In this document: positions 1 to 64,000 of the stretch, piece after piece
Numbering within the stretch: the stretch's first letter is position 1
Layout of the letters: the number at the start of each line of letters is the position of its first letter
Assembly: GCA_029561305.1 (NCBI GenBank)
Contig: JAKQJG010000140.1
Coordinates: 27,421-91,420 of the forward strand
Direction of reading: 5' to 3'
Source: Bacteroidota bacterium
Lineage (GTDB): Bacteria; Bacteroidota; Bacteroidia; Chitinophagales; Chitinophagaceae
Length of the DNA stretch: 64,000 nucleotides
Program-made: the position numbers and the translations under genes
Notes under the pieces: generated by a model
Told to the model about the DNA's origin: nothing
The model's input: only the letters and a program-made list of their open reading frames with translations
Database searches by the model: none

Positions 1-165
1 AAATTAAAAGACAATGACTATTCAAAAACCATCAGCTGGCGGGCGCTCCAGAAATTAGCTGCGGGTTGTTTTAATAAAGAAAGGTACCTGGATAAAGAAT
101 TTTTAATACTTATAAGCAAAGCAAAAAAGATGTACACACACCGTAAGAAATATGGTGGAGACTAA
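1..165 (+). CDS. C-terminal fragment of an uncharacterised protein (runs off window edge)
   Basis: Open in frame 1 from base 1: KLKDNDYSKTISWRALQKLAAGCFNKERYLDKEFLILISKAKKMYTHRKKYGGD*, stop at 163-165. Confidence 0.45.
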   Translation, partial: KLKDNDYSKTISWRALQKLAAGCFNKERYLDKEFLILISKAKKMYTHRKKYGGD

Positions 166-188
166 TAAAATCAATTTCTTTGCAGAAT

Positions 189-1019
189 ATGTCCTTATTC
201 ATCGCTTCATTAAATTCCGGCAGCAATGGCAACTGTTATTATATCGGTAATGACAAAGATGCTGTATTGGTAGATGTTGGTATCAGCTGCAGGGAAACAG
301 AAAAACGAATGAAGCAACTCGGGCTTGATATCCGTACTGTAAAAGCAATATTTGTATCACATGAACATGGCGATCACATACGGGGTGTTTCCACCTTCGC
401 CAATAAATACCAGTTGCCCGTTTATATCACCAGCCTAACGGCGAAGCATGGCCCAATACTTATTAAACATCTTTCCAAAAACTTTTCTGCAGGGGAATGT
501 ATAATGATTGGTGGTTTGGCAATTACGGCATTTACCAAATGTCATGACGCCTCCGATCCTCATAGTTTTATCGTAAGCTGTAATGGTATTACGGCTGGTA
601 TTTTTACCGACATTGGGGTTGTTTGTGACAACCTCATCCGGCACTTCAAACAATGCCATGCAGTTTTCTTAGAATCGAACTATGACGAGGAGATGCTCGA
701 AAACGGCCGCTATCCCATTCATTTGAAAAAGCGCATCCGTGGGGGGCAGGGGCATTTAAGTAACCGCCAGGCGCTTGAGCTGTTTATTAAACACAGGCCT
801 CCGTTTATGAGTCATGTACTCCTCTCTCACTTGTCAAAGGAAAATAATGAACCACAATTAGCGGCCAATCTTTTTATACAGCAAGCCGGGGATGTAAAAG
901 TGGTGGTAGCCTCCCGTTATACCGCAACGGAAGTTTTCCGTATTTCCGGCAATCAAATTAACCAGCCCGTAAAATCAAACGTAAAACCGCAGCAACTAGG
1001 TTTGTTCGCTGAAATGTAG
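189..1019 (+). CDS. MBL-fold metallo-hydrolase (YycJ/WalJ-like)
   Basis: SLNSGSNGNCYYIG...VDVGISCRETEKRM and FVSHEHGDHIRG metallo-beta-lactamase motif; likely start is the second Met of the ORF. Confidence 0.85.
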   Translation: MSLFIASLNSGSNGNCYYIGNDKDAVLVDVGISCRETEKRMKQLGLDIRTVKAIFVSHEHGDHIRGVSTFANKYQLPVYITSLTAKHGPILIKHLSKNFSAGECIMIGGLAITAFTKCHDASDPHSFIVSCNGITAGIFTDIGVVCDNLIRHFKQCHAVFLESNYDEEMLENGRYPIHLKKRIRGGQGHLSNRQALELFIKHRPPFMSHVLLSHLSKENNEPQLAANLFIQQAGDVKVVVASRYTATEVFRISGNQINQPVKSNVKPQQLGLFAEM

Positions 1020-1020
1020 A

Positions 1021-1431
1021 TCATATTCGTGCCGGTGAAATTTTGTTAGTATCATTTCTTTCAATAAAACTTATCAGCAGGTAAGCTATCAGGGTACCAA
1101 CAGCATAGCAGAGTATATCGCTCCATAAAAAACCAAAGCCCAGCGCCAGTCCGCCGATCCTTGTTTGACGAACAGACTCTATCCAGGGTGCATGGTACAG
1201 TTGCAACAGCTCATCCGCCACACCCATACCATAACAGATCAGTGCCAGTTTCCATAATTTGATCTTGCTAAAAAAAATGCGCAGGAAGAAGAGGAACATC
1301 CCTGCCCAGATAATATCTCCGCCGTATGTTGCAATCAATGGATGAAACCAATGGCGGTGTGTACGGGTGGTTATGGCAAGCCAGGTACAAAAAATAAAAA
1401 CAGCCAGGTAGAATAATTTCCTAAGCCTCAT
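1021..1431 (-). CDS. DUF2809-like / VanZ-like small membrane protein
   Basis: Four hydrophobic helices; GGDIIWAGMFLFF and GVADELLQLYHAPWIESVRQTRIGGLALGFGFLWSDILCY resemble the DUF2809 family. Confidence 0.7.
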   Translation of the reverse strand: MRLRKLFYLAVFIFCTWLAITTRTHRHWFHPLIATYGGDIIWAGMFLFFLRIFFSKIKLWKLALICYGMGVADELLQLYHAPWIESVRQTRIGGLALGFGFLWSDILCYAVGTLIAYLLISFIERNDTNKISPARI

Positions 1432-1476
1432 ATGTATTGCTTTAATGGTTCAACTATAAGACTCCTGCAGCAAAAA

Positions 1477-1503
1477 AAAGAGGCTGTGTAAAACAGCCTC
1501 TTT
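1477..1503. terminator. Rho-independent-type hairpin
   Basis: Perfect 11-bp stem AAAGAGGCTGT-gtaaa-ACAGCCTCTTT between two minus-strand genes. Confidence 0.75.
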
Positions 1504-1524
1504 GAAAAATTTACTTCTATTTTT

Positions 1525-4500
1525 TTAATGCGCTACCTGGATCCTGTACACCTGCTGTGTACCGTTTGCTTCGGTTACTACCAAAGCATAGTTGCCTGTT
1601 GCCAGTTTATCAACGGAAATGGTATTGCTTCCATTGAGCAGTTGGTGAGAAGTGATCAATTGACCTGTACTGCTGTACAACCTGCCATTTGCAACTGATG
1701 TAAACCCAGACAGATTTACATTCAATATGCTGTTGGCAGGATTAGGATATACCAATACATTTTTACCAGTGCATGACATATTCATGGCAATGATATCACT
1801 AAAGCGGCTGCTGCCATTGTTATCGATCATACGCAGGCGGTAGTAAACCCTTCCTTGTGAAGGCTGGTGATTAAAGTTGTAATTGTTATTACTTCCTCTT
1901 CCATCAATAGTGCCTGCCACAGTAAAGTTGCGGCCGTTTGTGCTAAACTCAACTTCGTATTTTTTAAAGCTCAGTTCAGTTTCGCTGCGCCATTGCAGGT
2001 TTATTTTACAACCAGACTGGCGGGCTGAAAAGTTGCTTAGCAATACGGGAACCACAGACAATGTACCCCTGGTGGTTTCGTTGCATAAACATTGTTGCTG
2101 GTTTGCAGCCGTAAGCGGCCTGATCATCACACTGATTGATTCGCCGTTTACACATGCAGGGGCAACTGGTATATTAACTGTGAGGTTTTCTGTGATACTT
2201 CCACCGAGTGGAACTTCAGAAGGAAACAATACAGATGCAAAAGGAGTAACATTGGTGCCACAGAAAAATTCAACATAATAGGTGCCGGCTGGTGCAGGCA
2301 ACAGGCTGTTGTTGGCAACAGTTACCGCCATTGTAACAGTACCACCTTCTGCCAGCGTTCCGGAAACATATTCAAAACCTGTGAGTACCAGTTCTGGTTT
2401 GGCTATTGAAACCTGGTTTTCGGAACTGCCCACTACAAATTTTGCGCTATTAGGGCAAGCATTACCGTTACAAAGCAACGGAGCTACCGATCTTTCCATC
2501 TGGCTGGAAATATCCAGTTTACCACAACCAAGATTTACATAAGCAGCACTGATATCAAAACTATAGTTTACTGAATTACCTGATGTAACGCCTTCTGGTA
2601 CTTTAAGCTTGATGATCTGTGATCCGCCGGGACCTGCCACTGGATAACCACTTACTATCGTCATCCCATCAGCACTTACAAAATTGCCGGCATATTCCAG
2701 TCCTGCAGGGATCGTTACTACAATGGTATCTGCCGCTGAGGTTGATTCCCCCGAAGGTGTAATACTTCCGCTGATATTGGATGTACCACAAGAGATATCA
2801 CCAGGCGTGAGGCTAAGGTTAAAGCCTACAATACCCGGACCGGCAACTCCTGTTATATTAATTGGGTTGGCCCGTACAACACCATTGAAACCAAGATCGG
2901 TTGAAATGGGTGAACCACATGGCCGGTCTGCTCTTTGCTGCACAGAAACCTTGCTTCCACTTACAAAATCGCAGGTGGTGGCATAGGTCAGGCGCAGTCT
3001 TGCCGCCCTGTTGGCTGTACCTGGGTTGCTAACGGTGCCGGGTAAGCCAGCTTCCCCTACGCCGGAATGATTTTCAATATTGTATACATATATGCCGTCT
3101 TCTATTACCGGTGCCACTACTTCCCAGTTACCGCTGCCTTCGGGATATTCTATTTCGCTCGCAGCAATATTCAATCCGTCTGGTATAGTTACCCTGAACT
3201 GAGGATTATCAGAGTAATTAGCCAGAGCACTGTTCATTTTAAATATCATGGTATCGGTGATACACAGTTCTATGGTTGGAGTTGCAGGCTGCCTGTCTAC
3301 AGAAAGCTGTATCTGGCTTGGTAGTGGATCTGCTTTTAACCACAGAGTTTTCCAGCACGGGTAGCCAGCAAGGTCTGCACCTGCAGGATAGGCAACACAA
3401 TCCCAGCCACTTTCTATTTTCATACTGTCCACTGCACAACTGTTAGTGTTGGCAGAAATGGTAACAATGCTGGTTATGCCAGCGTTGATATTCCCCAATT
3501 CATAAATACCTTCTGCATTGGCTGTTAAAACATTATTGCCTGCTTGCACCACAATATCTGTAAACGATGCATTAGGTGTGAGTCGTATGAAGTTAAATGG
3601 CGCTGGTTGACCACTGCTGTTTTGTAACAACAGCGACCAGGAGGCAGTATCGCTGGATGGTGTAACGGTAGCATCAGGTGACCCCAGGTTTACATTCGGT
3701 TTATTCAGTAATGTATAAGTAGTACTCACCTGCGATCTTGCAGAATCACTATAGGAAGCGTTCAAGCCTGCAGAAGGCCATTCAAAAAGATGTCCTGTCT
3801 GCCTTCCTTGTATGCTGAATGAAGCCGGGGTGGCACAACCACCACGGGCATCTATACCAAAATTATAGTTGGTACCCTCGCTCTGGAAAAGCCAGGATGG
3901 GTTGGCCGACAATGCTGATCTTACATTAAATACAACTGTGGTACCTGAGAGTGAGTTTCCATTTAAAGATACATAAGGTGCTATAGCTCCAAAAGAAACT
4001 GCAGGAGCTGTTGGCGGTGTATTGTCGAATAATCCGGATATTGCCTGGCTTCCGGGTATCACCGTCATACCTGGAGGGAAAATCAATATTAAACTGTCAG
4101 GTATAAATTCTGGACGGTATTCACCTGGAAAATAGTTAGCTGTGTACCCACTGAGCTTTCTTGTGTAGCCCCTTATTTCATGCCTGGCAGCACCGCAACC
4201 GATCAAATTATTTCCATAGAGTAACGACTGATGGAAGAAGTGCAGCACATTGGCATTGTATTGCGGAATAAAGCAGGTAAACCTGTTTGCTCCGGTTGGA
4301 TTGGCCACTGTGCTGGCGTGAACACTGTTATTTAATATGACGATTTCTGGCGCATCTGCAAATGTTTTTCCAGATGTACCATCATCAACTGCAGTCATAT
4401 GCTCGGTAGAACCGCCACCGGAAAGGATACTGTCTCTCAGTACAAAATCTGCTTCCACGATGATACTGTCATCCAGCTGATAAGGCGCCAAAGCAGTGAG

Positions 4501-6720
4501 TTCTGCCGGCCCCTGGCTAAAATCTGCATTGAATTCCTTACCATAAGTAATGGTTGTTACCGGCACTCCGGATACAATTGTGCTGTTTCCACCCCTGATG
4601 ATAGTTACAGTGGCTGTACCTGCCGGTGCCCAAATATGGGCATTAAAACTCCAGTTTGAATTGATATGCGGCCATGAAGTAACACTTGCAGGTAAAGTTT
4701 GCGCAACAAGATAACCCCTGTACTCACTGTGAAGTGTATCCCCGGGCCTGTACCTGTCTTCATATACAACAGCTGGATTTACAGTGCCGGAACCATCAGG
4801 CATTTTATTATAGTTATTATCAGGGGCTCCATAATTTTTCCTGCGGTAGTCCCAATAAACCGGAACAGTACCACCACCATCACAAGGACCGGTGCATACA
4901 AAGTTGATCGGCGAACTTTGGCAACGCTTTACACTGTTGATGTCTGCCGGGTTTGATATCTGGCAAGCGCTGTCTGGACTGGTAGTGATCACCGCATCCA
5001 GGTTTTCTGTGGTGCAAAGGCCAACCGGTGAACAAAAGATGAATTTAACGGGGTTACCGCCGGTATTCACATTATATCTTACAGTTACAATATTTCCTTC
5101 TACCCTCGGATAACCGGCATGAGGTGAACCAACAACACCGATAAGAGTGGCAGAATTGAAGGTTACACCAGCAGGAATAGTAAGAGAATATTCTATATAG
5201 CCTCTTGCAGAAATATTACTTGTTGGCAATGCAGGTGTTGACAATGTAACATCATAACAATCACCTGCCCTTACCTGCGCCGGAAATTCAAACGCTGTGA
5301 TGGAAGGAAGGTTATAAGGATATGAAGTAGAACCAACATAATTCCCTGTTGAAAAAGTAGTATTAGCGCAGGCATTCCTGTAAGATACCTGCGTTCCCTG
5401 TGCTGTACCTGTATAGGCTTCATCGCAACTATTAGTACTGGCGCAATAAATATAATTGTATGTCAGTGTGATTGAATCACCTGCACCCAGTATCACTGTT
5501 GGCGGAAGGGATAAACGAACATTATTTATTCTGCCAGTATTACAAGCAAGTGTATTACCTGGAGATGCAACATTTGTAGTTACCGAAGTAAACAAAGAAG
5601 CATCAGGATGGAACGGTGCCTGCCCCTGTAGTGTTATTTGAATGGAGGCGGTATCAATAAATCCATACGCATCAGTGGTGGTAAGGTTATTAAAATGTGC
5701 GCCGGTATTGATAACTATATTGGTAGCTGGTCCGGCACCATTATTCCTGATGGTATAAGATACTACCCTTGGTGCAGCCACAAAGCAGGAGTTGGTAGCC
5801 GGTACAGATGCTGTAACAGTGATGGACGGTGTGGCGTTATTCATGCTCATTCCACTCACCGCCGTTCTTGCCTGGCAGCGGGTACCGGTAAAATCAAATC
5901 CGGCAACACCGTAGGTAGAAACAACATTACAATTAAGCACAGTCACATTTTCAATAAGGGTAACCGTTTCACCGTTGCACAATTTACCGTCGGGGCCCAG
6001 TTGCAAACCAGTTAACTGGAAATAACTGCTGTCACCATCAGTAAACAAAGCTGTTACAGGATTACCGCCGGTTGTCAGGCTGTTTAACAGCATTGATGCT
6101 GCTGGATATTTTATCCAGAAACCTACGGTATCAGCACAGCCATTACCTCCATTTACAATATTCACCGTTCTGTTATAGGTATCCCCTACATTGGCATTCA
6201 CCAAAGAAGGAGGCGGGGTTATGGTAAATGCCGGTGCAAGCAGCGTGTATGTATTAACGTTAGAATTGGTTTCACTAAAGTTACAGCCTGCGCCCGTGCC
6301 GGTGATCACGATATTATCTTTTGTGGAAGCTGCAGTGCCGCAGAAAGCCCTCCGGCGTATGGTAAAACGGAGTGTTTGACCCAATGTAGTGCTGCCGACC
6401 GTAAAAACCGGGTTACTCAAATCGGAAATATCACTTTCCGTAATGGTGCCCACACCACTGATTTTATTAATTGAGCCTGGTATGTATTCAACTACCCCCG
6501 GCGCATTGGTGGCGCCAAGATTCACAGTAACTGATACCCCTGTACAGGCAGGAAAAGATATTTGCACTGTAAGCAAGGTACTATCCAGCCCCCGGGTGAT
6601 TGCTTCCGCCGGAACCGGATAAGAAATAAACTGGGAAAACGAAGTGTTGCCCAGGATAGTCAGTAAGGCAAAGAGGTAAAAGGCTTTTAAACCCTTCAAA
6701 GGATAGATACATTTTCTCAT
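1525..6720 (-). CDS. Large secreted surface protein (1731 aa), DUF11-type repeats, C-terminal T9SS type-A sorting domain
   Basis: N-terminal signal peptide, long beta-rich body, C-term VLVYPNPANSILNVNLSGF...GNYALVVTEANGTQQVYRIQVAH typical of Por-secretion tails. Confidence 0.85.
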   Translation of the reverse strand: MRKCIYPLKGLKAFYLFALLTILGNTSFSQFISYPVPAEAITRGLDSTLLTVQISFPACTGVSVTVNLGATNAPGVVEYIPGSINKISGVGTITESDISDLSNPVFTVGSTTLGQTLRFTIRRRAFCGTAASTKDNIVITGTGAGCNFSETNSNVNTYTLLAPAFTITPPPSLVNANVGDTYNRTVNIVNGGNGCADTVGFWIKYPAASMLLNSLTTGGNPVTALFTDGDSSYFQLTGLQLGPDGKLCNGETVTLIENVTVLNCNVVSTYGVAGFDFTGTRCQARTAVSGMSMNNATPSITVTASVPATNSCFVAAPRVVSYTIRNNGAGPATNIVINTGAHFNNLTTTDAYGFIDTASIQITLQGQAPFHPDASLFTSVTTNVASPGNTLACNTGRINNVRLSLPPTVILGAGDSITLTYNYIYCASTNSCDEAYTGTAQGTQVSYRNACANTTFSTGNYVGSTSYPYNLPSITAFEFPAQVRAGDCYDVTLSTPALPTSNISARGYIEYSLTIPAGVTFNSATLIGVVGSPHAGYPRVEGNIVTVRYNVNTGGNPVKFIFCSPVGLCTTENLDAVITTSPDSACQISNPADINSVKRCQSSPINFVCTGPCDGGGTVPVYWDYRRKNYGAPDNNYNKMPDGSGTVNPAVVYEDRYRPGDTLHSEYRGYLVAQTLPASVTSWPHINSNWSFNAHIWAPAGTATVTIIRGGNSTIVSGVPVTTITYGKEFNADFSQGPAELTALAPYQLDDSIIVEADFVLRDSILSGGGSTEHMTAVDDGTSGKTFADAPEIVILNNSVHASTVANPTGANRFTCFIPQYNANVLHFFHQSLLYGNNLIGCGAARHEIRGYTRKLSGYTANYFPGEYRPEFIPDSLILIFPPGMTVIPGSQAISGLFDNTPPTAPAVSFGAIAPYVSLNGNSLSGTTVVFNVRSALSANPSWLFQSEGTNYNFGIDARGGCATPASFSIQGRQTGHLFEWPSAGLNASYSDSARSQVSTTYTLLNKPNVNLGSPDATVTPSSDTASWSLLLQNSSGQPAPFNFIRLTPNASFTDIVVQAGNNVLTANAEGIYELGNINAGITSIVTISANTNSCAVDSMKIESGWDCVAYPAGADLAGYPCWKTLWLKADPLPSQIQLSVDRQPATPTIELCITDTMIFKMNSALANYSDNPQFRVTIPDGLNIAASEIEYPEGSGNWEVVAPVIEDGIYVYNIENHSGVGEAGLPGTVSNPGTANRAARLRLTYATTCDFVSGSKVSVQQRADRPCGSPISTDLGFNGVVRANPINITGVAGPGIVGFNLSLTPGDISCGTSNISGSITPSGESTSAADTIVVTIPAGLEYAGNFVSADGMTIVSGYPVAGPGGSQIIKLKVPEGVTSGNSVNYSFDISAAYVNLGCGKLDISSQMERSVAPLLCNGNACPNSAKFVVGSSENQVSIAKPELVLTGFEYVSGTLAEGGTVTMAVTVANNSLLPAPAGTYYVEFFCGTNVTPFASVLFPSEVPLGGSITENLTVNIPVAPACVNGESISVMIRPLTAANQQQCLCNETTRGTLSVVPVLLSNFSARQSGCKINLQWRSETELSFKKYEVEFSTNGRNFTVAGTIDGRGSNNNYNFNHQPSQGRVYYRLRMIDNNGSSRFSDIIAMNMSCTGKNVLVYPNPANSILNVNLSGFTSVANGRLYSSTGQLITSHQLLNGSNTISVDKLATGNYALVVTEANGTQQVYRIQVAH

Positions 6721-7026
6721 TGGAAGTACAATTGTGGTTTTAAAACTTTGCTTTGATTTAAGGAGGGTACTTTTACAGCTGTCATGGGCAATGATCCGGA
6801 TCTACACCTTCATCAAGAGCATACGCAGCAAATATTCTTTTCGGTAAACTTGTTTCAAAAATCGTATAAAAAAACCGCAATGAAAAAAAAATTTCAGGAT
6901 AAGTGGTTGATTTTTATAGCAAAGACATACCTGTTTGGTTACAAGTTGCAATAAATTATCCATTACCAACCAGCGGTTAAACATCAATTATGTATACCTG
7001 TGGTATATGCTGCTGTTACGGTATGG

Positions 7027-9195
7027 TTATTTGGAGGATGAAGTTGTTTTTTTAACCAGTTGCATTTCGTCCACAAGATGTTTGGCACCTGCAAATTTAT
7101 CAACTACAAAAAGTACATAACGAATATCAACCATGATATTGCGGCATATATTCTTGTTATAGTTGATATCACTCATAGTACCTTCCCAAACCCGGTCGAA
7201 ATTCAAACCAATTAAGTTCCCGTTGGCATCCAGCGCCGGGCTGCCACTGTTGCCGCCGGTGGTATGATTGGCAGCAATAAAACAAACCGGTAATTTGCCT
7301 TTCACTGCGTATGGACCGTAGTCTTGCTTATTGTAAAGGTCAACCAGTTTTTGAGGCACATCAAATTCATAGTCACCCGGTTTATATTTCTCCATCAATC
7401 CATCTAAATAAGTATAAAAATGATAGGTCACCGCATCTCTTGGCTTATATCCTTTTACGTTGCCATAAGTAACACGGAATGTACTGTTGGCGTCAGGATA
7501 AAAAGTTTTTTTTGAAAAGACTTCCATCTGGGCCTGCATATAAGTTCGTTGCAGTTTGTTGATCTCAGCCTGCAGTTCATTCAGACCTGGAGTTGTATTG
7601 CTTTGATACAGGGTATAAATGTCATTATACAAAATATAGGCTGAATCTTCAGTAAAAGCATTACTTCCCTCTCCAATACTAATAAGCAACTTTAATACTC
7701 TTTCTTTATCTGTAAAAGCGGAACTGCTAAAAACGGCATTTGACAGTGCCGAATAGGAACCATTATATTTTTGCAGCATACTTTTTAATACCGGTGACAC
7801 ATCCGCTTCCTTTTGTCCTTTTACATACATTTCCATTAACACCTCAAAAAGCTTTTTGTCAACAGGTGCATGGTATTCTTTAAACAGATCATGCAGTTTT
7901 TTATTTGCACCCGTTAATGCAGTGGTATAAGATTTTTCGTCTTTTTGGGATGCGGCCATTACCGTTCTAAAGTGGCCGGCAATAGTAAACAATTCTATTC
8001 GTGGAATAATTTCTGTGTAATAATCCCTGGCGTAACCATACGGTTCAAATGCAGCATAAGCAGCTGATAGTTTTTGAAGCAGATCGCCATATTTTTCTTT
8101 AAGTGCGCTATTGCCTGCAACGGTTTTTTCAAAAGCTGCTTCTTCTGCTTTCTTTTTATCTACTCCTTTTGAAATGGAAAGACCCAGTATTTCGCCCTTC
8201 ATTTTTTTATAGGTATTCTCCACCTTACTATATTTATCGGTGTATTGTATCTTGATCTCCTCATCCGAACGCATATAATCCCCCATCACATCCAGCGCCT
8301 TTTCCCTGATGGCAATTTTTGCGGGGTTACTTACTTTTAAAATTTGCTCCACGGCAGCTGAATGCAGGTACTCTTTAGTAGTACCAGGAAAACCAAATAC
8401 CATTGTAAAGTCACCCTCCTTTACACCGTCCAGTGAAATTTTCAAGGAGCGCTTAGGTGTATACGGCACATTATCCGGCGAATAATCTGCAGGACGGTTA
8501 TCTTTTCCTGCATAAATACGGAACATACTAAAATCTCCTGTATGCCTTGGCCACATCCAGTTGTCTGTATCCTTTCCAAAGTTGCCGATGGAGGATGGCG
8601 GTGCTCCAACCAGGCGGACATCTTTATACACTTCAGTTACAAAAAGAAAATATTTATTGCCCTCAAAAAATGGCTTCACCAATGTACTTTGCCAGCTTTC
8701 CTTCTTTGCCGTTTCTCTCAGCGAGGCAAGATTTTTATCAATTATACTCTGCCGCTCTTTTTCTGTCATGCTGCTGTTAACTCCTTTCAATGCGGCATCC
8801 GTTACATCATCAATGCGAATGATAAAAGTGGCTGTAAGTCCGGGGTTGGCCAGCTCCTCTTTATTGGATGCAGCCCAAAAGCCATTTTTCAGGTAATTAT
8901 TTTGGAGACTGCTATGGTTTTGGATCGCATCCTGTCCGCAATGATGATTGGTAAGCAGCAGCCCCTTATCTGAAATCACCTCCCCAGTACAAAAACCGCC
9001 AAAACTTACGATTGCATCTTTCAGGCTGCTCTTATTAATATTGTAAATATCAGACGCATTAATCTTCATCCCCATCTTCTTCATTTCTTTTTCATTCAAC
9101 GCTTCCAGTAATTGCGGAAGCCACATGCCTTCATCGGCAAGGGCGCTTAAAGACAATAAGAGAGAAGCAATAAATGGCAGCAAATATTTTTTCAT
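7027..9195 (-). CDS. S46 family peptidase (DPP7/DPP11-like)
   Basis: GGFCTGEVISDKGLLLTNHHCG and AANHTTGGNSGSPALDANGNLIGLNFD motifs; start set at the MKKYLLPF signal peptide (ORF track start is 9216). Confidence 0.93.
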   Translation of the reverse strand: MKKYLLPFIASLLLSLSALADEGMWLPQLLEALNEKEMKKMGMKINASDIYNINKSSLKDAIVSFGGFCTGEVISDKGLLLTNHHCGQDAIQNHSSLQNNYLKNGFWAASNKEELANPGLTATFIIRIDDVTDAALKGVNSSMTEKERQSIIDKNLASLRETAKKESWQSTLVKPFFEGNKYFLFVTEVYKDVRLVGAPPSSIGNFGKDTDNWMWPRHTGDFSMFRIYAGKDNRPADYSPDNVPYTPKRSLKISLDGVKEGDFTMVFGFPGTTKEYLHSAAVEQILKVSNPAKIAIREKALDVMGDYMRSDEEIKIQYTDKYSKVENTYKKMKGEILGLSISKGVDKKKAEEAAFEKTVAGNSALKEKYGDLLQKLSAAYAAFEPYGYARDYYTEIIPRIELFTIAGHFRTVMAASQKDEKSYTTALTGANKKLHDLFKEYHAPVDKKLFEVLMEMYVKGQKEADVSPVLKSMLQKYNGSYSALSNAVFSSSAFTDKERVLKLLISIGEGSNAFTEDSAYILYNDIYTLYQSNTTPGLNELQAEINKLQRTYMQAQMEVFSKKTFYPDANSTFRVTYGNVKGYKPRDAVTYHFYTYLDGLMEKYKPGDYEFDVPQKLVDLYNKQDYGPYAVKGKLPVCFIAANHTTGGNSGSPALDANGNLIGLNFDRVWEGTMSDINYNKNICRNIMVDIRYVLFVVDKFAGAKHLVDEMQLVKKTTSSSK

Positions 9196-9311
9196 ATTCA
9201 TTAGATTGTCTGACAAATGTAAGTGAGAAAGTTAAGTGCGTACAACCACTAAAATAAAAAAACGTCCCCAACTACGTTGGGAACGCTCCTTCCTGCAACA
9301 ATGCAGTACGA

Positions 9312-10085
9312 TTATTTTCCGAATACTTTTTTTAATAAATCCGTTACCTGTGCGGCTGGATCTTTCCTGATCTTCTGTTCTTCCAGGCTGATATTGTAAA
9401 ACAAACCGCTTAAAGCCCTTTCTGTTACATAAGCAGTAAGGTCGGTATTTACTTTTTTACTGGCCAGCATATTGTACTTGCTAAAAACATCCTTCCAGTA
9501 TTTAGTAGCTTCTGTTTTTTGCAGGGAGGTTTCAATCACCGGTCTGAATTTTTCAGTTAGCTCAGCAGTAGTCGTTTTCTTTAAGTACTCTGTTGCTGCA
9601 AAATCACCACCCCGTAAAATACCAATGCCATCACTAACACTCATACTCTTTATAGAGTTCCAGAAAATATTACCCACACCGCTGGCTGCATCTTCTGCAG
9701 CCCTGTTCATTGAAAGGATGGCTTTATCCACCATACTGCCCATTCCCATACTGCGCAAGGAACTTTCTACTTTTTTTGCTTCCTCCGGCATTAAAATCTT
9801 TATGGCAGCATCACCAAAAAATCCATCCATCTTGCTCAGGCGTTTGGAGCTGCTGTCGGTACCCACACGCAGGGCTTCTTTTAATCCACTTATTATATCA
9901 TCATTGCTTAATCCGCTGCCACTGTTGCCTGCACCACCGGGAATTTTATCCAGCACTTTTCCAATACCGGATTTTCCTGTAGAATCTTTTTTTGTATTTT
10001 TCTTGATAAGATCGCCAAAACCCTGTGCAAAGGAAGCGCAATAAAGGGCTATGGAAAAAAAGGCAAAAAGGATAGTTTTCTTCAT
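9312..10085 (-). CDS. DUF4197 domain-containing protein
   Basis: Signal peptide, then GLKEALRVGTDSSSKRLSKMDGFFGDAAIKILMPEEAKKVESSLR ... YWKDVFSKYN, DUF4197 pattern. Confidence 0.88.
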   Translation of the reverse strand: MKKTILFAFFSIALYCASFAQGFGDLIKKNTKKDSTGKSGIGKVLDKIPGGAGNSGSGLSNDDIISGLKEALRVGTDSSSKRLSKMDGFFGDAAIKILMPEEAKKVESSLRSMGMGSMVDKAILSMNRAAEDAASGVGNIFWNSIKSMSVSDGIGILRGGDFAATEYLKKTTTAELTEKFRPVIETSLQKTEATKYWKDVFSKYNMLASKKVNTDLTAYVTERALSGLFYNISLEEQKIRKDPAAQVTDLLKKVFGK

Positions 10086-10182
10086 GAGGTATTTTTTATT
10101 GAGTGAAAGGACAAAAATAATGCCTTAGGGTTTACCAGCCTGTTTTGTTTTTCTACCTTTACCCACTTTAACAATTGCTTGT

Positions 10183-11316
10183 ATGCCACAATTATCTATT
10201 TGGGAGAAGGAAACATTTTTTGCGCCGCAGGATGTCATCATTGTAGGCAGTGGCTTTGTTGGCTTGTGGAGTGCCCTGAAACTGTTGGAGAAAGATCCTG
10301 CTCAAAAAATAACTATTCTTGAAAGAGGTATTATACCAACAGGCGCCAGTACACGAAATGCAGGCTTCAGTTGTTTTGGCAGCCCTTCTGAATTACTGCA
10401 CGATGTGGCTGCCGCAGGTGAAGAAAAAACCTTCCAGCTGGTATCGCTCCGGTACAAAGGTTTACTTCAAATAAGAAGATATTTTGCTGATAAAGAAATT
10501 GATTACGATGCTGCTGGCGGATTTGAGTGTTTTACAAACGACGCTGCAGACTGGATAGCCGTTGACAAAAATTTGAAATGGCTGAATGAAAAACTGCAAT
10601 CCATAACTGGTGAAGAAAAAACCTTCTGCAAGGCTGATGAAAAGCTGGAAGCAATGGGCTTTGCCGGTTTTGATCACATGATCGAAACAAAATTAGAGGG
10701 CGGTTTACATTCAGGCAAATTGGTAAAAGCTTTATTGCAGAAAGTACAAAACATGGGCGTGCAGGTGCTAACCAATATTGAAGTGAAAAAATTTTATACG
10801 AAAGAAGAAAGTATCATTATAGAAACTACCAATGAACTGAATTTTTGTGCCAGGCAGTTGCTCTTGTGCACCAATGCATTTACAAAAGAATTGTTACCAA
10901 CAGAAGACATCATCCCTAACCGGGGCCAGGTATTACTGACAAATGAAATTGACGTACTTAAGATAAAGGGAACTTTTCATTTTGATAAAGGCTTTTACTA
11001 TTTCCGCAACCTGGGCAACAGGCTGTTATTGGGTGGTGGAAGAAATAAGGCATTTGAAGAAGAAGAAACAACAACTATGACGACCACCCCCATGATTCAA
11101 AACGAATTAGAATCATTTATCAGGAAACATTTATTGCCGAACATTCCTTTCAGCATCACAGACAGGTGGAGCGGCATTATGGCGATGGGTTCAGAAAAAA
11201 TGCCAATAGTAAAAGCCATTGACAAAAATGTATTTTGTTGTGTTCGTATGAGTGGAATGGGTGTGGCGTTGGCACCGGTAGTCGCTGACCAGGTTGTTGA
11301 ATTAATGAAAAAGTAG
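10183..11316 (+). CDS. FAD-dependent oxidoreductase (DAO family)
   Basis: Rossmann motif DVIIVGSGFVGLWSALKLLEKDPAQKITILERG; C-term DRWSGIMAMGSEKMPIVKAI. Confidence 0.88.
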   Translation: MPQLSIWEKETFFAPQDVIIVGSGFVGLWSALKLLEKDPAQKITILERGIIPTGASTRNAGFSCFGSPSELLHDVAAAGEEKTFQLVSLRYKGLLQIRRYFADKEIDYDAAGGFECFTNDAADWIAVDKNLKWLNEKLQSITGEEKTFCKADEKLEAMGFAGFDHMIETKLEGGLHSGKLVKALLQKVQNMGVQVLTNIEVKKFYTKEESIIIETTNELNFCARQLLLCTNAFTKELLPTEDIIPNRGQVLLTNEIDVLKIKGTFHFDKGFYYFRNLGNRLLLGGGRNKAFEEEETTTMTTTPMIQNELESFIRKHLLPNIPFSITDRWSGIMAMGSEKMPIVKAIDKNVFCCVRMSGMGVALAPVVADQVVELMKK

Positions 11317-11343
11317 CCAGCCGGTTTTGAGTTTTCTTTCCAA

Positions 11344-12621
11344 CTATTGCTTGCTTATTTTCCTTGTAATGGTCTCACTTCCTTCGCCAATACGAACAAT
11401 ATAAATACCCCTCATTAAATGAGAAAGGCTCAATGTTGTTTTTTCTTTTGTTAACTCACCGCTCAGCACTTTTACTCCTGTGATGGAATAAACAGTAAAT
11501 GACTTTTTGATAAGCGCAGCAGCGGGTGTGTATTCAAGCGTTACAAAAGATGAAGCTGGGTTTGGATAAATTTTATAAACATCCTGCTTCACTGGCACTG
11601 GTGCAGCTACTGTATCCACGGCTACCGGTCCAGCCTGGACCAATGTACTGTCGCATGCAAAAGAAGCAAGGAAGTTGTTTCGGAAATTTCCTGTTGCAAA
11701 CAAGGCCCTCATTCTTTTCTTTTGCTCAACCGTAAACATATTCATACAGGCATCATCACTAAAATCCATAAAGTTCATGAACATATCGCCATCGGCTGTT
11801 TCAGAACATGCCGAAACAGTTGGAAAAGAAGGACAGCCAAAATTATAAGTTCTTTGTCTTGGTGTATCATCCGCTTCATCATCTCCACACTCAGTATCAC
11901 CCCAAATATGCTTTACGCCTAACCAGTGCCCTACTTCGTGAGTAAGTGTTCTTCCTTTATTAAACCTGGGGCGCAGGCTTCCAACGGTGCCGAATACATC
12001 AAAACCGATCACTACCCCATCCACGTTTGCGGGTGAGCCGGGTAAAGAAGCATAGCCCAAGGTCCTTCCACCTAAATTGCACACCCATATATTAAGGTAT
12101 TTTTTACTATCCCATGCATCATCGCCTCCTCTCATGTTGCTTTTCACTGCATCATCAGCAGAAAATACAGACATGCTGGTCTGTTTGCGGATGATACCTT
12201 TAGCCGGTCTTCCATCAGGCGCTACCTGGGCAAGACAAAAACGGATCCTTGCATCTGCAGCAACATTATCAAATACCAATGGCCTGTTAACCTTATCACT
12301 GTTCTGGTTACTAAAATCATTATTAAGCGCTGTTAGTTGCGATAGTATTTGTGTTTCGCTGATGTTTTGTTCCGGGGTGTTGTACACTACGTGGATAACT
12401 ACAGGAATATTGATCAGTTCATTAGCGGAAGTATCCCTGCGGGCAACCAGCCTGTTTTGCTCTAATGTCTTTTTTATTTGAAGTGCTGCCGCCTGGATGG
12501 ATTGTGCAACAGCAGGATTATTTTGAACCAGTTGAGTTTTATATGCTTCGGAACCGCAGTTGCGCTGCGCCTGCAGTGAGCAGGAAAGTGTAAGTAGTAA
12601 TATGCCTGTAAGTGTTTTCAT
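11344..12621 (-). CDS. M43 (pappalysin-like) zinc metalloprotease with T9SS type-A sorting domain
   Basis: LTHEVGHWLGVKHIWGD (HExxHxxGxxH) and C-term YKIYPNPASSFVTLEY. Start at MKTLTGILLL; ORF-track start 12738 is upstream. Confidence 0.88.
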   Translation of the reverse strand: MKTLTGILLLTLSCSLQAQRNCGSEAYKTQLVQNNPAVAQSIQAAALQIKKTLEQNRLVARRDTSANELINIPVVIHVVYNTPEQNISETQILSQLTALNNDFSNQNSDKVNRPLVFDNVAADARIRFCLAQVAPDGRPAKGIIRKQTSMSVFSADDAVKSNMRGGDDAWDSKKYLNIWVCNLGGRTLGYASLPGSPANVDGVVIGFDVFGTVGSLRPRFNKGRTLTHEVGHWLGVKHIWGDTECGDDEADDTPRQRTYNFGCPSFPTVSACSETADGDMFMNFMDFSDDACMNMFTVEQKKRMRALFATGNFRNNFLASFACDSTLVQAGPVAVDTVAAPVPVKQDVYKIYPNPASSFVTLEYTPAAALIKKSFTVYSITGVKVLSGELTKEKTTLSLSHLMRGIYIVRIGEGSETITRKISKQ

Positions 12622-13032
12622 AAAATCTGAATTGGAGTACCTGTTTGTGTACCCTTTTGAATTCAGTATTAGTGCCAGAGTGCGGAATGCAGTACCAGCA
12701 GGCATTTCAGCGGATTGGAGACAGCCAGCTATTCCCAAATATGGAAAATAGCAGTGTTTTGGTGCAAAAAATGGATGATTTTATGCAGTTTTACAACGGG
12801 ATACGGGGATCTACCTGGCGAAATGGCCACACAAATAAGTAATAATTCTTAAGAGGAATTGGAGTCAGGTTCCCTGAATGGTAAGCTTAGTGATGAGGAT
12901 ATTACTAATTCAGAGACCCTGCAATTAAGTAAAAAAATGCAGAAGCGCCAAAACAGAATTTGCAATCTTTTACAAATGCGTTTAGGGCTGGTGTGAATCC
13001 CTTTGCTACATTTGCCGGCAAATAAAATATTG

Positions 13033-13866
13033 ATGAATCGATCATTTACGTTCTTATTAGTTACTGCTTTATTTTTTTCCTGCAACGACCCTGTTAAAAA
13101 AGGTGCAGACGAACAAGCAACGCCTTCTACCACTAACACTGGTATACCTGCACCTCCCATGTTGTCGGCTGTGCTGATTGCAGAATATCCGCACGATACC
13201 GGCGCATTTACGGAAGGCTTGCAAATTCATGATGGAAAATTGTATGAAGGTACCGGGGAAGAAAAAAAGACCTTTATTCAAATCACCGACATCAAGACAG
13301 GAAGTGTTTTACAGAAACATCCAGTGAAAGACCCTGCGATATTTGGAGAAGGGATCAGTGTTTTTAAAGACAAGCTCTACCAACTTACCTATCAAAATAA
13401 CATTGCGCTGATTTACGATTTGAAAGATCTTTCGAAACCATTAAAAACCTTTCCCTGGCAGGGAGAAGGCTGGGGCATGACGAATAACGGATCAGAATTG
13501 ATCATAAGTGATGGAAAGGAAGCCGGCAACTTATATTTTGTAAATCCTGAAAACTTCCGTGTATCTCACATTATACAGGTAAGGGATAACAATGGACCTG
13601 TTAACTATGTTAATGAACTGGAGTATATTGAAGGTTTTATTTATGCCAATGTTTGGGGCACCACACAAATAATAAAAATTGATCCTTCCAACGGGCAGGT
13701 AATTGGTAAAATAGAAACGGCTGACATGCTCCGGTCGTTCTACTCTTCTTACCCCATCAGGCCAATGGAAAATGTATTGAACGGCATCGCCTACGACAGT
13801 ACAACTAAGAAGATATACATAACCGGGAAAAACTGGCCAAAGTTGTTTGAGATAAGGTTGAATTAG
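13033..13866 (+). CDS. Glutaminyl-peptide cyclotransferase (lipoprotein-type signal)
   Basis: SCND lipobox; EYPHDTGAFTEGLQIHDGKLYEGTGEE, ELEYIEGFIYANVWGT, NVLNGIAYDSTTKKIYITGKNWPKLFEI. Confidence 0.88.
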   Translation: MNRSFTFLLVTALFFSCNDPVKKGADEQATPSTTNTGIPAPPMLSAVLIAEYPHDTGAFTEGLQIHDGKLYEGTGEEKKTFIQITDIKTGSVLQKHPVKDPAIFGEGISVFKDKLYQLTYQNNIALIYDLKDLSKPLKTFPWQGEGWGMTNNGSELIISDGKEAGNLYFVNPENFRVSHIIQVRDNNGPVNYVNELEYIEGFIYANVWGTTQIIKIDPSNGQVIGKIETADMLRSFYSSYPIRPMENVLNGIAYDSTTKKIYITGKNWPKLFEIRLN

Positions 13867-13947
13867 CATAGATGCAGAAAAGTGACCTAGGAGGAAAGCG
13901 CTTATACTTACCTTTTGTCGCCCCGTTTTTTGAAATCAGTGCATAGA

Positions 13948-13975
13948 AAAAGGCGAAGCAATTACTTCGCCTTTT
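13948..13975. terminator. Bidirectional hairpin terminator
   Basis: AAAAGGCGAAG-caatta-CTTCGCCTTTT between convergent genes. Confidence 0.8.
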
Positions 13976-13993
13976 CAAATCATTGGTTTATAA

Positions 13994-14662
13994 TTATCTC
14001 AAATCAACAACCTCTACACCGGGATATTTTTTAGCATCAAATACAAACTGTGCATCGGTAATGTTAGCATTGCCGTTAAGCTTGCTTACCGTGTAGTTAT
14101 AGCGGTTACCAGCTTTCTCAAACAGTTTGGCGCCATTGAGTGTTTTCGATGCTTTATCAATATACAAAAGCACTTTAAAGAAAGGCTTTGCTTTGTCAAT
14201 TGGTGTAAGTTCTATCTCTTGTACAGTTTTTCCTTTTACGATTTTTTCACCATTCAGTTTATATAAGAAATCTTTATCGTAAAAATTGGTGAACAATTTT
14301 TGTGGTGTGATAGCATTGGCCGTTGGGTCAACTTTAGTAATGGTTACTTCGTTGGCTGATTTATCATAAGTGCTCACATTACTTCCATCGGAGAATATCT
14401 CCTGCCCGGTAATACTGATACGGTATTTACTTCCCTTCATATACACTGTACCTGATTTGTTGCCCAGCACTTTGCCTGCAGAGTTTTCAATACTCAATGA
14501 AAATTTTGCCTGTACAGACTTAAATGTTTTAAATTTTGCACTTACGGCATCCAGTACCGTCTTAGCTTCAGGATCGTTATTGCCCATACCAGGCTTTGGC
14601 TGTGCCATTGAAACAGTAAATACAGCAACGATCAGCACTAAAAAAGTAATAATTTTCTTCAT
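13994..14662 (-). CDS. LolA-like outer-membrane lipoprotein carrier protein
   Basis: Signal peptide; AVSAKFKTFKSVQAKFSLSIENSAGKVLGNKSGTVYMKGSKYRI ... FFKVLLYIDKASKTLNGAKLFEKAG. Confidence 0.85.
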   Translation of the reverse strand: MKKIITFLVLIVAVFTVSMAQPKPGMGNNDPEAKTVLDAVSAKFKTFKSVQAKFSLSIENSAGKVLGNKSGTVYMKGSKYRISITGQEIFSDGSNVSTYDKSANEVTITKVDPTANAITPQKLFTNFYDKDFLYKLNGEKIVKGKTVQEIELTPIDKAKPFFKVLLYIDKASKTLNGAKLFEKAGNRYNYTVSKLNGNANITDAQFVFDAKKYPGVEVVDLR

Positions 14663-14899
14663 TTCCAGGTTTTAATTTTCGTTTATAAAGGCGGCGCAAA
14701 TATACATGTTTAGAGGGGTATGGAGAAAGGAGGTTTAACCGGCCCATTTAAAGAACTGTTAATGTATCCCGCCAGGTGAATAAAAACAGCCATTTAAGTC
14801 ACTCAATAAAAAGCTTTGCCTATTTTGCATCCACTTCAACTTAAACCACGGCAACTCCGCTATTGATTCAGTTTTACTAAATCAAACACAACTCATTTA

Positions 14900-16096
14900 A
14901 TGGAAAAGAACATTGCTATTGCGCAAAGGGAGCAATATACTCCTTCGCCATTCACTCATTTTTTATGGTGGTTGTCAACTGCAGAAAAAGAATTACTGGC
15001 CGATGCCGTTATTGACCGGAACCGGTACAAGATCATCGGTATGACCGTATTGGCCACCTGGGCATTTGCCACCCTTGCCTGGACCTACTTTTTCAGCACG
15101 GTGACCGGTGACAGCTGGATGGCCTGGCCCCTGGGTTTTTTTATGGGATTTATCATTCTGACGATTGACCGGGCCCTGATAAAGGGCATTAACAAACAAA
15201 ACAAGAACCGCTTGCTGCCATTGCTGTTCAGGGGAATGCTGGCTGTTACTATCGGCACTTTTATGGCACAGCCTGCCTTGTTGTATATGTTTAAAAAAGA
15301 AATAAAACTGCAGACAGCTTATGATGACGAGCAGAAAAAAATAAACAACAGCTACCTGCTGGATTCCTTGTACAAAACGAACAAAACGGAACTGCTTGCA
15401 GAAAAAACAGGTTTGCAAAATGAATTGCGCCTGCAAATGGACGCTGTATCAAAGGCCAGGGAGAATTTTTTGGCCGAAGCCGATGGCAGTGGCGGTACTG
15501 GCAAAGTGGGTATTGAAAAAATAGCGCTGGCAAAAAAGCAGGAATATGAAAAGCTGGACGCAGCATATAAACAACAGTTGTTACTACAGCAGCCTACAAT
15601 AGACAGAATTGATGCAGCACTGAAGGATATTGACAATAAAACTAAACAGGAACAACAGGCTTATGCAGCAAATTTCAATGATGGTTTTCTCACACAGATA
15701 GAAGCCCTCAATAATTTGATAAAGACAAATAGTGCTTTACAAACAAGGTATTACCTCCTGGTGGCCATTTTGCTATTGATAGAACTGATGCCCGTTATTG
15801 CCAAAACCTTATTACCGGCCGGCACTTATGATGAAAAAGTGTTGTTAAGGGAAGAACTGGAAATAGAAATGGCGAAAGGAAATATACGGAGAGAACAGGA
15901 GTTGAAAGAACTGTACAACAGTCTTGCTTTGCAGCACGACAAAGAAACGATCAACGTATTTTTTAATATCACCAAAGAAGACAGGGAAGAAAAGATGAGA
16001 CAGTTTAGTAATAAATGGAAAACAGAAAACAATCAAACCTTTGACGGAATGTGGGAAAAAATGAAAAAAGAAATCCTGACCAAACAGGAGAACTGA
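14900..16096 (+). CDS. DUF4407 domain-containing membrane protein
   Basis: TM-rich N-term FFMGFIILTIDRALIKGINKQNK, coiled-coil middle, third TM LLVAILLLIELMPVIAKTLLP, pattern of DUF4407. Confidence 0.85.
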   Translation: MEKNIAIAQREQYTPSPFTHFLWWLSTAEKELLADAVIDRNRYKIIGMTVLATWAFATLAWTYFFSTVTGDSWMAWPLGFFMGFIILTIDRALIKGINKQNKNRLLPLLFRGMLAVTIGTFMAQPALLYMFKKEIKLQTAYDDEQKKINNSYLLDSLYKTNKTELLAEKTGLQNELRLQMDAVSKARENFLAEADGSGGTGKVGIEKIALAKKQEYEKLDAAYKQQLLLQQPTIDRIDAALKDIDNKTKQEQQAYAANFNDGFLTQIEALNNLIKTNSALQTRYYLLVAILLLIELMPVIAKTLLPAGTYDEKVLLREELEIEMAKGNIRREQELKELYNSLALQHDKETINVFFNITKEDREEKMRQFSNKWKTENNQTFDGMWEKMKKEILTKQEN

Positions 16097-16167
16097 TGTT
16101 GATTTACCGGCTGTTGTATCGTCAAATATAAACGACCGTTTTTTCAGCGGTTGTTCTATTTATCTTA

Positions 16168-17385
16168 TTAAGTTGAAGTTTGCATTGCCTCAGGTCCCTT
16201 TGTGTTATCAGCAGCAGGTTTTTTAGCCCCATTGTACCCTACTTTTAATTTGCTCAATGGCTTTTCAATAAACTTTGCTGAAAGTGAAGCAATGATGATC
16301 ACGCAGATACAATAGGTAATAAAGGATCCAACCTCGGAGGTAACGGCCATCTCCCACCAATCGATCGGCTTTTTAAACCTGGCTAAAAAGCCTGCATGGT
16401 TTGCCTCAAAATAATGAGATACCATCCGGTAAAGCCGCCAAAAAATGATGGGTACCAGCAGGTGATACAGGTAAATACCATAACTGATCCGGCCTACATA
16501 CAGTACTTTTTTATTCACCAGGAATTTTCCAAACCAATTATTATAACCCTTCAGCGCCCCTTCGATCAATGAAAATGAAATGATGGAGAAAAACAGCCTG
16601 TTGAATATAAAACCATAGTAATCTGATTTACTAACCAGGATAGGTATGGCCAATACAATGGAGCCAATTAAAGCAATCCTGATCCACTTTGTTATCAACA
16701 GTTTTTCTTTTTCGGTAGCCAAGGTATATTTATAGGCCATGATGCCGCCAATGGCAAATGCATCTGCACAATACTCCGTCAATATCTGCTGCGATATTAA
16801 AACAGGATGATAAAAAACAGCCCTGGTGGCAACGGAAGCTGCAATGATTAAGAGCAATGTCTTTAAAAAATGACGCTTAGGAATGAACAGGATGACAAAG
16901 GGCCAAAAAATATAAAACTGTTCTTCCACTGCCAATGTCCATAAATGTGCCGTAACCCTGTTGTATTCCTGTGTTTCAAACAGCCGGTAGTTACTTAAGT
17001 AAGAAAAATACCATTCGGCATGCTCTTTTACTTCTGCAGTGATGTTTGGAATAAGTAACAAAGCCAATAAATAAAGATAATAAGGAGGAAAGATCCTGAT
17101 GGTACGACGGAGCAAAAACACGAGTATCACTTTTGGCCTTGCAATACCCAACTGTTCGCCTTTTGCTTTTGCCGATATGAGTATCCTTGTAATTAGATAA
17201 CTGCTTAGCACAAAAAAGAAATTAATCCATTTACCACCACCCACAAACTCAGCCGCAGCACTATGGTGAAATGTCGGTAACCAATGATAACACACTACAA
17301 AAAAAACGGCAATAAACCGCAACCCGTCAAATTGCGGATTGTACTTTAGAATGGACCCAGCGTTATTCGTTTGTTCGATTCCCAT
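16168..17385 (-). CDS. Acyltransferase 3 family membrane protein (OafA/YrhL-like)
   Basis: FDGLRFIAVFFVVCYHW, FFVLSSYLITRIL, LWTLAVEEQFYIFWPF. Confidence 0.93.
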   Translation of the reverse strand: MGIEQTNNAGSILKYNPQFDGLRFIAVFFVVCYHWLPTFHHSAAAEFVGGGKWINFFFVLSSYLITRILISAKAKGEQLGIARPKVILVFLLRRTIRIFPPYYLYLLALLLIPNITAEVKEHAEWYFSYLSNYRLFETQEYNRVTAHLWTLAVEEQFYIFWPFVILFIPKRHFLKTLLLIIAASVATRAVFYHPVLISQQILTEYCADAFAIGGIMAYKYTLATEKEKLLITKWIRIALIGSIVLAIPILVSKSDYYGFIFNRLFFSIISFSLIEGALKGYNNWFGKFLVNKKVLYVGRISYGIYLYHLLVPIIFWRLYRMVSHYFEANHAGFLARFKKPIDWWEMAVTSEVGSFITYCICVIIIASLSAKFIEKPLSKLKVGYNGAKKPAADNTKGPEAMQTST

Positions 17386-17670
17386 TACAGATACTTAAAC
17401 AAGGCAGAACGTAAAAATAGGAATATATATTGTTTATAGACGGGGCAGGGGAAATAAACGAGGTGGCCACTGTCCGCTCTTTTATTCAACCCTTGTTCAT
17501 AAACGGATTCTGCTTAAATCAGAAAAAACTGCTTAGCATCGCAAAAAACCTTTATTACAATATGAAAAGCCTCCTGCTGTTTTTGATGTTTTTGCCTGTT
17601 ACCTATGCAACTGTTACTGTAAGCCAGGGATTTTCGTTGAGAGTTACCGGCACGGGACAGTAAGTAAAAC

Positions 17671-18129
17671 TTATCTTTTACCAAACAGCTTATCAATATC
17701 TTTTTCTGAAAGATTTATATATCCTTCCCTGGTAGTAAGCCTTACGCCATGCTTTGCAATCAGCGTGCAATGCTGCAGGTTCACACCGGCATTACCTAAC
17801 GTAAACGTCTGCATGTAATCCTTATTTTTCCGGTTGTTGTCATCAAAAAATGACTTTAGCAATTGATAGAATTGAGCGCATGCGTTTCCGGTTGCTTTAA
17901 ATTTGAGTGAAAAATAATTTACTTCCTGTTGCTTTTTAAAATCTTTCATTAACAGGAAATAAGTGGTATCACTGCCGTCAATGCTGTATTCCAGTTTAGC
18001 TATCAGTGTACCAATTGACTTTACTTGTCCTACAGGATACCAGTCGGCTTTATCTGCCATAGTTATTTGTGCAGCAAGGGAGTTTGCTGCAAAGAACAAT
18101 AGAACGCTGGTGATCGTTTTTAACAGCAT
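17671..18129 (-). CDS. Hypothetical secreted protein
   Basis: Signal-peptide-like MLLKTITSVLLFFAANSLAAQ; codon-like ORF without recognised domain. Confidence 0.6.
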   Translation of the reverse strand: MLLKTITSVLLFFAANSLAAQITMADKADWYPVGQVKSIGTLIAKLEYSIDGSDTTYFLLMKDFKKQQEVNYFSLKFKATGNACAQFYQLLKSFFDDNNRKNKDYMQTFTLGNAGVNLQHCTLIAKHGVRLTTREGYINLSEKDIDKLFGKR

Positions 18130-18378
18130 TAAAAGTTGTTTTGTGGAAACAAAATTGCAAAAACCCGGTGACAATTGCAATAACGAAAATGGGTGACAGG
18201 GAACAACCTTCAAAAAGGGTGGCTAACCTTTTAATAAAGCCCGGGCTGCTGATTTCCCGGTAATTTAAAGAATCAATAATCCTGCATAATGGTACAAAGG
18301 CTGGCAACCCTAAAAATTGAAATGCCGGTCCACTGTTCAATCAACCGAAAAACGTATTTTTGATTTAACCAATCAGCT

Positions 18379-19524
18379 ATGAAGAAATCCATATTCACTT
18401 TTACAGTTGTTATAACACTCATCAATCTGCATGCTCAAAACCTGGTAATTAATCCCGATGCTGAAAGTTTGCCAAGAGGAACCGGATGGACAGTACTAAG
18501 CCAGGGTGCCCTAACCTGTTTGCTGGTACCGACTAATAATATGGTGAACTGGACGATGAAACCAAATGGCACCGCCAATTATCCTTACGATCACACAACA
18601 GGAGCCACTGGAGGCACCGTGTTTTTCCCGGGCTGCGATACTTATTTTACCGGTCCATTTGAACTGGAGCAAATTATTGATGTATCCGCCGACAGCAGCA
18701 GCATAGATGCTGGCAGCCAGTTATATGATTTTAGTGGTTACATCCAGACGCCCGTATCCAATCAAACCGATATCGGAAGATTTGTGGTTGATTTTATGAA
18801 CAGCGCCAACACAATATTAGGTGCCAGCTATAGAAGTGACTGGCAGTCTAACTTTGATGGTTCCGGAACTGCCTGGCAACAACATTCCAATACCAGGACT
18901 GCGCCTGCCGGCACCAGGAAGGTGCGGATCAAACTGCAGACGCAGCTGTATATTAACCAACCGGCAATCAATGTATATTTTGATGACATTAGCTTTAGCA
19001 AAACTTCCGTTGTGCCAGCCGGGTTAATTGCGTTTACAGGTAACAGTAATGGCAACGAATCCAACTTGCAATGGCAACTGGCGGAACCTGTGCTGTACAC
19101 TAAAATTGAATTAGAAAGAAGTACGGACGGCGCTCACTTCAACCGGTTAGCAACATTGTCAGCAGGTTCGGCTGGAAAGTTTAAAGATATCCCAACAGCA
19201 GAAAAAAACTATTACCGGCTGAAGTTTTCCCATGCGGATGGCAGCAGCAGCTATAGTCATATAATAACTATAAAACTGAAACAACAACCAATTACCATTT
19301 CTATTTCGCCTAACCCTGCCCGTGATGTTCTGAATATAACCGGCATAAGCTGTCCGGGTAATATTTCTCTTATCAACAGTAGTGGAATCATAGTGCTTAC
19401 TGCAGGTGTAAACAGCCCGGCAGCCAGGCTTGATATAGCCAAACTGCCACAGGGCCTGTACATTGCCCGGTACAGTTGCAACGGAAACACCATCAATACA
19501 AAATTGCTGGTATCCCGCCAGTAA
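18379..19524 (+). CDS. Secreted protein with T9SS type-A sorting domain
   Basis: Signal peptide; ISISPNPARDVLNITGIS...GLYIARYSCNGNTINTKLLVSRQ. Confidence 0.85.
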   Translation: MKKSIFTFTVVITLINLHAQNLVINPDAESLPRGTGWTVLSQGALTCLLVPTNNMVNWTMKPNGTANYPYDHTTGATGGTVFFPGCDTYFTGPFELEQIIDVSADSSSIDAGSQLYDFSGYIQTPVSNQTDIGRFVVDFMNSANTILGASYRSDWQSNFDGSGTAWQQHSNTRTAPAGTRKVRIKLQTQLYINQPAINVYFDDISFSKTSVVPAGLIAFTGNSNGNESNLQWQLAEPVLYTKIELERSTDGAHFNRLATLSAGSAGKFKDIPTAEKNYYRLKFSHADGSSSYSHIITIKLKQQPITISISPNPARDVLNITGISCPGNISLINSSGIIVLTAGVNSPAARLDIAKLPQGLYIARYSCNGNTINTKLLVSRQ

Positions 19525-19538
19525 GGCTGTTGATCTGA

Positions 19539-19880
19539 TTAACCGGCAGTGGATGCGATCAATGCCGCGGAAGCAGCAGCCTGTGTGGCGGCACCTGCAG
19601 CTTCAGTACTGGTATTGGCCATGCTTATAAAATTATACCCCCACCCTTTCAGTTCATTCTTCCACACAAGGGAGCCGTCTTTGGCAGACAGACAAATCAG
19701 GATACCCGAAATTCCTATATATAATTTATCTCCTTCATTCACTATTTGCCCTATGCCACTGAGCATGGAACTCTTAACGTATTCCTTTAATTTTATTTCC
19801 CACACAATGGCGCCATCTTTTTTATTAATCGCTGCCACTCTCCCGTTCGTTAAAATGTATAGCACGTTTTGCTTTCTCAT
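19539..19880 (-). CDS. PQQ-like beta-propeller repeat protein (short)
   Basis: VLYILTNGRVAAINKKDGAIVWEIKL ... ILICLSAKDGSLVWKNELKGWGY repeats. Confidence 0.7.
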   Translation of the reverse strand: MRKQNVLYILTNGRVAAINKKDGAIVWEIKLKEYVKSSMLSGIGQIVNEGDKLYIGISGILICLSAKDGSLVWKNELKGWGYNFISMANTSTEAAGAATQAAASAALIASTAG

Positions 19881-19976
19881 CTTTGAATATTTTTGCTAAA
19901 AATAAGAAAAGAAAAAATACAAACGGATACAGGTTTGCATGGTCCTGCCGTATCTTCATCAACTGAAATAAATGTT

Positions 19977-21278
19977 ATGTATAAAATTTTCTTTCCGGCA
20001 GTACTGCTGCTGTTTTTTTCCTGCGGACAAAAGAATACCAGTAATAGTAACGACGCCGTACAACTTAACAGCCTTGCAGAAAAATATGTACGGCTGGGGC
20101 TTGCCATCGGGCAATATGATGAAAGCTTTGTAGATGCATATTATGGACCTGATTCACTAAAACCTGCAATGGTAAAAACTGACAGTGTTTTTCCGAAAGA
20201 CCGTTTTCTTGCTGAAGTGAACATGCTTACAAATGACCTGAAAGCATTGGAAGGAAATGCAAATGATACAATAGCCAAACGTTCAGCATGGATCACATCG
20301 CAGCTAAAAGCATTTGAAAGAAGGATAAAACTATTTGGCGGCGACTCTGCTTCTTTTGAGATAGAAACAAAAGAATTGTATGGCGTAACTGTGCCGGTGT
20401 ATGACACAATGCACTTTAAAGCGATCGCAAACGAACTAGACAGTCTTTTGCCAGGGCCTGGTACGGTGAATGAACGATTTCAGCAATTGGCCAACCACTT
20501 TGTTATTCCAAAAACAAAACTGGACACCGTTTTAAAAACATCTATTGCAGAATGCAGGAAACGCACTTTAAAATACTATCCACTACCGGCAACAGAAAAC
20601 TTTACTTTGGAATTTGTGACCAATAAACCCTGGAGTGGTTATAACTGGTACAAAGGCAATTACCGGAGTGTTATTCAGATAAATACTGACCTGGATATTT
20701 TTATCGACAGGGTGATTGACGTGGGCAGTCATGAGAGTTACCCGGGCCACCATGTGTACAATATGCTGCTGGAAAAAAATCTTTACCGTGATAAAGGCTG
20801 GGTGGAGATCTCTTTCTACCCCTTGTACAGTCCCCAGTCACTGATTGCTGAGGGCAGCGCTAACTACGGAATAGAACTGGCTTTCCCGGGTGATGAAAAA
20901 ATTGAATTTGCAAAAAATGTATTGTTGCCGCTTGCAGGCATTGACACAACCCATATCAGTTTATACTTTAAAGCACTTGAGTTAAGAGATGAATTAAACT
21001 TTGTCCGCAATGAAGTATGCAGGGGCCTGATGAATAAAACCATGACAGAGAAAGAAGCAGTTTACTGGCTCAAAAATTTTTCATTAATGAATGAATCCGC
21101 TGCTGTGAAATCGATTAGTTTTATAAAAGCCAACAGGAGTTATGTGATCAATTACAATTATGGTAAGCGCATGGCAAAACAATATATTGAAAAGAAAGCC
21201 GGCACAGCTGTTGATAAAAAATGGGAAGCATTTGGATGGCTGCTGAGTAATCAAGTGGAGCCATCAGCCTTACAATAA
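19977..21278 (+). CDS. DUF885-like metallopeptidase-fold lipoprotein
   Basis: LLFFSCG lipobox; HESYPGHHVYNMLLE and ...PQSLIAEGSANYGIELAFPG typical of DUF885 proteins. Confidence 0.75.
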   Translation: MYKIFFPAVLLLFFSCGQKNTSNSNDAVQLNSLAEKYVRLGLAIGQYDESFVDAYYGPDSLKPAMVKTDSVFPKDRFLAEVNMLTNDLKALEGNANDTIAKRSAWITSQLKAFERRIKLFGGDSASFEIETKELYGVTVPVYDTMHFKAIANELDSLLPGPGTVNERFQQLANHFVIPKTKLDTVLKTSIAECRKRTLKYYPLPATENFTLEFVTNKPWSGYNWYKGNYRSVIQINTDLDIFIDRVIDVGSHESYPGHHVYNMLLEKNLYRDKGWVEISFYPLYSPQSLIAEGSANYGIELAFPGDEKIEFAKNVLLPLAGIDTTHISLYFKALELRDELNFVRNEVCRGLMNKTMTEKEAVYWLKNFSLMNESAAVKSISFIKANRSYVINYNYGKRMAKQYIEKKAGTAVDKKWEAFGWLLSNQVEPSALQ

Positions 21279-21286
21279 ACTACCCG

Positions 21287-22339
21287 TTAGCTTTTCAGGG
21301 CTTTTCTAACGGCTGGGGCTATCTTATTTCCAAAAATCTCTATTGACTTCATTAAGGAAGCATGCGAGGGGCCTCCTACATCCATGTGAGCAGAAAAACG
21401 GGTGAGACCAAATAATTCATGCATTTGAATGATCTTATCTACAGACTCGTTCACATCGCCGATGATCAAGTGCCCATTCTTCTTTCTTCCTGCATCATAC
21501 TGATGTCGCTGAAAGGGAGGCCATCCACGGCTGCGGCCAATCCTGTCCATTTGCGCTGAATACACCGGATAGTATTCGTCAGCAGTTGTGTTACTGTCAT
21601 CACCAAAAAAAGCATGCATGTGTACACCAACCTGCAGTTGAGTTATATCGTGTCCGTAATGCTGGTATACTTCCCGGTAATAATCAAACAAAGGTTTAAA
21701 CTGGGCCGGGCTGCCTCCAATAATGGCGAATATTACCGGCAGGCCATTCTTTGCTGCTCTTACTACCGATTCGGGTGTGCCACCAACGGCTACCCATACA
21801 CTCAAATGATCATTTACAGCGCGGGGGAGTATTAATTGATTCTCTAATGCGGGGCGGAATTTCCCTTTCCATGTAACAGGGTTCTCATGATTTATTTTCA
21901 ACAAGAGTTCTAATTTTTCCTCAAACAGGGCATCATAGTCTGCCAGGCTGTTGCCAAACAAAGGGAAAGATTCAATAAAACTGCCACGACCTGCCACCAG
22001 TTCAGCCCTGCCGCCGGAGATAAGATCCAATGTGGCAAAATCCTGGTATAGTTTTACAGGATCTGCGGAACTCAATACAGAGACTGCACTTCCCAATTTT
22101 ATATTTTTCGTAACGGTGGCGGCCGCAGCCAAAATAATTTGTGGTGATGATACTGCATAATCAGGACGGTGGTGTTCGCCAATGCCGTAGAAATCCAGCC
22201 CGGTTTCATCCATCAATTTTATTTCCTCAATCAGTTCCTGCAGCCTTTGACCGGCAGGTTGTATTTCTCCTTTATTGTTGATGTGCAGATCACCAAACAT
22301 CCCTACGCCCATTTCCATAATGATATAATTTAAAGACAA
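21287..22339 (-). CDS. LLM-class flavin-dependent oxidoreductase
   Basis: FYGIGEHHRPDYAVSSPQIILAAAA, KLGSAVSVLSSADPVKLYQDFATLDLISGGRAELVAGRGSF. Confidence 0.93.
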   Translation of the reverse strand: MSLNYIIMEMGVGMFGDLHINNKGEIQPAGQRLQELIEEIKLMDETGLDFYGIGEHHRPDYAVSSPQIILAAAATVTKNIKLGSAVSVLSSADPVKLYQDFATLDLISGGRAELVAGRGSFIESFPLFGNSLADYDALFEEKLELLLKINHENPVTWKGKFRPALENQLILPRAVNDHLSVWVAVGGTPESVVRAAKNGLPVIFAIIGGSPAQFKPLFDYYREVYQHYGHDITQLQVGVHMHAFFGDDSNTTADEYYPVYSAQMDRIGRSRGWPPFQRHQYDAGRKKNGHLIIGDVNESVDKIIQMHELFGLTRFSAHMDVGGPSHASLMKSIEIFGNKIAPAVRKALKS

Positions 22340-22423
22340 AGGTAGCGTAGCAAAAAAACAACAGCATTGAACCAGGTTAAGAAATCATTTTATTGTCCTG
22401 TTTATAGAATGAATTAACAAAAC

Positions 22424-22441
22424 ATTTTACCGGGGTAAAAT
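22424..22441. repeat. 18-bp near-perfect palindrome, operator-like
   Basis: ATTTTACC-GG-GGTAAAAT, in the divergent intergenic region upstream of 22568. Confidence 0.5.
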
Positions 22442-22567
22442 CTTTACAACACTGATGGAACCAATACTACATACAGTAGAACTTATTTCCCGCTTCCTTA
22501 AAAAAACAACTATAAATCAATTTGGCCTGGTTATTCTATAAGTGTTGATACACCAAAAATTATAACT

Positions 22568-22789
22568 ATGAAAAAGATGCTGACTAATAAAATAAACAGG
22601 GTTATGATGTTTTTTGCAGCCTTATTAACACAGTTTTCGGCCTTTGCGGCTGACGGTGATACAGTAGATGAATCAAAATGGCAAGTCGTTTCCCGTATGC
22701 CACAGTTCTGGGGAGGAGTAGTGCTTTTCATAATACTAATAGCAGCGTTCTTTGCTACTGGCCGAAACAAATCAAGCCAGGTGGCTTAA
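22568..22789 (+). CDS. Small membrane protein (73 aa)
   Basis: N-term hydrophobic segment ending SAFAAD, second TM FWGGVVLFIILIAAFFATGR; followed by a strong terminator. Confidence 0.65.
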   Translation: MKKMLTNKINRVMMFFAALLTQFSAFAADGDTVDESKWQVVSRMPQFWGGVVLFIILIAAFFATGRNKSSQVA

Positions 22790-22812
22790 AATAATTTCCT
22801 ATGATACATCGG

Positions 22813-22840
22813 CCCTGCAATATTTTTTGCAGGGTTTTTT
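22813..22840 (+). terminator. Rho-independent terminator
   Basis: CCCTGCAA-tatttt-TTGCAGGG followed by TTTTTT. Confidence 0.85.
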
Positions 22841-22941
22841 ATTGCCGTTAGACGTCTTATTTTAAATCTCATTTGTTCATAAAAGATGTCCATTTATGCA
22901 GTTCGATTCCTTACTTTTAATCCCTATAAAAATCAATTACA

Positions 22942-23832
22942 ATGAGCAACATCAAAAAAGAAGATATCAAACAGGAAGTTTTTGACCTGTATGACGATTA
23001 TGCCCACAATAGAGTGAACCGCCGTGATTTTATGCAACGGCTATCATTGTATGCTGTTGGCGGACTTACGCTTACTTCACTCATGGGGTTTCTGATGCCG
23101 GATTATATTAATGCTATACAGGTAAAGGCTGATGACGAAAGGATACAATCGGAGTATATCACTTATAGTTCGCCAAAGGGAGGCGGCACTATAAAAGCGC
23201 TGCTTACCATGCCGGCGGGTAATACTCAAAAACTAGGTGGTATTGTGGTGGTGCATGAAAACAGGGGTCTTAATCCGCACACAGAAGACGTGGCAAGAAG
23301 GGCTGCTGTAGCCGGATTTGTTTCATTAGCACCGGATGCGCTCACGCCATTGGGTGGCTACCCCGGCAATGATGACGCTGGCAGGGAATTACAAGCTAAG
23401 CGTGACCGTAATGATATGCTGGAAGATTTTATTGCCGCATATGAACATCTGGTTAAGCATCCACTGTGCAATGGCAAGGCAGGTGTGGTGGGTTTTTGCT
23501 TTGGCGGATGGATCAGCAACATGATGGCAACCAGGATTGACACACTTGCCGCCGCCGTGCCCTTTTACGGTGGACAGCCGCCTGTTGAAGAGGTGACTAA
23601 AATAAAAGCCCCGCTATTATTGCACTACGCCGAACTGGATAAGAGGGTGAATGAAGGCTGGCCTGCATACGAAGCAGCATTAAAGGCTAACAGTAAGGCA
23701 TACACGGCTCATATTTATCCGAATGTAAACCATGGTTTTCTGAATGACACCACGCCAAGATATGATAAGGCTGCAGCAGAACTGGCATGGCAGCGAACGA
23801 TGGATTTTTTCAAAGAAAAGTTAAAAGGATAG
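22942..23832 (+). CDS. Dienelactone hydrolase family protein (YghX-like)
   Basis: [38 protein letters not shown] (Cys nucleophile), [16 protein letters not shown]-term [16 protein letters not shown] Tat-like segment. Confidence 0.9.
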
Positions 23833-23833
23833 A

Positions 23834-24709
23834 TCATTTATTTATCTTTTCCACGTATTCCTTTTCTAATTCTTCCATAGAGGCGTCAAAGCCTTTTTTA
23901 TCAAAAAAAGCACGGGGGTTGTAGGTATCACCCGGCTTGTGCTTTTCATGCATATCAAATTGACCGGCATGAGATGCCAGCCAGATATCAAATGAAAGTT
24001 TTTTCATTTCGCTTATAGTATAGCCATAGTCGCCAGTTATCCCAGGGTAAGCAGACAATTCATTAAAAGGCCTGTCTGTTACAATGGTAGGCATGTTAGC
24101 TATGAGTACTTTATAAGAACGTTTACTATCTTTAACTGTAAACAAATAGCTGCAGGAACCTTTTGTATGCCCAGGATGGTGCAGCATCACGAGTTTCATA
24201 CCGCCGAGTGCAATGGTATCTTTATCCTGCAGCAACCTGTCTGGTTCTATTGGCACAAATGAACTCACGGTATCTCCGAAGGCATAATCAGACCTTCCTC
24301 CATCTCTTACAACTGCAGCATCTTTTTCATTCAGCATCAGTTTAGCTCCTGTTTGTTTTTTTATAACGGCCATTGCACCCAAATGATCGTAGTGCGCCTG
24401 GGTGGTGAGCAATATTTTTATATCACTGAATTTAAATCCCATGGCTTCGACATTTTTCTTTATTTGAGTGGCAGAAGCAGCCAGGCCTGTATTGATGAGA
24501 ATATTTCCTTTGCTGGTTGTAATGAGATAACAGGCCAGGTCATACGTGCCAACATAATAAAGGTTACCCGCAATACGAAAAGGCTTATAGGGCTTGCTCC
24601 ATCCTTCCGGTGGTGACTTTGGCTCCTGCACTGCCTGCCCTGCAGCAATTGTTACTACCACTAAGAACAAAGCTGCTGCTGTCATTTTTTTACAAAACCC
24701 GGTAAACAT
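23834..24709 (-). CDS. Subclass B3 metallo-beta-lactamase, B3-Q/GOB-like
   Basis: Signal peptide; LLTTQAHYDHLGAMAVIKKQTGAKLMLNEKDAAV (Gln at BBL position 116), HHPGHTKGSCSYLF, LASHAGQFDMHEKHKPGDTYNP. Confidence 0.9.
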   Translation of the reverse strand: MFTGFCKKMTAAALFLVVVTIAAGQAVQEPKSPPEGWSKPYKPFRIAGNLYYVGTYDLACYLITTSKGNILINTGLAASATQIKKNVEAMGFKFSDIKILLTTQAHYDHLGAMAVIKKQTGAKLMLNEKDAAVVRDGGRSDYAFGDTVSSFVPIEPDRLLQDKDTIALGGMKLVMLHHPGHTKGSCSYLFTVKDSKRSYKVLIANMPTIVTDRPFNELSAYPGITGDYGYTISEMKKLSFDIWLASHAGQFDMHEKHKPGDTYNPRAFFDKKGFDASMEELEKEYVEKINK

Positions 24710-24928
24710 CGAATGGTTAAATTTTGATGATTCCGTAAAAATAGGAGCTTTTCTTTTTGTTTAAAAGGGAATTGCTGTTTACATCCGTTAAATTTTAACC
24801 AGGTAATTCTACTAATGAAAGTCGTATCCCCCCATTACTATGCATTTCATTTCCTTTCATCAACTTTTACCATATCAAAGCGAATTAGTTTGTAATCTTA
24901 TCACTCAAAATTATTACCAATAATAGCC

Positions 24929-27358
24929 ATGACTAAACGAACCCTGCTTTTCATCAGTATCATTTTCTGTTTCCTTTTCCAGGAAGGCCGGGCGCAATCT
25001 GCTAAAATATCCGGTATGGTTGCAGACAGCAGTGGTAAACCACTTTCATTGGTGACCGTACGTTTGGCGAAAGCAAGTGAACAGGCCGTTGTACTGCAAA
25101 CAACCCTTACCAAAGAAAACGGTTCGTATGTTTTTAATAAGATTCAGCCGGAAAAATACATTCTCCATTTCTCCCATTTGGGCTTTGCATCAGGCAGTCA
25201 ACAAATTAGTGTTGAAACCCGCCCGGTACAGGCAGCAAACCAGTCAATGCAAAAAACCAGCACCCTCCTGAATGAAGTGGTGGTGAAACAACAACGTCCA
25301 TTGGTAGAGCAAACTGATGACAAAGTTGTATTCAATGTTGAAGATGACCCGGGGAGTAAATCAGAAACGGCCATCGAGATTTTACGAAAAACACCTTTTG
25401 TGAGTGTGGATGGTGAAGACAATATAAAAGTGAACGGGAAATCAAATTTCAGGGTATTGCTGAATAACAGGGAAACTTCCATGTTCGCTAATAATATTAA
25501 AGAAGCGTTGAGGGCTTTTCCCGGGGCACTGATTCAAAAAATAGAAGTGATCACGAATCCTTCTGCAAAATATGATGGAGAAGGTGTTGGCGGACTTATC
25601 AACATCATCACTAAGAAAAAAGTGGTTGGCTATAACGGTACGATCTCGTCGTTTTCAAGAACCAGTGATAAACTGAATGACCTGTCTGTAAACGGCAATG
25701 CAAAGTTGGGCAACGTTGGCATCAGTCTGTTATATGATTTTGGCGGTACTGATCCCATTTCATTATCAAACATTGTTACCAATACACCTGTTAATACGGC
25801 TGCATTTAGCAAAAGAACCTTAGCCGGTAACAAGCGGAATGAACAAGGCTGGCAATTTGGAAATGCAGAAATAAGCTGGGAAGTTGACACACTCAACACC
25901 GTGAGCCTGTACGCCAATGTTGACAGCTGGAATGAAAAAAATATTTTTGAACAGCAAATCACTACTGATTTTATCAATACCGTATCTACTAATGGTTTGT
26001 ACCAGTTGGAAAGCAAAACAAATACCCCGGGCTACAGTATAGGCACTGACTATATCCGAAAATTTAAAAAGAATAAGGACAGGGAGTTCAGTGTGAAATT
26101 TTTTAGTGAGTTTGGAAAAAGCGAATCGGAGGCTAACAGTCTGCAGACCTACAACAATGCTGAACGTTTTTTACAAAACAACAGTAATGCAAAGAATAAC
26201 CAGTTTACACTACAGGCAGATCATAGTATACCGTGGGGTAAAACAGGAAGATTTGAAAGTGGTGTAAAAGCCATTTTACGAAGGGCAAGCTCCGATTTTG
26301 AAAGCCTTGTTAAGTATGATGTAAATGACAAATTTCAACCTAATCCATCTAACACAGACCGCTTCAGTTATGCACAGGATGTAGTAAGTGTATACAGTAT
26401 GTACAGTTTTAAAATAAAGAAATTCAGTTTTCGTGCAGGTGCAAGAGTAGAATACACGAATGTGGATGGCAATTTTACCAGTTCTAATACCAAGGTAAAA
26501 AATCACTATACCACACTGCTGCCCAATTTCCAGGTATCAAATAAACTAAACAATAGTATTACGCTTACCATTAATTATACAAAGCGGTTATCCCGCCCCT
26601 TTATCTGGGATCTGAATCCATTTGTATTTAATAATGATTCACTGAATATTTCTTTTGGCAACCCCAATCTTGGGCCACAAACCAGCCACAGTCTTTCGGC
26701 CCAGGTACGTTATGGAAAAGGAACTACTTTTTATGGTGTTAATATTGAAGGAAGTTACAGCGACAATAAAATACTGGATTATATTTTTTATGACCCTTCC
26801 ACTGGCATCACTAAAACCACCAGCCTCAATATTGGAAAAGAAATAACGGGCAGCCTTAACCTGAACCTGAATACCAAACTCACCAAAAAATGGAGCCTGT
26901 TTATCAATGGTTCTCTCCGCTATATTGACATTAAGAACAACTCGGATGCAGCACAGTTCAATAAAGGATGGGGTGGTAATTTTAATTTCAGCCAGCGATA
27001 CCAATTTACCAGCAGATTGAGTGTAAGTAATTATATTGGTTTGTGGCAAGACCCTGTTACTATTCAAACCACTTATCCATTCAACACCTGGTACAACCTG
27101 GCTGTCAACTATAAAATGTTCAACGAAAAATTCACCATTTCGGTAAGAGGTGTTAATTTTTTTGAAAAAGACCGTGACTTTAAAAACATTATCAGGGACC
27201 CCAATTTTTACAGCACCAATATTAACACCCGTATCAGGCGTGGTCTTGTACTGGCATTAACATACAATTTTGGAAAACTTACAGAAAATGTGTCTAAGAA
27301 AAAAGGTGTTACTAATGATGACCTGTTGAAGAAGCAGCAGGAAACAACGGGAAACTGA
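24929..27358 (+). CDS. Outer-membrane beta-barrel protein, TonB-dependent-receptor-like, with N-terminal carboxypeptidase-regulatory-like domain
   Basis: AKISGMVADSSGKPLSLVTVRL; plug-like IEVITNPSAKYDGEGVGGLINIITKKK; beta-barrel C-terminus. Confidence 0.9.
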   Translation: MTKRTLLFISIIFCFLFQEGRAQSAKISGMVADSSGKPLSLVTVRLAKASEQAVVLQTTLTKENGSYVFNKIQPEKYILHFSHLGFASGSQQISVETRPVQAANQSMQKTSTLLNEVVVKQQRPLVEQTDDKVVFNVEDDPGSKSETAIEILRKTPFVSVDGEDNIKVNGKSNFRVLLNNRETSMFANNIKEALRAFPGALIQKIEVITNPSAKYDGEGVGGLINIITKKKVVGYNGTISSFSRTSDKLNDLSVNGNAKLGNVGISLLYDFGGTDPISLSNIVTNTPVNTAAFSKRTLAGNKRNEQGWQFGNAEISWEVDTLNTVSLYANVDSWNEKNIFEQQITTDFINTVSTNGLYQLESKTNTPGYSIGTDYIRKFKKNKDREFSVKFFSEFGKSESEANSLQTYNNAERFLQNNSNAKNNQFTLQADHSIPWGKTGRFESGVKAILRRASSDFESLVKYDVNDKFQPNPSNTDRFSYAQDVVSVYSMYSFKIKKFSFRAGARVEYTNVDGNFTSSNTKVKNHYTTLLPNFQVSNKLNNSITLTINYTKRLSRPFIWDLNPFVFNNDSLNISFGNPNLGPQTSHSLSAQVRYGKGTTFYGVNIEGSYSDNKILDYIFYDPSTGITKTTSLNIGKEITGSLNLNLNTKLTKKWSLFINGSLRYIDIKNNSDAAQFNKGWGGNFNFSQRYQFTSRLSVSNYIGLWQDPVTIQTTYPFNTWYNLAVNYKMFNEKFTISVRGVNFFEKDRDFKNIIRDPNFYSTNINTRIRRGLVLALTYNFGKLTENVSKKKGVTNDDLLKKQQETTGN

Positions 27359-27418
27359 TCTGGAGCAGCAGTTAAATTTATTAATCTGGAACGCTCACAA
27401 TGATGCTGGTATTTTGGT

Positions 27419-28303
27419 TTATCGGGCAGGCACCAGTACACTGATAGCTTCCGGAATTATTTCCGCTACTAATTTTTTTGTTTTACCAAGGTATTCACCA
27501 TCAACCTGGAAATGAACATAACGTTTAGAGCTAAGTACTAAACTGGAAGTCTGTAAAAGTTCTGTTTTCTTTTCATTGAGCCGGTTGCTCAAAAAGCGCA
27601 TCTTGAATATTTCACTGAATGATATTTTGCGGATAATGACCACTTCAAAAAGATGATCCTGCAAAGTGCCCAGTGGGTTAATAACTACACCATTACCGTA
27701 CCTGGTTCCATTGGCAATTACCACCATGGCTGCATCCCTTTTGATATATCCTTCATCAGATCTGATCTGCACCTCAATCCTGTTATATTGCCACAGTACG
27801 CCCCAGGCTGATTTAATGTAGCCCCACATGCCCCGAATGTTTTCTTCCTCAAACTTTTTAACTACAAAAGCATTAAAGCCAATATCGCTCAGGTGAATGC
27901 AGATCTCGTCATTCACTTTTACCAGGTGAATCTTTTTGATTGTGCCATGCTCTATCACATCAAAAGCCTTGATTGGATCTACAGGTATATCCAGTTCTTT
28001 TGCCATACCATTGGCAGAACCGGCAGGAAAAATGCCCAATGGAATACCTGTTTCAATCAATGCTTCAGCCACTAGTTTTACAGTACCATCCCCTCCTACT
28101 GCAATCACCTTTTCCGGGTTCACCTCTGCGATTTTTTTCTTGAGTTCCTGCAGATCACATTTCTCGGGCAAAAAGTAAACAATGGCATTGATAGGTTTAT
28201 AACTAAAATGGCTTGAGATCATTCCATCCCAGTCTGTATCATTATTGCCAGAAGCTGCATTGATGATGAAAAGTAAATTTGGCACGTCATTACCTGGTAA
28301 CAT
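27419..28303 (-). CDS. Diacylglycerol kinase family lipid kinase (YegS/BmrU type)
   Basis: VIAVGGDGTVKLVAEALIETGIPLGIFPAGSANGMAKELDIP motif. Confidence 0.93.
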   Translation of the reverse strand: MLPGNDVPNLLFIINAASGNNDTDWDGMISSHFSYKPINAIVYFLPEKCDLQELKKKIAEVNPEKVIAVGGDGTVKLVAEALIETGIPLGIFPAGSANGMAKELDIPVDPIKAFDVIEHGTIKKIHLVKVNDEICIHLSDIGFNAFVVKKFEEENIRGMWGYIKSAWGVLWQYNRIEVQIRSDEGYIKRDAAMVVIANGTRYGNGVVINPLGTLQDHLFEVVIIRKISFSEIFKMRFLSNRLNEKKTELLQTSSLVLSSKRYVHFQVDGEYLGKTKKLVAEIIPEAISVLVPAR

Positions 28304-28331
28304 ATATTACTGTTTAAATTACAGAAGCGTC

Positions 28332-29330
28332 ATGGGCAACCAAACAATGCTAAAACTATACCGGGGATATGGCCATACCAATGATATGGTGTTATTTGGA
28401 CATGTATTAAATAATCCCATAAAAACCGTGCAGGTAAATAGCCGTGGAGCCTGGACCAATCTCTTTCATTTGTTGCATCTCTTTAGGGTAAAGCCTGCAG
28501 GAAACAGGGCAGTGAAAACAACCTGGAAGGGGCAAACAATTGAAACAGTTTCTGAAGCAGATGGTTTTTTTGTACTGGAATGGAAATCGGTGGAGAGTGC
28601 ACCGGCTGGAGTACATAACCTGCAAGTGTGTTTGCAGGATGATTCAAACACTTTGTATGAAGCAGCCGGCGAAATAGTAGTGCCGCATATCACGCAGTAT
28701 GCATTTATTTCTGATATAGACGATACCGTGATGGTTTCGCATTCAGCCACTACCCTGAAGCGACTGAAAGAACTGCTTTTTAAGTCACCGGCACAAAGAA
28801 AAATATTTAAAGACGTAGACCGGCATTACCAGTTGCTGGCTTTATCGCACACTACACCCCACGAACCAAACCCATTTTTTTATGTATCCAGCAGCGAATG
28901 GAACCTGTATGATTATCTCCTTACATTTTTTTCCATCAACAGGTTACCACAGGGTGCTTTTTTGCTGAGCCAAATAAAGAAATGGTACGAGTTATTTAAA
29001 ACTGGCAAGACAAAACATGAAGGGAAACTATTACGCATCATGCGGTTGTTTGTGCATTTTCCTAAACAGCACTTTGTTCTGTTTGGTGACAATTCTCAAA
29101 GAGATCCTTTCATTTATGAAACACTGACAGAGAAATACGGAGAGCGCATCGCCGCCGTTTATATACGGAATGTTGCACCCGGCAACTTTGCTGCAACTGA
29201 AGAAGTATTAAAAAAAATACAGGGCCGAAATATAGCTACGCTGCAATTTACTCAAAGTGTGGACGCTATTGCCCATTCCAAAGCCATAGGCTTGATAACG
29301 GTGCCGGATGATGTATTGCTTAAAGACTGA
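28332..29330 (+). CDS. App1-family phosphatidate phosphatase (DUF2183)
   Basis: FISDIDDTVMVSHSATT, FYVSSSEWNLYDYL, FVLFGDNSQRDPFIYETL. Start at MGNQTML (ORF-track start 28245 overlaps the divergent gene). Confidence 0.88.
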   Translation: MGNQTMLKLYRGYGHTNDMVLFGHVLNNPIKTVQVNSRGAWTNLFHLLHLFRVKPAGNRAVKTTWKGQTIETVSEADGFFVLEWKSVESAPAGVHNLQVCLQDDSNTLYEAAGEIVVPHITQYAFISDIDDTVMVSHSATTLKRLKELLFKSPAQRKIFKDVDRHYQLLALSHTTPHEPNPFFYVSSSEWNLYDYLLTFFSINRLPQGAFLLSQIKKWYELFKTGKTKHEGKLLRIMRLFVHFPKQHFVLFGDNSQRDPFIYETLTEKYGERIAAVYIRNVAPGNFAATEEVLKKIQGRNIATLQFTQSVDAIAHSKAIGLITVPDDVLLKD

Positions 29331-29478
29331 TCTATTGCGTATACCATTTTATTTTTTGAAATGATCCAATCATCGCAGCAAAAGACTGACGCTTATAAAC
29401 AGCCGCTTAAAAGTGCGACCAAGGCAAAAAGAACTATTTTTCATTTGCGGTTCATCATCAATAAACGCAAGTATTATT

Positions 29479-30813
29479 TCAATCAACTTTGATTACATCA
29501 GCAAATTCCTGTGTTACATTTACCAATGTATTGTCATCCAGCCAGATAAAATTCCAGTTGCCGCCATTAAGTAATCCATTGCGGTAGTAAGTCCAGCTGC
29601 TTCCAAAATTGTCACTCACCAAAGTGTAATCATAGCTTACCACCACTACTTTGTTTTTACGAACGGTAAGATAAGCATAGGTATCACCCGTATTAAGCTC
29701 TAACAATTTTTCTTCGTTGCCATTTTTACCTGCACGGTTTATTTCATTTGGGTGATAAGGTAATCCTTCAATTGAAATAAAATGAACACCGTCATTGGTA
29801 AACCGCCGGTGAAAAAGATGTGATGAAGATTGGGTAGCCATATAAGGACTGGAAGATTCCACCCCTTGCATAGTAGAGAACTTAGTATCTGTGTCACAGG
29901 ATGAAAAAATATTCTGTAAAGCGTTACAGGGCGATTCTGTTGCGGATGAATCAATGGGATTTCCAATAGCATCATAGGTAATGAATACTGTTCTTTCATT
30001 TTCCCTAAAAAAAACAAACCCCCTGTCGTTGATGTTCACCAACTGTGCGTCGGCCTCCTGTAGGGCAAACCGAATTGACCATGAACGGCATCCGTCTTTT
30101 GATTCTAATAACCAGGGGCGGTAATCTTTTATTTCTTTGTGCAAGTCATTTACATACCCGATGCAGTATACGGAAGAAGACAGGGCTGGTGCGTAATACA
30201 GCTGGCCTAATTCCATATACAGTTTGTATTCATCCTCATCAGTTGCTTGTATGTGTTCACTTTTTTGAAATCCTTTGTACTGTACACCTGGTTCATTCGG
30301 TTCTTCAAAATCATGCGGATAGAGGTCTTTGTCCATATACACATACCGTTGTTTCTGCAACAATGGCAGTGTATCCTTTGCTGAAATGCTGAAGTATTTC
30401 CAATGCTGGTTGATTATATGTGTAGCAGAAAAGGCTCTCATATTGGCAAGCGGTGCTGTATTATGGTCAAATACAAATTGCCCCGATTGAAAGGGGATAT
30501 GATGAAGCGATTGAGAGGTCCTGATGAACATCGTATCCAGGCTGCCCCTGCGATAGATCTTAATGTCTGCCGGGTTTCGTTTAGCATCTACGGCACCGGT
30601 GATAAACTCACCGTTTTGCACCATTGCTTTTTGCCAGTGGTTGGTAGTACTGCTGTGCCATTCCAGCACAATATCTTTTTCGGTACGCCGGATAAAATCT
30701 TCTCCATTATAAAAAACCTTGAATCGCAGGGGTGCAAGTGAAAAGCCTGGCTGGGCCAATGTGCCCGTGATCAAAGCACAGGAGAGTAAGCAAGTTGAAA
30801 TGTATTTGAACAT
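29479..30813 (-). CDS. Hypothetical secreted protein
   Basis: Signal peptide MFKYISTCLLSCALITGTLAQ; no family recognised. Confidence 0.65.
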   Translation of the reverse strand: MFKYISTCLLSCALITGTLAQPGFSLAPLRFKVFYNGEDFIRRTEKDIVLEWHSSTTNHWQKAMVQNGEFITGAVDAKRNPADIKIYRRGSLDTMFIRTSQSLHHIPFQSGQFVFDHNTAPLANMRAFSATHIINQHWKYFSISAKDTLPLLQKQRYVYMDKDLYPHDFEEPNEPGVQYKGFQKSEHIQATDEDEYKLYMELGQLYYAPALSSSVYCIGYVNDLHKEIKDYRPWLLESKDGCRSWSIRFALQEADAQLVNINDRGFVFFRENERTVFITYDAIGNPIDSSATESPCNALQNIFSSCDTDTKFSTMQGVESSSPYMATQSSSHLFHRRFTNDGVHFISIEGLPYHPNEINRAGKNGNEEKLLELNTGDTYAYLTVRKNKVVVVSYDYTLVSDNFGSSWTYYRNGLLNGGNWNFIWLDDNTLVNVTQEFADVIKVD

Positions 30814-30986
30814 AATAAACTTCCGGATGCCTGGGAAAGTAAAATTGCATAAATGACCTTTACACATATGATCAATATATCAAAAGCATATATGCCGCTT
30901 TTCAAAAACTTCAGATTCCTGACCTGCTTTTCCTGTTATTCAATACATTCGCTGGTAAATCCCATGTATTAAAAATCGCTATTATT

Positions 30987-32546
30987 ATGAATTACATCCG
31001 CCTCTGTATTCTGCAGTTGTTTCTGCTGCCCGCTTTTATCAGCCATGCACAACCAAAAGATTCTGCTGTTGTGGCAGGCATCGTAAAAGAAGCAACTGAA
31101 AATTCACAACTGGAAAAACTGGCGTATGAATTACTGGACAGTATAGGACCAAGACTGGTAGGTTCTCCACAAATGAAACAGGCTCATGACTGGGCCGTGG
31201 CTAAATACAGTAACTGGGGTATTGCTGCCCGTAATGAGCAATGGGGCCAGTGGCGTGGCTGGCAAAGAGGTATTACGCATATCGACATGGTACACCCAAG
31301 GGTAAAAACTTTGGACGGAATGCAATTGGCCTGGAGCCCTTCCACCAATGGAAAAACCATAAGTGCTGAAACGATCATATTAGCTGATGTAGCCGATTCG
31401 CTTGCCTTTCAGCAATGGTTACCCAATGTAAAAGGAAAGTTTGTATTGATCTCTATGTGTCAGCCAACTGGCCGGCCGGATTATAACTGGCAGGAATTTG
31501 GGCTGAAAGAATCTTTTGACAAAATGAAGAAGGCACGTACAGAGCAAACGGATGCCTGGCGCAAACGCATCAGCAAAACGGGCTACGGTAATAAGGAATT
31601 GGCAAGAGCGCTGGAAAATGCGGGTGCTGTTGGTATCGTAACTTCTTACTGGTCAGCAGGATTTGGATCCAATAAAATTTTTGGCGCCAACACAATAAAA
31701 GTTCCAACGGTTGATATTGCATTGGAAGATTATGCAACCCTATACCGCCTGACCGAATCTGGTGCCAGGCCAAAAATAAGTGTGAAGGCAGATTCAAAAG
31801 AGCTGGGGGTAATGCCCACTTTTAATACCATTGCAGAAATAAAAGGAACAGAAAAACCGGATGAATATGTTATGCTGTCGGCTCATTTTGATTCCTGGGA
31901 TGGGGCCACGGGTGCTACTGATAACGGCACTGGTACTATTGTAATGATGGAAGCACTGCGTATACTGAAAAAAATATATCCCAATCCTAAACGCACCATT
32001 CTTGTGGGCCATTGGGGAAGTGAAGAACAGGGTTTGAATGGATCAAGAGCGTTTATTGAAGACCACCCTGAAATGGTGGATAAGATACAAGTGTTGTTTA
32101 ACCAGGATAATGGTACCGGACGTGTGGTGAGTCTTGGCGGCCAGGGCTTTTTACATTCCTATGAATATTTAAAAAGATGGCTTAGCAAGGTGCCCTCCAA
32201 TATCAAAGACAACATAGAAACAAGTTTTCCGGGAGCGCCCGACCGGGGTGGTTCTGACTATGCGTCGTTTGTGGCAGCTGGTGTGCCGGCGTTTTCATTA
32301 AGTTCCAACAGCTGGTTGTATGGAAGCTATACCTGGCATACTAACAGGGACACCTATGACAAAATAGTGTTTGACGATGTACGCAGTAATGCTATCCTGG
32401 CTGCTGTGCTGGCTTATATGGCCTGTGAAGAACCTGCAAAAGTATCTCGTGAAAAAGCTGTATTACCAATCAACAGCAAAACTGGTGAGCCAGGCAAGTG
32501 GCCAGAGAAAAAAGAAGCCAAGAGAAAAGGCGGACTGGAGGAATAA
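30987..32546 (+). CDS. M28 family peptidase with PA-type insert
   Basis: Signal peptide; VMLSAHFDSWDGATGATDNGTGTIVMMEALRIL, GHWGSEEQGLNGSRAFIEDH. Confidence 0.9.
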   Translation: MNYIRLCILQLFLLPAFISHAQPKDSAVVAGIVKEATENSQLEKLAYELLDSIGPRLVGSPQMKQAHDWAVAKYSNWGIAARNEQWGQWRGWQRGITHIDMVHPRVKTLDGMQLAWSPSTNGKTISAETIILADVADSLAFQQWLPNVKGKFVLISMCQPTGRPDYNWQEFGLKESFDKMKKARTEQTDAWRKRISKTGYGNKELARALENAGAVGIVTSYWSAGFGSNKIFGANTIKVPTVDIALEDYATLYRLTESGARPKISVKADSKELGVMPTFNTIAEIKGTEKPDEYVMLSAHFDSWDGATGATDNGTGTIVMMEALRILKKIYPNPKRTILVGHWGSEEQGLNGSRAFIEDHPEMVDKIQVLFNQDNGTGRVVSLGGQGFLHSYEYLKRWLSKVPSNIKDNIETSFPGAPDRGGSDYASFVAAGVPAFSLSSNSWLYGSYTWHTNRDTYDKIVFDDVRSNAILAAVLAYMACEEPAKVSREKAVLPINSKTGEPGKWPEKKEAKRKGGLEE

Positions 32547-32559
32547 AAAAAAATTGTCT

Positions 32560-33867
32560 CTACTCCAGCTCTTCTTTTTCCTGTTTTTTAAAGGGCTGCC
32601 GTTGCCAGTAAGTAAGACTGCGCCATAACCATTCTAAAGGGCCAAAGCGAAAATAGCGTAACCATAGCGGGCTAAGAATCAACTGCAGTATCCATACCGC
32701 AAAAACAATATAATACAATTGGTAACGCTGCAATGTTCCGAATAACGCCAGGCCATAGCCCAAAAAAATAAAATTACAAATGAGGGTATGCATAATATAA
32801 TTGGTAAAAGCCATTTGCCCCACAGCCGCCAGTGCTTTTTGTAAAAAAGACAACCAGCCAGATTTTATGAAAAGCATGATAAGGCCGATATGCCCGCAGG
32901 TGGTCGGCAGCCTGCCTGCATCATATGTCAGGTAACTTTTATTAAGAGACATCACAGAGAACTGATTTGACAACAGCAGGTCCGCTTCATAATAATTTAC
33001 AGACAATCCAATAGCGTAACCCAGCAAGGCCATCAAAATATAAAAGCGGTTAGAAAGCGCCGACTTTAAGATACCCCATTTAAGAAAAGCCATACCCAGC
33101 AGCATCATGGCAAGTGTGTCAAAGAAGTTGTACCGGTAAAGAAATATGGTCTGCATAAATTGGTTCTCGCCTGCCATATGCCCTACAACACTAAAATATC
33201 CTTTATGCATGGCTGCAATGCCTTCCTGCCTGCTTTCCGTGCTGGGTTTACGGTCAAGTAGTTTTTTATTCCAGTCTTCAATTGCTGCTGTTTGGTCTTT
33301 TGACAGGACTTGCCCGCTATCCTTTTTACTGGTGGCGGCAGCAGCTGTTTCATATAACTTTTTATCCTGGTAATAGTCTTTTATATTCCATATGGTGGCC
33401 AGCGACAACAATATAACAGTGCCGGTTACCAGTTTTTTAGGTGCCAGGTGCCGGAAACTGAAAGCAAACATGCCTACAATGCCATAGCAATATAATATTT
33501 CACCATGCCACAATAAAAGATAGCAATGAATAATGCCAAACAGCACCATCCAAAGCAGCCTGCGAAAAAACAGGTCCGTAACAATACTGGCGTTGTTTTG
33601 AGAACGGCCTGTAAACAACAGGATACCGGCTCCAAAAAGCATGGAGAACATCCCCCGCATCGTACCCTCAAAAAATATGCTGTTAATCCACCACACATCA
33701 AGGTTCCATCCACTGGCGCCCCCATTCACTGTCGGGTCATCGTAAGCTTTGTATAAACCGAAACCGGTAATATTCATTAGCAGGATACCGCAAAGAGCGA
33801 TGCCTCGGATAATATCCATTGAACTGATCCTTTCTGATTTGCCGACAGGACTGATAGCAGTAGTCAT
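32560..33867 (-). CDS. DUF418 domain-containing membrane protein (YeiB-like)
   Basis: ERISSMDIIRGIALCGILLMNITGF; C-term LAAVGQMAFTNYIMHTLICNFIF ... GPLEWLWRSLTYWQRQPFKK. Confidence 0.93.
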   Translation of the reverse strand: MTTAISPVGKSERISSMDIIRGIALCGILLMNITGFGLYKAYDDPTVNGGASGWNLDVWWINSIFFEGTMRGMFSMLFGAGILLFTGRSQNNASIVTDLFFRRLLWMVLFGIIHCYLLLWHGEILYCYGIVGMFAFSFRHLAPKKLVTGTVILLSLATIWNIKDYYQDKKLYETAAAATSKKDSGQVLSKDQTAAIEDWNKKLLDRKPSTESRQEGIAAMHKGYFSVVGHMAGENQFMQTIFLYRYNFFDTLAMMLLGMAFLKWGILKSALSNRFYILMALLGYAIGLSVNYYEADLLLSNQFSVMSLNKSYLTYDAGRLPTTCGHIGLIMLFIKSGWLSFLQKALAAVGQMAFTNYIMHTLICNFIFLGYGLALFGTLQRYQLYYIVFAVWILQLILSPLWLRYFRFGPLEWLWRSLTYWQRQPFKKQEKEELE

Positions 33868-34052
33868 GTGTTATTTTTTTTAGCGGTAAATCGGGCAGGT
33901 AAACTGGTTGTTATACGGGGAACGGGTTTGCGACCACATATGCTGCTGGTGTAATGAAAATGCTTTTTTCACCAGCAAGTTCTTGATTTCAAAAAAAACT
34001 ACATTAACCTGGCGGCAACATTTCCGGGAGTGAACCAGTCAATACCATTAGG

Positions 34053-34496
34053 CTACAGCGGATACTCATAAAAGAAATCCTGTGCTTTTATCCATCCATT
34101 TTTTTCGTACACTGATTGTGCACTGTAGTTATCCGAACCGGTTTGTAATAATAAATAGGCAGCACCGCTTTCTCTGCCAAATTGTTTTGCTTGTTGCAGC
34201 AAGGCCTCTCCTATTCCCTGGTTACGGGCAGTTTCTGCTACAAAGAGGTCATTGAGTATCCATGATTTTTTCATTTGTACGGAGGAAAATACCGGATACA
34301 ATTGTACAAAACCAACAGGTTCATTACGCATCACTGCCAAAAAAATAGTTGACTCATTTTTTGATACCCGCTGCTCGAGGAAATCAAATGCAGCCTGCAA
34401 ATTGGAAAGCTGGTTATAAAAAACGCGGTAGGCATCAAACAGCAATGCAACTGATGAAACATCGGAAATGGTAACCTTTTTTATATCAAGCGCCAT
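34053..34496 (-). CDS. GNAT family N-acetyltransferase
   Basis: LNDLFVAETARNQGIGEALLQQAKQFGRESGAAYLLLQTGSDNYSAQSVYEKNGW. Confidence 0.92.
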   Translation of the reverse strand: MALDIKKVTISDVSSVALLFDAYRVFYNQLSNLQAAFDFLEQRVSKNESTIFLAVMRNEPVGFVQLYPVFSSVQMKKSWILNDLFVAETARNQGIGEALLQQAKQFGRESGAAYLLLQTGSDNYSAQSVYEKNGWIKAQDFFYEYPL

Positions 34497-34552
34497 ATTT
34501 ACTAATTTGGCCTGTTAAAATACTTTATTTCATCAGAATAAAAAAAACAGCA

Positions 34553-34882
34553 ATGATTACCTGGGCCGATTTTGAAAAAATAGAGATACTGGTGGGAACA
34601 ATTACAGCCGCTGCTCCATTCGAAAAAGCAAAAAAACCATCGTATCAATTGACGATTGATTTTGGAGATTCCGGCATTAAAAGATCGTCTGCACAGATCA
34701 CTGCACATTATCATGTGGATGAATTAAAAGGAAGGCAGGTAATTGCCGTGATAAATTTTCCTCCCAAACAAATCGCCAATTTTTTTAGTGAGTGTTTGGT
34801 ATTGGGCGTGTATGATGAAAATAATGAGGTGGTGTTATTACAACCAGGAAAAGAAGTTAAGAATGGATGCAGGGTTGGGTGA
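34553..34882 (+). CDS. csaA: tRNA-binding protein, CsaA-like
   Basis: ITWADFEKIEILVGTITAAAPFEKAKKPSYQLTIDFGDSGIKRSSAQIT ... GRQVIAVINFPPKQIANFFSECLVLG. Confidence 0.88.
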   Translation: MITWADFEKIEILVGTITAAAPFEKAKKPSYQLTIDFGDSGIKRSSAQITAHYHVDELKGRQVIAVINFPPKQIANFFSECLVLGVYDENNEVVLLQPGKEVKNGCRVG

Positions 34883-34928
34883 TATGGATTTTTAATGATG
34901 ATTGAAAAAGGAAGGGTATGATTGATAT
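34820..34928 (+). repeat. 109-bp direct repeat, copy 1 (covers csaA 3' end and downstream)
   Basis: aataatgaggtggtgttattacaacc...gggtatgattgatat; copy 2 is 199 bp downstream with two mismatches. Confidence 0.95.
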
Positions 34929-35018
34929 GATTTGCCAGCGCAAAAAAAGTTGCCTCTTCACTTCCGACCTTGATTACCTGCTCTCTTAATTATCGCCTAT
35001 TGGCAACTGACAACCTGT

Positions 35019-35127
35019 AATAATGAGGTGGTGTTATTACAACCGGGAAAACAAGTTAAGAATGGATGCAGGGTTGGGTGATATGGATTTTTAATGATGA
35101 TTGAAAAAGGAAGGGTATGATTGATAT
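35019..35127 (+). repeat. 109-bp direct repeat, copy 2 (csaA 3' end remnant)
   Basis: Same sequence as 34820-34928 except a>g and g>c near the start. Confidence 0.95.
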
Positions 35128-35192
35128 AACAGGTGTCGAAATAAAAAACTTTATCGCCTCCATATTGCCCCTTTGCAAACTTGAGTACCTGC

Positions 35193-35241
35193 TTATTCAC
35201 CATTCACCATTGCCCATTGACCATTGACCTTTGCCTATTGA
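35193..35241. repeat. Degenerate short-phrase repeat
   Basis: ttattCACCATTCACCATTGCCCATTGACCATTGACCtttgcctattga. Confidence 0.6.
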
Positions 35242-35537
35242 TGAAACCGCTCCATAAATAAACTCACTTTTTTAAAATTGATCTTATTCAAAGTAAAAAA
35301 ATGATTGCGGCCTTCTTTACGGCAGTCAAGGAGTTTACTATCGCACAGAAGTTTGATATGATGAGAACAGGTAGGCTGAGACAAACCGGTTAGTCCCTGC
35401 ACATCACCGCAGCAGACAGCGCCTTTACGGGAAATTTCCTGCAGGATGGATAAACGGCATGGATCGGCAATGGCATTCATTGCTTTTTCAATAAATCTTG
35501 CTTCACTTTTATCTACTGCCGTTACTTCCTGGTTCAT
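35235..35537 (-). CDS. ArsR-family HTH transcriptional regulator, Cys-rich
   Basis: ADPCRLSILQEISRKGAVCCGDVQGLTGLSQPTCSHHIKLLCDSKLLDCRKEGRNHFFTL winged-HTH pattern. Confidence 0.9.
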   Translation of the reverse strand: MNQEVTAVDKSEARFIEKAMNAIADPCRLSILQEISRKGAVCCGDVQGLTGLSQPTCSHHIKLLCDSKLLDCRKEGRNHFFTLNKINFKKVSLFMERFHQ

Positions 35538-35663
35538 GCGTCAAAGAAATTATTTTTTAAGCAAACGAACAACTGTTTGAGTATAATTAATATCATTCTC
35601 CACAATGAGGCATTTATTTTTTTCGGTAGGTTTTGCGTTGTAAATTCACCGGTTTTTAAATAC

Positions 35664-36158
35664 ATGCCGGAAGTAAAACATATAATAGCAACACCCATCG
35701 GAAAAATCGCCATACATGCAGGAGATGAAGCGATCAATGCGGTACTTTTTATAAAACAGGATGCAAACACCCCGGTCAGTGAAATATCCAGCCACCCATT
35801 AATTAACCTGTGTGCCGGACAACTCAAAGAATATTTCGCAGGCGAGAGAAAAAACTTTGATCTGCCTTTACAACAAAAGGGCTCTCCCTTTCAACAAAAT
35901 GTGTGGGAGCAACTGCTAAAAATAAATTATGGCAAAACCATTAGTTACCTGGAATTGTCAAAACGGGTGGGTGATGCAAAAGCCATCCGGGCGGTGGGTA
36001 CCACCAATGGTAAAAATCAAATTGCTATCATTGTTCCCTGTCACCGCGTGATTGGCAGCGATGGAAGCCTGACTGGCTATGCTGGTGAATTGTGGCGTAA
36101 AAAATGGCTGCTGGAGCATGAAGGAAAATATGCCAATGGGGTGCAGACTTTATTTTAA
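35664..36158 (+). CDS. ogt: Methylated-DNA-[protein]-cysteine S-methyltransferase
   Basis: FQQNVWEQLLKINYGKTISYLELSKRVGDAKAIRAVGTTNGKNQIAIIVPCHRVIGSDGSLTGYAGELWRKKWLLEHEG; start at MPEVKHI. Confidence 0.95.
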   Translation: MPEVKHIIATPIGKIAIHAGDEAINAVLFIKQDANTPVSEISSHPLINLCAGQLKEYFAGERKNFDLPLQQKGSPFQQNVWEQLLKINYGKTISYLELSKRVGDAKAIRAVGTTNGKNQIAIIVPCHRVIGSDGSLTGYAGELWRKKWLLEHEGKYANGVQTLF

Positions 36159-36776
36159 TTATCCTGCAAGGCGTACATACATAAACTGTAAATGTGCATT
36201 GTCTGTTATTTTAAAAGAATAGATAACAGTACTTTCTCCTCCATCCGTTATTTCACCGTTTTCATCTTTCCACACCGTATTGTAAGACAGGTTCAATGAG
36301 AGGATGCTGGTTTCTTTATCAACCGAAGCAAACATTGTATGTGTTGTGTTTCCCTCTTTGAATGGATCAGACTGGGTTTCTCCTTTATTAAAAAGTTCGG
36401 CAGATTTTATCTTGAGTATTGTTTTAATAAATGCCGGCGGGAAAAGTTTTTTATAATATTTATTGAAATCACTTTTGGTAAAAGGGGTGATGTTATTGGT
36501 CAGCTTTTTTGCTTCCCTTTCTTTTTCTGATAACACCAAAAACCAAATTTCATCAGAAGGATTCATTACAGGAAATGTAAAGAATCCCCCAACTTTTGCT
36601 TTATCATTTTGATAGACAGCACTCCTGAATATTTTAAAATCCTCTATCCATTGTTTTGTGGAAGAATCTGAGTGCTCAACGCTATATTGTATATTTTGAA
36701 AGGGAGGGGTTTGTTGAGGGGTAAATGAAAAAAAATAAACCAGTGAAACAGGCACTAACATCAGCATAAGTTTCAT
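36159..36776 (-). CDS. Hypothetical protein with signal peptide
   Basis: MKLMLMLVPVSLVYFFSFTPQQ; ends directly adjacent to the convergent ogt stop. Confidence 0.65.
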   Translation of the reverse strand: MKLMLMLVPVSLVYFFSFTPQQTPPFQNIQYSVEHSDSSTKQWIEDFKIFRSAVYQNDKAKVGGFFTFPVMNPSDEIWFLVLSEKEREAKKLTNNITPFTKSDFNKYYKKLFPPAFIKTILKIKSAELFNKGETQSDPFKEGNTTHTMFASVDKETSILSLNLSYNTVWKDENGEITDGGESTVIYSFKITDNAHLQFMYVRLAG

Positions 36777-36803
36777 ACCACTAAATTTATTGTTGAGGTT
36801 ATA

Positions 36804-37292
36804 CTATCCTTTCAAATCAACCGAGGTAAAAGTAAGGGGCAACAATTCCCTGGCAGTATTCACAATATATACTTCACCTTTTTGTCCGCTCATAATGATC
36901 TTCATTTCCCGGCCCGTACGGTCTTCAAATTCAGTCAGCATTTGCCTGCACACACCACAGGGTGATATGGGCTTATTGCTCTTGCCATTTTTATTATCAT
37001 AACTGATGGCCATTGCCTCTATTGCCACCCCGGGATATAAGGTAGCAGCGGCAGACATCAGGGTACGTTCTGCACAAATAGCAACAGGATAAGAAGCATT
37101 TTCCTGGTTGGTACCTTTCACAATAGCACCGTTGGCCAGTCTTGCTGCAGCGCCGACAAAAAACTGCGAATAGGGTGCATATGCTGCTGCAGTTATTTCC
37201 CTTGCGGCTGATAATAACTCTGCATCACCAGTTTGTAACTCTTCGGCAAACCGGTATACTTCTATTGAAAGCTGTATTTTTTTTAACTCCAT
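36804..37292 (-). CDS. cdd: Cytidine deaminase
   Basis: AAREITAAAYAPYSQFFVGAAARLANG, CAERTLMSAAATLYPG, SPCGVCRQMLTEF. Confidence 0.93.
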   Translation of the reverse strand: MELKKIQLSIEVYRFAEELQTGDAELLSAAREITAAAYAPYSQFFVGAAARLANGAIVKGTNQENASYPVAICAERTLMSAAATLYPGVAIEAMAISYDNKNGKSNKPISPCGVCRQMLTEFEDRTGREMKIIMSGQKGEVYIVNTARELLPLTFTSVDLKG

Positions 37293-37331
37293 AGCATCCT
37301 TTTTTGGTGTCCAAAAAACTTTGGAGAAACA

Positions 37332-37359
37332 AAAACCACAAAGACAACTTTGTGGTTTT
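37332..37359. terminator. Hairpin terminator-like
   Basis: AAAACCACAAAG-acaa-CTTTGTGGTTTT between lepB and cdd. Confidence 0.75.
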
Positions 37360-37404
37360 GCATTCCTGGTATAAATATAAGTACTTAAATAAAAGTACCT
37401 GTAA

Positions 37405-38940
37405 TTATTTTATTGTTTTGAAGATGCGGTTCCACCTCGGGCCTTTTTCCCAGCTAAACCATATCAATGATGCTTTGCCTACCACATGGTCTTCAGGAAC
37501 AAAACCCCAATAACGGCTGTCGAGTGAGTTATGCCTGTTATCCCCCATCAGGAAATAGTAGTTCATTTTAAATGTATAGCTTGTCACTTCTTTATCATTC
37601 AAATAAAACTTACTCCCAACCATTTCAAATTTATTGTTCTCATAAGAACGGATACAGCGCTGGTAACGGATATAATTATCCGGTGTAAGTTGTACAGTGC
37701 CTCCTTTTGAGGGTACCCACATCTGTCGGAAATTATCCGCACTCCAGCCGGTTGAAAGGTCATAATATGGAAATACGCCATTGTCCGGCGGCAGGGTAAA
37801 ATATTCAAATTTATCTTTCACCTGTTGGGGGAGATTTTTCCATTCTTCATTGGTGATATTTACGAGGGTTGCATCTGTTCCGTAAGCATTTACCAACACA
37901 TCATTGATTTCCGGGTTGGCATTGACGTTAATACCCAGCGCATGAAGACTATCTATATCAACTGAAAAAGTTGCAGGGTCCTTTACTTTATAATACCGCT
38001 CAGAGTGAGGAAAAAAATCCTGCTTTTTATTATTGATGTATACCTGGCCCATTTCAATTTTGATACTGTCGCCGGGTATCGCAACACAACGTTTTATAAA
38101 GTTCTCTCTTTTATCTACCGGCCTGGTAATCGTTATATCACCATACTGCTGGTCGAGGTAACTTCTTGCCTGGCCTTCATTCACTTTTAATTCTCTCATA
38201 ACGTCCCTGATGGCCGCATAATAAGTACGCTTTGATCCGAAGCGTTCTTCATCATTGATAAGGGTATCATTCTCAGGAAAATTAAATACCATCGCATCGT
38301 TTCTGGTTACCGGGCTGGCAAACCATCTTGTATAGGGAATATGCACGGCTTCAGAATAAGCTTTGGCATTTACAAATGGCATGGTATGATGCACAAACGG
38401 CATGGCAACCGGTGTATTAGGAATCCTGGGACCATAAGCCCATTTGCTTACAAACAGAAAATCATTTACCAATAGAGTCTTTTCTTCAGATGGTGTAGGG
38501 ATGGTATAGGCCTCGAATACAAATGTGCGGATCAATGTGGCCGCCACCACCGCAAACGCAGCAGCATCTATCCATTCACGTGTTGCAGATTTTTTATAAT
38601 TCTGCATCACTTTTTCGCCCGCATATCTTTCACCTTTTGAAAAACCCAAATAGGGAAAATAAATAAAGGGCAGAAAAACTGTCATTGCATGATGCCCCAC
38701 ACCAAACCTTCCAAAGTGTTCAACAAATTTGATAGTGATCCAGATAGTTATAAACTGACCGGCAATTGGAATGAGCTGTAAAAAGAACCAATACTTTTTC
38801 AGTTTCATTTTTTCCACCATACACCAGGTGTTATAAAAAGGAATAAATGCCTTCCAGCCTTCAATGCCAGCTTTCTTAAACATTCCATACAAACCAACAT
38901 GCCAGCCAATAGCGGCAACGATAAAAATGATCCAGCCCAT
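37405..38940 (-). CDS. lepB: Signal peptidase I with N-terminal multi-TM (DUF5684-like) domain
   Basis: [76 protein letters not shown]. Confidence 0.92.
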
Positions 38941-39179
38941 GCTTAAATATAAATTTTTTCAGTGCCAAAAGTACCATAATTACAGCTATATCAATTTTTT
39001 GCCGCAAAAATGTTATGAAAGGCTGGTGATGTTAATGATAATAACAAATGAATATTTGCAAATATTTGCGTGGCCTTATCTACATCTTTTCCACAGCAAA
39101 CAGTTGTAATAAACTTTACAGGGTTACCTTTTTTGATCCGGCGTATTAATTGCCGTAGAATAACCAAAACAATATAATA

Positions 39180-39470
39180 ATGGTACAAAAGACGTATTAC
39201 AAAACCAAAGATTACTGCAAAGTAAAATTCACTTTTAACGTAGAAAATGCTGAAACAGTTGAAATCCTTGGCTTGAACAGTGACTGGGCTAACTCCATCA
39301 TTATGAGCAAGAAAAAAGACGGCAGCTTTACCGCTGAGTTATCCTTACCTAAAAACTCTGAACACCAGTTTAAATACCGTGTAAACGAAAACGAATGGCT
39401 GAATGAGCCAGCCGCTGATAAAGAAGTAGCCAACGAATTTGGCGGTATTAACAGCGTAATCGTTCTCTAA
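39180..39470 (+). CDS. Stand-alone isoamylase early-set / CBM48-like glycogen-binding domain protein
   Basis: CKVKFTFNVENAETVEILGLNSDWANSIIMSKKKDGSFTAELSLPKNSEHQFKYRVNENEWLNEPAAD. Confidence 0.85.
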   Translation: MVQKTYYKTKDYCKVKFTFNVENAETVEILGLNSDWANSIIMSKKKDGSFTAELSLPKNSEHQFKYRVNENEWLNEPAADKEVANEFGGINSVIVL

Positions 39471-39543
39471 AAAATTTACTTCCCTTACAAAAGATCTTTA
39501 CAGTAGCCGCAGTTTTATGTGCTGGTTAGTGTAAAGGTCTTTT

Positions 39544-41001
39544 CTATTCATATACGGGCAATAGTTTTAACACATAACCGGGGTCTTCTACTGTTACATA
39601 AATATAACCATCCGGACTAACCCTTACGTCTCTCATTCTGCCGATTTCTTTCAGCATAGATTCTTCGGCTGAAACGATGTTGCCGTCGGTTTTACAACGA
39701 CTCAACCAACGGAATTTTAATGATCCGGAAAGCACATTGCCTTCCCAGCCCTTATATTTATCTCCCTGCACAAATGCCAGGCCGCTTGGCGCAATAGACG
39801 GCACCCAAAAATGCAAGGGTTGTTCCATTCCCGGCAGAGAGGTTTTATCTGTAACGGGTGTTCCATTATAGTTTATACCATAGGTGATCTCGGGCCAGCC
39901 ATAGTTTTTTCCTGCTACAATCAAATTGATCTCATCCCCTCCCATTGGGCCATGTTCATTTTCCCAAACAGCACCCGTTACAGGATGAACCGAAAGACCC
40001 TGCGGATTGCGGTGTCCATAAGAAAAGATTGACGGACTCGCCTCTTTAGTTGAAACAAAAGGATTGTCTTCCGGGATACTGCCATCTTCTTTTATGCGGT
40101 GAATTTTACCCAGGTCATTGCTGATTGATTGTGAACTTTTATTTTCATTTCCTCTTTCACCAACCGATATAAACAGATAGCCATTTTTATCAAACAGCAT
40201 TCTTCCACCATAATGATGCTCTGTGTTCCTGTAAGGCCTGGCAACAAAAATATCCCGTTGTTCACTTAATGCAGTTCCCTCCAGTTTTGCACGCATTACC
40301 GCAGTTGTACTTTTACCAGTGTTTCCGCTCTCTGCTTTACTGTAAGAAATATAAACAAGCTGGTTAGACGAAAAATCCGGGTGAGGTAATATATCAAACA
40401 GTCCTCCCTGCCCTTTGGCCATCACCTGCGGAACACCTGATATTTTTTGAAGTTTTCTATCCATTCCAATCCTGTACAGATCGCCGCCTCTTTCGGTAAC
40501 CAACAGGTCACCATCTGGTAAAAAACCAACACACCAGGGAATTTTGCCTGCACGGGCCACCGTATCAATTTTTATTTTCAACAGGTCTGTTTGAAATACA
40601 CCCGGGCCTTTTGTTGCTTCCACTGGTGCAGCAGCGGTTACAGCTATTCCTTTCAGCAAATAATCCGTGAGGTTGTAAGTTTCTTTGTCGCTGAATGTAA
40701 CATCATATGCAGGCATGCCCGTAACAGGATACCCGTACTTGATAGCTTTGAAAACGGCGGACCTTGTCTTGCCAAATTTCCATTCATGATTTACAAATGT
40801 TTTCATATCGTTACCATGACAACCGGCGCAGTATTGCCTGTACTGTGATCCTGCAACAGAGGTATCGGCCATAGAGCCTTTACCACCGTATGTAATGAAT
40901 GGTTGTGGTATCAAATGCCAGCCATTAAATGCCACGTATGTCAAAACCAACAGGGGTGCAATCATTACAACCGACAGGGTTATCTTTCTCCTTTTTGTCA
41001 T
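39544..41001 (-). CDS. PQQ-dependent sugar dehydrogenase with N-terminal cytochrome c domain
   Basis: QYCAGCHGND haem motif then Glucose/Sorbosone dehydrogenase signatures (GDLLVTERGGDLYRI, GHRNPQGLSVHPVTGAVWENEHGPMGGDEINLI). Confidence 0.92.
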   Translation of the reverse strand: MTKRRKITLSVVMIAPLLVLTYVAFNGWHLIPQPFITYGGKGSMADTSVAGSQYRQYCAGCHGNDMKTFVNHEWKFGKTRSAVFKAIKYGYPVTGMPAYDVTFSDKETYNLTDYLLKGIAVTAAAPVEATKGPGVFQTDLLKIKIDTVARAGKIPWCVGFLPDGDLLVTERGGDLYRIGMDRKLQKISGVPQVMAKGQGGLFDILPHPDFSSNQLVYISYSKAESGNTGKSTTAVMRAKLEGTALSEQRDIFVARPYRNTEHHYGGRMLFDKNGYLFISVGERGNENKSSQSISNDLGKIHRIKEDGSIPEDNPFVSTKEASPSIFSYGHRNPQGLSVHPVTGAVWENEHGPMGGDEINLIVAGKNYGWPEITYGINYNGTPVTDKTSLPGMEQPLHFWVPSIAPSGLAFVQGDKYKGWEGNVLSGSLKFRWLSRCKTDGNIVSAEESMLKEIGRMRDVRVSPDGYIYVTVEDPGYVLKLLPVYE

Positions 41002-41285
41002 ATAACAGTGTTTAACAGTTTCCGAATGTATTCACTTTCTCCCTCATAGCGAAACCTTGTTTGATGTTGCTTTGCCATTTAATAATTTAAGAACACCAGA
41101 CAGTAATTACAAACAGCCCTGTAAAAATATTGCTGGTATGTTTACAGCAAGTTAAAACTGAGTATTACCAAAACCTTGATATAGCAAATACCAGTCCGCT
41201 CCCACTATTCATTTTATCCATTCCTCCTGTGGCATGCCAGCTACTTAATAAAATATCTTCTTTATATATAATTAAAAACTACACA

Positions 41286-42416
41286 ATGAAAAAGTTTGCC
41301 TTTATTTCGGTTCTTGTTTTACTATTTAGCATTGATTCCACTGCAAAGATCCGCAGGGTTGGTTTTTTTGGAAGTCCTGTTTCGGGAACAGATTATATCA
41401 ATTTTGCTGCTGCCAATACAGCTGCCGCCAATGGAGATACCATCCTCATTTTCCCAAATAATACAGTAGGTGGTACCATCACGAAAAAGCTGATCATTCT
41501 TGGTCCGGGCAGTTGGCTTGATCCAAACAGTACACCAAAAGGAAATGCCAACCAACAGGCTTTTGCCGGTATCGCCACCATTAGCCAGGTTACATTTGGT
41601 GGAGGAAGTGATGGCTCTGTCATTTCTGGATTTAATGATGGGACAATTTTCGTTGCCGACAGCAATATAACGGTGTCAAGAAACCGGGATATTCTTGTTT
41701 ATGTCACGTCGCTGAATCCGGCAGGAACGATAACCAACCTGCAAATACTGCAAAACTACCGGGTTAATATTGCCCAATACTTTGGCAATGCTTCAAGCTG
41801 TTTGAATATGAATGTGAGCAATAATTTGATCTACACTTTCAGCACGCCTGCCGGCAATACTTACAGTGGCAACATCTCCAACAATGTATGGGCATTTGAT
41901 GGTACACAAAGCGCAAATAATCTGAACGGAGGTGCAACTACTATGTCCTATTCAGGGGGTATTGAACTAGGTGCAGGTGCTTATGTTGTACAAAACAATA
42001 TTTTCCTGAGTTATACCAACAGTGTTGCAGCCAGTAATTTTAACTACTTTGTTTTTGCCAACGGTGGCAATAGTGTTTTCAATTATAATTTGGCATTGCA
42101 ATCGCAAACCCCCATTAACTGGGGAACCGGCACCGGCAATGTAATTACACCCATTGCGAACGCAGCTAACATTTTCACGGCCTTTCCATTGATTGGTACC
42201 ACCAGTGCCGATGCCAGGTTTCAGCTAAAAGCCGGCAGCCCGGCACTCACTGTTGGTACAGGCAATACTGCTATAGGAATGTTTACGGGAAATTATCCGT
42301 ACAAATTATCGGGCCTGCCTTCCATACCTTCCATTTATTTGCTCACTTCACCACAAGGCAATAATCCTCCCGGCAGTACCATACAAATCAACCTGAGTAC
42401 AAAAGGAAACAACTAA
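41286..42416 (+). CDS. Secreted protein, probable right-handed parallel beta-helix
   Basis: Signal peptide MKKFAFISVLVLLFSIDSTA; repeated N/V/I-rich segments. Start chosen over the longer ORF start 41130. Confidence 0.7.
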   Translation: MKKFAFISVLVLLFSIDSTAKIRRVGFFGSPVSGTDYINFAAANTAAANGDTILIFPNNTVGGTITKKLIILGPGSWLDPNSTPKGNANQQAFAGIATISQVTFGGGSDGSVISGFNDGTIFVADSNITVSRNRDILVYVTSLNPAGTITNLQILQNYRVNIAQYFGNASSCLNMNVSNNLIYTFSTPAGNTYSGNISNNVWAFDGTQSANNLNGGATTMSYSGGIELGAGAYVVQNNIFLSYTNSVAASNFNYFVFANGGNSVFNYNLALQSQTPINWGTGTGNVITPIANAANIFTAFPLIGTTSADARFQLKAGSPALTVGTGNTAIGMFTGNYPYKLSGLPSIPSIYLLTSPQGNNPPGSTIQINLSTKGNN

Positions 42417-42444
42417 TGACTGACAGCAACTCAATTAAAGTAAC

Positions 42445-43689
42445 ATGAAAGACTTTATAAAAATAAGAATGCTGTTATTGGCATGGTCATTCCTGGTAAT
42501 TAACCAGGTGTCGACGGCGCAGCCTGCCATTAACAGGATTGAATATTACATCGACGCTGATCCGGGTTACGGAAATGGCACCAATCTTAGCTTTGCTGGT
42601 ACTACCAATGCAACAGCCACGCTTAACCTTGATATAGCTCCATTATCGCAAGGCGTACACATGGTGGGTATCCGCAGCCGGGATGCCAATGGAGCCTGGA
42701 GTATAGATAACAAATGGCTTTTCTTAAAACCATTCTCTAATATAGTTCCTCCTGCAGCACCAAATATCAATCGGGTAGAGTGGTATATAGACAGGGACCC
42801 GGGATATGGGAACGGCACTCCCATCAGCATTACAGCAGCACAAAACCTGCAGAACCTTGCCATCAACATTGACCTCATTCCTTTGGCGCAGGGTGTACAT
42901 ATTGTGGGTATCCGCAGCCGTGATGCCAATGGCGCCTGGAGTATCGACAACAAATGGCTGTTTTTGAAACCTTTTACAGGCGTGGCAGCGCCAGCAGCGC
43001 CCAACATCAACCGGGTTGAATGGTTTTTAGATAAAGACCCTGGGTATGGAAATGGTACAGCTATCAGCATTACCGCAGCGCAAAACCTGCAGAACCTTGC
43101 CATCAATATTGATCTTACTCCACTTGCACAGGGAGTGCATATTGTGGGTATCCGCAGCCGTGATGCCAATGGAGGATGGAGTCTTGATAACAAATGGATA
43201 TTTTTAAAACCTTACACAGGAGTTGCAGCAACTCCTGTTCCCAAAGTGGTGAGAGTAGAATACTATGTAGACACCGATCCTGGGTATGGACGGGCCACGC
43301 CAGTTACTATTACCGCAGCCACCAATATTGCCAACCTGATATTTGATGCAGATATATCTACTGTTCCCAATGGGGTGCACAAACTTGGATTCAGGGTGCT
43401 GGATGAATATGGTGCATGGGGAATGGATAATAAGATTGATTTTACAGGTGGCACATTAAGCAACAATACCTACCAATGGGTTGGTAATACAAGCATTGCC
43501 TGGAACAATCCTGCTAACTGGAGTACCAACTTGGTGCCGGGTGCAGCCAACCCGGTGCTGATACCCGCCAACAGGCCTTTTAGTCCCACCGTGGCCAATG
43601 GCGTAACTGCAAACTGTAAAAGTATTACGGTACAGCCCGGAGCAAGTATCACCGTGGCTACAGGCGGTAATTTGAGGGTTAACCAATAA
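42445..43689 (+). CDS. Secreted protein with four ~80-aa tandem repeats ('EYYIDxDPGYGNGT')
   Basis: NRVEWYIDRDPGYGNGTPISITAAQNLQNLAINIDLIPLAQGVHIVGIRSRDANGAWSIDNKW repeated four times. Confidence 0.85.
   Translation: MKDFIKIRMLLLAWSFLVINQVSTAQPAINRIEYYIDADPGYGNGTNLSFAGTTNATATLNLDIAPLSQGVHMVGIRSRDANGAWSIDNKWLFLKPFSNIVPPAAPNINRVEWYIDRDPGYGNGTPISITAAQNLQNLAINIDLIPLAQGVHIVGIRSRDANGAWSIDNKWLFLKPFTGVAAPAAPNINRVEWFLDKDPGYGNGTAISITAAQNLQNLAINIDLTPLAQGVHIVGIRSRDANGGWSLDNKWIFLKPYTGVAATPVPKVVRVEYYVDTDPGYGRATPVTITAATNIANLIFDADISTVPNGVHKLGFRVLDEYGAWGMDNKIDFTGGTLSNNTYQWVGNTSIAWNNPANWSTNLVPGAANPVLIPANRPFSPTVANGVTANCKSITVQPGASITVATGGNLRVNQ
42532..43452 (+). repeat. Four tandem repeats, units of ~237-240 bp, inside CDS 42445-43689
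   Basis: Units start near 42532, 42769, 43009 and 43249; units 2 and 3 are the most similar. Confidence 0.9.
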
Positions 43690-43840
43690 GTTTTCTTTGT
43701 ATGGTAAGAGCGGTGCCGGACAATTCCAGTGCCGCTTCTTTTTTAGCAGGTTAGCGGGTATTTATTTTTCCGTAAATCAAAAATAATTTCTTAACCGGGT
43801 TGATTGATAAAGTTCTTATTTTTACAAAAAACTAATTGAA

Positions 43841-44191
43841 ATGAAAATCTTTGTTGCCGGATTACCCTATGACCTGGACGATGCGGAATTAGAGGAAATC
43901 TTTGAAAAATTTGGAACTGTAATGTCTGCCAAGGTTGCGATGGACAGGGAAACAGGAAAAAGCAAGGGCTTTGGCTTTGTAGAGATGCCCGTATCAGAAG
44001 AAGCAAAAGATGCGATTGAAAGTTTGAATGACATTTCACTTGGTAAAAAACCATTGGTGGTAAAAGCTGCAGAAGACAGGCCAGGTGGTGGCGGTGGTGG
44101 ACCAAGACCAGGAGGAAGCGGTCCCAGACCAGGTGGCGGTGGCGGTTACAATAGCCGGCCAGATTTTGACAAACCGAGAAACCGGTATTAA
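43841..44191 (+). CDS. RRM-type RNA-binding protein with Gly-rich tail
   Basis: MKIFVAGLPYDLDDAELEEIFEKFGTVMSAKVAMDRETGKSKGFGFVEM (RNP2/RNP1) plus PGGGGGGPRPGG tail. Confidence 0.95.
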   Translation: MKIFVAGLPYDLDDAELEEIFEKFGTVMSAKVAMDRETGKSKGFGFVEMPVSEEAKDAIESLNDISLGKKPLVVKAAEDRPGGGGGGPRPGGSGPRPGGGGGYNSRPDFDKPRNRY

Positions 44192-44209
44192 TAAAAAGAC
44201 ATAAGATAA

Positions 44210-44242
44210 AAAAAGGCAAATGAAAAGATCATTTGCCTTTTT
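44210..44242. terminator. Bidirectional hairpin terminator
   Basis: AAAAAGGCAAATGA-aaaga-TCATTTGCCTTTTTT between convergent genes. Confidence 0.85.
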
Positions 44243-44259
44243 TGTATTGTGAACATTCT

Positions 44260-44736
44260 TTAAAACTTATATCCAAAAGACAATCCAAAATAATAAGGGA
44301 TAAATCCGTTTTTATTAAAAATCGGAACGATGCCTGCTCTAAAAAGAAATCCGCCGTTTTTAGGCTGAAGCCGGTATCCAAAATTCAAGTGTCCAAATGT
44401 GCTGGTAAAACTTCCATCGCTTGAATTGTCATTGATAAAAACAGGAGTTATCCCGCCGCCAATTTCAAAATAATTTCTTTCGTCCTTGCCCAAAAGATAG
44501 TTCACCCCTATTGGCAGAAATATAGCAGATGCACTGGTACCGTCTTCGCTGATACTAAATCCACCAATACCAATGCGGCCACCAAAGCCACCTTCAGTTT
44601 TTTGAAAACGCATATCATAGTTAACTGAAGCAAGCCCAGGCCCACCCAATTCAACAAACACCGATTTTGCCTGTGCATGCACGTTATTACAAAAAGCAAG
44701 CAGCAGAAAGCTAACTGTAGAAAGAAGTGATTTCAT
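44260..44736 (-). CDS. Small outer-membrane beta-barrel-like secreted protein
   Basis: Signal peptide and alternating pattern ending ...FIPYYFGLSFGYKF (terminal Phe). Confidence 0.7.
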   Translation of the reverse strand: MKSLLSTVSFLLLAFCNNVHAQAKSVFVELGGPGLASVNYDMRFQKTEGGFGGRIGIGGFSISEDGTSASAIFLPIGVNYLLGKDERNYFEIGGGITPVFINDNSSDGSFTSTFGHLNFGYRLQPKNGGFLFRAGIVPIFNKNGFIPYYFGLSFGYKF

Positions 44737-44782
44737 TTTGATTGTTTTAGTTGAAACAAAGGTAAAAGCTTACTGTTATACT

Positions 44783-45823
44783 TTATATTATATTAACCTC
44801 TCTCTCCAGCAGCACTCCAAATTTCTCTTTTACACTTTGAATGATTGCTGAGCTTAGAGAATAGATTTCAGCACCTGTGGCATTACCATAATTTACCAAT
44901 ACCAACGCTTGTTTTGCATGACAACCAGCATCTCCCGCACGATAGCCTTTCCATGACACAGTATCCTGCGGGCCACATTGCTCAATCAGCCAGCCAGCTG
45001 CAAGCTTCACATGCCCGTTTTCCAAAACATATCCAACCAGATTTGGAAAAGCATTTTTCAAATTATCAAACTGGTCTTTTGGTACTTCAGGATTTTTAAA
45101 GAAACTGCCGGCGTTACCTATCTCAGCAGGGTTGGGTAATTTACTGCTGCGGATATTTATAACGGCGTCGGATATAGCACGAATGCTTAATTCCTTTACC
45201 TGCATCTTCTCCAGTTCCTGTTCAATAGCGCCATAAGAAGTATTAAAGAATGGTTTTTTATTCAGCTTGTATGTAACCGAAGTAATGATGAATTGATTTT
45301 TATATCTTCTTTTAAATATACTTTCCCTGTAGCCAAAAGCACAATCAGCTAAATTGAATGTAACCAAATTTCCATCTTCAACATGAAGTGCTTCCAGTTG
45401 ATAAAACACATCCTTTATCTCCACCCCATACGCACCAATATTCTGCATAGGAGAAGCCCCCACATTGCCGGGTATAAGCGACAGATTTTCTATGCCTGCA
45501 AAATTATTTTCGATGCAATACAATACAAGGCTATGCCAGTTAACACCAGCGCCTGCTTTGATATACACATGCTCATCATTTTCCTCTACTTTTTCAATAC
45601 CAGTGATTTCATTTTTCAATACCAACCCGTCCACATTTTTTGTAAACAGGATATTGCTGCCACCGCCTAAGATCAGTGTTTCCCGTTTTTGGTTGCTCGT
45701 TCTATTTAATGCAATCAGTTCACGTGCCTCGTCCACAGTTTTGAAATTACTGAAGCAGGCCGCAAAGGCTTCGATGCCAAAGCTATTGTATTTTTTAAGC
45801 GATATGTTTTCAAGTACCTGCAT
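44783..45823 (-). CDS. murB: UDP-N-acetylmuramate dehydrogenase
   Basis: LILGGGSNILFTKNVDGLVLKNEI, NLSLIPGNVGASPMQNIGAYGVEI, NAGSFFKNPEVP. Confidence 0.96.
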   Translation of the reverse strand: MQVLENISLKKYNSFGIEAFAACFSNFKTVDEARELIALNRTSNQKRETLILGGGSNILFTKNVDGLVLKNEITGIEKVEENDEHVYIKAGAGVNWHSLVLYCIENNFAGIENLSLIPGNVGASPMQNIGAYGVEIKDVFYQLEALHVEDGNLVTFNLADCAFGYRESIFKRRYKNQFIITSVTYKLNKKPFFNTSYGAIEQELEKMQVKELSIRAISDAVINIRSSKLPNPAEIGNAGSFFKNPEVPKDQFDNLKNAFPNLVGYVLENGHVKLAAGWLIEQCGPQDTVSWKGYRAGDAGCHAKQALVLVNYGNATGAEIYSLSSAIIQSVKEKFGVLLEREVNII

Positions 45824-45890
45824 CCTTCAATTTTTTACCATTAAAAAATATCATTCAACATAAAATCAATTTCCCCTGCGCTGCTATTTT

Positions 45891-45954
45891 CACATCATCA
45901 AATTTTCAAATCATCAAATTACCAAATCAACAAATTGTCACATTGTCAAATTTT
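45891..45954. repeat. Degenerate short-phrase repeat between murB and priA
   Basis: cacatCATCAAATTTTCAAATCATCAAATTACCAAATCAACAAATTGTCACATTGTCAAATTTTC. Confidence 0.8.
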
Positions 45955-45955
45955 C

Positions 45956-48544
45956 CTACTGAGCATCCACATCCGCAATCATCACTACACTCTTAAAACG
46001 CTGTTCCGTCTGCAGCAAATTAAAATGATTCCTGATCACCTGTTTATACCGCTCTATCTTTTTCATATCCAACGGTAGTTTGATAAACAATTCCATCAGG
46101 TACTGGTTTCTTATCCTGCCAACGACCGGTGCTGCCGGACCAATCACAAAATTATTGAGATCCCTCATCAATGCCTGCCCTAACTTTTCAGCAATATCGT
46201 CCACCGTATCTTTTGACTTATGCTTCAACGTTATTTTAATGATCCGGCTGAACGGGGGATAAAAAAACTCTTTCCTGTTCTCCAGCTCAAAGGCATACAT
46301 TTTTTTATAATCATGCTGCTGCACAAATTGCAGCACCGGGTGATTCACCTGCGTGGCCTGGATCATCACTTTCCCCTGCTCCTCTTTTCGTCCGGCACGG
46401 CCACTCACCTGCTCCATCAATTGAAATGCACGCTCATTCACCCGGAAGTCAGCAAAGCTCATTAAACCGTCAGCATCCAAAATACCTACCAGGCTAACCT
46501 TTTCAAAGTCGAGCCCTTTTACCACCATCTGTGTGCCTACCAACACATCTATACGCTGCTGTTCAAATAATTTGATCAGGCTGTCGTGTGCTGTTTTTCC
46601 TCTCACCGAATCAACATCCATCCTGGCCACCCGAATATTTGGAAAATCTGCTTCGATGGTTTCCTCAATTTTTTCTGTACCAAAATTTTTCTCCATCCAG
46701 TTTACCGTGCCACAGGCAGGACACTCAACTAACTTTGGATAAGTAGTGCCGCAATAGTGGCAATGCATTTTATTCGAAAATTTATGTAAGGTCAGCGTAA
46801 CATCACAGTTTTTGCATTGGGGTAAATAACCGCAAGTGCCGCAAATAATGTAGGGTGAATATCCCCTCCTGTTTTGAAACAAAATAACCTGCCTGCCCGC
46901 AGCCACTGTTTTTTCAACGGCCTCTTTCAATTGCGGAGACAGCATGACTTTGCCTTTTTGAACTACTTTTCTTGTGTCAATTATTTCAATGGCCGGGAGT
47001 GTGATACCACCAAACCTTTCATTTAATTCAACCAAACCATACTTACCTTTTTGTGCATTGAAATAGGTTTCTATGGATGGTGTGGCGCTGCCTAGTAAAA
47101 CTTTTGCTGAAGTGAAGCCGTTCTGACCTTTGGTGCCGACCGGTGTGGCGATGATGCCGGTCTGACCTGCGGTACCGACCGGTGTGCCAACCGGAAACAA
47201 AGAAGCATAATAAACAGCCGCATCCCTCGCATTATACCTGGGTGCCGGATCATATTGTTTGAATGAACTGTCATGCTCTTCGTCCACAACGATCAATCCC
47301 AATTCTTTAAAAGGAAGAAACAACGCACTTCTTGCCCCAAGCACAATTCTTGTTTCACCTGTTTTAATTTTATTCCACAACTCTACCCTTTCGTTATTAT
47401 TAAATTTAGAATGATAGATCGCAATATTGCCGCCAAAATGTGTTTGCAACCGGCGGATCATTTGTGCCGTCAATGCAATTTCCGGCAGCAGGTACAATAC
47501 CTGTTTTCCTAAGTTGTAATACTGTTCAATCAGTTTAATATAGAGTTGTGTTTTGCCACTGCCGGTAACACCATGCAACAGGCAAATATTTCTATTGGTA
47601 AAGCTTTGTTGTACCTCCTCAAAAGCTTTTTGTTGTGCAGGACTCAATTCAAATTCAACCTGCATTGCCTTGGGCACGGATTTGATCCTGTCGATACTTC
47701 GTTTCTCAATAAATAAAACAGCTTTATCAACAAGTCCTTTTAGCTGTGCAACGGTGGCGCCTGATTTTTTTAATAGTTCAGGTTGTGTTACTTCGCCTTC
47801 GGTTTTTAAAAGATGCAAATAGGCTAATAGCAATTCCATTTGCTTGGGTGCTTTGCTCCAGCCTGCCTGTCCGGCAGGTGAATTGTTCAGCAGCTCACTT
47901 AAAGCTGCATCGCCGTTATATTGTGGATTAAGCACTACATAATTTTCCTTCTTACTTTTATACCGTTCGCTCAATGCCTCCCATACAGTACAAACCTTCT
48001 TTTCAATTAATTTTTTTATTACAGGATATACATGGGTGATATCCAGTATCTGCTGCACCTCGTTCAGGTTGAGTTGCTTTTTTATAAGCAGTGCTTCGGC
48101 CACCAGGTATTCATCGTTGCTCAGGTCTGAAAAATCATCGCCGTATTCATCATTGAATTGCAAAATGGTTTCGCTGCTAAGTTTAAAATGAGCAGGTAAT
48201 GCAGCCGCCATCACTTCGCCTTCACTGCACATATAGTAACCGGCTATCCAGTTCCACAATTGAAGTTGCTGTGGATACAATAAGGGTTCTTCATCCAGTA
48301 CATTTAAAATGGGCTTGGTTTCGTAAGCCGGTTGCTGTGTGCTGATCTTTTTTACCACTCCTGCATAGCGCTTGTTCTTCAGCGCCACTTCCACCCTGCA
48401 GCCAGGTTGTATTTTATCCTGGTATTTTTCAGTGATGCTGTAAGTATAGGTATTGGGTAAGGCTAACGGGAGGATCACTTCAGCATAAGCGATCACTTTT
48501 TCTGCTAAAAGCGCTGTTTGAAATATGTTAGCGGTGTCCTTCAT
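45956..48544 (-). CDS. priA: Primosomal protein N' (replication restart helicase PriA)
   Basis: LLHGVTGSGKTQLYIKLIEQ, VVDEEHDSSFKQYDPAPRYNARDAAVYYAS, KVLLGSATPSIETYF, zinc-binding CGTCGYLPQCKNCDVTLTLHKFSNKMHCHYCG. Confidence 0.96.
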   Translation of the reverse strand: MKDTANIFQTALLAEKVIAYAEVILPLALPNTYTYSITEKYQDKIQPGCRVEVALKNKRYAGVVKKISTQQPAYETKPILNVLDEEPLLYPQQLQLWNWIAGYYMCSEGEVMAAALPAHFKLSSETILQFNDEYGDDFSDLSNDEYLVAEALLIKKQLNLNEVQQILDITHVYPVIKKLIEKKVCTVWEALSERYKSKKENYVVLNPQYNGDAALSELLNNSPAGQAGWSKAPKQMELLLAYLHLLKTEGEVTQPELLKKSGATVAQLKGLVDKAVLFIEKRSIDRIKSVPKAMQVEFELSPAQQKAFEEVQQSFTNRNICLLHGVTGSGKTQLYIKLIEQYYNLGKQVLYLLPEIALTAQMIRRLQTHFGGNIAIYHSKFNNNERVELWNKIKTGETRIVLGARSALFLPFKELGLIVVDEEHDSSFKQYDPAPRYNARDAAVYYASLFPVGTPVGTAGQTGIIATPVGTKGQNGFTSAKVLLGSATPSIETYFNAQKGKYGLVELNERFGGITLPAIEIIDTRKVVQKGKVMLSPQLKEAVEKTVAAGRQVILFQNRRGYSPYIICGTCGYLPQCKNCDVTLTLHKFSNKMHCHYCGTTYPKLVECPACGTVNWMEKNFGTEKIEETIEADFPNIRVARMDVDSVRGKTAHDSLIKLFEQQRIDVLVGTQMVVKGLDFEKVSLVGILDADGLMSFADFRVNERAFQLMEQVSGRAGRKEEQGKVMIQATQVNHPVLQFVQQHDYKKMYAFELENRKEFFYPPFSRIIKITLKHKSKDTVDDIAEKLGQALMRDLNNFVIGPAAPVVGRIRNQYLMELFIKLPLDMKKIERYKQVIRNHFNLLQTEQRFKSVVMIADVDAQ
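47121..47188. repeat. Two ~29-bp direct repeats (period 39 bp) inside priA
   Basis: TTCTGACCTTTGGTGCCGACCGGTGTGGC and GTCTGACCTGCGGTACCGACCGGTGTGCC; encode PVGTKGQNG / PVGTAGQTG. Confidence 0.85.
47862..47878. repeat. Small palindrome inside priA
   Basis: CCTGCC-tgtcc-GGCAGG; encodes SPAGQAG on the minus strand. Confidence 0.75.
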
Positions 48545-48611
48545 TTGGAAAAAGAACCTGGGTTAAACAAATACTTTCCGATGCCATGAAACAATAAGTA
48601 CAAGTGAGTGA

Positions 48612-48637
48612 CCCGCCGGCCAAAGTTGTACGGCGGG
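48612..48637. repeat. GC-rich hairpin in intergenic space upstream of priA
   Basis: CCCGCCG-gccaaagttgta-CGGCGGG; no T-tract. Confidence 0.7.
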
Positions 48638-48704
48638 CAGGCACAACGCTGATGACATGAAAAACAAATGTTGGTTACAAAAAGATGTCAAAAGTAAAAC
48701 ATAA

Positions 48705-49469
48705 TTAAGGCTTAATCCAGGATGCTTTATAGTCAATCAAATTTTCTTCCATCATTTTATACACTTTTTCTTTTAATGCGGGCATATCCTCCATGGTTAA
48801 TCCTTCCACCGGCACTTCTTCTAAAAAAACGGATCTTGATCTGCCGGGCGTGAACGAGAAAATACTTTCATAACCCATCCTGTCATACGCATCCAAAAAC
48901 AACAAGGGCTTAATAGGTGTTTGTGTTTCAATAGCAATGCGAAAAGCACCATCATAAAAATCTTTTAACGGCTGATGGGACATATTAAAAGTTCCTTCCG
49001 GGGCAATTACAACAGAAATGCCTTTACTGATAACAGATTTTAGCTGGTATACACTTTTTGCCCGGTTTTCCGGGCTGCTCCTGTCCACCGTTACTGCAGC
49101 CTGCCGGTACATAAAACCAAACACGGGTATCTTACCCATCTCCGCTTTTCCTAACACACGAAAATGCTGGCGGCGTACCGTTTTCATGATAACCGGAATA
49201 TCCCAATAAGAAATATGATTAAATACAAATACATATTGTTTAGAATTGTCATGTGGAGCTTTATAGATATTTCTGTGGTGCATACCCAACAAAGGGAACA
49301 GTATATCAGCCCAAAGCCAGCAAATCCTGTTTAAAAAGTTGCCACCCCTTATTTTACCAAAAAACGAGGCCAATACCACCAGCGGAAACACTACTAATAA
49401 GTATCCAACAAAAACCAGGACTGCATAAATGGTATATATATATTGTAACGGCTTCAGGAGTTTTTTCAT
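48705..49469 (-). CDS. 1-acyl-sn-glycerol-3-phosphate acyltransferase (PlsC-like)
   Basis: VFVFNHISYWDIPVIMKTVRRQHFRVLGKAEMGKIPVFGFMYRQAAVTVDRS, VVIAPEGTFN. Confidence 0.92.
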   Translation of the reverse strand: MKKLLKPLQYIYTIYAVLVFVGYLLVVFPLVVLASFFGKIRGGNFLNRICWLWADILFPLLGMHHRNIYKAPHDNSKQYVFVFNHISYWDIPVIMKTVRRQHFRVLGKAEMGKIPVFGFMYRQAAVTVDRSSPENRAKSVYQLKSVISKGISVVIAPEGTFNMSHQPLKDFYDGAFRIAIETQTPIKPLLFLDAYDRMGYESIFSFTPGRSRSVFLEEVPVEGLTMEDMPALKEKVYKMMEENLIDYKASWIKP

Positions 49470-49654
49470 TCCAAGGTAAGTTTTGACTGCTTTTGAGACC
49501 TTTCCGGGGCCGGTTAATGGGTGATTTTAGTGTTGCTAAAGTGCAAATTGACTGTAACTTGGGCAAAATATCCACTTTTACTGAAAAACATGCCTAAAAA
49601 AATATAGATTTTAGAAGAAAACCTATACCTTCGCCGTCCTAAAATTTGGGATAT

Positions 49655-49960
49655 ATGTTAGCAGTTGTAAAAATAGCCGGACAGCAATTTACTGTAAAAG
49701 CAGGTGATAGCCTGTATGTTCCGCATATCGCTGGTAAAACCGGTGATAAAGTAGAGTTCTCCGAAGTGTTACTTACAGGTGACGGCGGAAATGTTGCCGC
49801 AGGCAGCGCAGTAAAAGCTGTTGTAAAAGCAGAAATACTGAGCGAACTTGTAAAAGGTGACAAAGTGATCGCTTTTAAAATGAAAAGGAGAAAAGGCTTT
49901 CGTAAAAAGCATGGTCACCGTACCCAATACACACAGATCAAAGTAACTGAAATTGCATAA
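49655..49960 (+). CDS. rplU: 50S ribosomal protein L21
   Basis: MLAVVKIAGQQFTVKAGDSLYVP ... FKMKRRKGFRKKHGHRTQYTQIKVTEI. Confidence 0.97.
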   Translation: MLAVVKIAGQQFTVKAGDSLYVPHIAGKTGDKVEFSEVLLTGDGGNVAAGSAVKAVVKAEILSELVKGDKVIAFKMKRRKGFRKKHGHRTQYTQIKVTEIA

Positions 49961-50043
49961 TTAAAAGTTGTAAGTAACAAGTGATAAGTTATAAGTTGAA
50001 AAAACTTTAGACTTTCAACTTTAAACTTTAAACTCTAAACTAA
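49961..50043. repeat. Degenerate phrase repeat with inverted symmetry between rplU and rpmA
   Basis: Left half GTAAGTAACAAGTGATAAGTTATAAGTTG; right half ACTTTCAACTTTAAACTTTAAACTCTAAACT; core AAGTTGAAA (49993-50001) / TTTCAACTT (50013-50021). Confidence 0.8.
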
Positions 50044-50049
50044 AATAAA

Positions 50050-50316
50050 ATGGCACATAAGAAAGGTGAAGGCTCGGTTAAGAATGGCCGTGATTCACAA
50101 AGCAAAAGATTAGGTGTGAAAATTTTCGGTGGTCAGTCTGCTGTTGCAGGTAACATCATCGTTCGTCAGCGTGGTACAGTTTATCATCCTGGAAAAAATG
50201 TTGGTGTTGGCAGAGATTTTACACTCTTCGCATTAACGGATGGTGTGGTTGAATTCAGAAAAGGTAAAGGTGATAAAAGCACAGTTTCTGTATCAGCATT
50301 GGAGGCTACAGCTTAA
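50050..50316 (+). CDS. rpmA: 50S ribosomal protein L27
   Basis: [62 protein letters not shown]. Confidence 0.98.
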
Positions 50317-50398
50317 AAAAATAAAAGTTTTTTTTGGCAGATTAAAAAATGTTTTTATTTTTAGTGCATTATTTACTAACCATTAAATTTTAAAAAAC

Positions 50399-50527
50399 AT
50401 GGCAACTGCAAAAAAAGCCGCTAAAAAAGCTGCTCCAAAAAAAGCTGTAAAAAAAGCTGCTCCTAAAAAAGCTGCTAAAAAAGCTGCTCCAAAAAAAGCC
50501 GCTAAGAAAGCTGCTAAGAAAAAATAA
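50399..50527 (+). CDS. Histone-H1-like Lys/Ala-rich small protein (42 aa)
   Basis: MATAKKAAKKAAPKKAVKKAAPKKAAKKAAPKKAAKKAAKKK*; absent from the ORF track (too short); followed by a terminator. Confidence 0.8.
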   Translation: MATAKKAAKKAAPKKAVKKAAPKKAAKKAAPKKAAKKAAKKK

Positions 50528-50558
50528 TTTTTTTCAAAAGAAAAAATTAATAGCATTA

Positions 50559-50585
50559 AGTCCTGGCGAATCGCCGGGACTTTTT
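50559..50585 (+). terminator. Rho-independent terminator
   Basis: AGTCCTGGCG-aat-CGCCGGGACT followed by TTTT. Confidence 0.85.
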
Positions 50586-50706
50586 GTTGGGCGCGGGTTT
50601 CAGCCGATTCAATATTTTCCTTCTCTCCTGCTTCTTCACTATTTTTCAACCATTAACTTTAGGGTCTGCAACAAAAAAAATGTATGTTGCTGCTAATTTT
50701 TTATTT

Positions 50707-52389
50707 ATGGAAAATGCACTGATTGCAGAAAATTTTTCTCTTTTATCAAAACTAATGGACGTTCATGGAGAGAATAGTTTTAGGGCGAAGAGTTATTCCA
50801 TCGCCGCCTTCACCATCGATAATTTGCCCGAAAAGCTCAGCGAAACCCCAAAAGAGAAAATATTTTTTATAAAAGGCATCGGCGAATCCACCGGCAAAAA
50901 AGTAATTGAATTATTAGAAACAGGAGAATTAAAAGCATTGACTGACATCATTTCAAAAACACCCGAAGGGATCCTGGAGATGATGAACATAAAAGGTATT
51001 GGTCCAAAAAAAATTGCAACGATATGGAAAGAAATGGAAATTGAAACAGTAGGTGAACTGTTGTATGCATGTGAAGAGAACCGTTTAAAATTGTATAAAG
51101 GCTTTGGAGAAAAAACGCAGCAGAACGTAAAAGAAGCCATTGAATATTATTTCAAGAACAAGGGAAGTTTTTTATACGCACAAGTGGAGGTGATTGAAAA
51201 ACAAATTACCGGTTATCTTGAAAAATTATTTTCTCCCGGCAATGTTTTTGTCACCGGTTCTTTTTTAAGACAACTGGAAGTTATTGATGAACTGGAATAC
51301 GTGGTGAATGACAGCAATGAAAATGTAAAACCGAAATTCATCAGCGCCAACCCACCCCAACTGCTGGAAGAATCATCCAACTCTTTGCTATATAAACTAA
51401 CTAATGGTTTAAGGCTTCGTCTATATACAGGCACAGAAGAATTTAACAGCCACCTGTTCCGTTTTTCAGCCAACGAAACATTTATTGCTGCATTTATGGA
51501 GCAGTTTCCAACGGCTGATCTCAATAAAAGGATGGGAAATGATGACCAGCAGCTTTTTGAAAGTGTGGGCCTCAATTATATTCCGCCATTTGTGAGAGAA
51601 AAAGCCAGCATTTTACAAACAGCCACCAAACCATTCCCTGCATTAATACAGCCCGGCGATATAAAAGCGATAATACATAGCCACAGCAACTGGAGCGATG
51701 GCAGCAATACGATTGAAGAGATGGCCAAAGCATCTATTGCCAAAGGATTTGAATACCTCGTGATAAGCGATCATAGTAAGAGTGCATTTTATGCCAGTGG
51801 CCTGAGCGAGGAAAAGATAAAAGAGCAGCACAGGTATGTGGATGAATTAAACAGCCAACTGGCGCCATTCAAAATTTTTAAAAGTATTGAAAGCGATATT
51901 TTAAACGATGGCAGTCTTGATTACAGCGACAGTATCTTATCCACTTTCGACCTGGTGATCGCTTCTGTACATTCTAATTTGAAGATGCCCGAAGAAAAAG
52001 CAATGATGCGTTTACTAAAGGCTATTGAAAATCCGTACACAACCATTTTAGGACATATGACCGGCAGGCTATTACTCAGCCGCAAGGGCTACCCTGTTGA
52101 TCATAAAAAAATAATTGATGCCTGCGCCGCTAATAATGTGGTGATAGAACTGAATGCACACCCCAACCGGCTTGATATGGACTGGCGTTACATTGACTAT
52201 GCGCTGGAAAAAAATGTATTGATCTCCATTGACCCGGATGCACATTTTATTGAAGGCTTTGAAGATATACGTTATGGTGTACTGGTGGCGCAAAAAGCCA
52301 TGGTAACAAAAGAAAATAACCTGAGTAGTTTTTCTCTGCCGGCCTTTGAAAATTTCCTGGTGGGTCAACAAACAAAAAGAAAACTATAG
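50707..52389 (+). CDS. PolX-like protein: HhH repeats, degenerate family-X polymerase region, C-terminal PHP domain
   Basis: IKGIGESTGKKVIELLETGEL and NIKGIGPKKIATIWKEM (HhH); VTGSFLRQLEVIDELEYVV; PHP IIHSHSNWSDGSNTIEEMAKASIAKGFEYLVISDHS. Start at MENALIAEN. Confidence 0.88.
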   Translation: MENALIAENFSLLSKLMDVHGENSFRAKSYSIAAFTIDNLPEKLSETPKEKIFFIKGIGESTGKKVIELLETGELKALTDIISKTPEGILEMMNIKGIGPKKIATIWKEMEIETVGELLYACEENRLKLYKGFGEKTQQNVKEAIEYYFKNKGSFLYAQVEVIEKQITGYLEKLFSPGNVFVTGSFLRQLEVIDELEYVVNDSNENVKPKFISANPPQLLEESSNSLLYKLTNGLRLRLYTGTEEFNSHLFRFSANETFIAAFMEQFPTADLNKRMGNDDQQLFESVGLNYIPPFVREKASILQTATKPFPALIQPGDIKAIIHSHSNWSDGSNTIEEMAKASIAKGFEYLVISDHSKSAFYASGLSEEKIKEQHRYVDELNSQLAPFKIFKSIESDILNDGSLDYSDSILSTFDLVIASVHSNLKMPEEKAMMRLLKAIENPYTTILGHMTGRLLLSRKGYPVDHKKIIDACAANNVVIELNAHPNRLDMDWRYIDYALEKNVLISIDPDAHFIEGFEDIRYGVLVAQKAMVTKENNLSSFSLPAFENFLVGQQTKRKL

Positions 52390-52974
52390 TTTGACGTCTT
52401 TAGACAAACCAGCGATATCTTTTTCAATACGCTTATTCCACTCTTCCTGCTTTGTTGTATTGATGCCATTGTTGGTTTCACTGTCATATTGCTGCTGCCG
52501 CTCACTCATTTGCTGTACAATTTCTTTATAGATATTTCGTAGTTGCGCCATAAAATCCGGCTGCTGAAAATTTGTTTGCCGTACCTTTTTTATAAACAAC
52601 AGTGTGCTCAAATAACTGATATCAAAATGGCGTTGCTCATGTGCCAGTATATAAGCAGTCTTGCCCCGCTCCTTCATCCATGAATCGTTTTTATTAAAAC
52701 TGCAATACACTTGTAAGGACAAAATACCTTTTTCATTTTCAGATTGATAACCTGCCTTGAACATAAAGCCAGAGGAAGTAATAGCCACTGCGTCAGTAGA
52801 GGCATCGGGCTGGCCTTTAAAATCGGCGATGGTTAATTGTTGTTGAGGATTGTAAATGATGATATCAGTAGTACCAGGGTTAGTGGCCAACCAGGTTATA
52901 CGGGTTTCAATTTTTTGTGCTGACACTGCAAAACTGGCTATCAAAAACAAGATCAAAGAAATGGTTTGCTTCAT
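52384..52974 (-). CDS. Secreted DUF922-like protein with HExxH-type segment
   Basis: Signal peptide; TAYILAHEQRHFDISYLSTLLF. Overlaps the 3' end of the convergent upstream gene by 6 bp. Confidence 0.65.
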   Translation of the reverse strand: MKQTISLILFLIASFAVSAQKIETRITWLATNPGTTDIIIYNPQQQLTIADFKGQPDASTDAVAITSSGFMFKAGYQSENEKGILSLQVYCSFNKNDSWMKERGKTAYILAHEQRHFDISYLSTLLFIKKVRQTNFQQPDFMAQLRNIYKEIVQQMSERQQQYDSETNNGINTTKQEEWNKRIEKDIAGLSKDVKL

Positions 52975-53045
52975 ATGCATACAAAACAAACAAATAAAAG
53001 CCTTTGCAGTTTTATTTAAAAACAGTTTAGAAATAAATTAACAGG

Positions 53046-54287
53046 CTACTCTTCTGTGTAGTTAAGGTCTTTATGAAAAGTTTCTTCTGTAAAATATACA
53101 GCCACCAGGGTAATAGCCATTACCAAAACGCCGGTGATAATGCCACTTTCAATAATTGTTAATCCCCATTTTTGCTGAAACAGATCTAGGAACAGCATAT
53201 TGATCAAAGGAAGGGCTCCACGAACCATATTGGGGATAGTGGTGGCAGCGGTGGCTCTGAGGTTGGTACCAAACTGTTCTGCCCCCATCGTAACGAAAAT
53301 GGCCCAAAAGCCCGTGCTGAAGCCCAGGAAGGTACAGGCGACATACATCATGGCATCATTCTGTATCATTCCACTAAAAAAGAAGGTCCCGGAAATGATT
53401 GTAAATGCATAAAATAAATAAAGTGCTTTTTTCCTGCTTTTAAAATACTGGCTTACAAAACCTACCAGTATATCGCCAACGGCAATAGCAGCGTAGGCAT
53501 ACATGATCGCTTTGCCTGATTCAATAGCGTTGTCTCCATAAAATGCATTTGCAAACCTGTTGCTATAGTTTACCAAAATGCCGATCACATACCAGGTTGG
53601 CAGCCCGATCAGGATGGCCAGTATGTATTTTTTAAAACGCTTTGCATCGTTAAAAAAAGCAAGCAGGTTTCCACGTGATACACCCTGTTGCTTTACATCT
53701 TTAAACATACCACTCTCGGCTACCGTTATACGCAAAAACAGGAGGGATACACCAAGACCTCCACCAATTTTATAACACAGGCGCCAGTCGTCGGTAAACT
53801 TAAAAGTAAAATAGGCAAACACAGCACCAAACAAACCGATGCCAGCTACCAGGGATGTCCCGATACCTCTTTTATTTTTAGGAAGTAATTCACTAACCAG
53901 GGTAATTCCGGCACCAAGTTCACCAGCCAGCCCGATACCGGCAAAAAATCTTGCATAAGCATACTGATCTGTATCCTGTACAAAACCAGTGATAAAATTA
54001 GCAACCGAGTATAAGATAATGGAGCCAAACAAAACAGAGAGCCTGCCTTTTTTATCGCCCATGATTCCCCACACGATACCACCGATCAGGAGCCCCACCA
54101 TTTGCCAGTTAATAATCTTTGTACTGGCTGCCAGTACCGCTTTACCATCCTGCAAGTTCACACCAAGATCTTTTAAACTTGGTTCTCTTACAATGGTAAA
54201 CAACAGCAGATCATATATATCCACAAAATACCCCAATGCAGCTACTATCACTGCCACATTAAAAATGGAAGCCGGCTTTTTATTCAT
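53046..54287 (-). CDS. MFS transporter (sugar-porter/SHS-like)
   Basis: 12-TM pattern; GGIVWGIMGDKKGRLSVLFGSI, YARFFAGIGLAGELGAGITLVSELLPKNKRGIG. Confidence 0.92.
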   Translation of the reverse strand: MNKKPASIFNVAVIVAALGYFVDIYDLLLFTIVREPSLKDLGVNLQDGKAVLAASTKIINWQMVGLLIGGIVWGIMGDKKGRLSVLFGSIILYSVANFITGFVQDTDQYAYARFFAGIGLAGELGAGITLVSELLPKNKRGIGTSLVAGIGLFGAVFAYFTFKFTDDWRLCYKIGGGLGVSLLFLRITVAESGMFKDVKQQGVSRGNLLAFFNDAKRFKKYILAILIGLPTWYVIGILVNYSNRFANAFYGDNAIESGKAIMYAYAAIAVGDILVGFVSQYFKSRKKALYLFYAFTIISGTFFFSGMIQNDAMMYVACTFLGFSTGFWAIFVTMGAEQFGTNLRATAATTIPNMVRGALPLINMLFLDLFQQKWGLTIIESGIITGVLVMAITLVAVYFTEETFHKDLNYTEE

Positions 54288-54304
54288 ACGGGCAAATAAC
54301 CGTT

Positions 54305-55255
54305 TTACTGTTTCTTCTTTTTGCTAAAGAATAATTTGATGAATACTGGTGCAGTAGTAACCAGTATGATACCTATTACGATGATCTCCAGGTGTTCTTT
54401 CAGATCAAAATTAAACTGGGCATAAATCCACTTTTGTAAAAAATGACCCGCCACCAGCATACTCAATACCCACATGAAACTTCCCAGTACATTATAGTAC
54501 ATGAATTTCTTTTTGTCCATGTGTACTATGCCTGCAACAATGGGTGCAAATGTTCTCACAATAGGCAGGAACCTGGCAAACACAATGGCACCGCCACCAT
54601 GTTTTTTATAGAATTCCTGTGCCTCGTGTAAGTAGTGTTGTTTGAATACTAAATTGTCTTTCCACGAATACATGGCTGGTCCCACTTTACGGCCAAACCA
54701 ATATCCAACGCTGTTGCCAATGATACCTGCAACAGAAATCAGCAGCCATAGAATTATCAACTGCACATACTCATTGTGTATAAATGGAAAAACAGATTCC
54801 ACCAGTTCTGCATTGTAAATACCGGCCACGAAAAGCAGACTGTCTCCGGGTAAGAAGAACCCTGCAAATAAACCTGTTTCTGCAAAAATAATAAACATGA
54901 TCAGCCAAAGCCCACCGTTTACTATATAGAACATCGGGGTTACCAGGTCTACCCAGCTAAAGTTCTTTTTTACTTTCAGCACATTGTTGCGGTCAATCGT
55001 TTGAAGAGATATGGCAGTTGTGTCAAAATTATCTTTGCCCAGTTTTATAAAATCATCCTTTGTGGCATTTACTGTTACATGTCCCTTTGCATCGGTTACA
55101 AATTTCTCGCCCGTGGAAACAACCGTGATAGTATCTTCTTTCAACGCTGTTTCATACTGGCTTTGCACAGTAAATGATATGGGTTCCGGTGCAGCCTGAA
55201 TGCACTGCACCATAATGGCTGTAAGCATACAGCACAACACAAATTTCTTTTTCAT
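54305..55255 (-). CDS. DedA/SNARE-associated (VTT-domain) membrane protein with extra N-terminal exported domain
   Basis: FFLPGDSLLFVAGIYNAE, GNSVGYWFGRKVGPAMYSWKD, FYKKHGGGAIVFARFLPIVRTFAPIVAG; signal peptide plus ~90 aa before the first DedA helix. Confidence 0.88.
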   Translation of the reverse strand: MKKKFVLCCMLTAIMVQCIQAAPEPISFTVQSQYETALKEDTITVVSTGEKFVTDAKGHVTVNATKDDFIKLGKDNFDTTAISLQTIDRNNVLKVKKNFSWVDLVTPMFYIVNGGLWLIMFIIFAETGLFAGFFLPGDSLLFVAGIYNAELVESVFPFIHNEYVQLIILWLLISVAGIIGNSVGYWFGRKVGPAMYSWKDNLVFKQHYLHEAQEFYKKHGGGAIVFARFLPIVRTFAPIVAGIVHMDKKKFMYYNVLGSFMWVLSMLVAGHFLQKWIYAQFNFDLKEHLEIIVIGIILVTTAPVFIKLFFSKKKKQ

Positions 55256-55277
55256 TATGTTACGACAAATCATTTTA

Positions 55278-56906
55278 TCATGTATGTTCATGACCGTGAT
55301 GCTGGTCATGATGGTGTGAATGTTCATGGTGGTGACCGTGTGTCAGTTCTCCTTCCCACTTACTTACTACGGCAGTAGCAATACTGTTACCTACCACATT
55401 GGTGGCACTCCTGCCCATGTCAAGCAAGGGATCAATACCAAGCAACAGGGCGAGGCCTGCTTCCGGAATATCAAAGGTAGCCAGTGTTCCTGCTATCACC
55501 ACCAGCGAAGCCCTCGGCACTCCTGCAATACCTTTACTCGTTAGCATTAATACCAGCAGCATGGTGAGCTGTGTTCCCAAAGGAATATGCATTCCATAAC
55601 TCTGTGCAATAAACAAAGAAGCGTATGTCATGTACATCATACTGCCATCCAGGTTAAATGAATAGCCCAATGGTAATACAAAACTCACGATCTTATCCTT
55701 GCAACCAAAACGCTCCAGTTCAAGCATTGTTTTAGGAAAAGCCGCTTCACTGCTTGCTGTGCTAAAGGCCAGCATAATGGGTTCTTTCATCCTTCGGATC
55801 AAATTGAATACCCTTTTCTTTATAAACACAAAACCTGCCAAAGCCAGTAATATCCATAACAGGAATAAACCAAAATAAAATTCTCCAATAAAGATGGAAT
55901 AAGTTTTTAAAATGCCAAGACCCTGTTTGGCGATGATGGCCGTCATAGCGCCAAACACTGCCAGCGGGGCAAAACCACTCATTACATACGACGTGATCTT
56001 TAATACAATATGCGCCACGGCATCCAGTGCTTTTACTACCGGTTGGGCCACATCACCTAACGCTGCCGCAGCCACGCCAAAGAACAGGGAGAACACCACT
56101 ATCTGCAGTATCTCATTTTTGGCCATGGCATCTATAACGCTGGCAGGGAAAACATGATAAAAGAAATCCTTTACTGACATCGCTGCCTTATCAATACCTG
56201 TACTGACTGAACTGTCGGGCAAAGGCAAATTCATGTGCTTGCCCGGTTCAAATAAATTTACGAGCACCATACCCAACAGCAAACTAAGGAGTGATGCACA
56301 TAAAAACCACAACAATGTTTTACCGCCGATACGCCCCACAGATTTTATATCACCCAGTTTAGCCACTCCCACCACCAGTGTGGTAAACACCAATGGCGCC
56401 ACGATCATTTTTACCAGCCGTATAAATACATCTGCTAAAATGGTGAACCAGTCTAATTTTTTATCCCGGGCCTTGATCGTTTCGTTCTTTTGTAAGCCAA
56501 TGAGTGCTCTTTGCTTTTGTAGAGCTTTGTAAACCGTGTTGGATGTATCCACCTGGGCAGCCAGCAGGCCGCTGATCGTTTTTAAAGAATCTTCCAGCAA
56601 TTTTATCTGGCCCAGCGGCTGCATTTCATCAGGGGTGTCTAATAAATGCTGTTCTGCTTCTTTTTTCTGATCGGTTAATTTTTTATGATGCTCTTTTAAA
56701 GCTTTGAATGCAACACTGTCTTTTGCAATTTCAAAAGGCCTCATCAGCTGCTGCATGTGTTGTATTTGCAGCTCAGCATTGGCAATGTGATTATTTTCGT
56801 TACCAACATAAGTTTGGTTAAACACAAAACCCAGGGCAATACCCAGCACCATGGCAATACCAATGTATAATGTAAGCCTGTTTTTTTTGCCTTTGTGTGA
56901 ATCCAT
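55278..56906 (-). CDS. Dicarboxylate/amino acid:cation symporter (DAACS) with inserted coiled coil and His-rich C-tail
   Basis: FIRLVKMIVAPLVFTTLVVGVAKLGD, AFSTASSEAAFPKTMLELERFG, GYSFNLDGSMMYMTYASLFIAQ, IDPLLDMGRSATNVVGNSIATAVVSKWEGEL; tail HGHHHEHSHHHDQHHGHEHT. Confidence 0.93.
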   Translation of the reverse strand: MDSHKGKKNRLTLYIGIAMVLGIALGFVFNQTYVGNENNHIANAELQIQHMQQLMRPFEIAKDSVAFKALKEHHKKLTDQKKEAEQHLLDTPDEMQPLGQIKLLEDSLKTISGLLAAQVDTSNTVYKALQKQRALIGLQKNETIKARDKKLDWFTILADVFIRLVKMIVAPLVFTTLVVGVAKLGDIKSVGRIGGKTLLWFLCASLLSLLLGMVLVNLFEPGKHMNLPLPDSSVSTGIDKAAMSVKDFFYHVFPASVIDAMAKNEILQIVVFSLFFGVAAAALGDVAQPVVKALDAVAHIVLKITSYVMSGFAPLAVFGAMTAIIAKQGLGILKTYSIFIGEFYFGLFLLWILLALAGFVFIKKRVFNLIRRMKEPIMLAFSTASSEAAFPKTMLELERFGCKDKIVSFVLPLGYSFNLDGSMMYMTYASLFIAQSYGMHIPLGTQLTMLLVLMLTSKGIAGVPRASLVVIAGTLATFDIPEAGLALLLGIDPLLDMGRSATNVVGNSIATAVVSKWEGELTHGHHHEHSHHHDQHHGHEHT

Positions 56907-57078
56907 ACGTAAATGCAACCCGCCATGGGGAGGGAATTAATTTTGCAATATAATGTTTAATGGCTGTTTGCCGCCGCTGCTCACAAAAAAACAATACGGA
57001 TTGGGCGGTTTGGATTTATTGCTTATTTTTCCATTTCGATTGTTACTGTAACATCAATTATCAAAACCACTACTTACT

Positions 57079-58731
57079 ATGAGTTTATTTGTAAGAAAGC
57101 CTATGGCAGCATTATTGAATGAGGCTGGCGAAACCGGCACTCATACATTAAAAAGAACATTGGGCGCAGGCGGGCTGATTGCATTGGGCATTGGAGCCAT
57201 CATTGGCGCCGGCTTGTTTTCCATTACAGGTATGGCAGCCGCCAATCATGCCGGGCCTGCCATTACCATTTCATTTATTGTAGCCGCATTAGGCTGCCTT
57301 TTTGCAGGATTGTGTTACGCCGAATTTGCTTCTATGATACCTGTTGCAGGCAGCGCATACACGTACTCGTATGCCACAATGGGTGAATTCATTGCATGGA
57401 TCATTGGCTGGGACCTTGTACTGGAATATGCTGTGGGTGCCGCCACTGTGGGCATTAGCTGGAGCCGTTACCTGGTAAAATTCCTGGAAGGATTCGGAAT
57501 TGAACTTCCACACAGCCTTACTGTAGGCCCATGGGATGGCGGGGTTATCAACCTTCCTGCTGTTTTTATAATTGTTTTGATGAGCTTATTGCTGATAAAG
57601 GGCACCAAGGAAAGTGCTACAGTAAATGCGGTTATTGTAGCACTTAAAATAGCTGTTGTAATTGTTTTTATTTTCCTTGGATGGAAGTATATAAACAACG
57701 ACAACTACCATCCTTATATTCCTGACAATACAGGCGAATTTGGCAACTTTGGATTTAGTGGTATCATCCGGGCAGCAGCCATTGTATTCTTCGCTTATAT
57801 AGGTTTTGATGCCGTAAGCACGGCTGCCCAGGAAGCAAAAAATCCCAAGCGTGATATGCCATGGGGAATATTAGGCTCACTTGCTATTTGTACGGTGCTG
57901 TATATTTTGTTTGCACATGTTATGACGGGCGTTACCAATTACTCCACCTTTGCAGGAAAGGATGGGATCGCTCCTGTAGCCGTTGCTATTGATCACATGG
58001 GTGAAGCAGACGCAAACGGTGTGATACAACCACATTACCCGTGGCTTAACAGGGCTATTATTGTGGCAATACTTGCCGGGTATGCGTCTGTTATATTGGT
58101 AATGCTCATGGGCCAAAGCAGGGTTTTCTTCAGCATGAGCAAAGATGGGCTTATACCCAAAGTATTCTCGTCTATTAACCCAGCCACGCAAACACCAGCC
58201 AAAAGCAACTTGCTATTCATGCTCTTTGTTAGCCTTTTTGCAGCTTTTGTACCTGCAAGGGTTGTTGGTGAAATGACAAGTATCGGAACATTGTTTGCCT
58301 TTATACTGGTATGTATTGGAGTGTGGGTAATGAGGGTAAAAATGCCTGAGATCCCAAGGTCCTTTAAAACACCTTTGGTTCCATTAGTGCCCATCTTAGG
58401 TATCGGGGTTTGTTTATTTATGATGGTTTTTTTACCAATGGATACATGGATACGTTTACTTGTTTGGATGCTTATCGGTATGGACATATACCTGGTATAT
58501 GGCGCTAAACACAGCCATCTTGGAAATGGAACAGACAACAGGAAAGGAATGAAAATTGCCAGGATTACCGGTATTGTACTCAGCCTTTTATTAGTGGTAG
58601 CCGGTTTGTTACATCAATATACGGTGGGGTTTGAAACAGACAGAACGCTGATGTACATCTCATTGGTTTTTGCTGTTGTGCATTTTGTGGTATTTGGGAG
58701 AAAGTTGGGAAGAATTGAAAGTAAAACTTAA
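57079..58731 (+). CDS. Amino acid permease (APC family, CAT-like)
   Basis: LGAGGLIALGIGAIIGAGLFSITGMAAANHAGPAITISFIVAALGCLFAGLCYAEFASMIPVAGSAYTYSY. Confidence 0.95.
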   Translation: MSLFVRKPMAALLNEAGETGTHTLKRTLGAGGLIALGIGAIIGAGLFSITGMAAANHAGPAITISFIVAALGCLFAGLCYAEFASMIPVAGSAYTYSYATMGEFIAWIIGWDLVLEYAVGAATVGISWSRYLVKFLEGFGIELPHSLTVGPWDGGVINLPAVFIIVLMSLLLIKGTKESATVNAVIVALKIAVVIVFIFLGWKYINNDNYHPYIPDNTGEFGNFGFSGIIRAAAIVFFAYIGFDAVSTAAQEAKNPKRDMPWGILGSLAICTVLYILFAHVMTGVTNYSTFAGKDGIAPVAVAIDHMGEADANGVIQPHYPWLNRAIIVAILAGYASVILVMLMGQSRVFFSMSKDGLIPKVFSSINPATQTPAKSNLLFMLFVSLFAAFVPARVVGEMTSIGTLFAFILVCIGVWVMRVKMPEIPRSFKTPLVPLVPILGIGVCLFMMVFLPMDTWIRLLVWMLIGMDIYLVYGAKHSHLGNGTDNRKGMKIARITGIVLSLLLVVAGLLHQYTVGFETDRTLMYISLVFAVVHFVVFGRKLGRIESKT

Positions 58732-58754
58732 TGTAAAAAAGCCATTATAAATTT

Positions 58755-58780
58755 AATCCCCCAGCCCCTGGGGGATTTTT
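58755..58780 (+). terminator. Rho-independent terminator
   Basis: AATCCCCCAG-ccc-CTGGGGGATT then TTTT. Confidence 0.9.
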
Positions 58781-58878
58781 TATTATCTCCAAACAAAGAA
58801 AACTATTGCCGGATTTTTTGTTACAAGTTATGCTTGTGAACGAAAAATCGTCCTGTGAGTGGCAGGAATGTAATTAGA

Positions 58879-59340
58879 TCAATCATACCATTCGAAAAGA
58901 TATTTATCATCATATTCTATTTCAAATTTTTTCATGAACTCAAGATATTCCTCTTTGAATGTTTTTTTAGCATGATGTTTCTCCTGGTTTAAAATATAAT
59001 CATATACGTTGCTGATGTGTGAATGAGAATAAGAAAAGGCCCCATAGCCTTCCTGCCATTCAAATTTTCCTTTTACAAATTTGCTTTTGTTTATAAAGTT
59101 GGTGGAATTATTTTTTACATCCCTTATCAAATCAGCAATCGACATTGCAGGACGCAAACCAACAAAAGCATGAATGTGATCAGGCATACCATTTACAATA
59201 ATGGGTTTCTGATTCTTACCCTTAATAATGCCTGAGATATACTTGTGCAGTTCTGTACCCCACTTACGGTTAATCAAATTTTCTCTTCCCCTTACAGCAA
59301 ATACCATTTGGATATAAACCTGTGAAAATGTACCCGGCAT
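58879..59340 (-). mobile_element. IS200/IS605-type Y1 (HUH) transposase, RAYT-like
   Basis: MPGTFSQVYIQMVFAVRGRENLI; HUH motif NGMPDHIHAFVGL; catalytic-Tyr region NVYDYILNQEKHHAKKTFKEEYLEFMKKFEIEYDDKYLFEW; no tnpB. Confidence 0.93.
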
Positions 59341-59397
59341 AAATGAGCATTAAAATTATCAAACTGATATGAAACATAAATACAATGCATTATGGTA

Positions 59398-59595
59398 AAA
59401 TCCCGAAGGGATGCCATTATTATAGTGTCAACAAATTCTACCGTTCGATAGAAAACCCCGTAGGAGTGGCATTGGAAAATGTAGACACAAAACAGACTAA
59501 CAAGCGCTTGTTTACCCAATATGCCAACCCTTCGGGGTTAAATCTCGTTGCCATTTCGACTTTTGCTATAATCATTACAGCCCTTCGGGCTTAGC
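59398..59595. repeat. Cluster of four related palindromic REP-like elements, two per orientation
   Basis: +: AATCCCGAAGGGATGCCATTATTATAG (59399) and AACCCCGTAGGAGTGGCATT (59454-59473). -: TAACCCCGAAGGGTTGGCAT (59521-59540) and AAGCCCGAAGGGCTGTAATGATTATAG (about 59568-59593). Confidence 0.8.
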
Positions 59596-59807
59596 AAAAA
59601 AATCCCTTTGCCATTCCCAACCTTAGTCCTAACTTTATACTACCAGACTGGATAATAACGACCACGGCTTTCTCCTGTCAACACGAAATACTGCACGCTG
59701 CTCCGCCGACCCGCTACTTTTTGAAAATGAAATAAAGCTGTATCCTGTAAGCTTTCATCAACCATTGATAACATGCATGCATTACTCACCACTAAATATA
59801 ATCAGCT

Positions 59808-60164
59808 ATGGTTACAGAAACACAACACATGACGCTCATAGAAGAGTGTAAGGAATGGTATGACCGTTTAGTATCCTACAGGGAAAAGATCAATAATCTG
59901 AAGAACGAACTTTATTACTTCGCACCGGGGAAAATGGATGAGGAAACAAGAATAGGAATAGAACATTTTCACAATCAATTCCACATCCAGCTCATCAACA
60001 TCCACGACCTGAAACATGAGATAAAGCACCACATCAAAGATGCCAATCACCACCCTGCTTTCGGCCATCGCATTCCACATCATTTTATAAAAGAAAAGAC
60101 AGATATGCTGATTGCAGATCTCGACAAACTGGAAGAAGAATTTCACCAATTTGTAAAATCATAA
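59808..60164 (+). CDS. Hypothetical His-rich alpha-helical protein (118 aa)
   Basis: Coding-like ORF upstream of the EF-G-like gene; HIKDANHHPAFGHRIPHHFIKEK. Confidence 0.6.
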   Translation: MVTETQHMTLIEECKEWYDRLVSYREKINNLKNELYYFAPGKMDEETRIGIEHFHNQFHIQLINIHDLKHEIKHHIKDANHHPAFGHRIPHHFIKEKTDMLIADLDKLEEEFHQFVKS

Positions 60165-60173
60165 TTCCATATT

Positions 60174-60205
60174 CAGGCAGCCAATCCATACGGGTTGGCT
60201 GCCTG
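60174..60205. terminator. Hairpin between the 118-aa ORF and the EF-G-like gene
   Basis: CAGGCAGCCAA-tccatacggg-TTGGCTGCCTG, perfect 11-bp stem, weak T-tract. Confidence 0.6.
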
Positions 60206-60241
60206 CTTTAGGACATTGTTCATTTTTTTAAATTAACTACT

Positions 60242-62374
60242 ATGTCAACCTACGACAGTAACCATGTAAAAAACATCGCCCTGCTTGGGCATGCAGGTGC
60301 CGGTAAAACCACGCTGGCCGAATGCATGCTGTTTGAAGCAGGCATTACCAAACGCCGCGGCAGTATTGAACAAAGGAATACAGTGAGCGACTACCACGAA
60401 CTGGAAACAGAAAGACAAAGCAGCGTATTTGCTTCCCTGCTGCACACCCAATGGAAAGACTTTAAAATTAATATCATCGATACGCCAGGCTATGATGATT
60501 TTGTGGGAGAAGTGATCAGCGCATTGCGTGTAGCCGACACTGGTGTGATGGTGCTGAATGCAGCGGCCGGTGTGGAAGTGGGCACTGATATTATTTGGGA
60601 ATACACCGACAATTTTAAAACCCCCACCCTGTTTGTGGTAAACCAGCTTGACAAGGAAGAAGCGGATTTCGATAAAACACTCAGAGAAGCCAAAACGCAT
60701 TTTGGTGGTAACGTGGTGGCGGTGCAATACCCCGTGCAAACAGGTGCAGATTTCAACAGCATCATAGATGTTTTGAATATGCAGATGTATCAATATCCAC
60801 CACAAGGTGGAAAGCCGCAAAAACTGCCCATACCCGATAATGAAAAAGAAAAAGCAGATCAACTGCATAAAGAACTGATTGAAACCATAGCCAGCAATGA
60901 TGAGGGCCTGATGGAAAAATATTTTGACCAGGGCGAACTCACAGAGGAAGAAATGAAAGCAGGCCTGCATGCATCCATGATCAAACATGATATCTTCCCC
61001 TTGTTTTGTGCATCAGCAGAAAAAAACATGGGCAGCGGCCGTATCATGAGTTTTATAGACTATGTATGCCCGGCTGCCAATGAAATGCCGCCGCAAAAAA
61101 CCAAAGCCAATAAAGAACTGTCTTGCGACCCAAAAGGTCCTGCCTGCATATTTGTTTTTAAAACTATCATTGAACCGCATATCGGAGAACTGAGTTTGTT
61201 TAAAGTATATAGCGGTACTGTAAAAGGAGGTTGCGAACTGGTGAATGAAAACACGGGTGTTACAGAAAAGCTTAACCAGCTGTTTTTACTGGAAGGACAT
61301 AACCGGGTACCGGTGCATGAATTAACCGCCGGCGACATTGGTGCCACCATGAAATTAAAAAGCACCCATGTAAACAATACGCTGCACGACAAAGGAGCTA
61401 ACCTTGAACTGTGGCCGATCAATTTTCCAAAGCCAAATGTGAGCATAGCCATTACAGCCATCAACAAAGGCGATGAAGAAAAATTGTCGCATGCACTGCA
61501 TACGCTGCAGGAAGAAGATGCCACCGTTAGCATTGAAGTGTCTCCGGAGTTGAAGCAAACACTATTACATTGCCAGGGTGAATTACATCTAAAAGTGCAG
61601 CAATGGAAAATAGATCATGTACATAAGCTGGCAGTGAAATTTGAAAAAGCAAAGATCCCCTACAGGGAAACCATCAGCCGGCGTGCAGAAAGCAGTTACC
61701 GTCACAAAAAACAAAGCGGTGGCGCCGGACAGTTTGCAGAGGTGTATATGCGTATTGAACCCTGGTACGAAGGCATTCCCAACCCTGAAGGGCTTAACCT
61801 GCGGGCACAGGAAGATATCAACCTCGACTGGGGCGGCAAATTGGTTTTCTGCAACTGCATTGTAGGTGGTGCCATTGATGCCCGTTTTCTTCCCTCTATT
61901 TTAAAGGGGGTGATGGAAAAGATGCAGAACGGACCACTAACGGGCAGCCATGCACGAGACATAAGAGTTTCCGTGTATGATGGCAAAATGCATGATGTGG
62001 ACAGCAATGACATTTCTTTCAGGATCGCCGGTCTGCAGGCTTTCCGGCAGGCCTTTATGGAAGCCGGGCCGCAATTGCTGGAACCAGTATACACCGTGGA
62101 AGTGCTTTGCCCGGATGAATCAGTGGGGGCCGTTATGGGCGACCTGCAAACCCGTATGGGTGTGGTGGAAGGCATGGAAGCAGAGGGACATTTTGAAAAG
62201 ATCATCGCCAAGGTACCGCTGGCACAAATGCACCAGTACTCTTCTTCTCTCCGCAGTTTAACACAGGGCAGGGCAAGGTTCAATATGTATTTTGATTCAT
62301 ACACCCCGGTGGCGATGGAGGTACAAAGGAAATTGAGTGAGGCATATAGCAAGCATGAGGTGGTGGTGGAGTAG
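60242..62374 (+). CDS. EF-G-like translation GTPase paralogue (EF-G2 type)
   Basis: P-loop GHAGAGKTTL, IDTPGYDDFVGE, VVNQLDKEEADF, C-terminal EF-G domains IV/V (QSGGAGQFAEVYMRIEP, VCPDESVGAVMGDLQTRMGVVEGMEAEG). Confidence 0.93.
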   Translation: MSTYDSNHVKNIALLGHAGAGKTTLAECMLFEAGITKRRGSIEQRNTVSDYHELETERQSSVFASLLHTQWKDFKINIIDTPGYDDFVGEVISALRVADTGVMVLNAAAGVEVGTDIIWEYTDNFKTPTLFVVNQLDKEEADFDKTLREAKTHFGGNVVAVQYPVQTGADFNSIIDVLNMQMYQYPPQGGKPQKLPIPDNEKEKADQLHKELIETIASNDEGLMEKYFDQGELTEEEMKAGLHASMIKHDIFPLFCASAEKNMGSGRIMSFIDYVCPAANEMPPQKTKANKELSCDPKGPACIFVFKTIIEPHIGELSLFKVYSGTVKGGCELVNENTGVTEKLNQLFLLEGHNRVPVHELTAGDIGATMKLKSTHVNNTLHDKGANLELWPINFPKPNVSIAITAINKGDEEKLSHALHTLQEEDATVSIEVSPELKQTLLHCQGELHLKVQQWKIDHVHKLAVKFEKAKIPYRETISRRAESSYRHKKQSGGAGQFAEVYMRIEPWYEGIPNPEGLNLRAQEDINLDWGGKLVFCNCIVGGAIDARFLPSILKGVMEKMQNGPLTGSHARDIRVSVYDGKMHDVDSNDISFRIAGLQAFRQAFMEAGPQLLEPVYTVEVLCPDESVGAVMGDLQTRMGVVEGMEAEGHFEKIIAKVPLAQMHQYSSSLRSLTQGRARFNMYFDSYTPVAMEVQRKLSEAYSKHEVVVE

Positions 62375-62384
62375 TACGTTAAAT

Positions 62385-62420
62385 AAACATCCGAAGTTTT
62401 TGAAACTTCGGATGTTTTAT
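62385..62420 (+). terminator. Rho-independent-type terminator
   Basis: Perfect 15-bp stem AAACATCCGAAGTTT-ttg-AAACTTCGGATGTTT followed by TTAT. Confidence 0.85.
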
Positions 62421-62642
62421 ATTGAATGCGTCATTGAGGCTCGCTTGCACGAAAAATCTTTATTGAGCTTTTATCAAAATGACAAATATTATACACTGTA
62501 CCGGCGGTGGTTTTCGACAGTGAAGACTTTATCTACAAAAGAAATTGAGTCGTAACCCCCGACGCTGCCGTAACTTAGACCTAAAGTCTTAAGTTTAATA
62601 CTAACAGTTTTTAGATTGCCAGTGTGGGTTACTGAATGTTTC

Positions 62643-62755
62643 GGCGCATTTATTCGTCGGGGTTTCACGAAGAGAAATTCATTTTTTAAGAGTCTGTTGC
62701 GAAAACCCCGCCGGAACAAATGCGCCTTGCTGCGAAAGCCCGCCGGGATTAAATG
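62643..62755. repeat. Imperfect inverted repeat plus a third direct copy
   Basis: GGCGCATTTATTCGTCGGGGTTTC (62643-62666) vs GAAAACCCCGCCGGAACAAATGCGCC (62701-62726); direct partner CTGCGAAAGCCCGCCGGGATTAAATG (62730-62755). Confidence 0.7.
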
Positions 62756-62770
62756 ACACACAAAAGTTAT

Positions 62771-63547
62771 ATGAAATATGTATCCACTTTAGCTAATAAG
62801 TTAATGGGCACAAAAACTGTTATAGGTGTAAAACAAAAAAATCCCAAAACCTTCCAATTTATTGCTAACAGAATTTCTTTAACTAGATTTTCAGGACTGC
62901 CTCTTACGATTCTCAGCATTGCCATTTTTTCAAATATGCTTTTGTTATTTGATTTCACAGAGGACACAATTAACTCAAAAGAGTTTATCGAAATTGATAC
63001 CTTTATTACAAAACTGTTTTTTAGCATCCGCTCTGAATCTTTGGCCAAAGTTTTTTATTTACTATCTAAGTTATGTGATATACCAGCAGTTTCTATTATA
63101 GGTACTTCTTTGAGTATTTTATTTCTAATAAAAAAGAAATATTACTATGCAATCGGAATTATTACTTCCCTTTTGGGGAGTGGGCTAAGTATTTATTTAG
63201 GTAAAAACATATTTGAAATAGACCGCCCTCATGAATATGCCTATTACCAAGAAAATTACTTTTCATTTCCCAGCGGACATGCAACAATATCCGTTGCCTT
63301 TTACGGACTATTATTCTATTTTTTAATTAGGAATAATTACTCTTTTAAAACGTGGGGCATATCAGCAGCTATCGCGTTTGTCTTTTGGATTCTAATTGGT
63401 ATAAGCCGCCTCTACCTTTGCGTTCATTATTTCAGTGATGTTATTGCAGGTTACATACTTGGATTCCTATGGCTAATTTTAAGCATTAGTATAATTGAAT
63501 GGAAAAACTTCAACATAAAGCATACCCATCATCAAAACTTAAAATAA
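62771..63547 (+). CDS. PAP2-family phosphatase / undecaprenyl-PP phosphatase-like membrane protein
   Basis: GKNIFEIDRPHEYAYYQ...FSFPSGHATISVAFYGLLFYFL, ISRLYLCVHYFSDVIAGYILG. Start uncertain (62753 ATG lies in a repeat). Confidence 0.9.
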   Translation: MKYVSTLANKLMGTKTVIGVKQKNPKTFQFIANRISLTRFSGLPLTILSIAIFSNMLLLFDFTEDTINSKEFIEIDTFITKLFFSIRSESLAKVFYLLSKLCDIPAVSIIGTSLSILFLIKKKYYYAIGIITSLLGSGLSIYLGKNIFEIDRPHEYAYYQENYFSFPSGHATISVAFYGLLFYFLIRNNYSFKTWGISAAIAFVFWILIGISRLYLCVHYFSDVIAGYILGFLWLILSISIIEWKNFNIKHTHHQNLK

Positions 63548-63615
63548 CCGGGATTTACAATGAAGGAAGGTTTAACTATAAGGAAAGACTCAATGAATAT
63601 AATTTTTCAAAAGCG

Positions 63616-64000
63616 TTACATCGCTGCATTTTTCGCCCTTATCATCTCTCCCGCAATACTCACCGCAATTTCTTCCGGTGTCTGGCTTTTAATCGGCAAA
63701 CCAATGGGTGCATAAAGGGTATTCAACCAGCGTTCATCAATTCCTTCTGCTGCCAATTGGGCAAACATTTTATCGATCTTGCTCTTGCTTCCCAGCACGC
63801 CGAGATAGGCAAAGTTTTTTCCCGCAAGCGCTTTTAAAGTTTCAGCATCGGTGCGGTAACCAACGGTCATCACCACTACAAACGTATTGGCAGAAGATGA
63901 AATAAGGGTGTTGAGTTCTGCAATATCATGGAGGATCGCTTTCTCCTGCACAAAATGATTTTGCTCCATGGTATGCAGTGCTTCCCGGTGATCGAAAAGC
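63616..64000 (-). CDS. XdhC/CoxI-family protein, C-terminal part (5' end beyond window)
   Basis: VVVMTVGYRTDAETLKALAGKNFAYLGVLGSKSKIDKMFAQLAAEGIDERWLNTLYAPIGLPIKSQTPEEIAVSIAGEMI; frame stays open to base 64000 (LFDHREALHTMEQ...). Confidence 0.88.
   Translation of the reverse strand, partial: LFDHREALHTMEQNHFVQEKAILHDIAELNTLISSSANTFVVVMTVGYRTDAETLKALAGKNFAYLGVLGSKSKIDKMFAQLAAEGIDERWLNTLYAPIGLPIKSQTPEEIAVSIAGEMIRAKNAAM

Follow-up and report, generated by a model that had tools for sequence, protein, structure and literature searches.

REP-like hairpin units accompany an IS200-class (subclass 1.2) Y1 transposase in Bacteroidota

The window, a stretch of 64,000 nucleotides from a Bacteroidota genome, carries the intact open reading frame of a Y1/HUH transposase, tnpA, and 5' of it a cluster of four related hairpin repeats within positions 59398-59593, identified by sequence inspection and lying two on the plus and two on the minus strand (Table 1). 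Four such elements, two per strand, had been described 5' of a Y1 transposase in the first-pass annotation, and this is confirmed, as is the ATTATAG shared by REP 1 and REP 4. A mini-hairpin had been assigned to each copy; three of the four repeats have perfect stems, and REP 2 is imperfect and folds only weakly when taken alone. We also confirm that all intact hairpins are located on the 5' side of the gene; two decayed copies and one possible, uncertain copy on the 3' side had not been listed, and no perfect hairpin was found in the latter region (58843-58878). When up to three mismatches are allowed, the repeat motif is expected 11.2 times per 64 kb of shuffled sequence, equivalent to about 0.03 per 195 bp, whereas four were observed. 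Folded as a single strand, the 209-nt cluster forms one long hairpin with a z-score of -4.36 against shuffled versions, and 0 of 200 shuffles folded as well.

Table 1. Coordinates of the transposase gene and of the hairpin repeats in the window.
Feature	Position	Strand	Description
tnpA, Y1/HUH transposase, TnpA-Y1 subclass 1.2 (by motifs and profiles)	58879..59340	-	153 aa; D54-H-I-H57, W95-Q96, Y115-ILNQ-EK-HH
Outer-type REP 1	59398..59425	+	AA + ATCCC-gaa-GGGAT + GCCATTATTATAG; exact family-pattern match
REP 1 hairpin	59400-59412	+	ATCCC-gaa-GGGAT; tail GCCATTATTATAG ending at 59425
Inner REP 2	59453..59484	+	AACCCC-gta-GGAGT + GGCATTGG...GTAG; one stem mismatch
REP 2 hairpin	59455-59467	+	ACCCC-gta-GGAGT; single C.A mismatch; GTAG at 59481-59484
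Inner REP 3	59514..59541	-	AACCC-cgaa-GGGTT + GGCATATTGGG
REP 3 hairpin	59539-59526	-	AACCC-cgaa-GGGTT
Outer-type REP 4	59566..59593	-	AAGCCC-gaa-GGGCT + GTAATGATTATAG; exact family-pattern match
REP 4 hairpin	59591-59579	-	AGCCC-gaa-GGGCT; tail GTAATGATTATAG ending at 59566
Four-hairpin REPIN-like unit, gene-less	59398..59593	.	Order outer, inner / inner', outer'; long imperfect hairpin
Decayed REP	59540..59558	+	AAATCTCGTTGCCATTTCG; by sequence inspection
Decayed REP	59600..59618	+	AAATCCCTTTGCCATTCCC; by sequence inspection
Possible decayed REP 3' of tnpA, uncertain	58843..58878	+	AAATCGTCCTGTGAGTGGCAGGAATGTAATTAGA; by sequence inspection

The transposase matches the Pfam family Y1_Tnp (PF01797, E 1.1e-22) and scores 58.1 bits with the NCBI IS200 model NF033573, above its cut-off of 55, whereas it reaches only 23.2 bits with the REP-associated (RAYT) model NF047646, for which the cut-off is 80. 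Subclass 1.2 of the TnpA-Y1 proteins has been defined by the motifs DH[IV]H, WQ and Y---Q--HH and a length of about 148 aa (Quentin et al. 2018, PMC6006769). Judged by its motifs, which start at residues 54, 95 and 115 (Table 1), and by the profile scores, the window protein is assigned to this IS200-class subclass and is not a classical RAYT, where Y---NP replaces Y---Q--HH. The latter motif is present in 101 of 103 homologues. One homologue (L063) retains DHIH but has NIQHDKIKH in place of the catalytic Tyr/Gln motif. An AlphaFold2 model of the window protein had a mean pLDDT of 92.9, and a fold search with this model returned ISDra2/IS608 TnpA as best match (E ~1e-8 to 1e-6), with TnpA-REP (4er8) scoring more poorly (E 3e-5). 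A sequence search of the PDB gave no match.

Flanks within 400 bp of the gene were scored at 110 homologous loci. At least one oriented hairpin was present in 97 of the 110, while 13 had none by the same definition and several divergent paralogues were likewise without hairpins. A typical locus carries two hairpins 5' and two 3' of the gene, in opposing orientation and spaced by about 50 bp. Hairpins followed by G..A numbered 258 on the 5' side and 225 on the 3' side, compared with 0.8 and 0.9 in shuffled sequence. All 5-bp/3-nt hairpins together reached 7.0 per kb 5' and 6.5 per kb 3' within 400 bp, falling to 0.46 per kb beyond 1 kb, with about 0.2 per kb in shuffles. The forward type dominates 5' of the gene (194 of 258) with position peaks near -80 and -30, and the reverse type dominates 3' (173 of 225) with peaks near +10 and +60. 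The hairpins thus accompany the subclass 1.2 transposase family. The one-sided arrangement in the window, which had been taken as a departure from IS200, turns out to be a local peculiarity, as most relatives have hairpins on both sides.

The stems of the repeats covary strongly. Repeats selected by the conserved 13-nt tail alone had a perfect stem in 83 of 101 cases. Across the aligned stems, 90.4% of cells were paired compared with 72.9% after shuffling and at most 48% in slid versions, and 42 double changes were counted against 9.6 in shuffles; as the rows are related sequences, this shuffle comparison should not be read as a probability. In 174 of 380 REPs, an [AG]TAG tag follows on the 3' side of the outer stem at a distance of exactly 9 nt. 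Since the gap from this tag to the following hairpin is variable (15-43 nt, mostly 23-27), the tag goes with the preceding hairpin.

Within the window's own genome, the expectation that the consensus would be repeated was borne out only for related repeats. The window's repeat type gave 44 matches compared with 42 in the control, and just two exact family-pattern matches, both inside the cluster; this hairpin subtype is confined to its own locus and has not spread in its genome. GTAG-tagged relatives, in contrast, are scattered through the same genome (33 matches against 1 in the control; 35 against 4 in another search), partly in arrays on contigs C55 and C245. Two further subclass 1.2 genes are encoded there (contigs C421 and C347), each with its own hairpin array. 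The array on C55 (8212-8883, L149) consists of alternating GTAG- and ATAG-tagged hairpins about 50 bp apart, and a transposase search of this contig gave no match. Contig C245 ends inside its array (L148), whose 48-bp tandem repeats have almost the same sequence as those next to the C421 transposase. On two other contigs (C123, L151; C318, L150), a GTAG-tagged hairpin is followed by more small hairpins and a common GTACAAGTGAGTGACACAAC, possibly as a composite repeat.

Several other genomes contain dispersed ATAG-type copies. Using a strict pattern with 0 control matches, these were found 32 times in Dyadobacter, 47 times in Ca. Brocadia sapporoensis, 27 times in G078, a further Bacteroidetes genome, and 10 times in Flavobacterium; another pattern gave 30 matches against 1 in the control. 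These copies are two-hairpin units or inverted four-hairpin units, and the four-hairpin layout of the window cluster recurs at scattered sites in G060 (Flavobacterium) and G068 (Brocadia). Outward-facing inverted outer pairs less than 250 bp apart, counted in these two genomes, numbered twelve and eight, respectively. The proposal that copies are intergenic holds in the other genomes examined, where only 1 of 117 dispersed copies lies inside an ORF of at least 150 aa compared with an ORF coverage of about 56%. In the four repeat-rich genomes (G060, G066, G068 and G078) the gene itself is low in copy number and diverged, with 2-7 matches, versus 10-47 gene-less units. Many of the Ca. Brocadia copies have longer flanks in common, and part of their number may be due to a larger carrier repeat. 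Several of these units (L219, L223, L224, L234) lie within a longer repeat whose ends are TAACTATTCAGCG-like and the inverse thereof. In G078, two-hairpin units (L238, L241, L242, L244) are placed between an inverted pair resembling GTCATTAACTTAAG / TTAAGTTAATGAC.

It had further been suggested that genomes without the transposase would lack the repeats. This is supported for close homologues (at least 60% identical), with repeats in 7 of the 11 genomes that have one and in 7 of the 49 that do not (p 0.002), a comparison of related genomes in which phylogeny is ignored. It is not upheld for homologues in general: presence of any homologue among the 60 relatives predicts repeats weakly (p 0.06, again ignoring phylogeny), and G012, a member of the window's genus, contains dispersed CCAACGGGGTGGTATGATTATAG-like ATAG repeats despite no subclass 1.2 gene being detected there.

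Evidence for mobility was obtained for both gene-less and gene-containing units. A 218-bp four-hairpin unit in G060 (L262, 939-1156) recurs more than ten times elsewhere in that genome, with very similar ends. At its site, the one site tested, four relatives are collinear in both flanks and the unit is absent; a search of these relatives for a subclass 1.2 gene found none. Insertion in Flavobacterium is a simpler account of this polymorphism than loss in four lineages. In case of the gene unit, the alignments of L103 with L111 and L119 (~94% identical) extend from 95 and 88 nt 5' to 76 nt 3' of the gene and break off at the outer hairpins; in other pairs the 3' limit lies close to the same position. 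These boundaries indicate that the gene with four hairpins also moves as a unit of ~620 bp, in different contexts. The first-pass annotation had conceded that the palindromes might prove to be the ends of one insertion sequence moving intact, and this is partly the case, as gene and four hairpins form one unit in relatives. Some near-identical pairs (L092, L107) come from different phyla by label, the sources being metagenome bins that are possibly misassigned. A search of a plasmid collection for homologues gave two matches and no cyanobacterial member.

At the window's locus, eight relatives of the same genus keep the downstream orf118-EF-G pair without tnpA and without repeats, so that gene and cluster are particular to the window's lineage at this position; further upstream the sequence of these relatives differs from the window and no precise empty site is available. 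The arrangement is best explained by tnpA adjoining a single gene-less four-hairpin unit, its own 3' hairpins having been lost or never present.

We conclude that an IS200-class (subclass 1.2) single-strand transposase is probably the basis of a small REP-like system at this locus, with TnpA acting on the hairpins. Because of the biochemistry of IS200/IS605 and TnpA-REP proteins, recognition, cleavage and rejoining of single-stranded hairpins is the most likely mode of action. TnpA would bind the 5-bp/3-nt hairpins in single-stranded DNA, such as the lagging-strand template, with the conserved tail and its terminal [AG]TAG as a putative recognition or cleavage tag, and would cut and rejoin the DNA via Tyr115. 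Two kinds of product would be generated: an autonomous unit in the order outer-inner-tnpA-inner'-outer' (~620 bp), and gene-less two- or four-hairpin, REPIN-like units that may be moved in trans into intergenic DNA.

An ordinary IS200-like insertion sequence, with the hairpins as subterminal ends and the gene-less units as internally deleted MITEs devoid of a REP-like life, would explain the IS200-class protein and the retention of the gene with two hairpins per side as a bounded ~620-bp unit across contexts. The Y1/HUH fold, the Y---Q motif and a hairpin-bounded element are likewise shared with IS608 and ISDra2. However, in IS200/IS605 elements the left and right ends differ and each carries a single subterminal hairpin, whereas here both ends have two hairpins and one end is an inverted copy of the other. 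Gene copies are few and diverged instead of forming multi-copy, near-identical elements, small gene-less units are abundant, and hairpins are also seen in arrays and in two-hairpin units that are dispersed. We therefore consider an ordinary insertion sequence unlikely. That the hairpins are terminators or RNA structures of neighbouring genes, unconnected to the transposase, is very improbable: they are indeed short, GC-rich and located in intergenic DNA, but an Rfam search gave no match, the 13-nt tail is conserved, the same hairpins are found at homologues in unrelated gene contexts while being rare 1 kb away, and they are missing beside orf118-EF-G in the eight relatives without transposase.

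Transfer of a classical class 2 RAYT/REPIN system (TnpA-REP) to Bacteroidota can hardly be credited either. Inverted REP pairs, intergenic dispersal and a low-copy gene would all fit, but the protein has Y---Q--HH rather than Y---NP and falls far below the NF047646 cut-off, and GT[AG]G stands at the 5' foot in only 1 of 380 REPs. The REP-like system favored here resembles the RAYTs and REPINs of E. coli, Pseudomonas and Stenotrophomonas (PMC3116915, PMC8266576) in that the gene lies between inverted hairpin repeats, gene-less inverted units are dispersed in intergenic DNA and each gene has its own repeat type. It differs in its class 1 protein, its 5-bp stems with 3-nt loops and four-hairpin units, its [AG]TAG tag 3' of the stem rather than GT[AG]G at the 5' foot, and its mobile gene unit, RAYT genes being defined by not transposing as a unit. 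Dispersed intergenic REPs with inverted doublets are found in all four repeat-rich genomes (doublets being counted in G060 and G068), and not for the window's repeat type in its own genome. The REPIN/RAYT-like reading of the first-pass annotation holds at the level of the family, with its inverted, dispersed, intergenic and gene-less units, and fails for the protein and for this repeat type in the window's own genome.

Subclass 1.2 has been reported as low in copy number, occurring mainly in Bacteroidetes and Cyanobacteria, with IS200 terminal structures generally absent and REPs tabulated as none (PMC6006769). Our proteins agree with that description in motifs, length (~150 aa), copy number and occurrence in Bacteroidetes; unlike it, most homologues here have hairpins. 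The absence of REPs and terminal hairpins is a negative finding of that study rather than a diagnostic trait, and is contradicted at 97 of 110 loci. TnpA-Y1 subclass 2.6 (Bertels group 5; PMC6006769) is also mostly found in Bacteroidetes and has atypical flanking structures recurring elsewhere in the genome, but its proteins carry Y---NP and insertions and form a separate subclass. Our literature survey, which covered few subscription papers or preprints, found no description of REPs for subclass 1.2 or of these repeat sequences.

In Bacteroidota and, by contig label, also in Ignavibacteria and Planctomycetes, an IS200-class transposase reported as REP-less thus has a gene unit that is mobile as well as hairpin units that are gene-less and dispersed, which corrects the published negative for subclass 1.2 and explains a hairpin-repeat family in these genomes. 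The class 2 transposases of REPIN/RAYT systems, with their dispersed hairpins, are described as domesticated and non-mobile. Because the gene together with its hairpins is itself mobile as a unit of ~620 bp, the present system stands between IS200 and REPIN/RAYT. More tentatively, and with prospects somewhat short of even, subclass 1.2 could be a living intermediate between IS200 and REPIN/RAYT, mobilizing its own four-hairpin unit while also spreading gene-less REPINs. If so, REPINs originated on more than one occasion, or else predate the split of insertion sequences and RAYTs. The transition from insertion sequence to REPIN becomes directly testable within one subclass.

A separate observation concerns the neighborhood of the transposase unit, which often adjoins type I restriction-modification genes (17 of 80 loci, including L092, L104, L107, L109, L084 and L093-L096). 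Several of these loci belong to one clade, so that co-transfer is possible. In L092, L104 and L109 the hsdS ORF, and in L095 the hsdM ORF, runs into the flanking hairpins and ends there.
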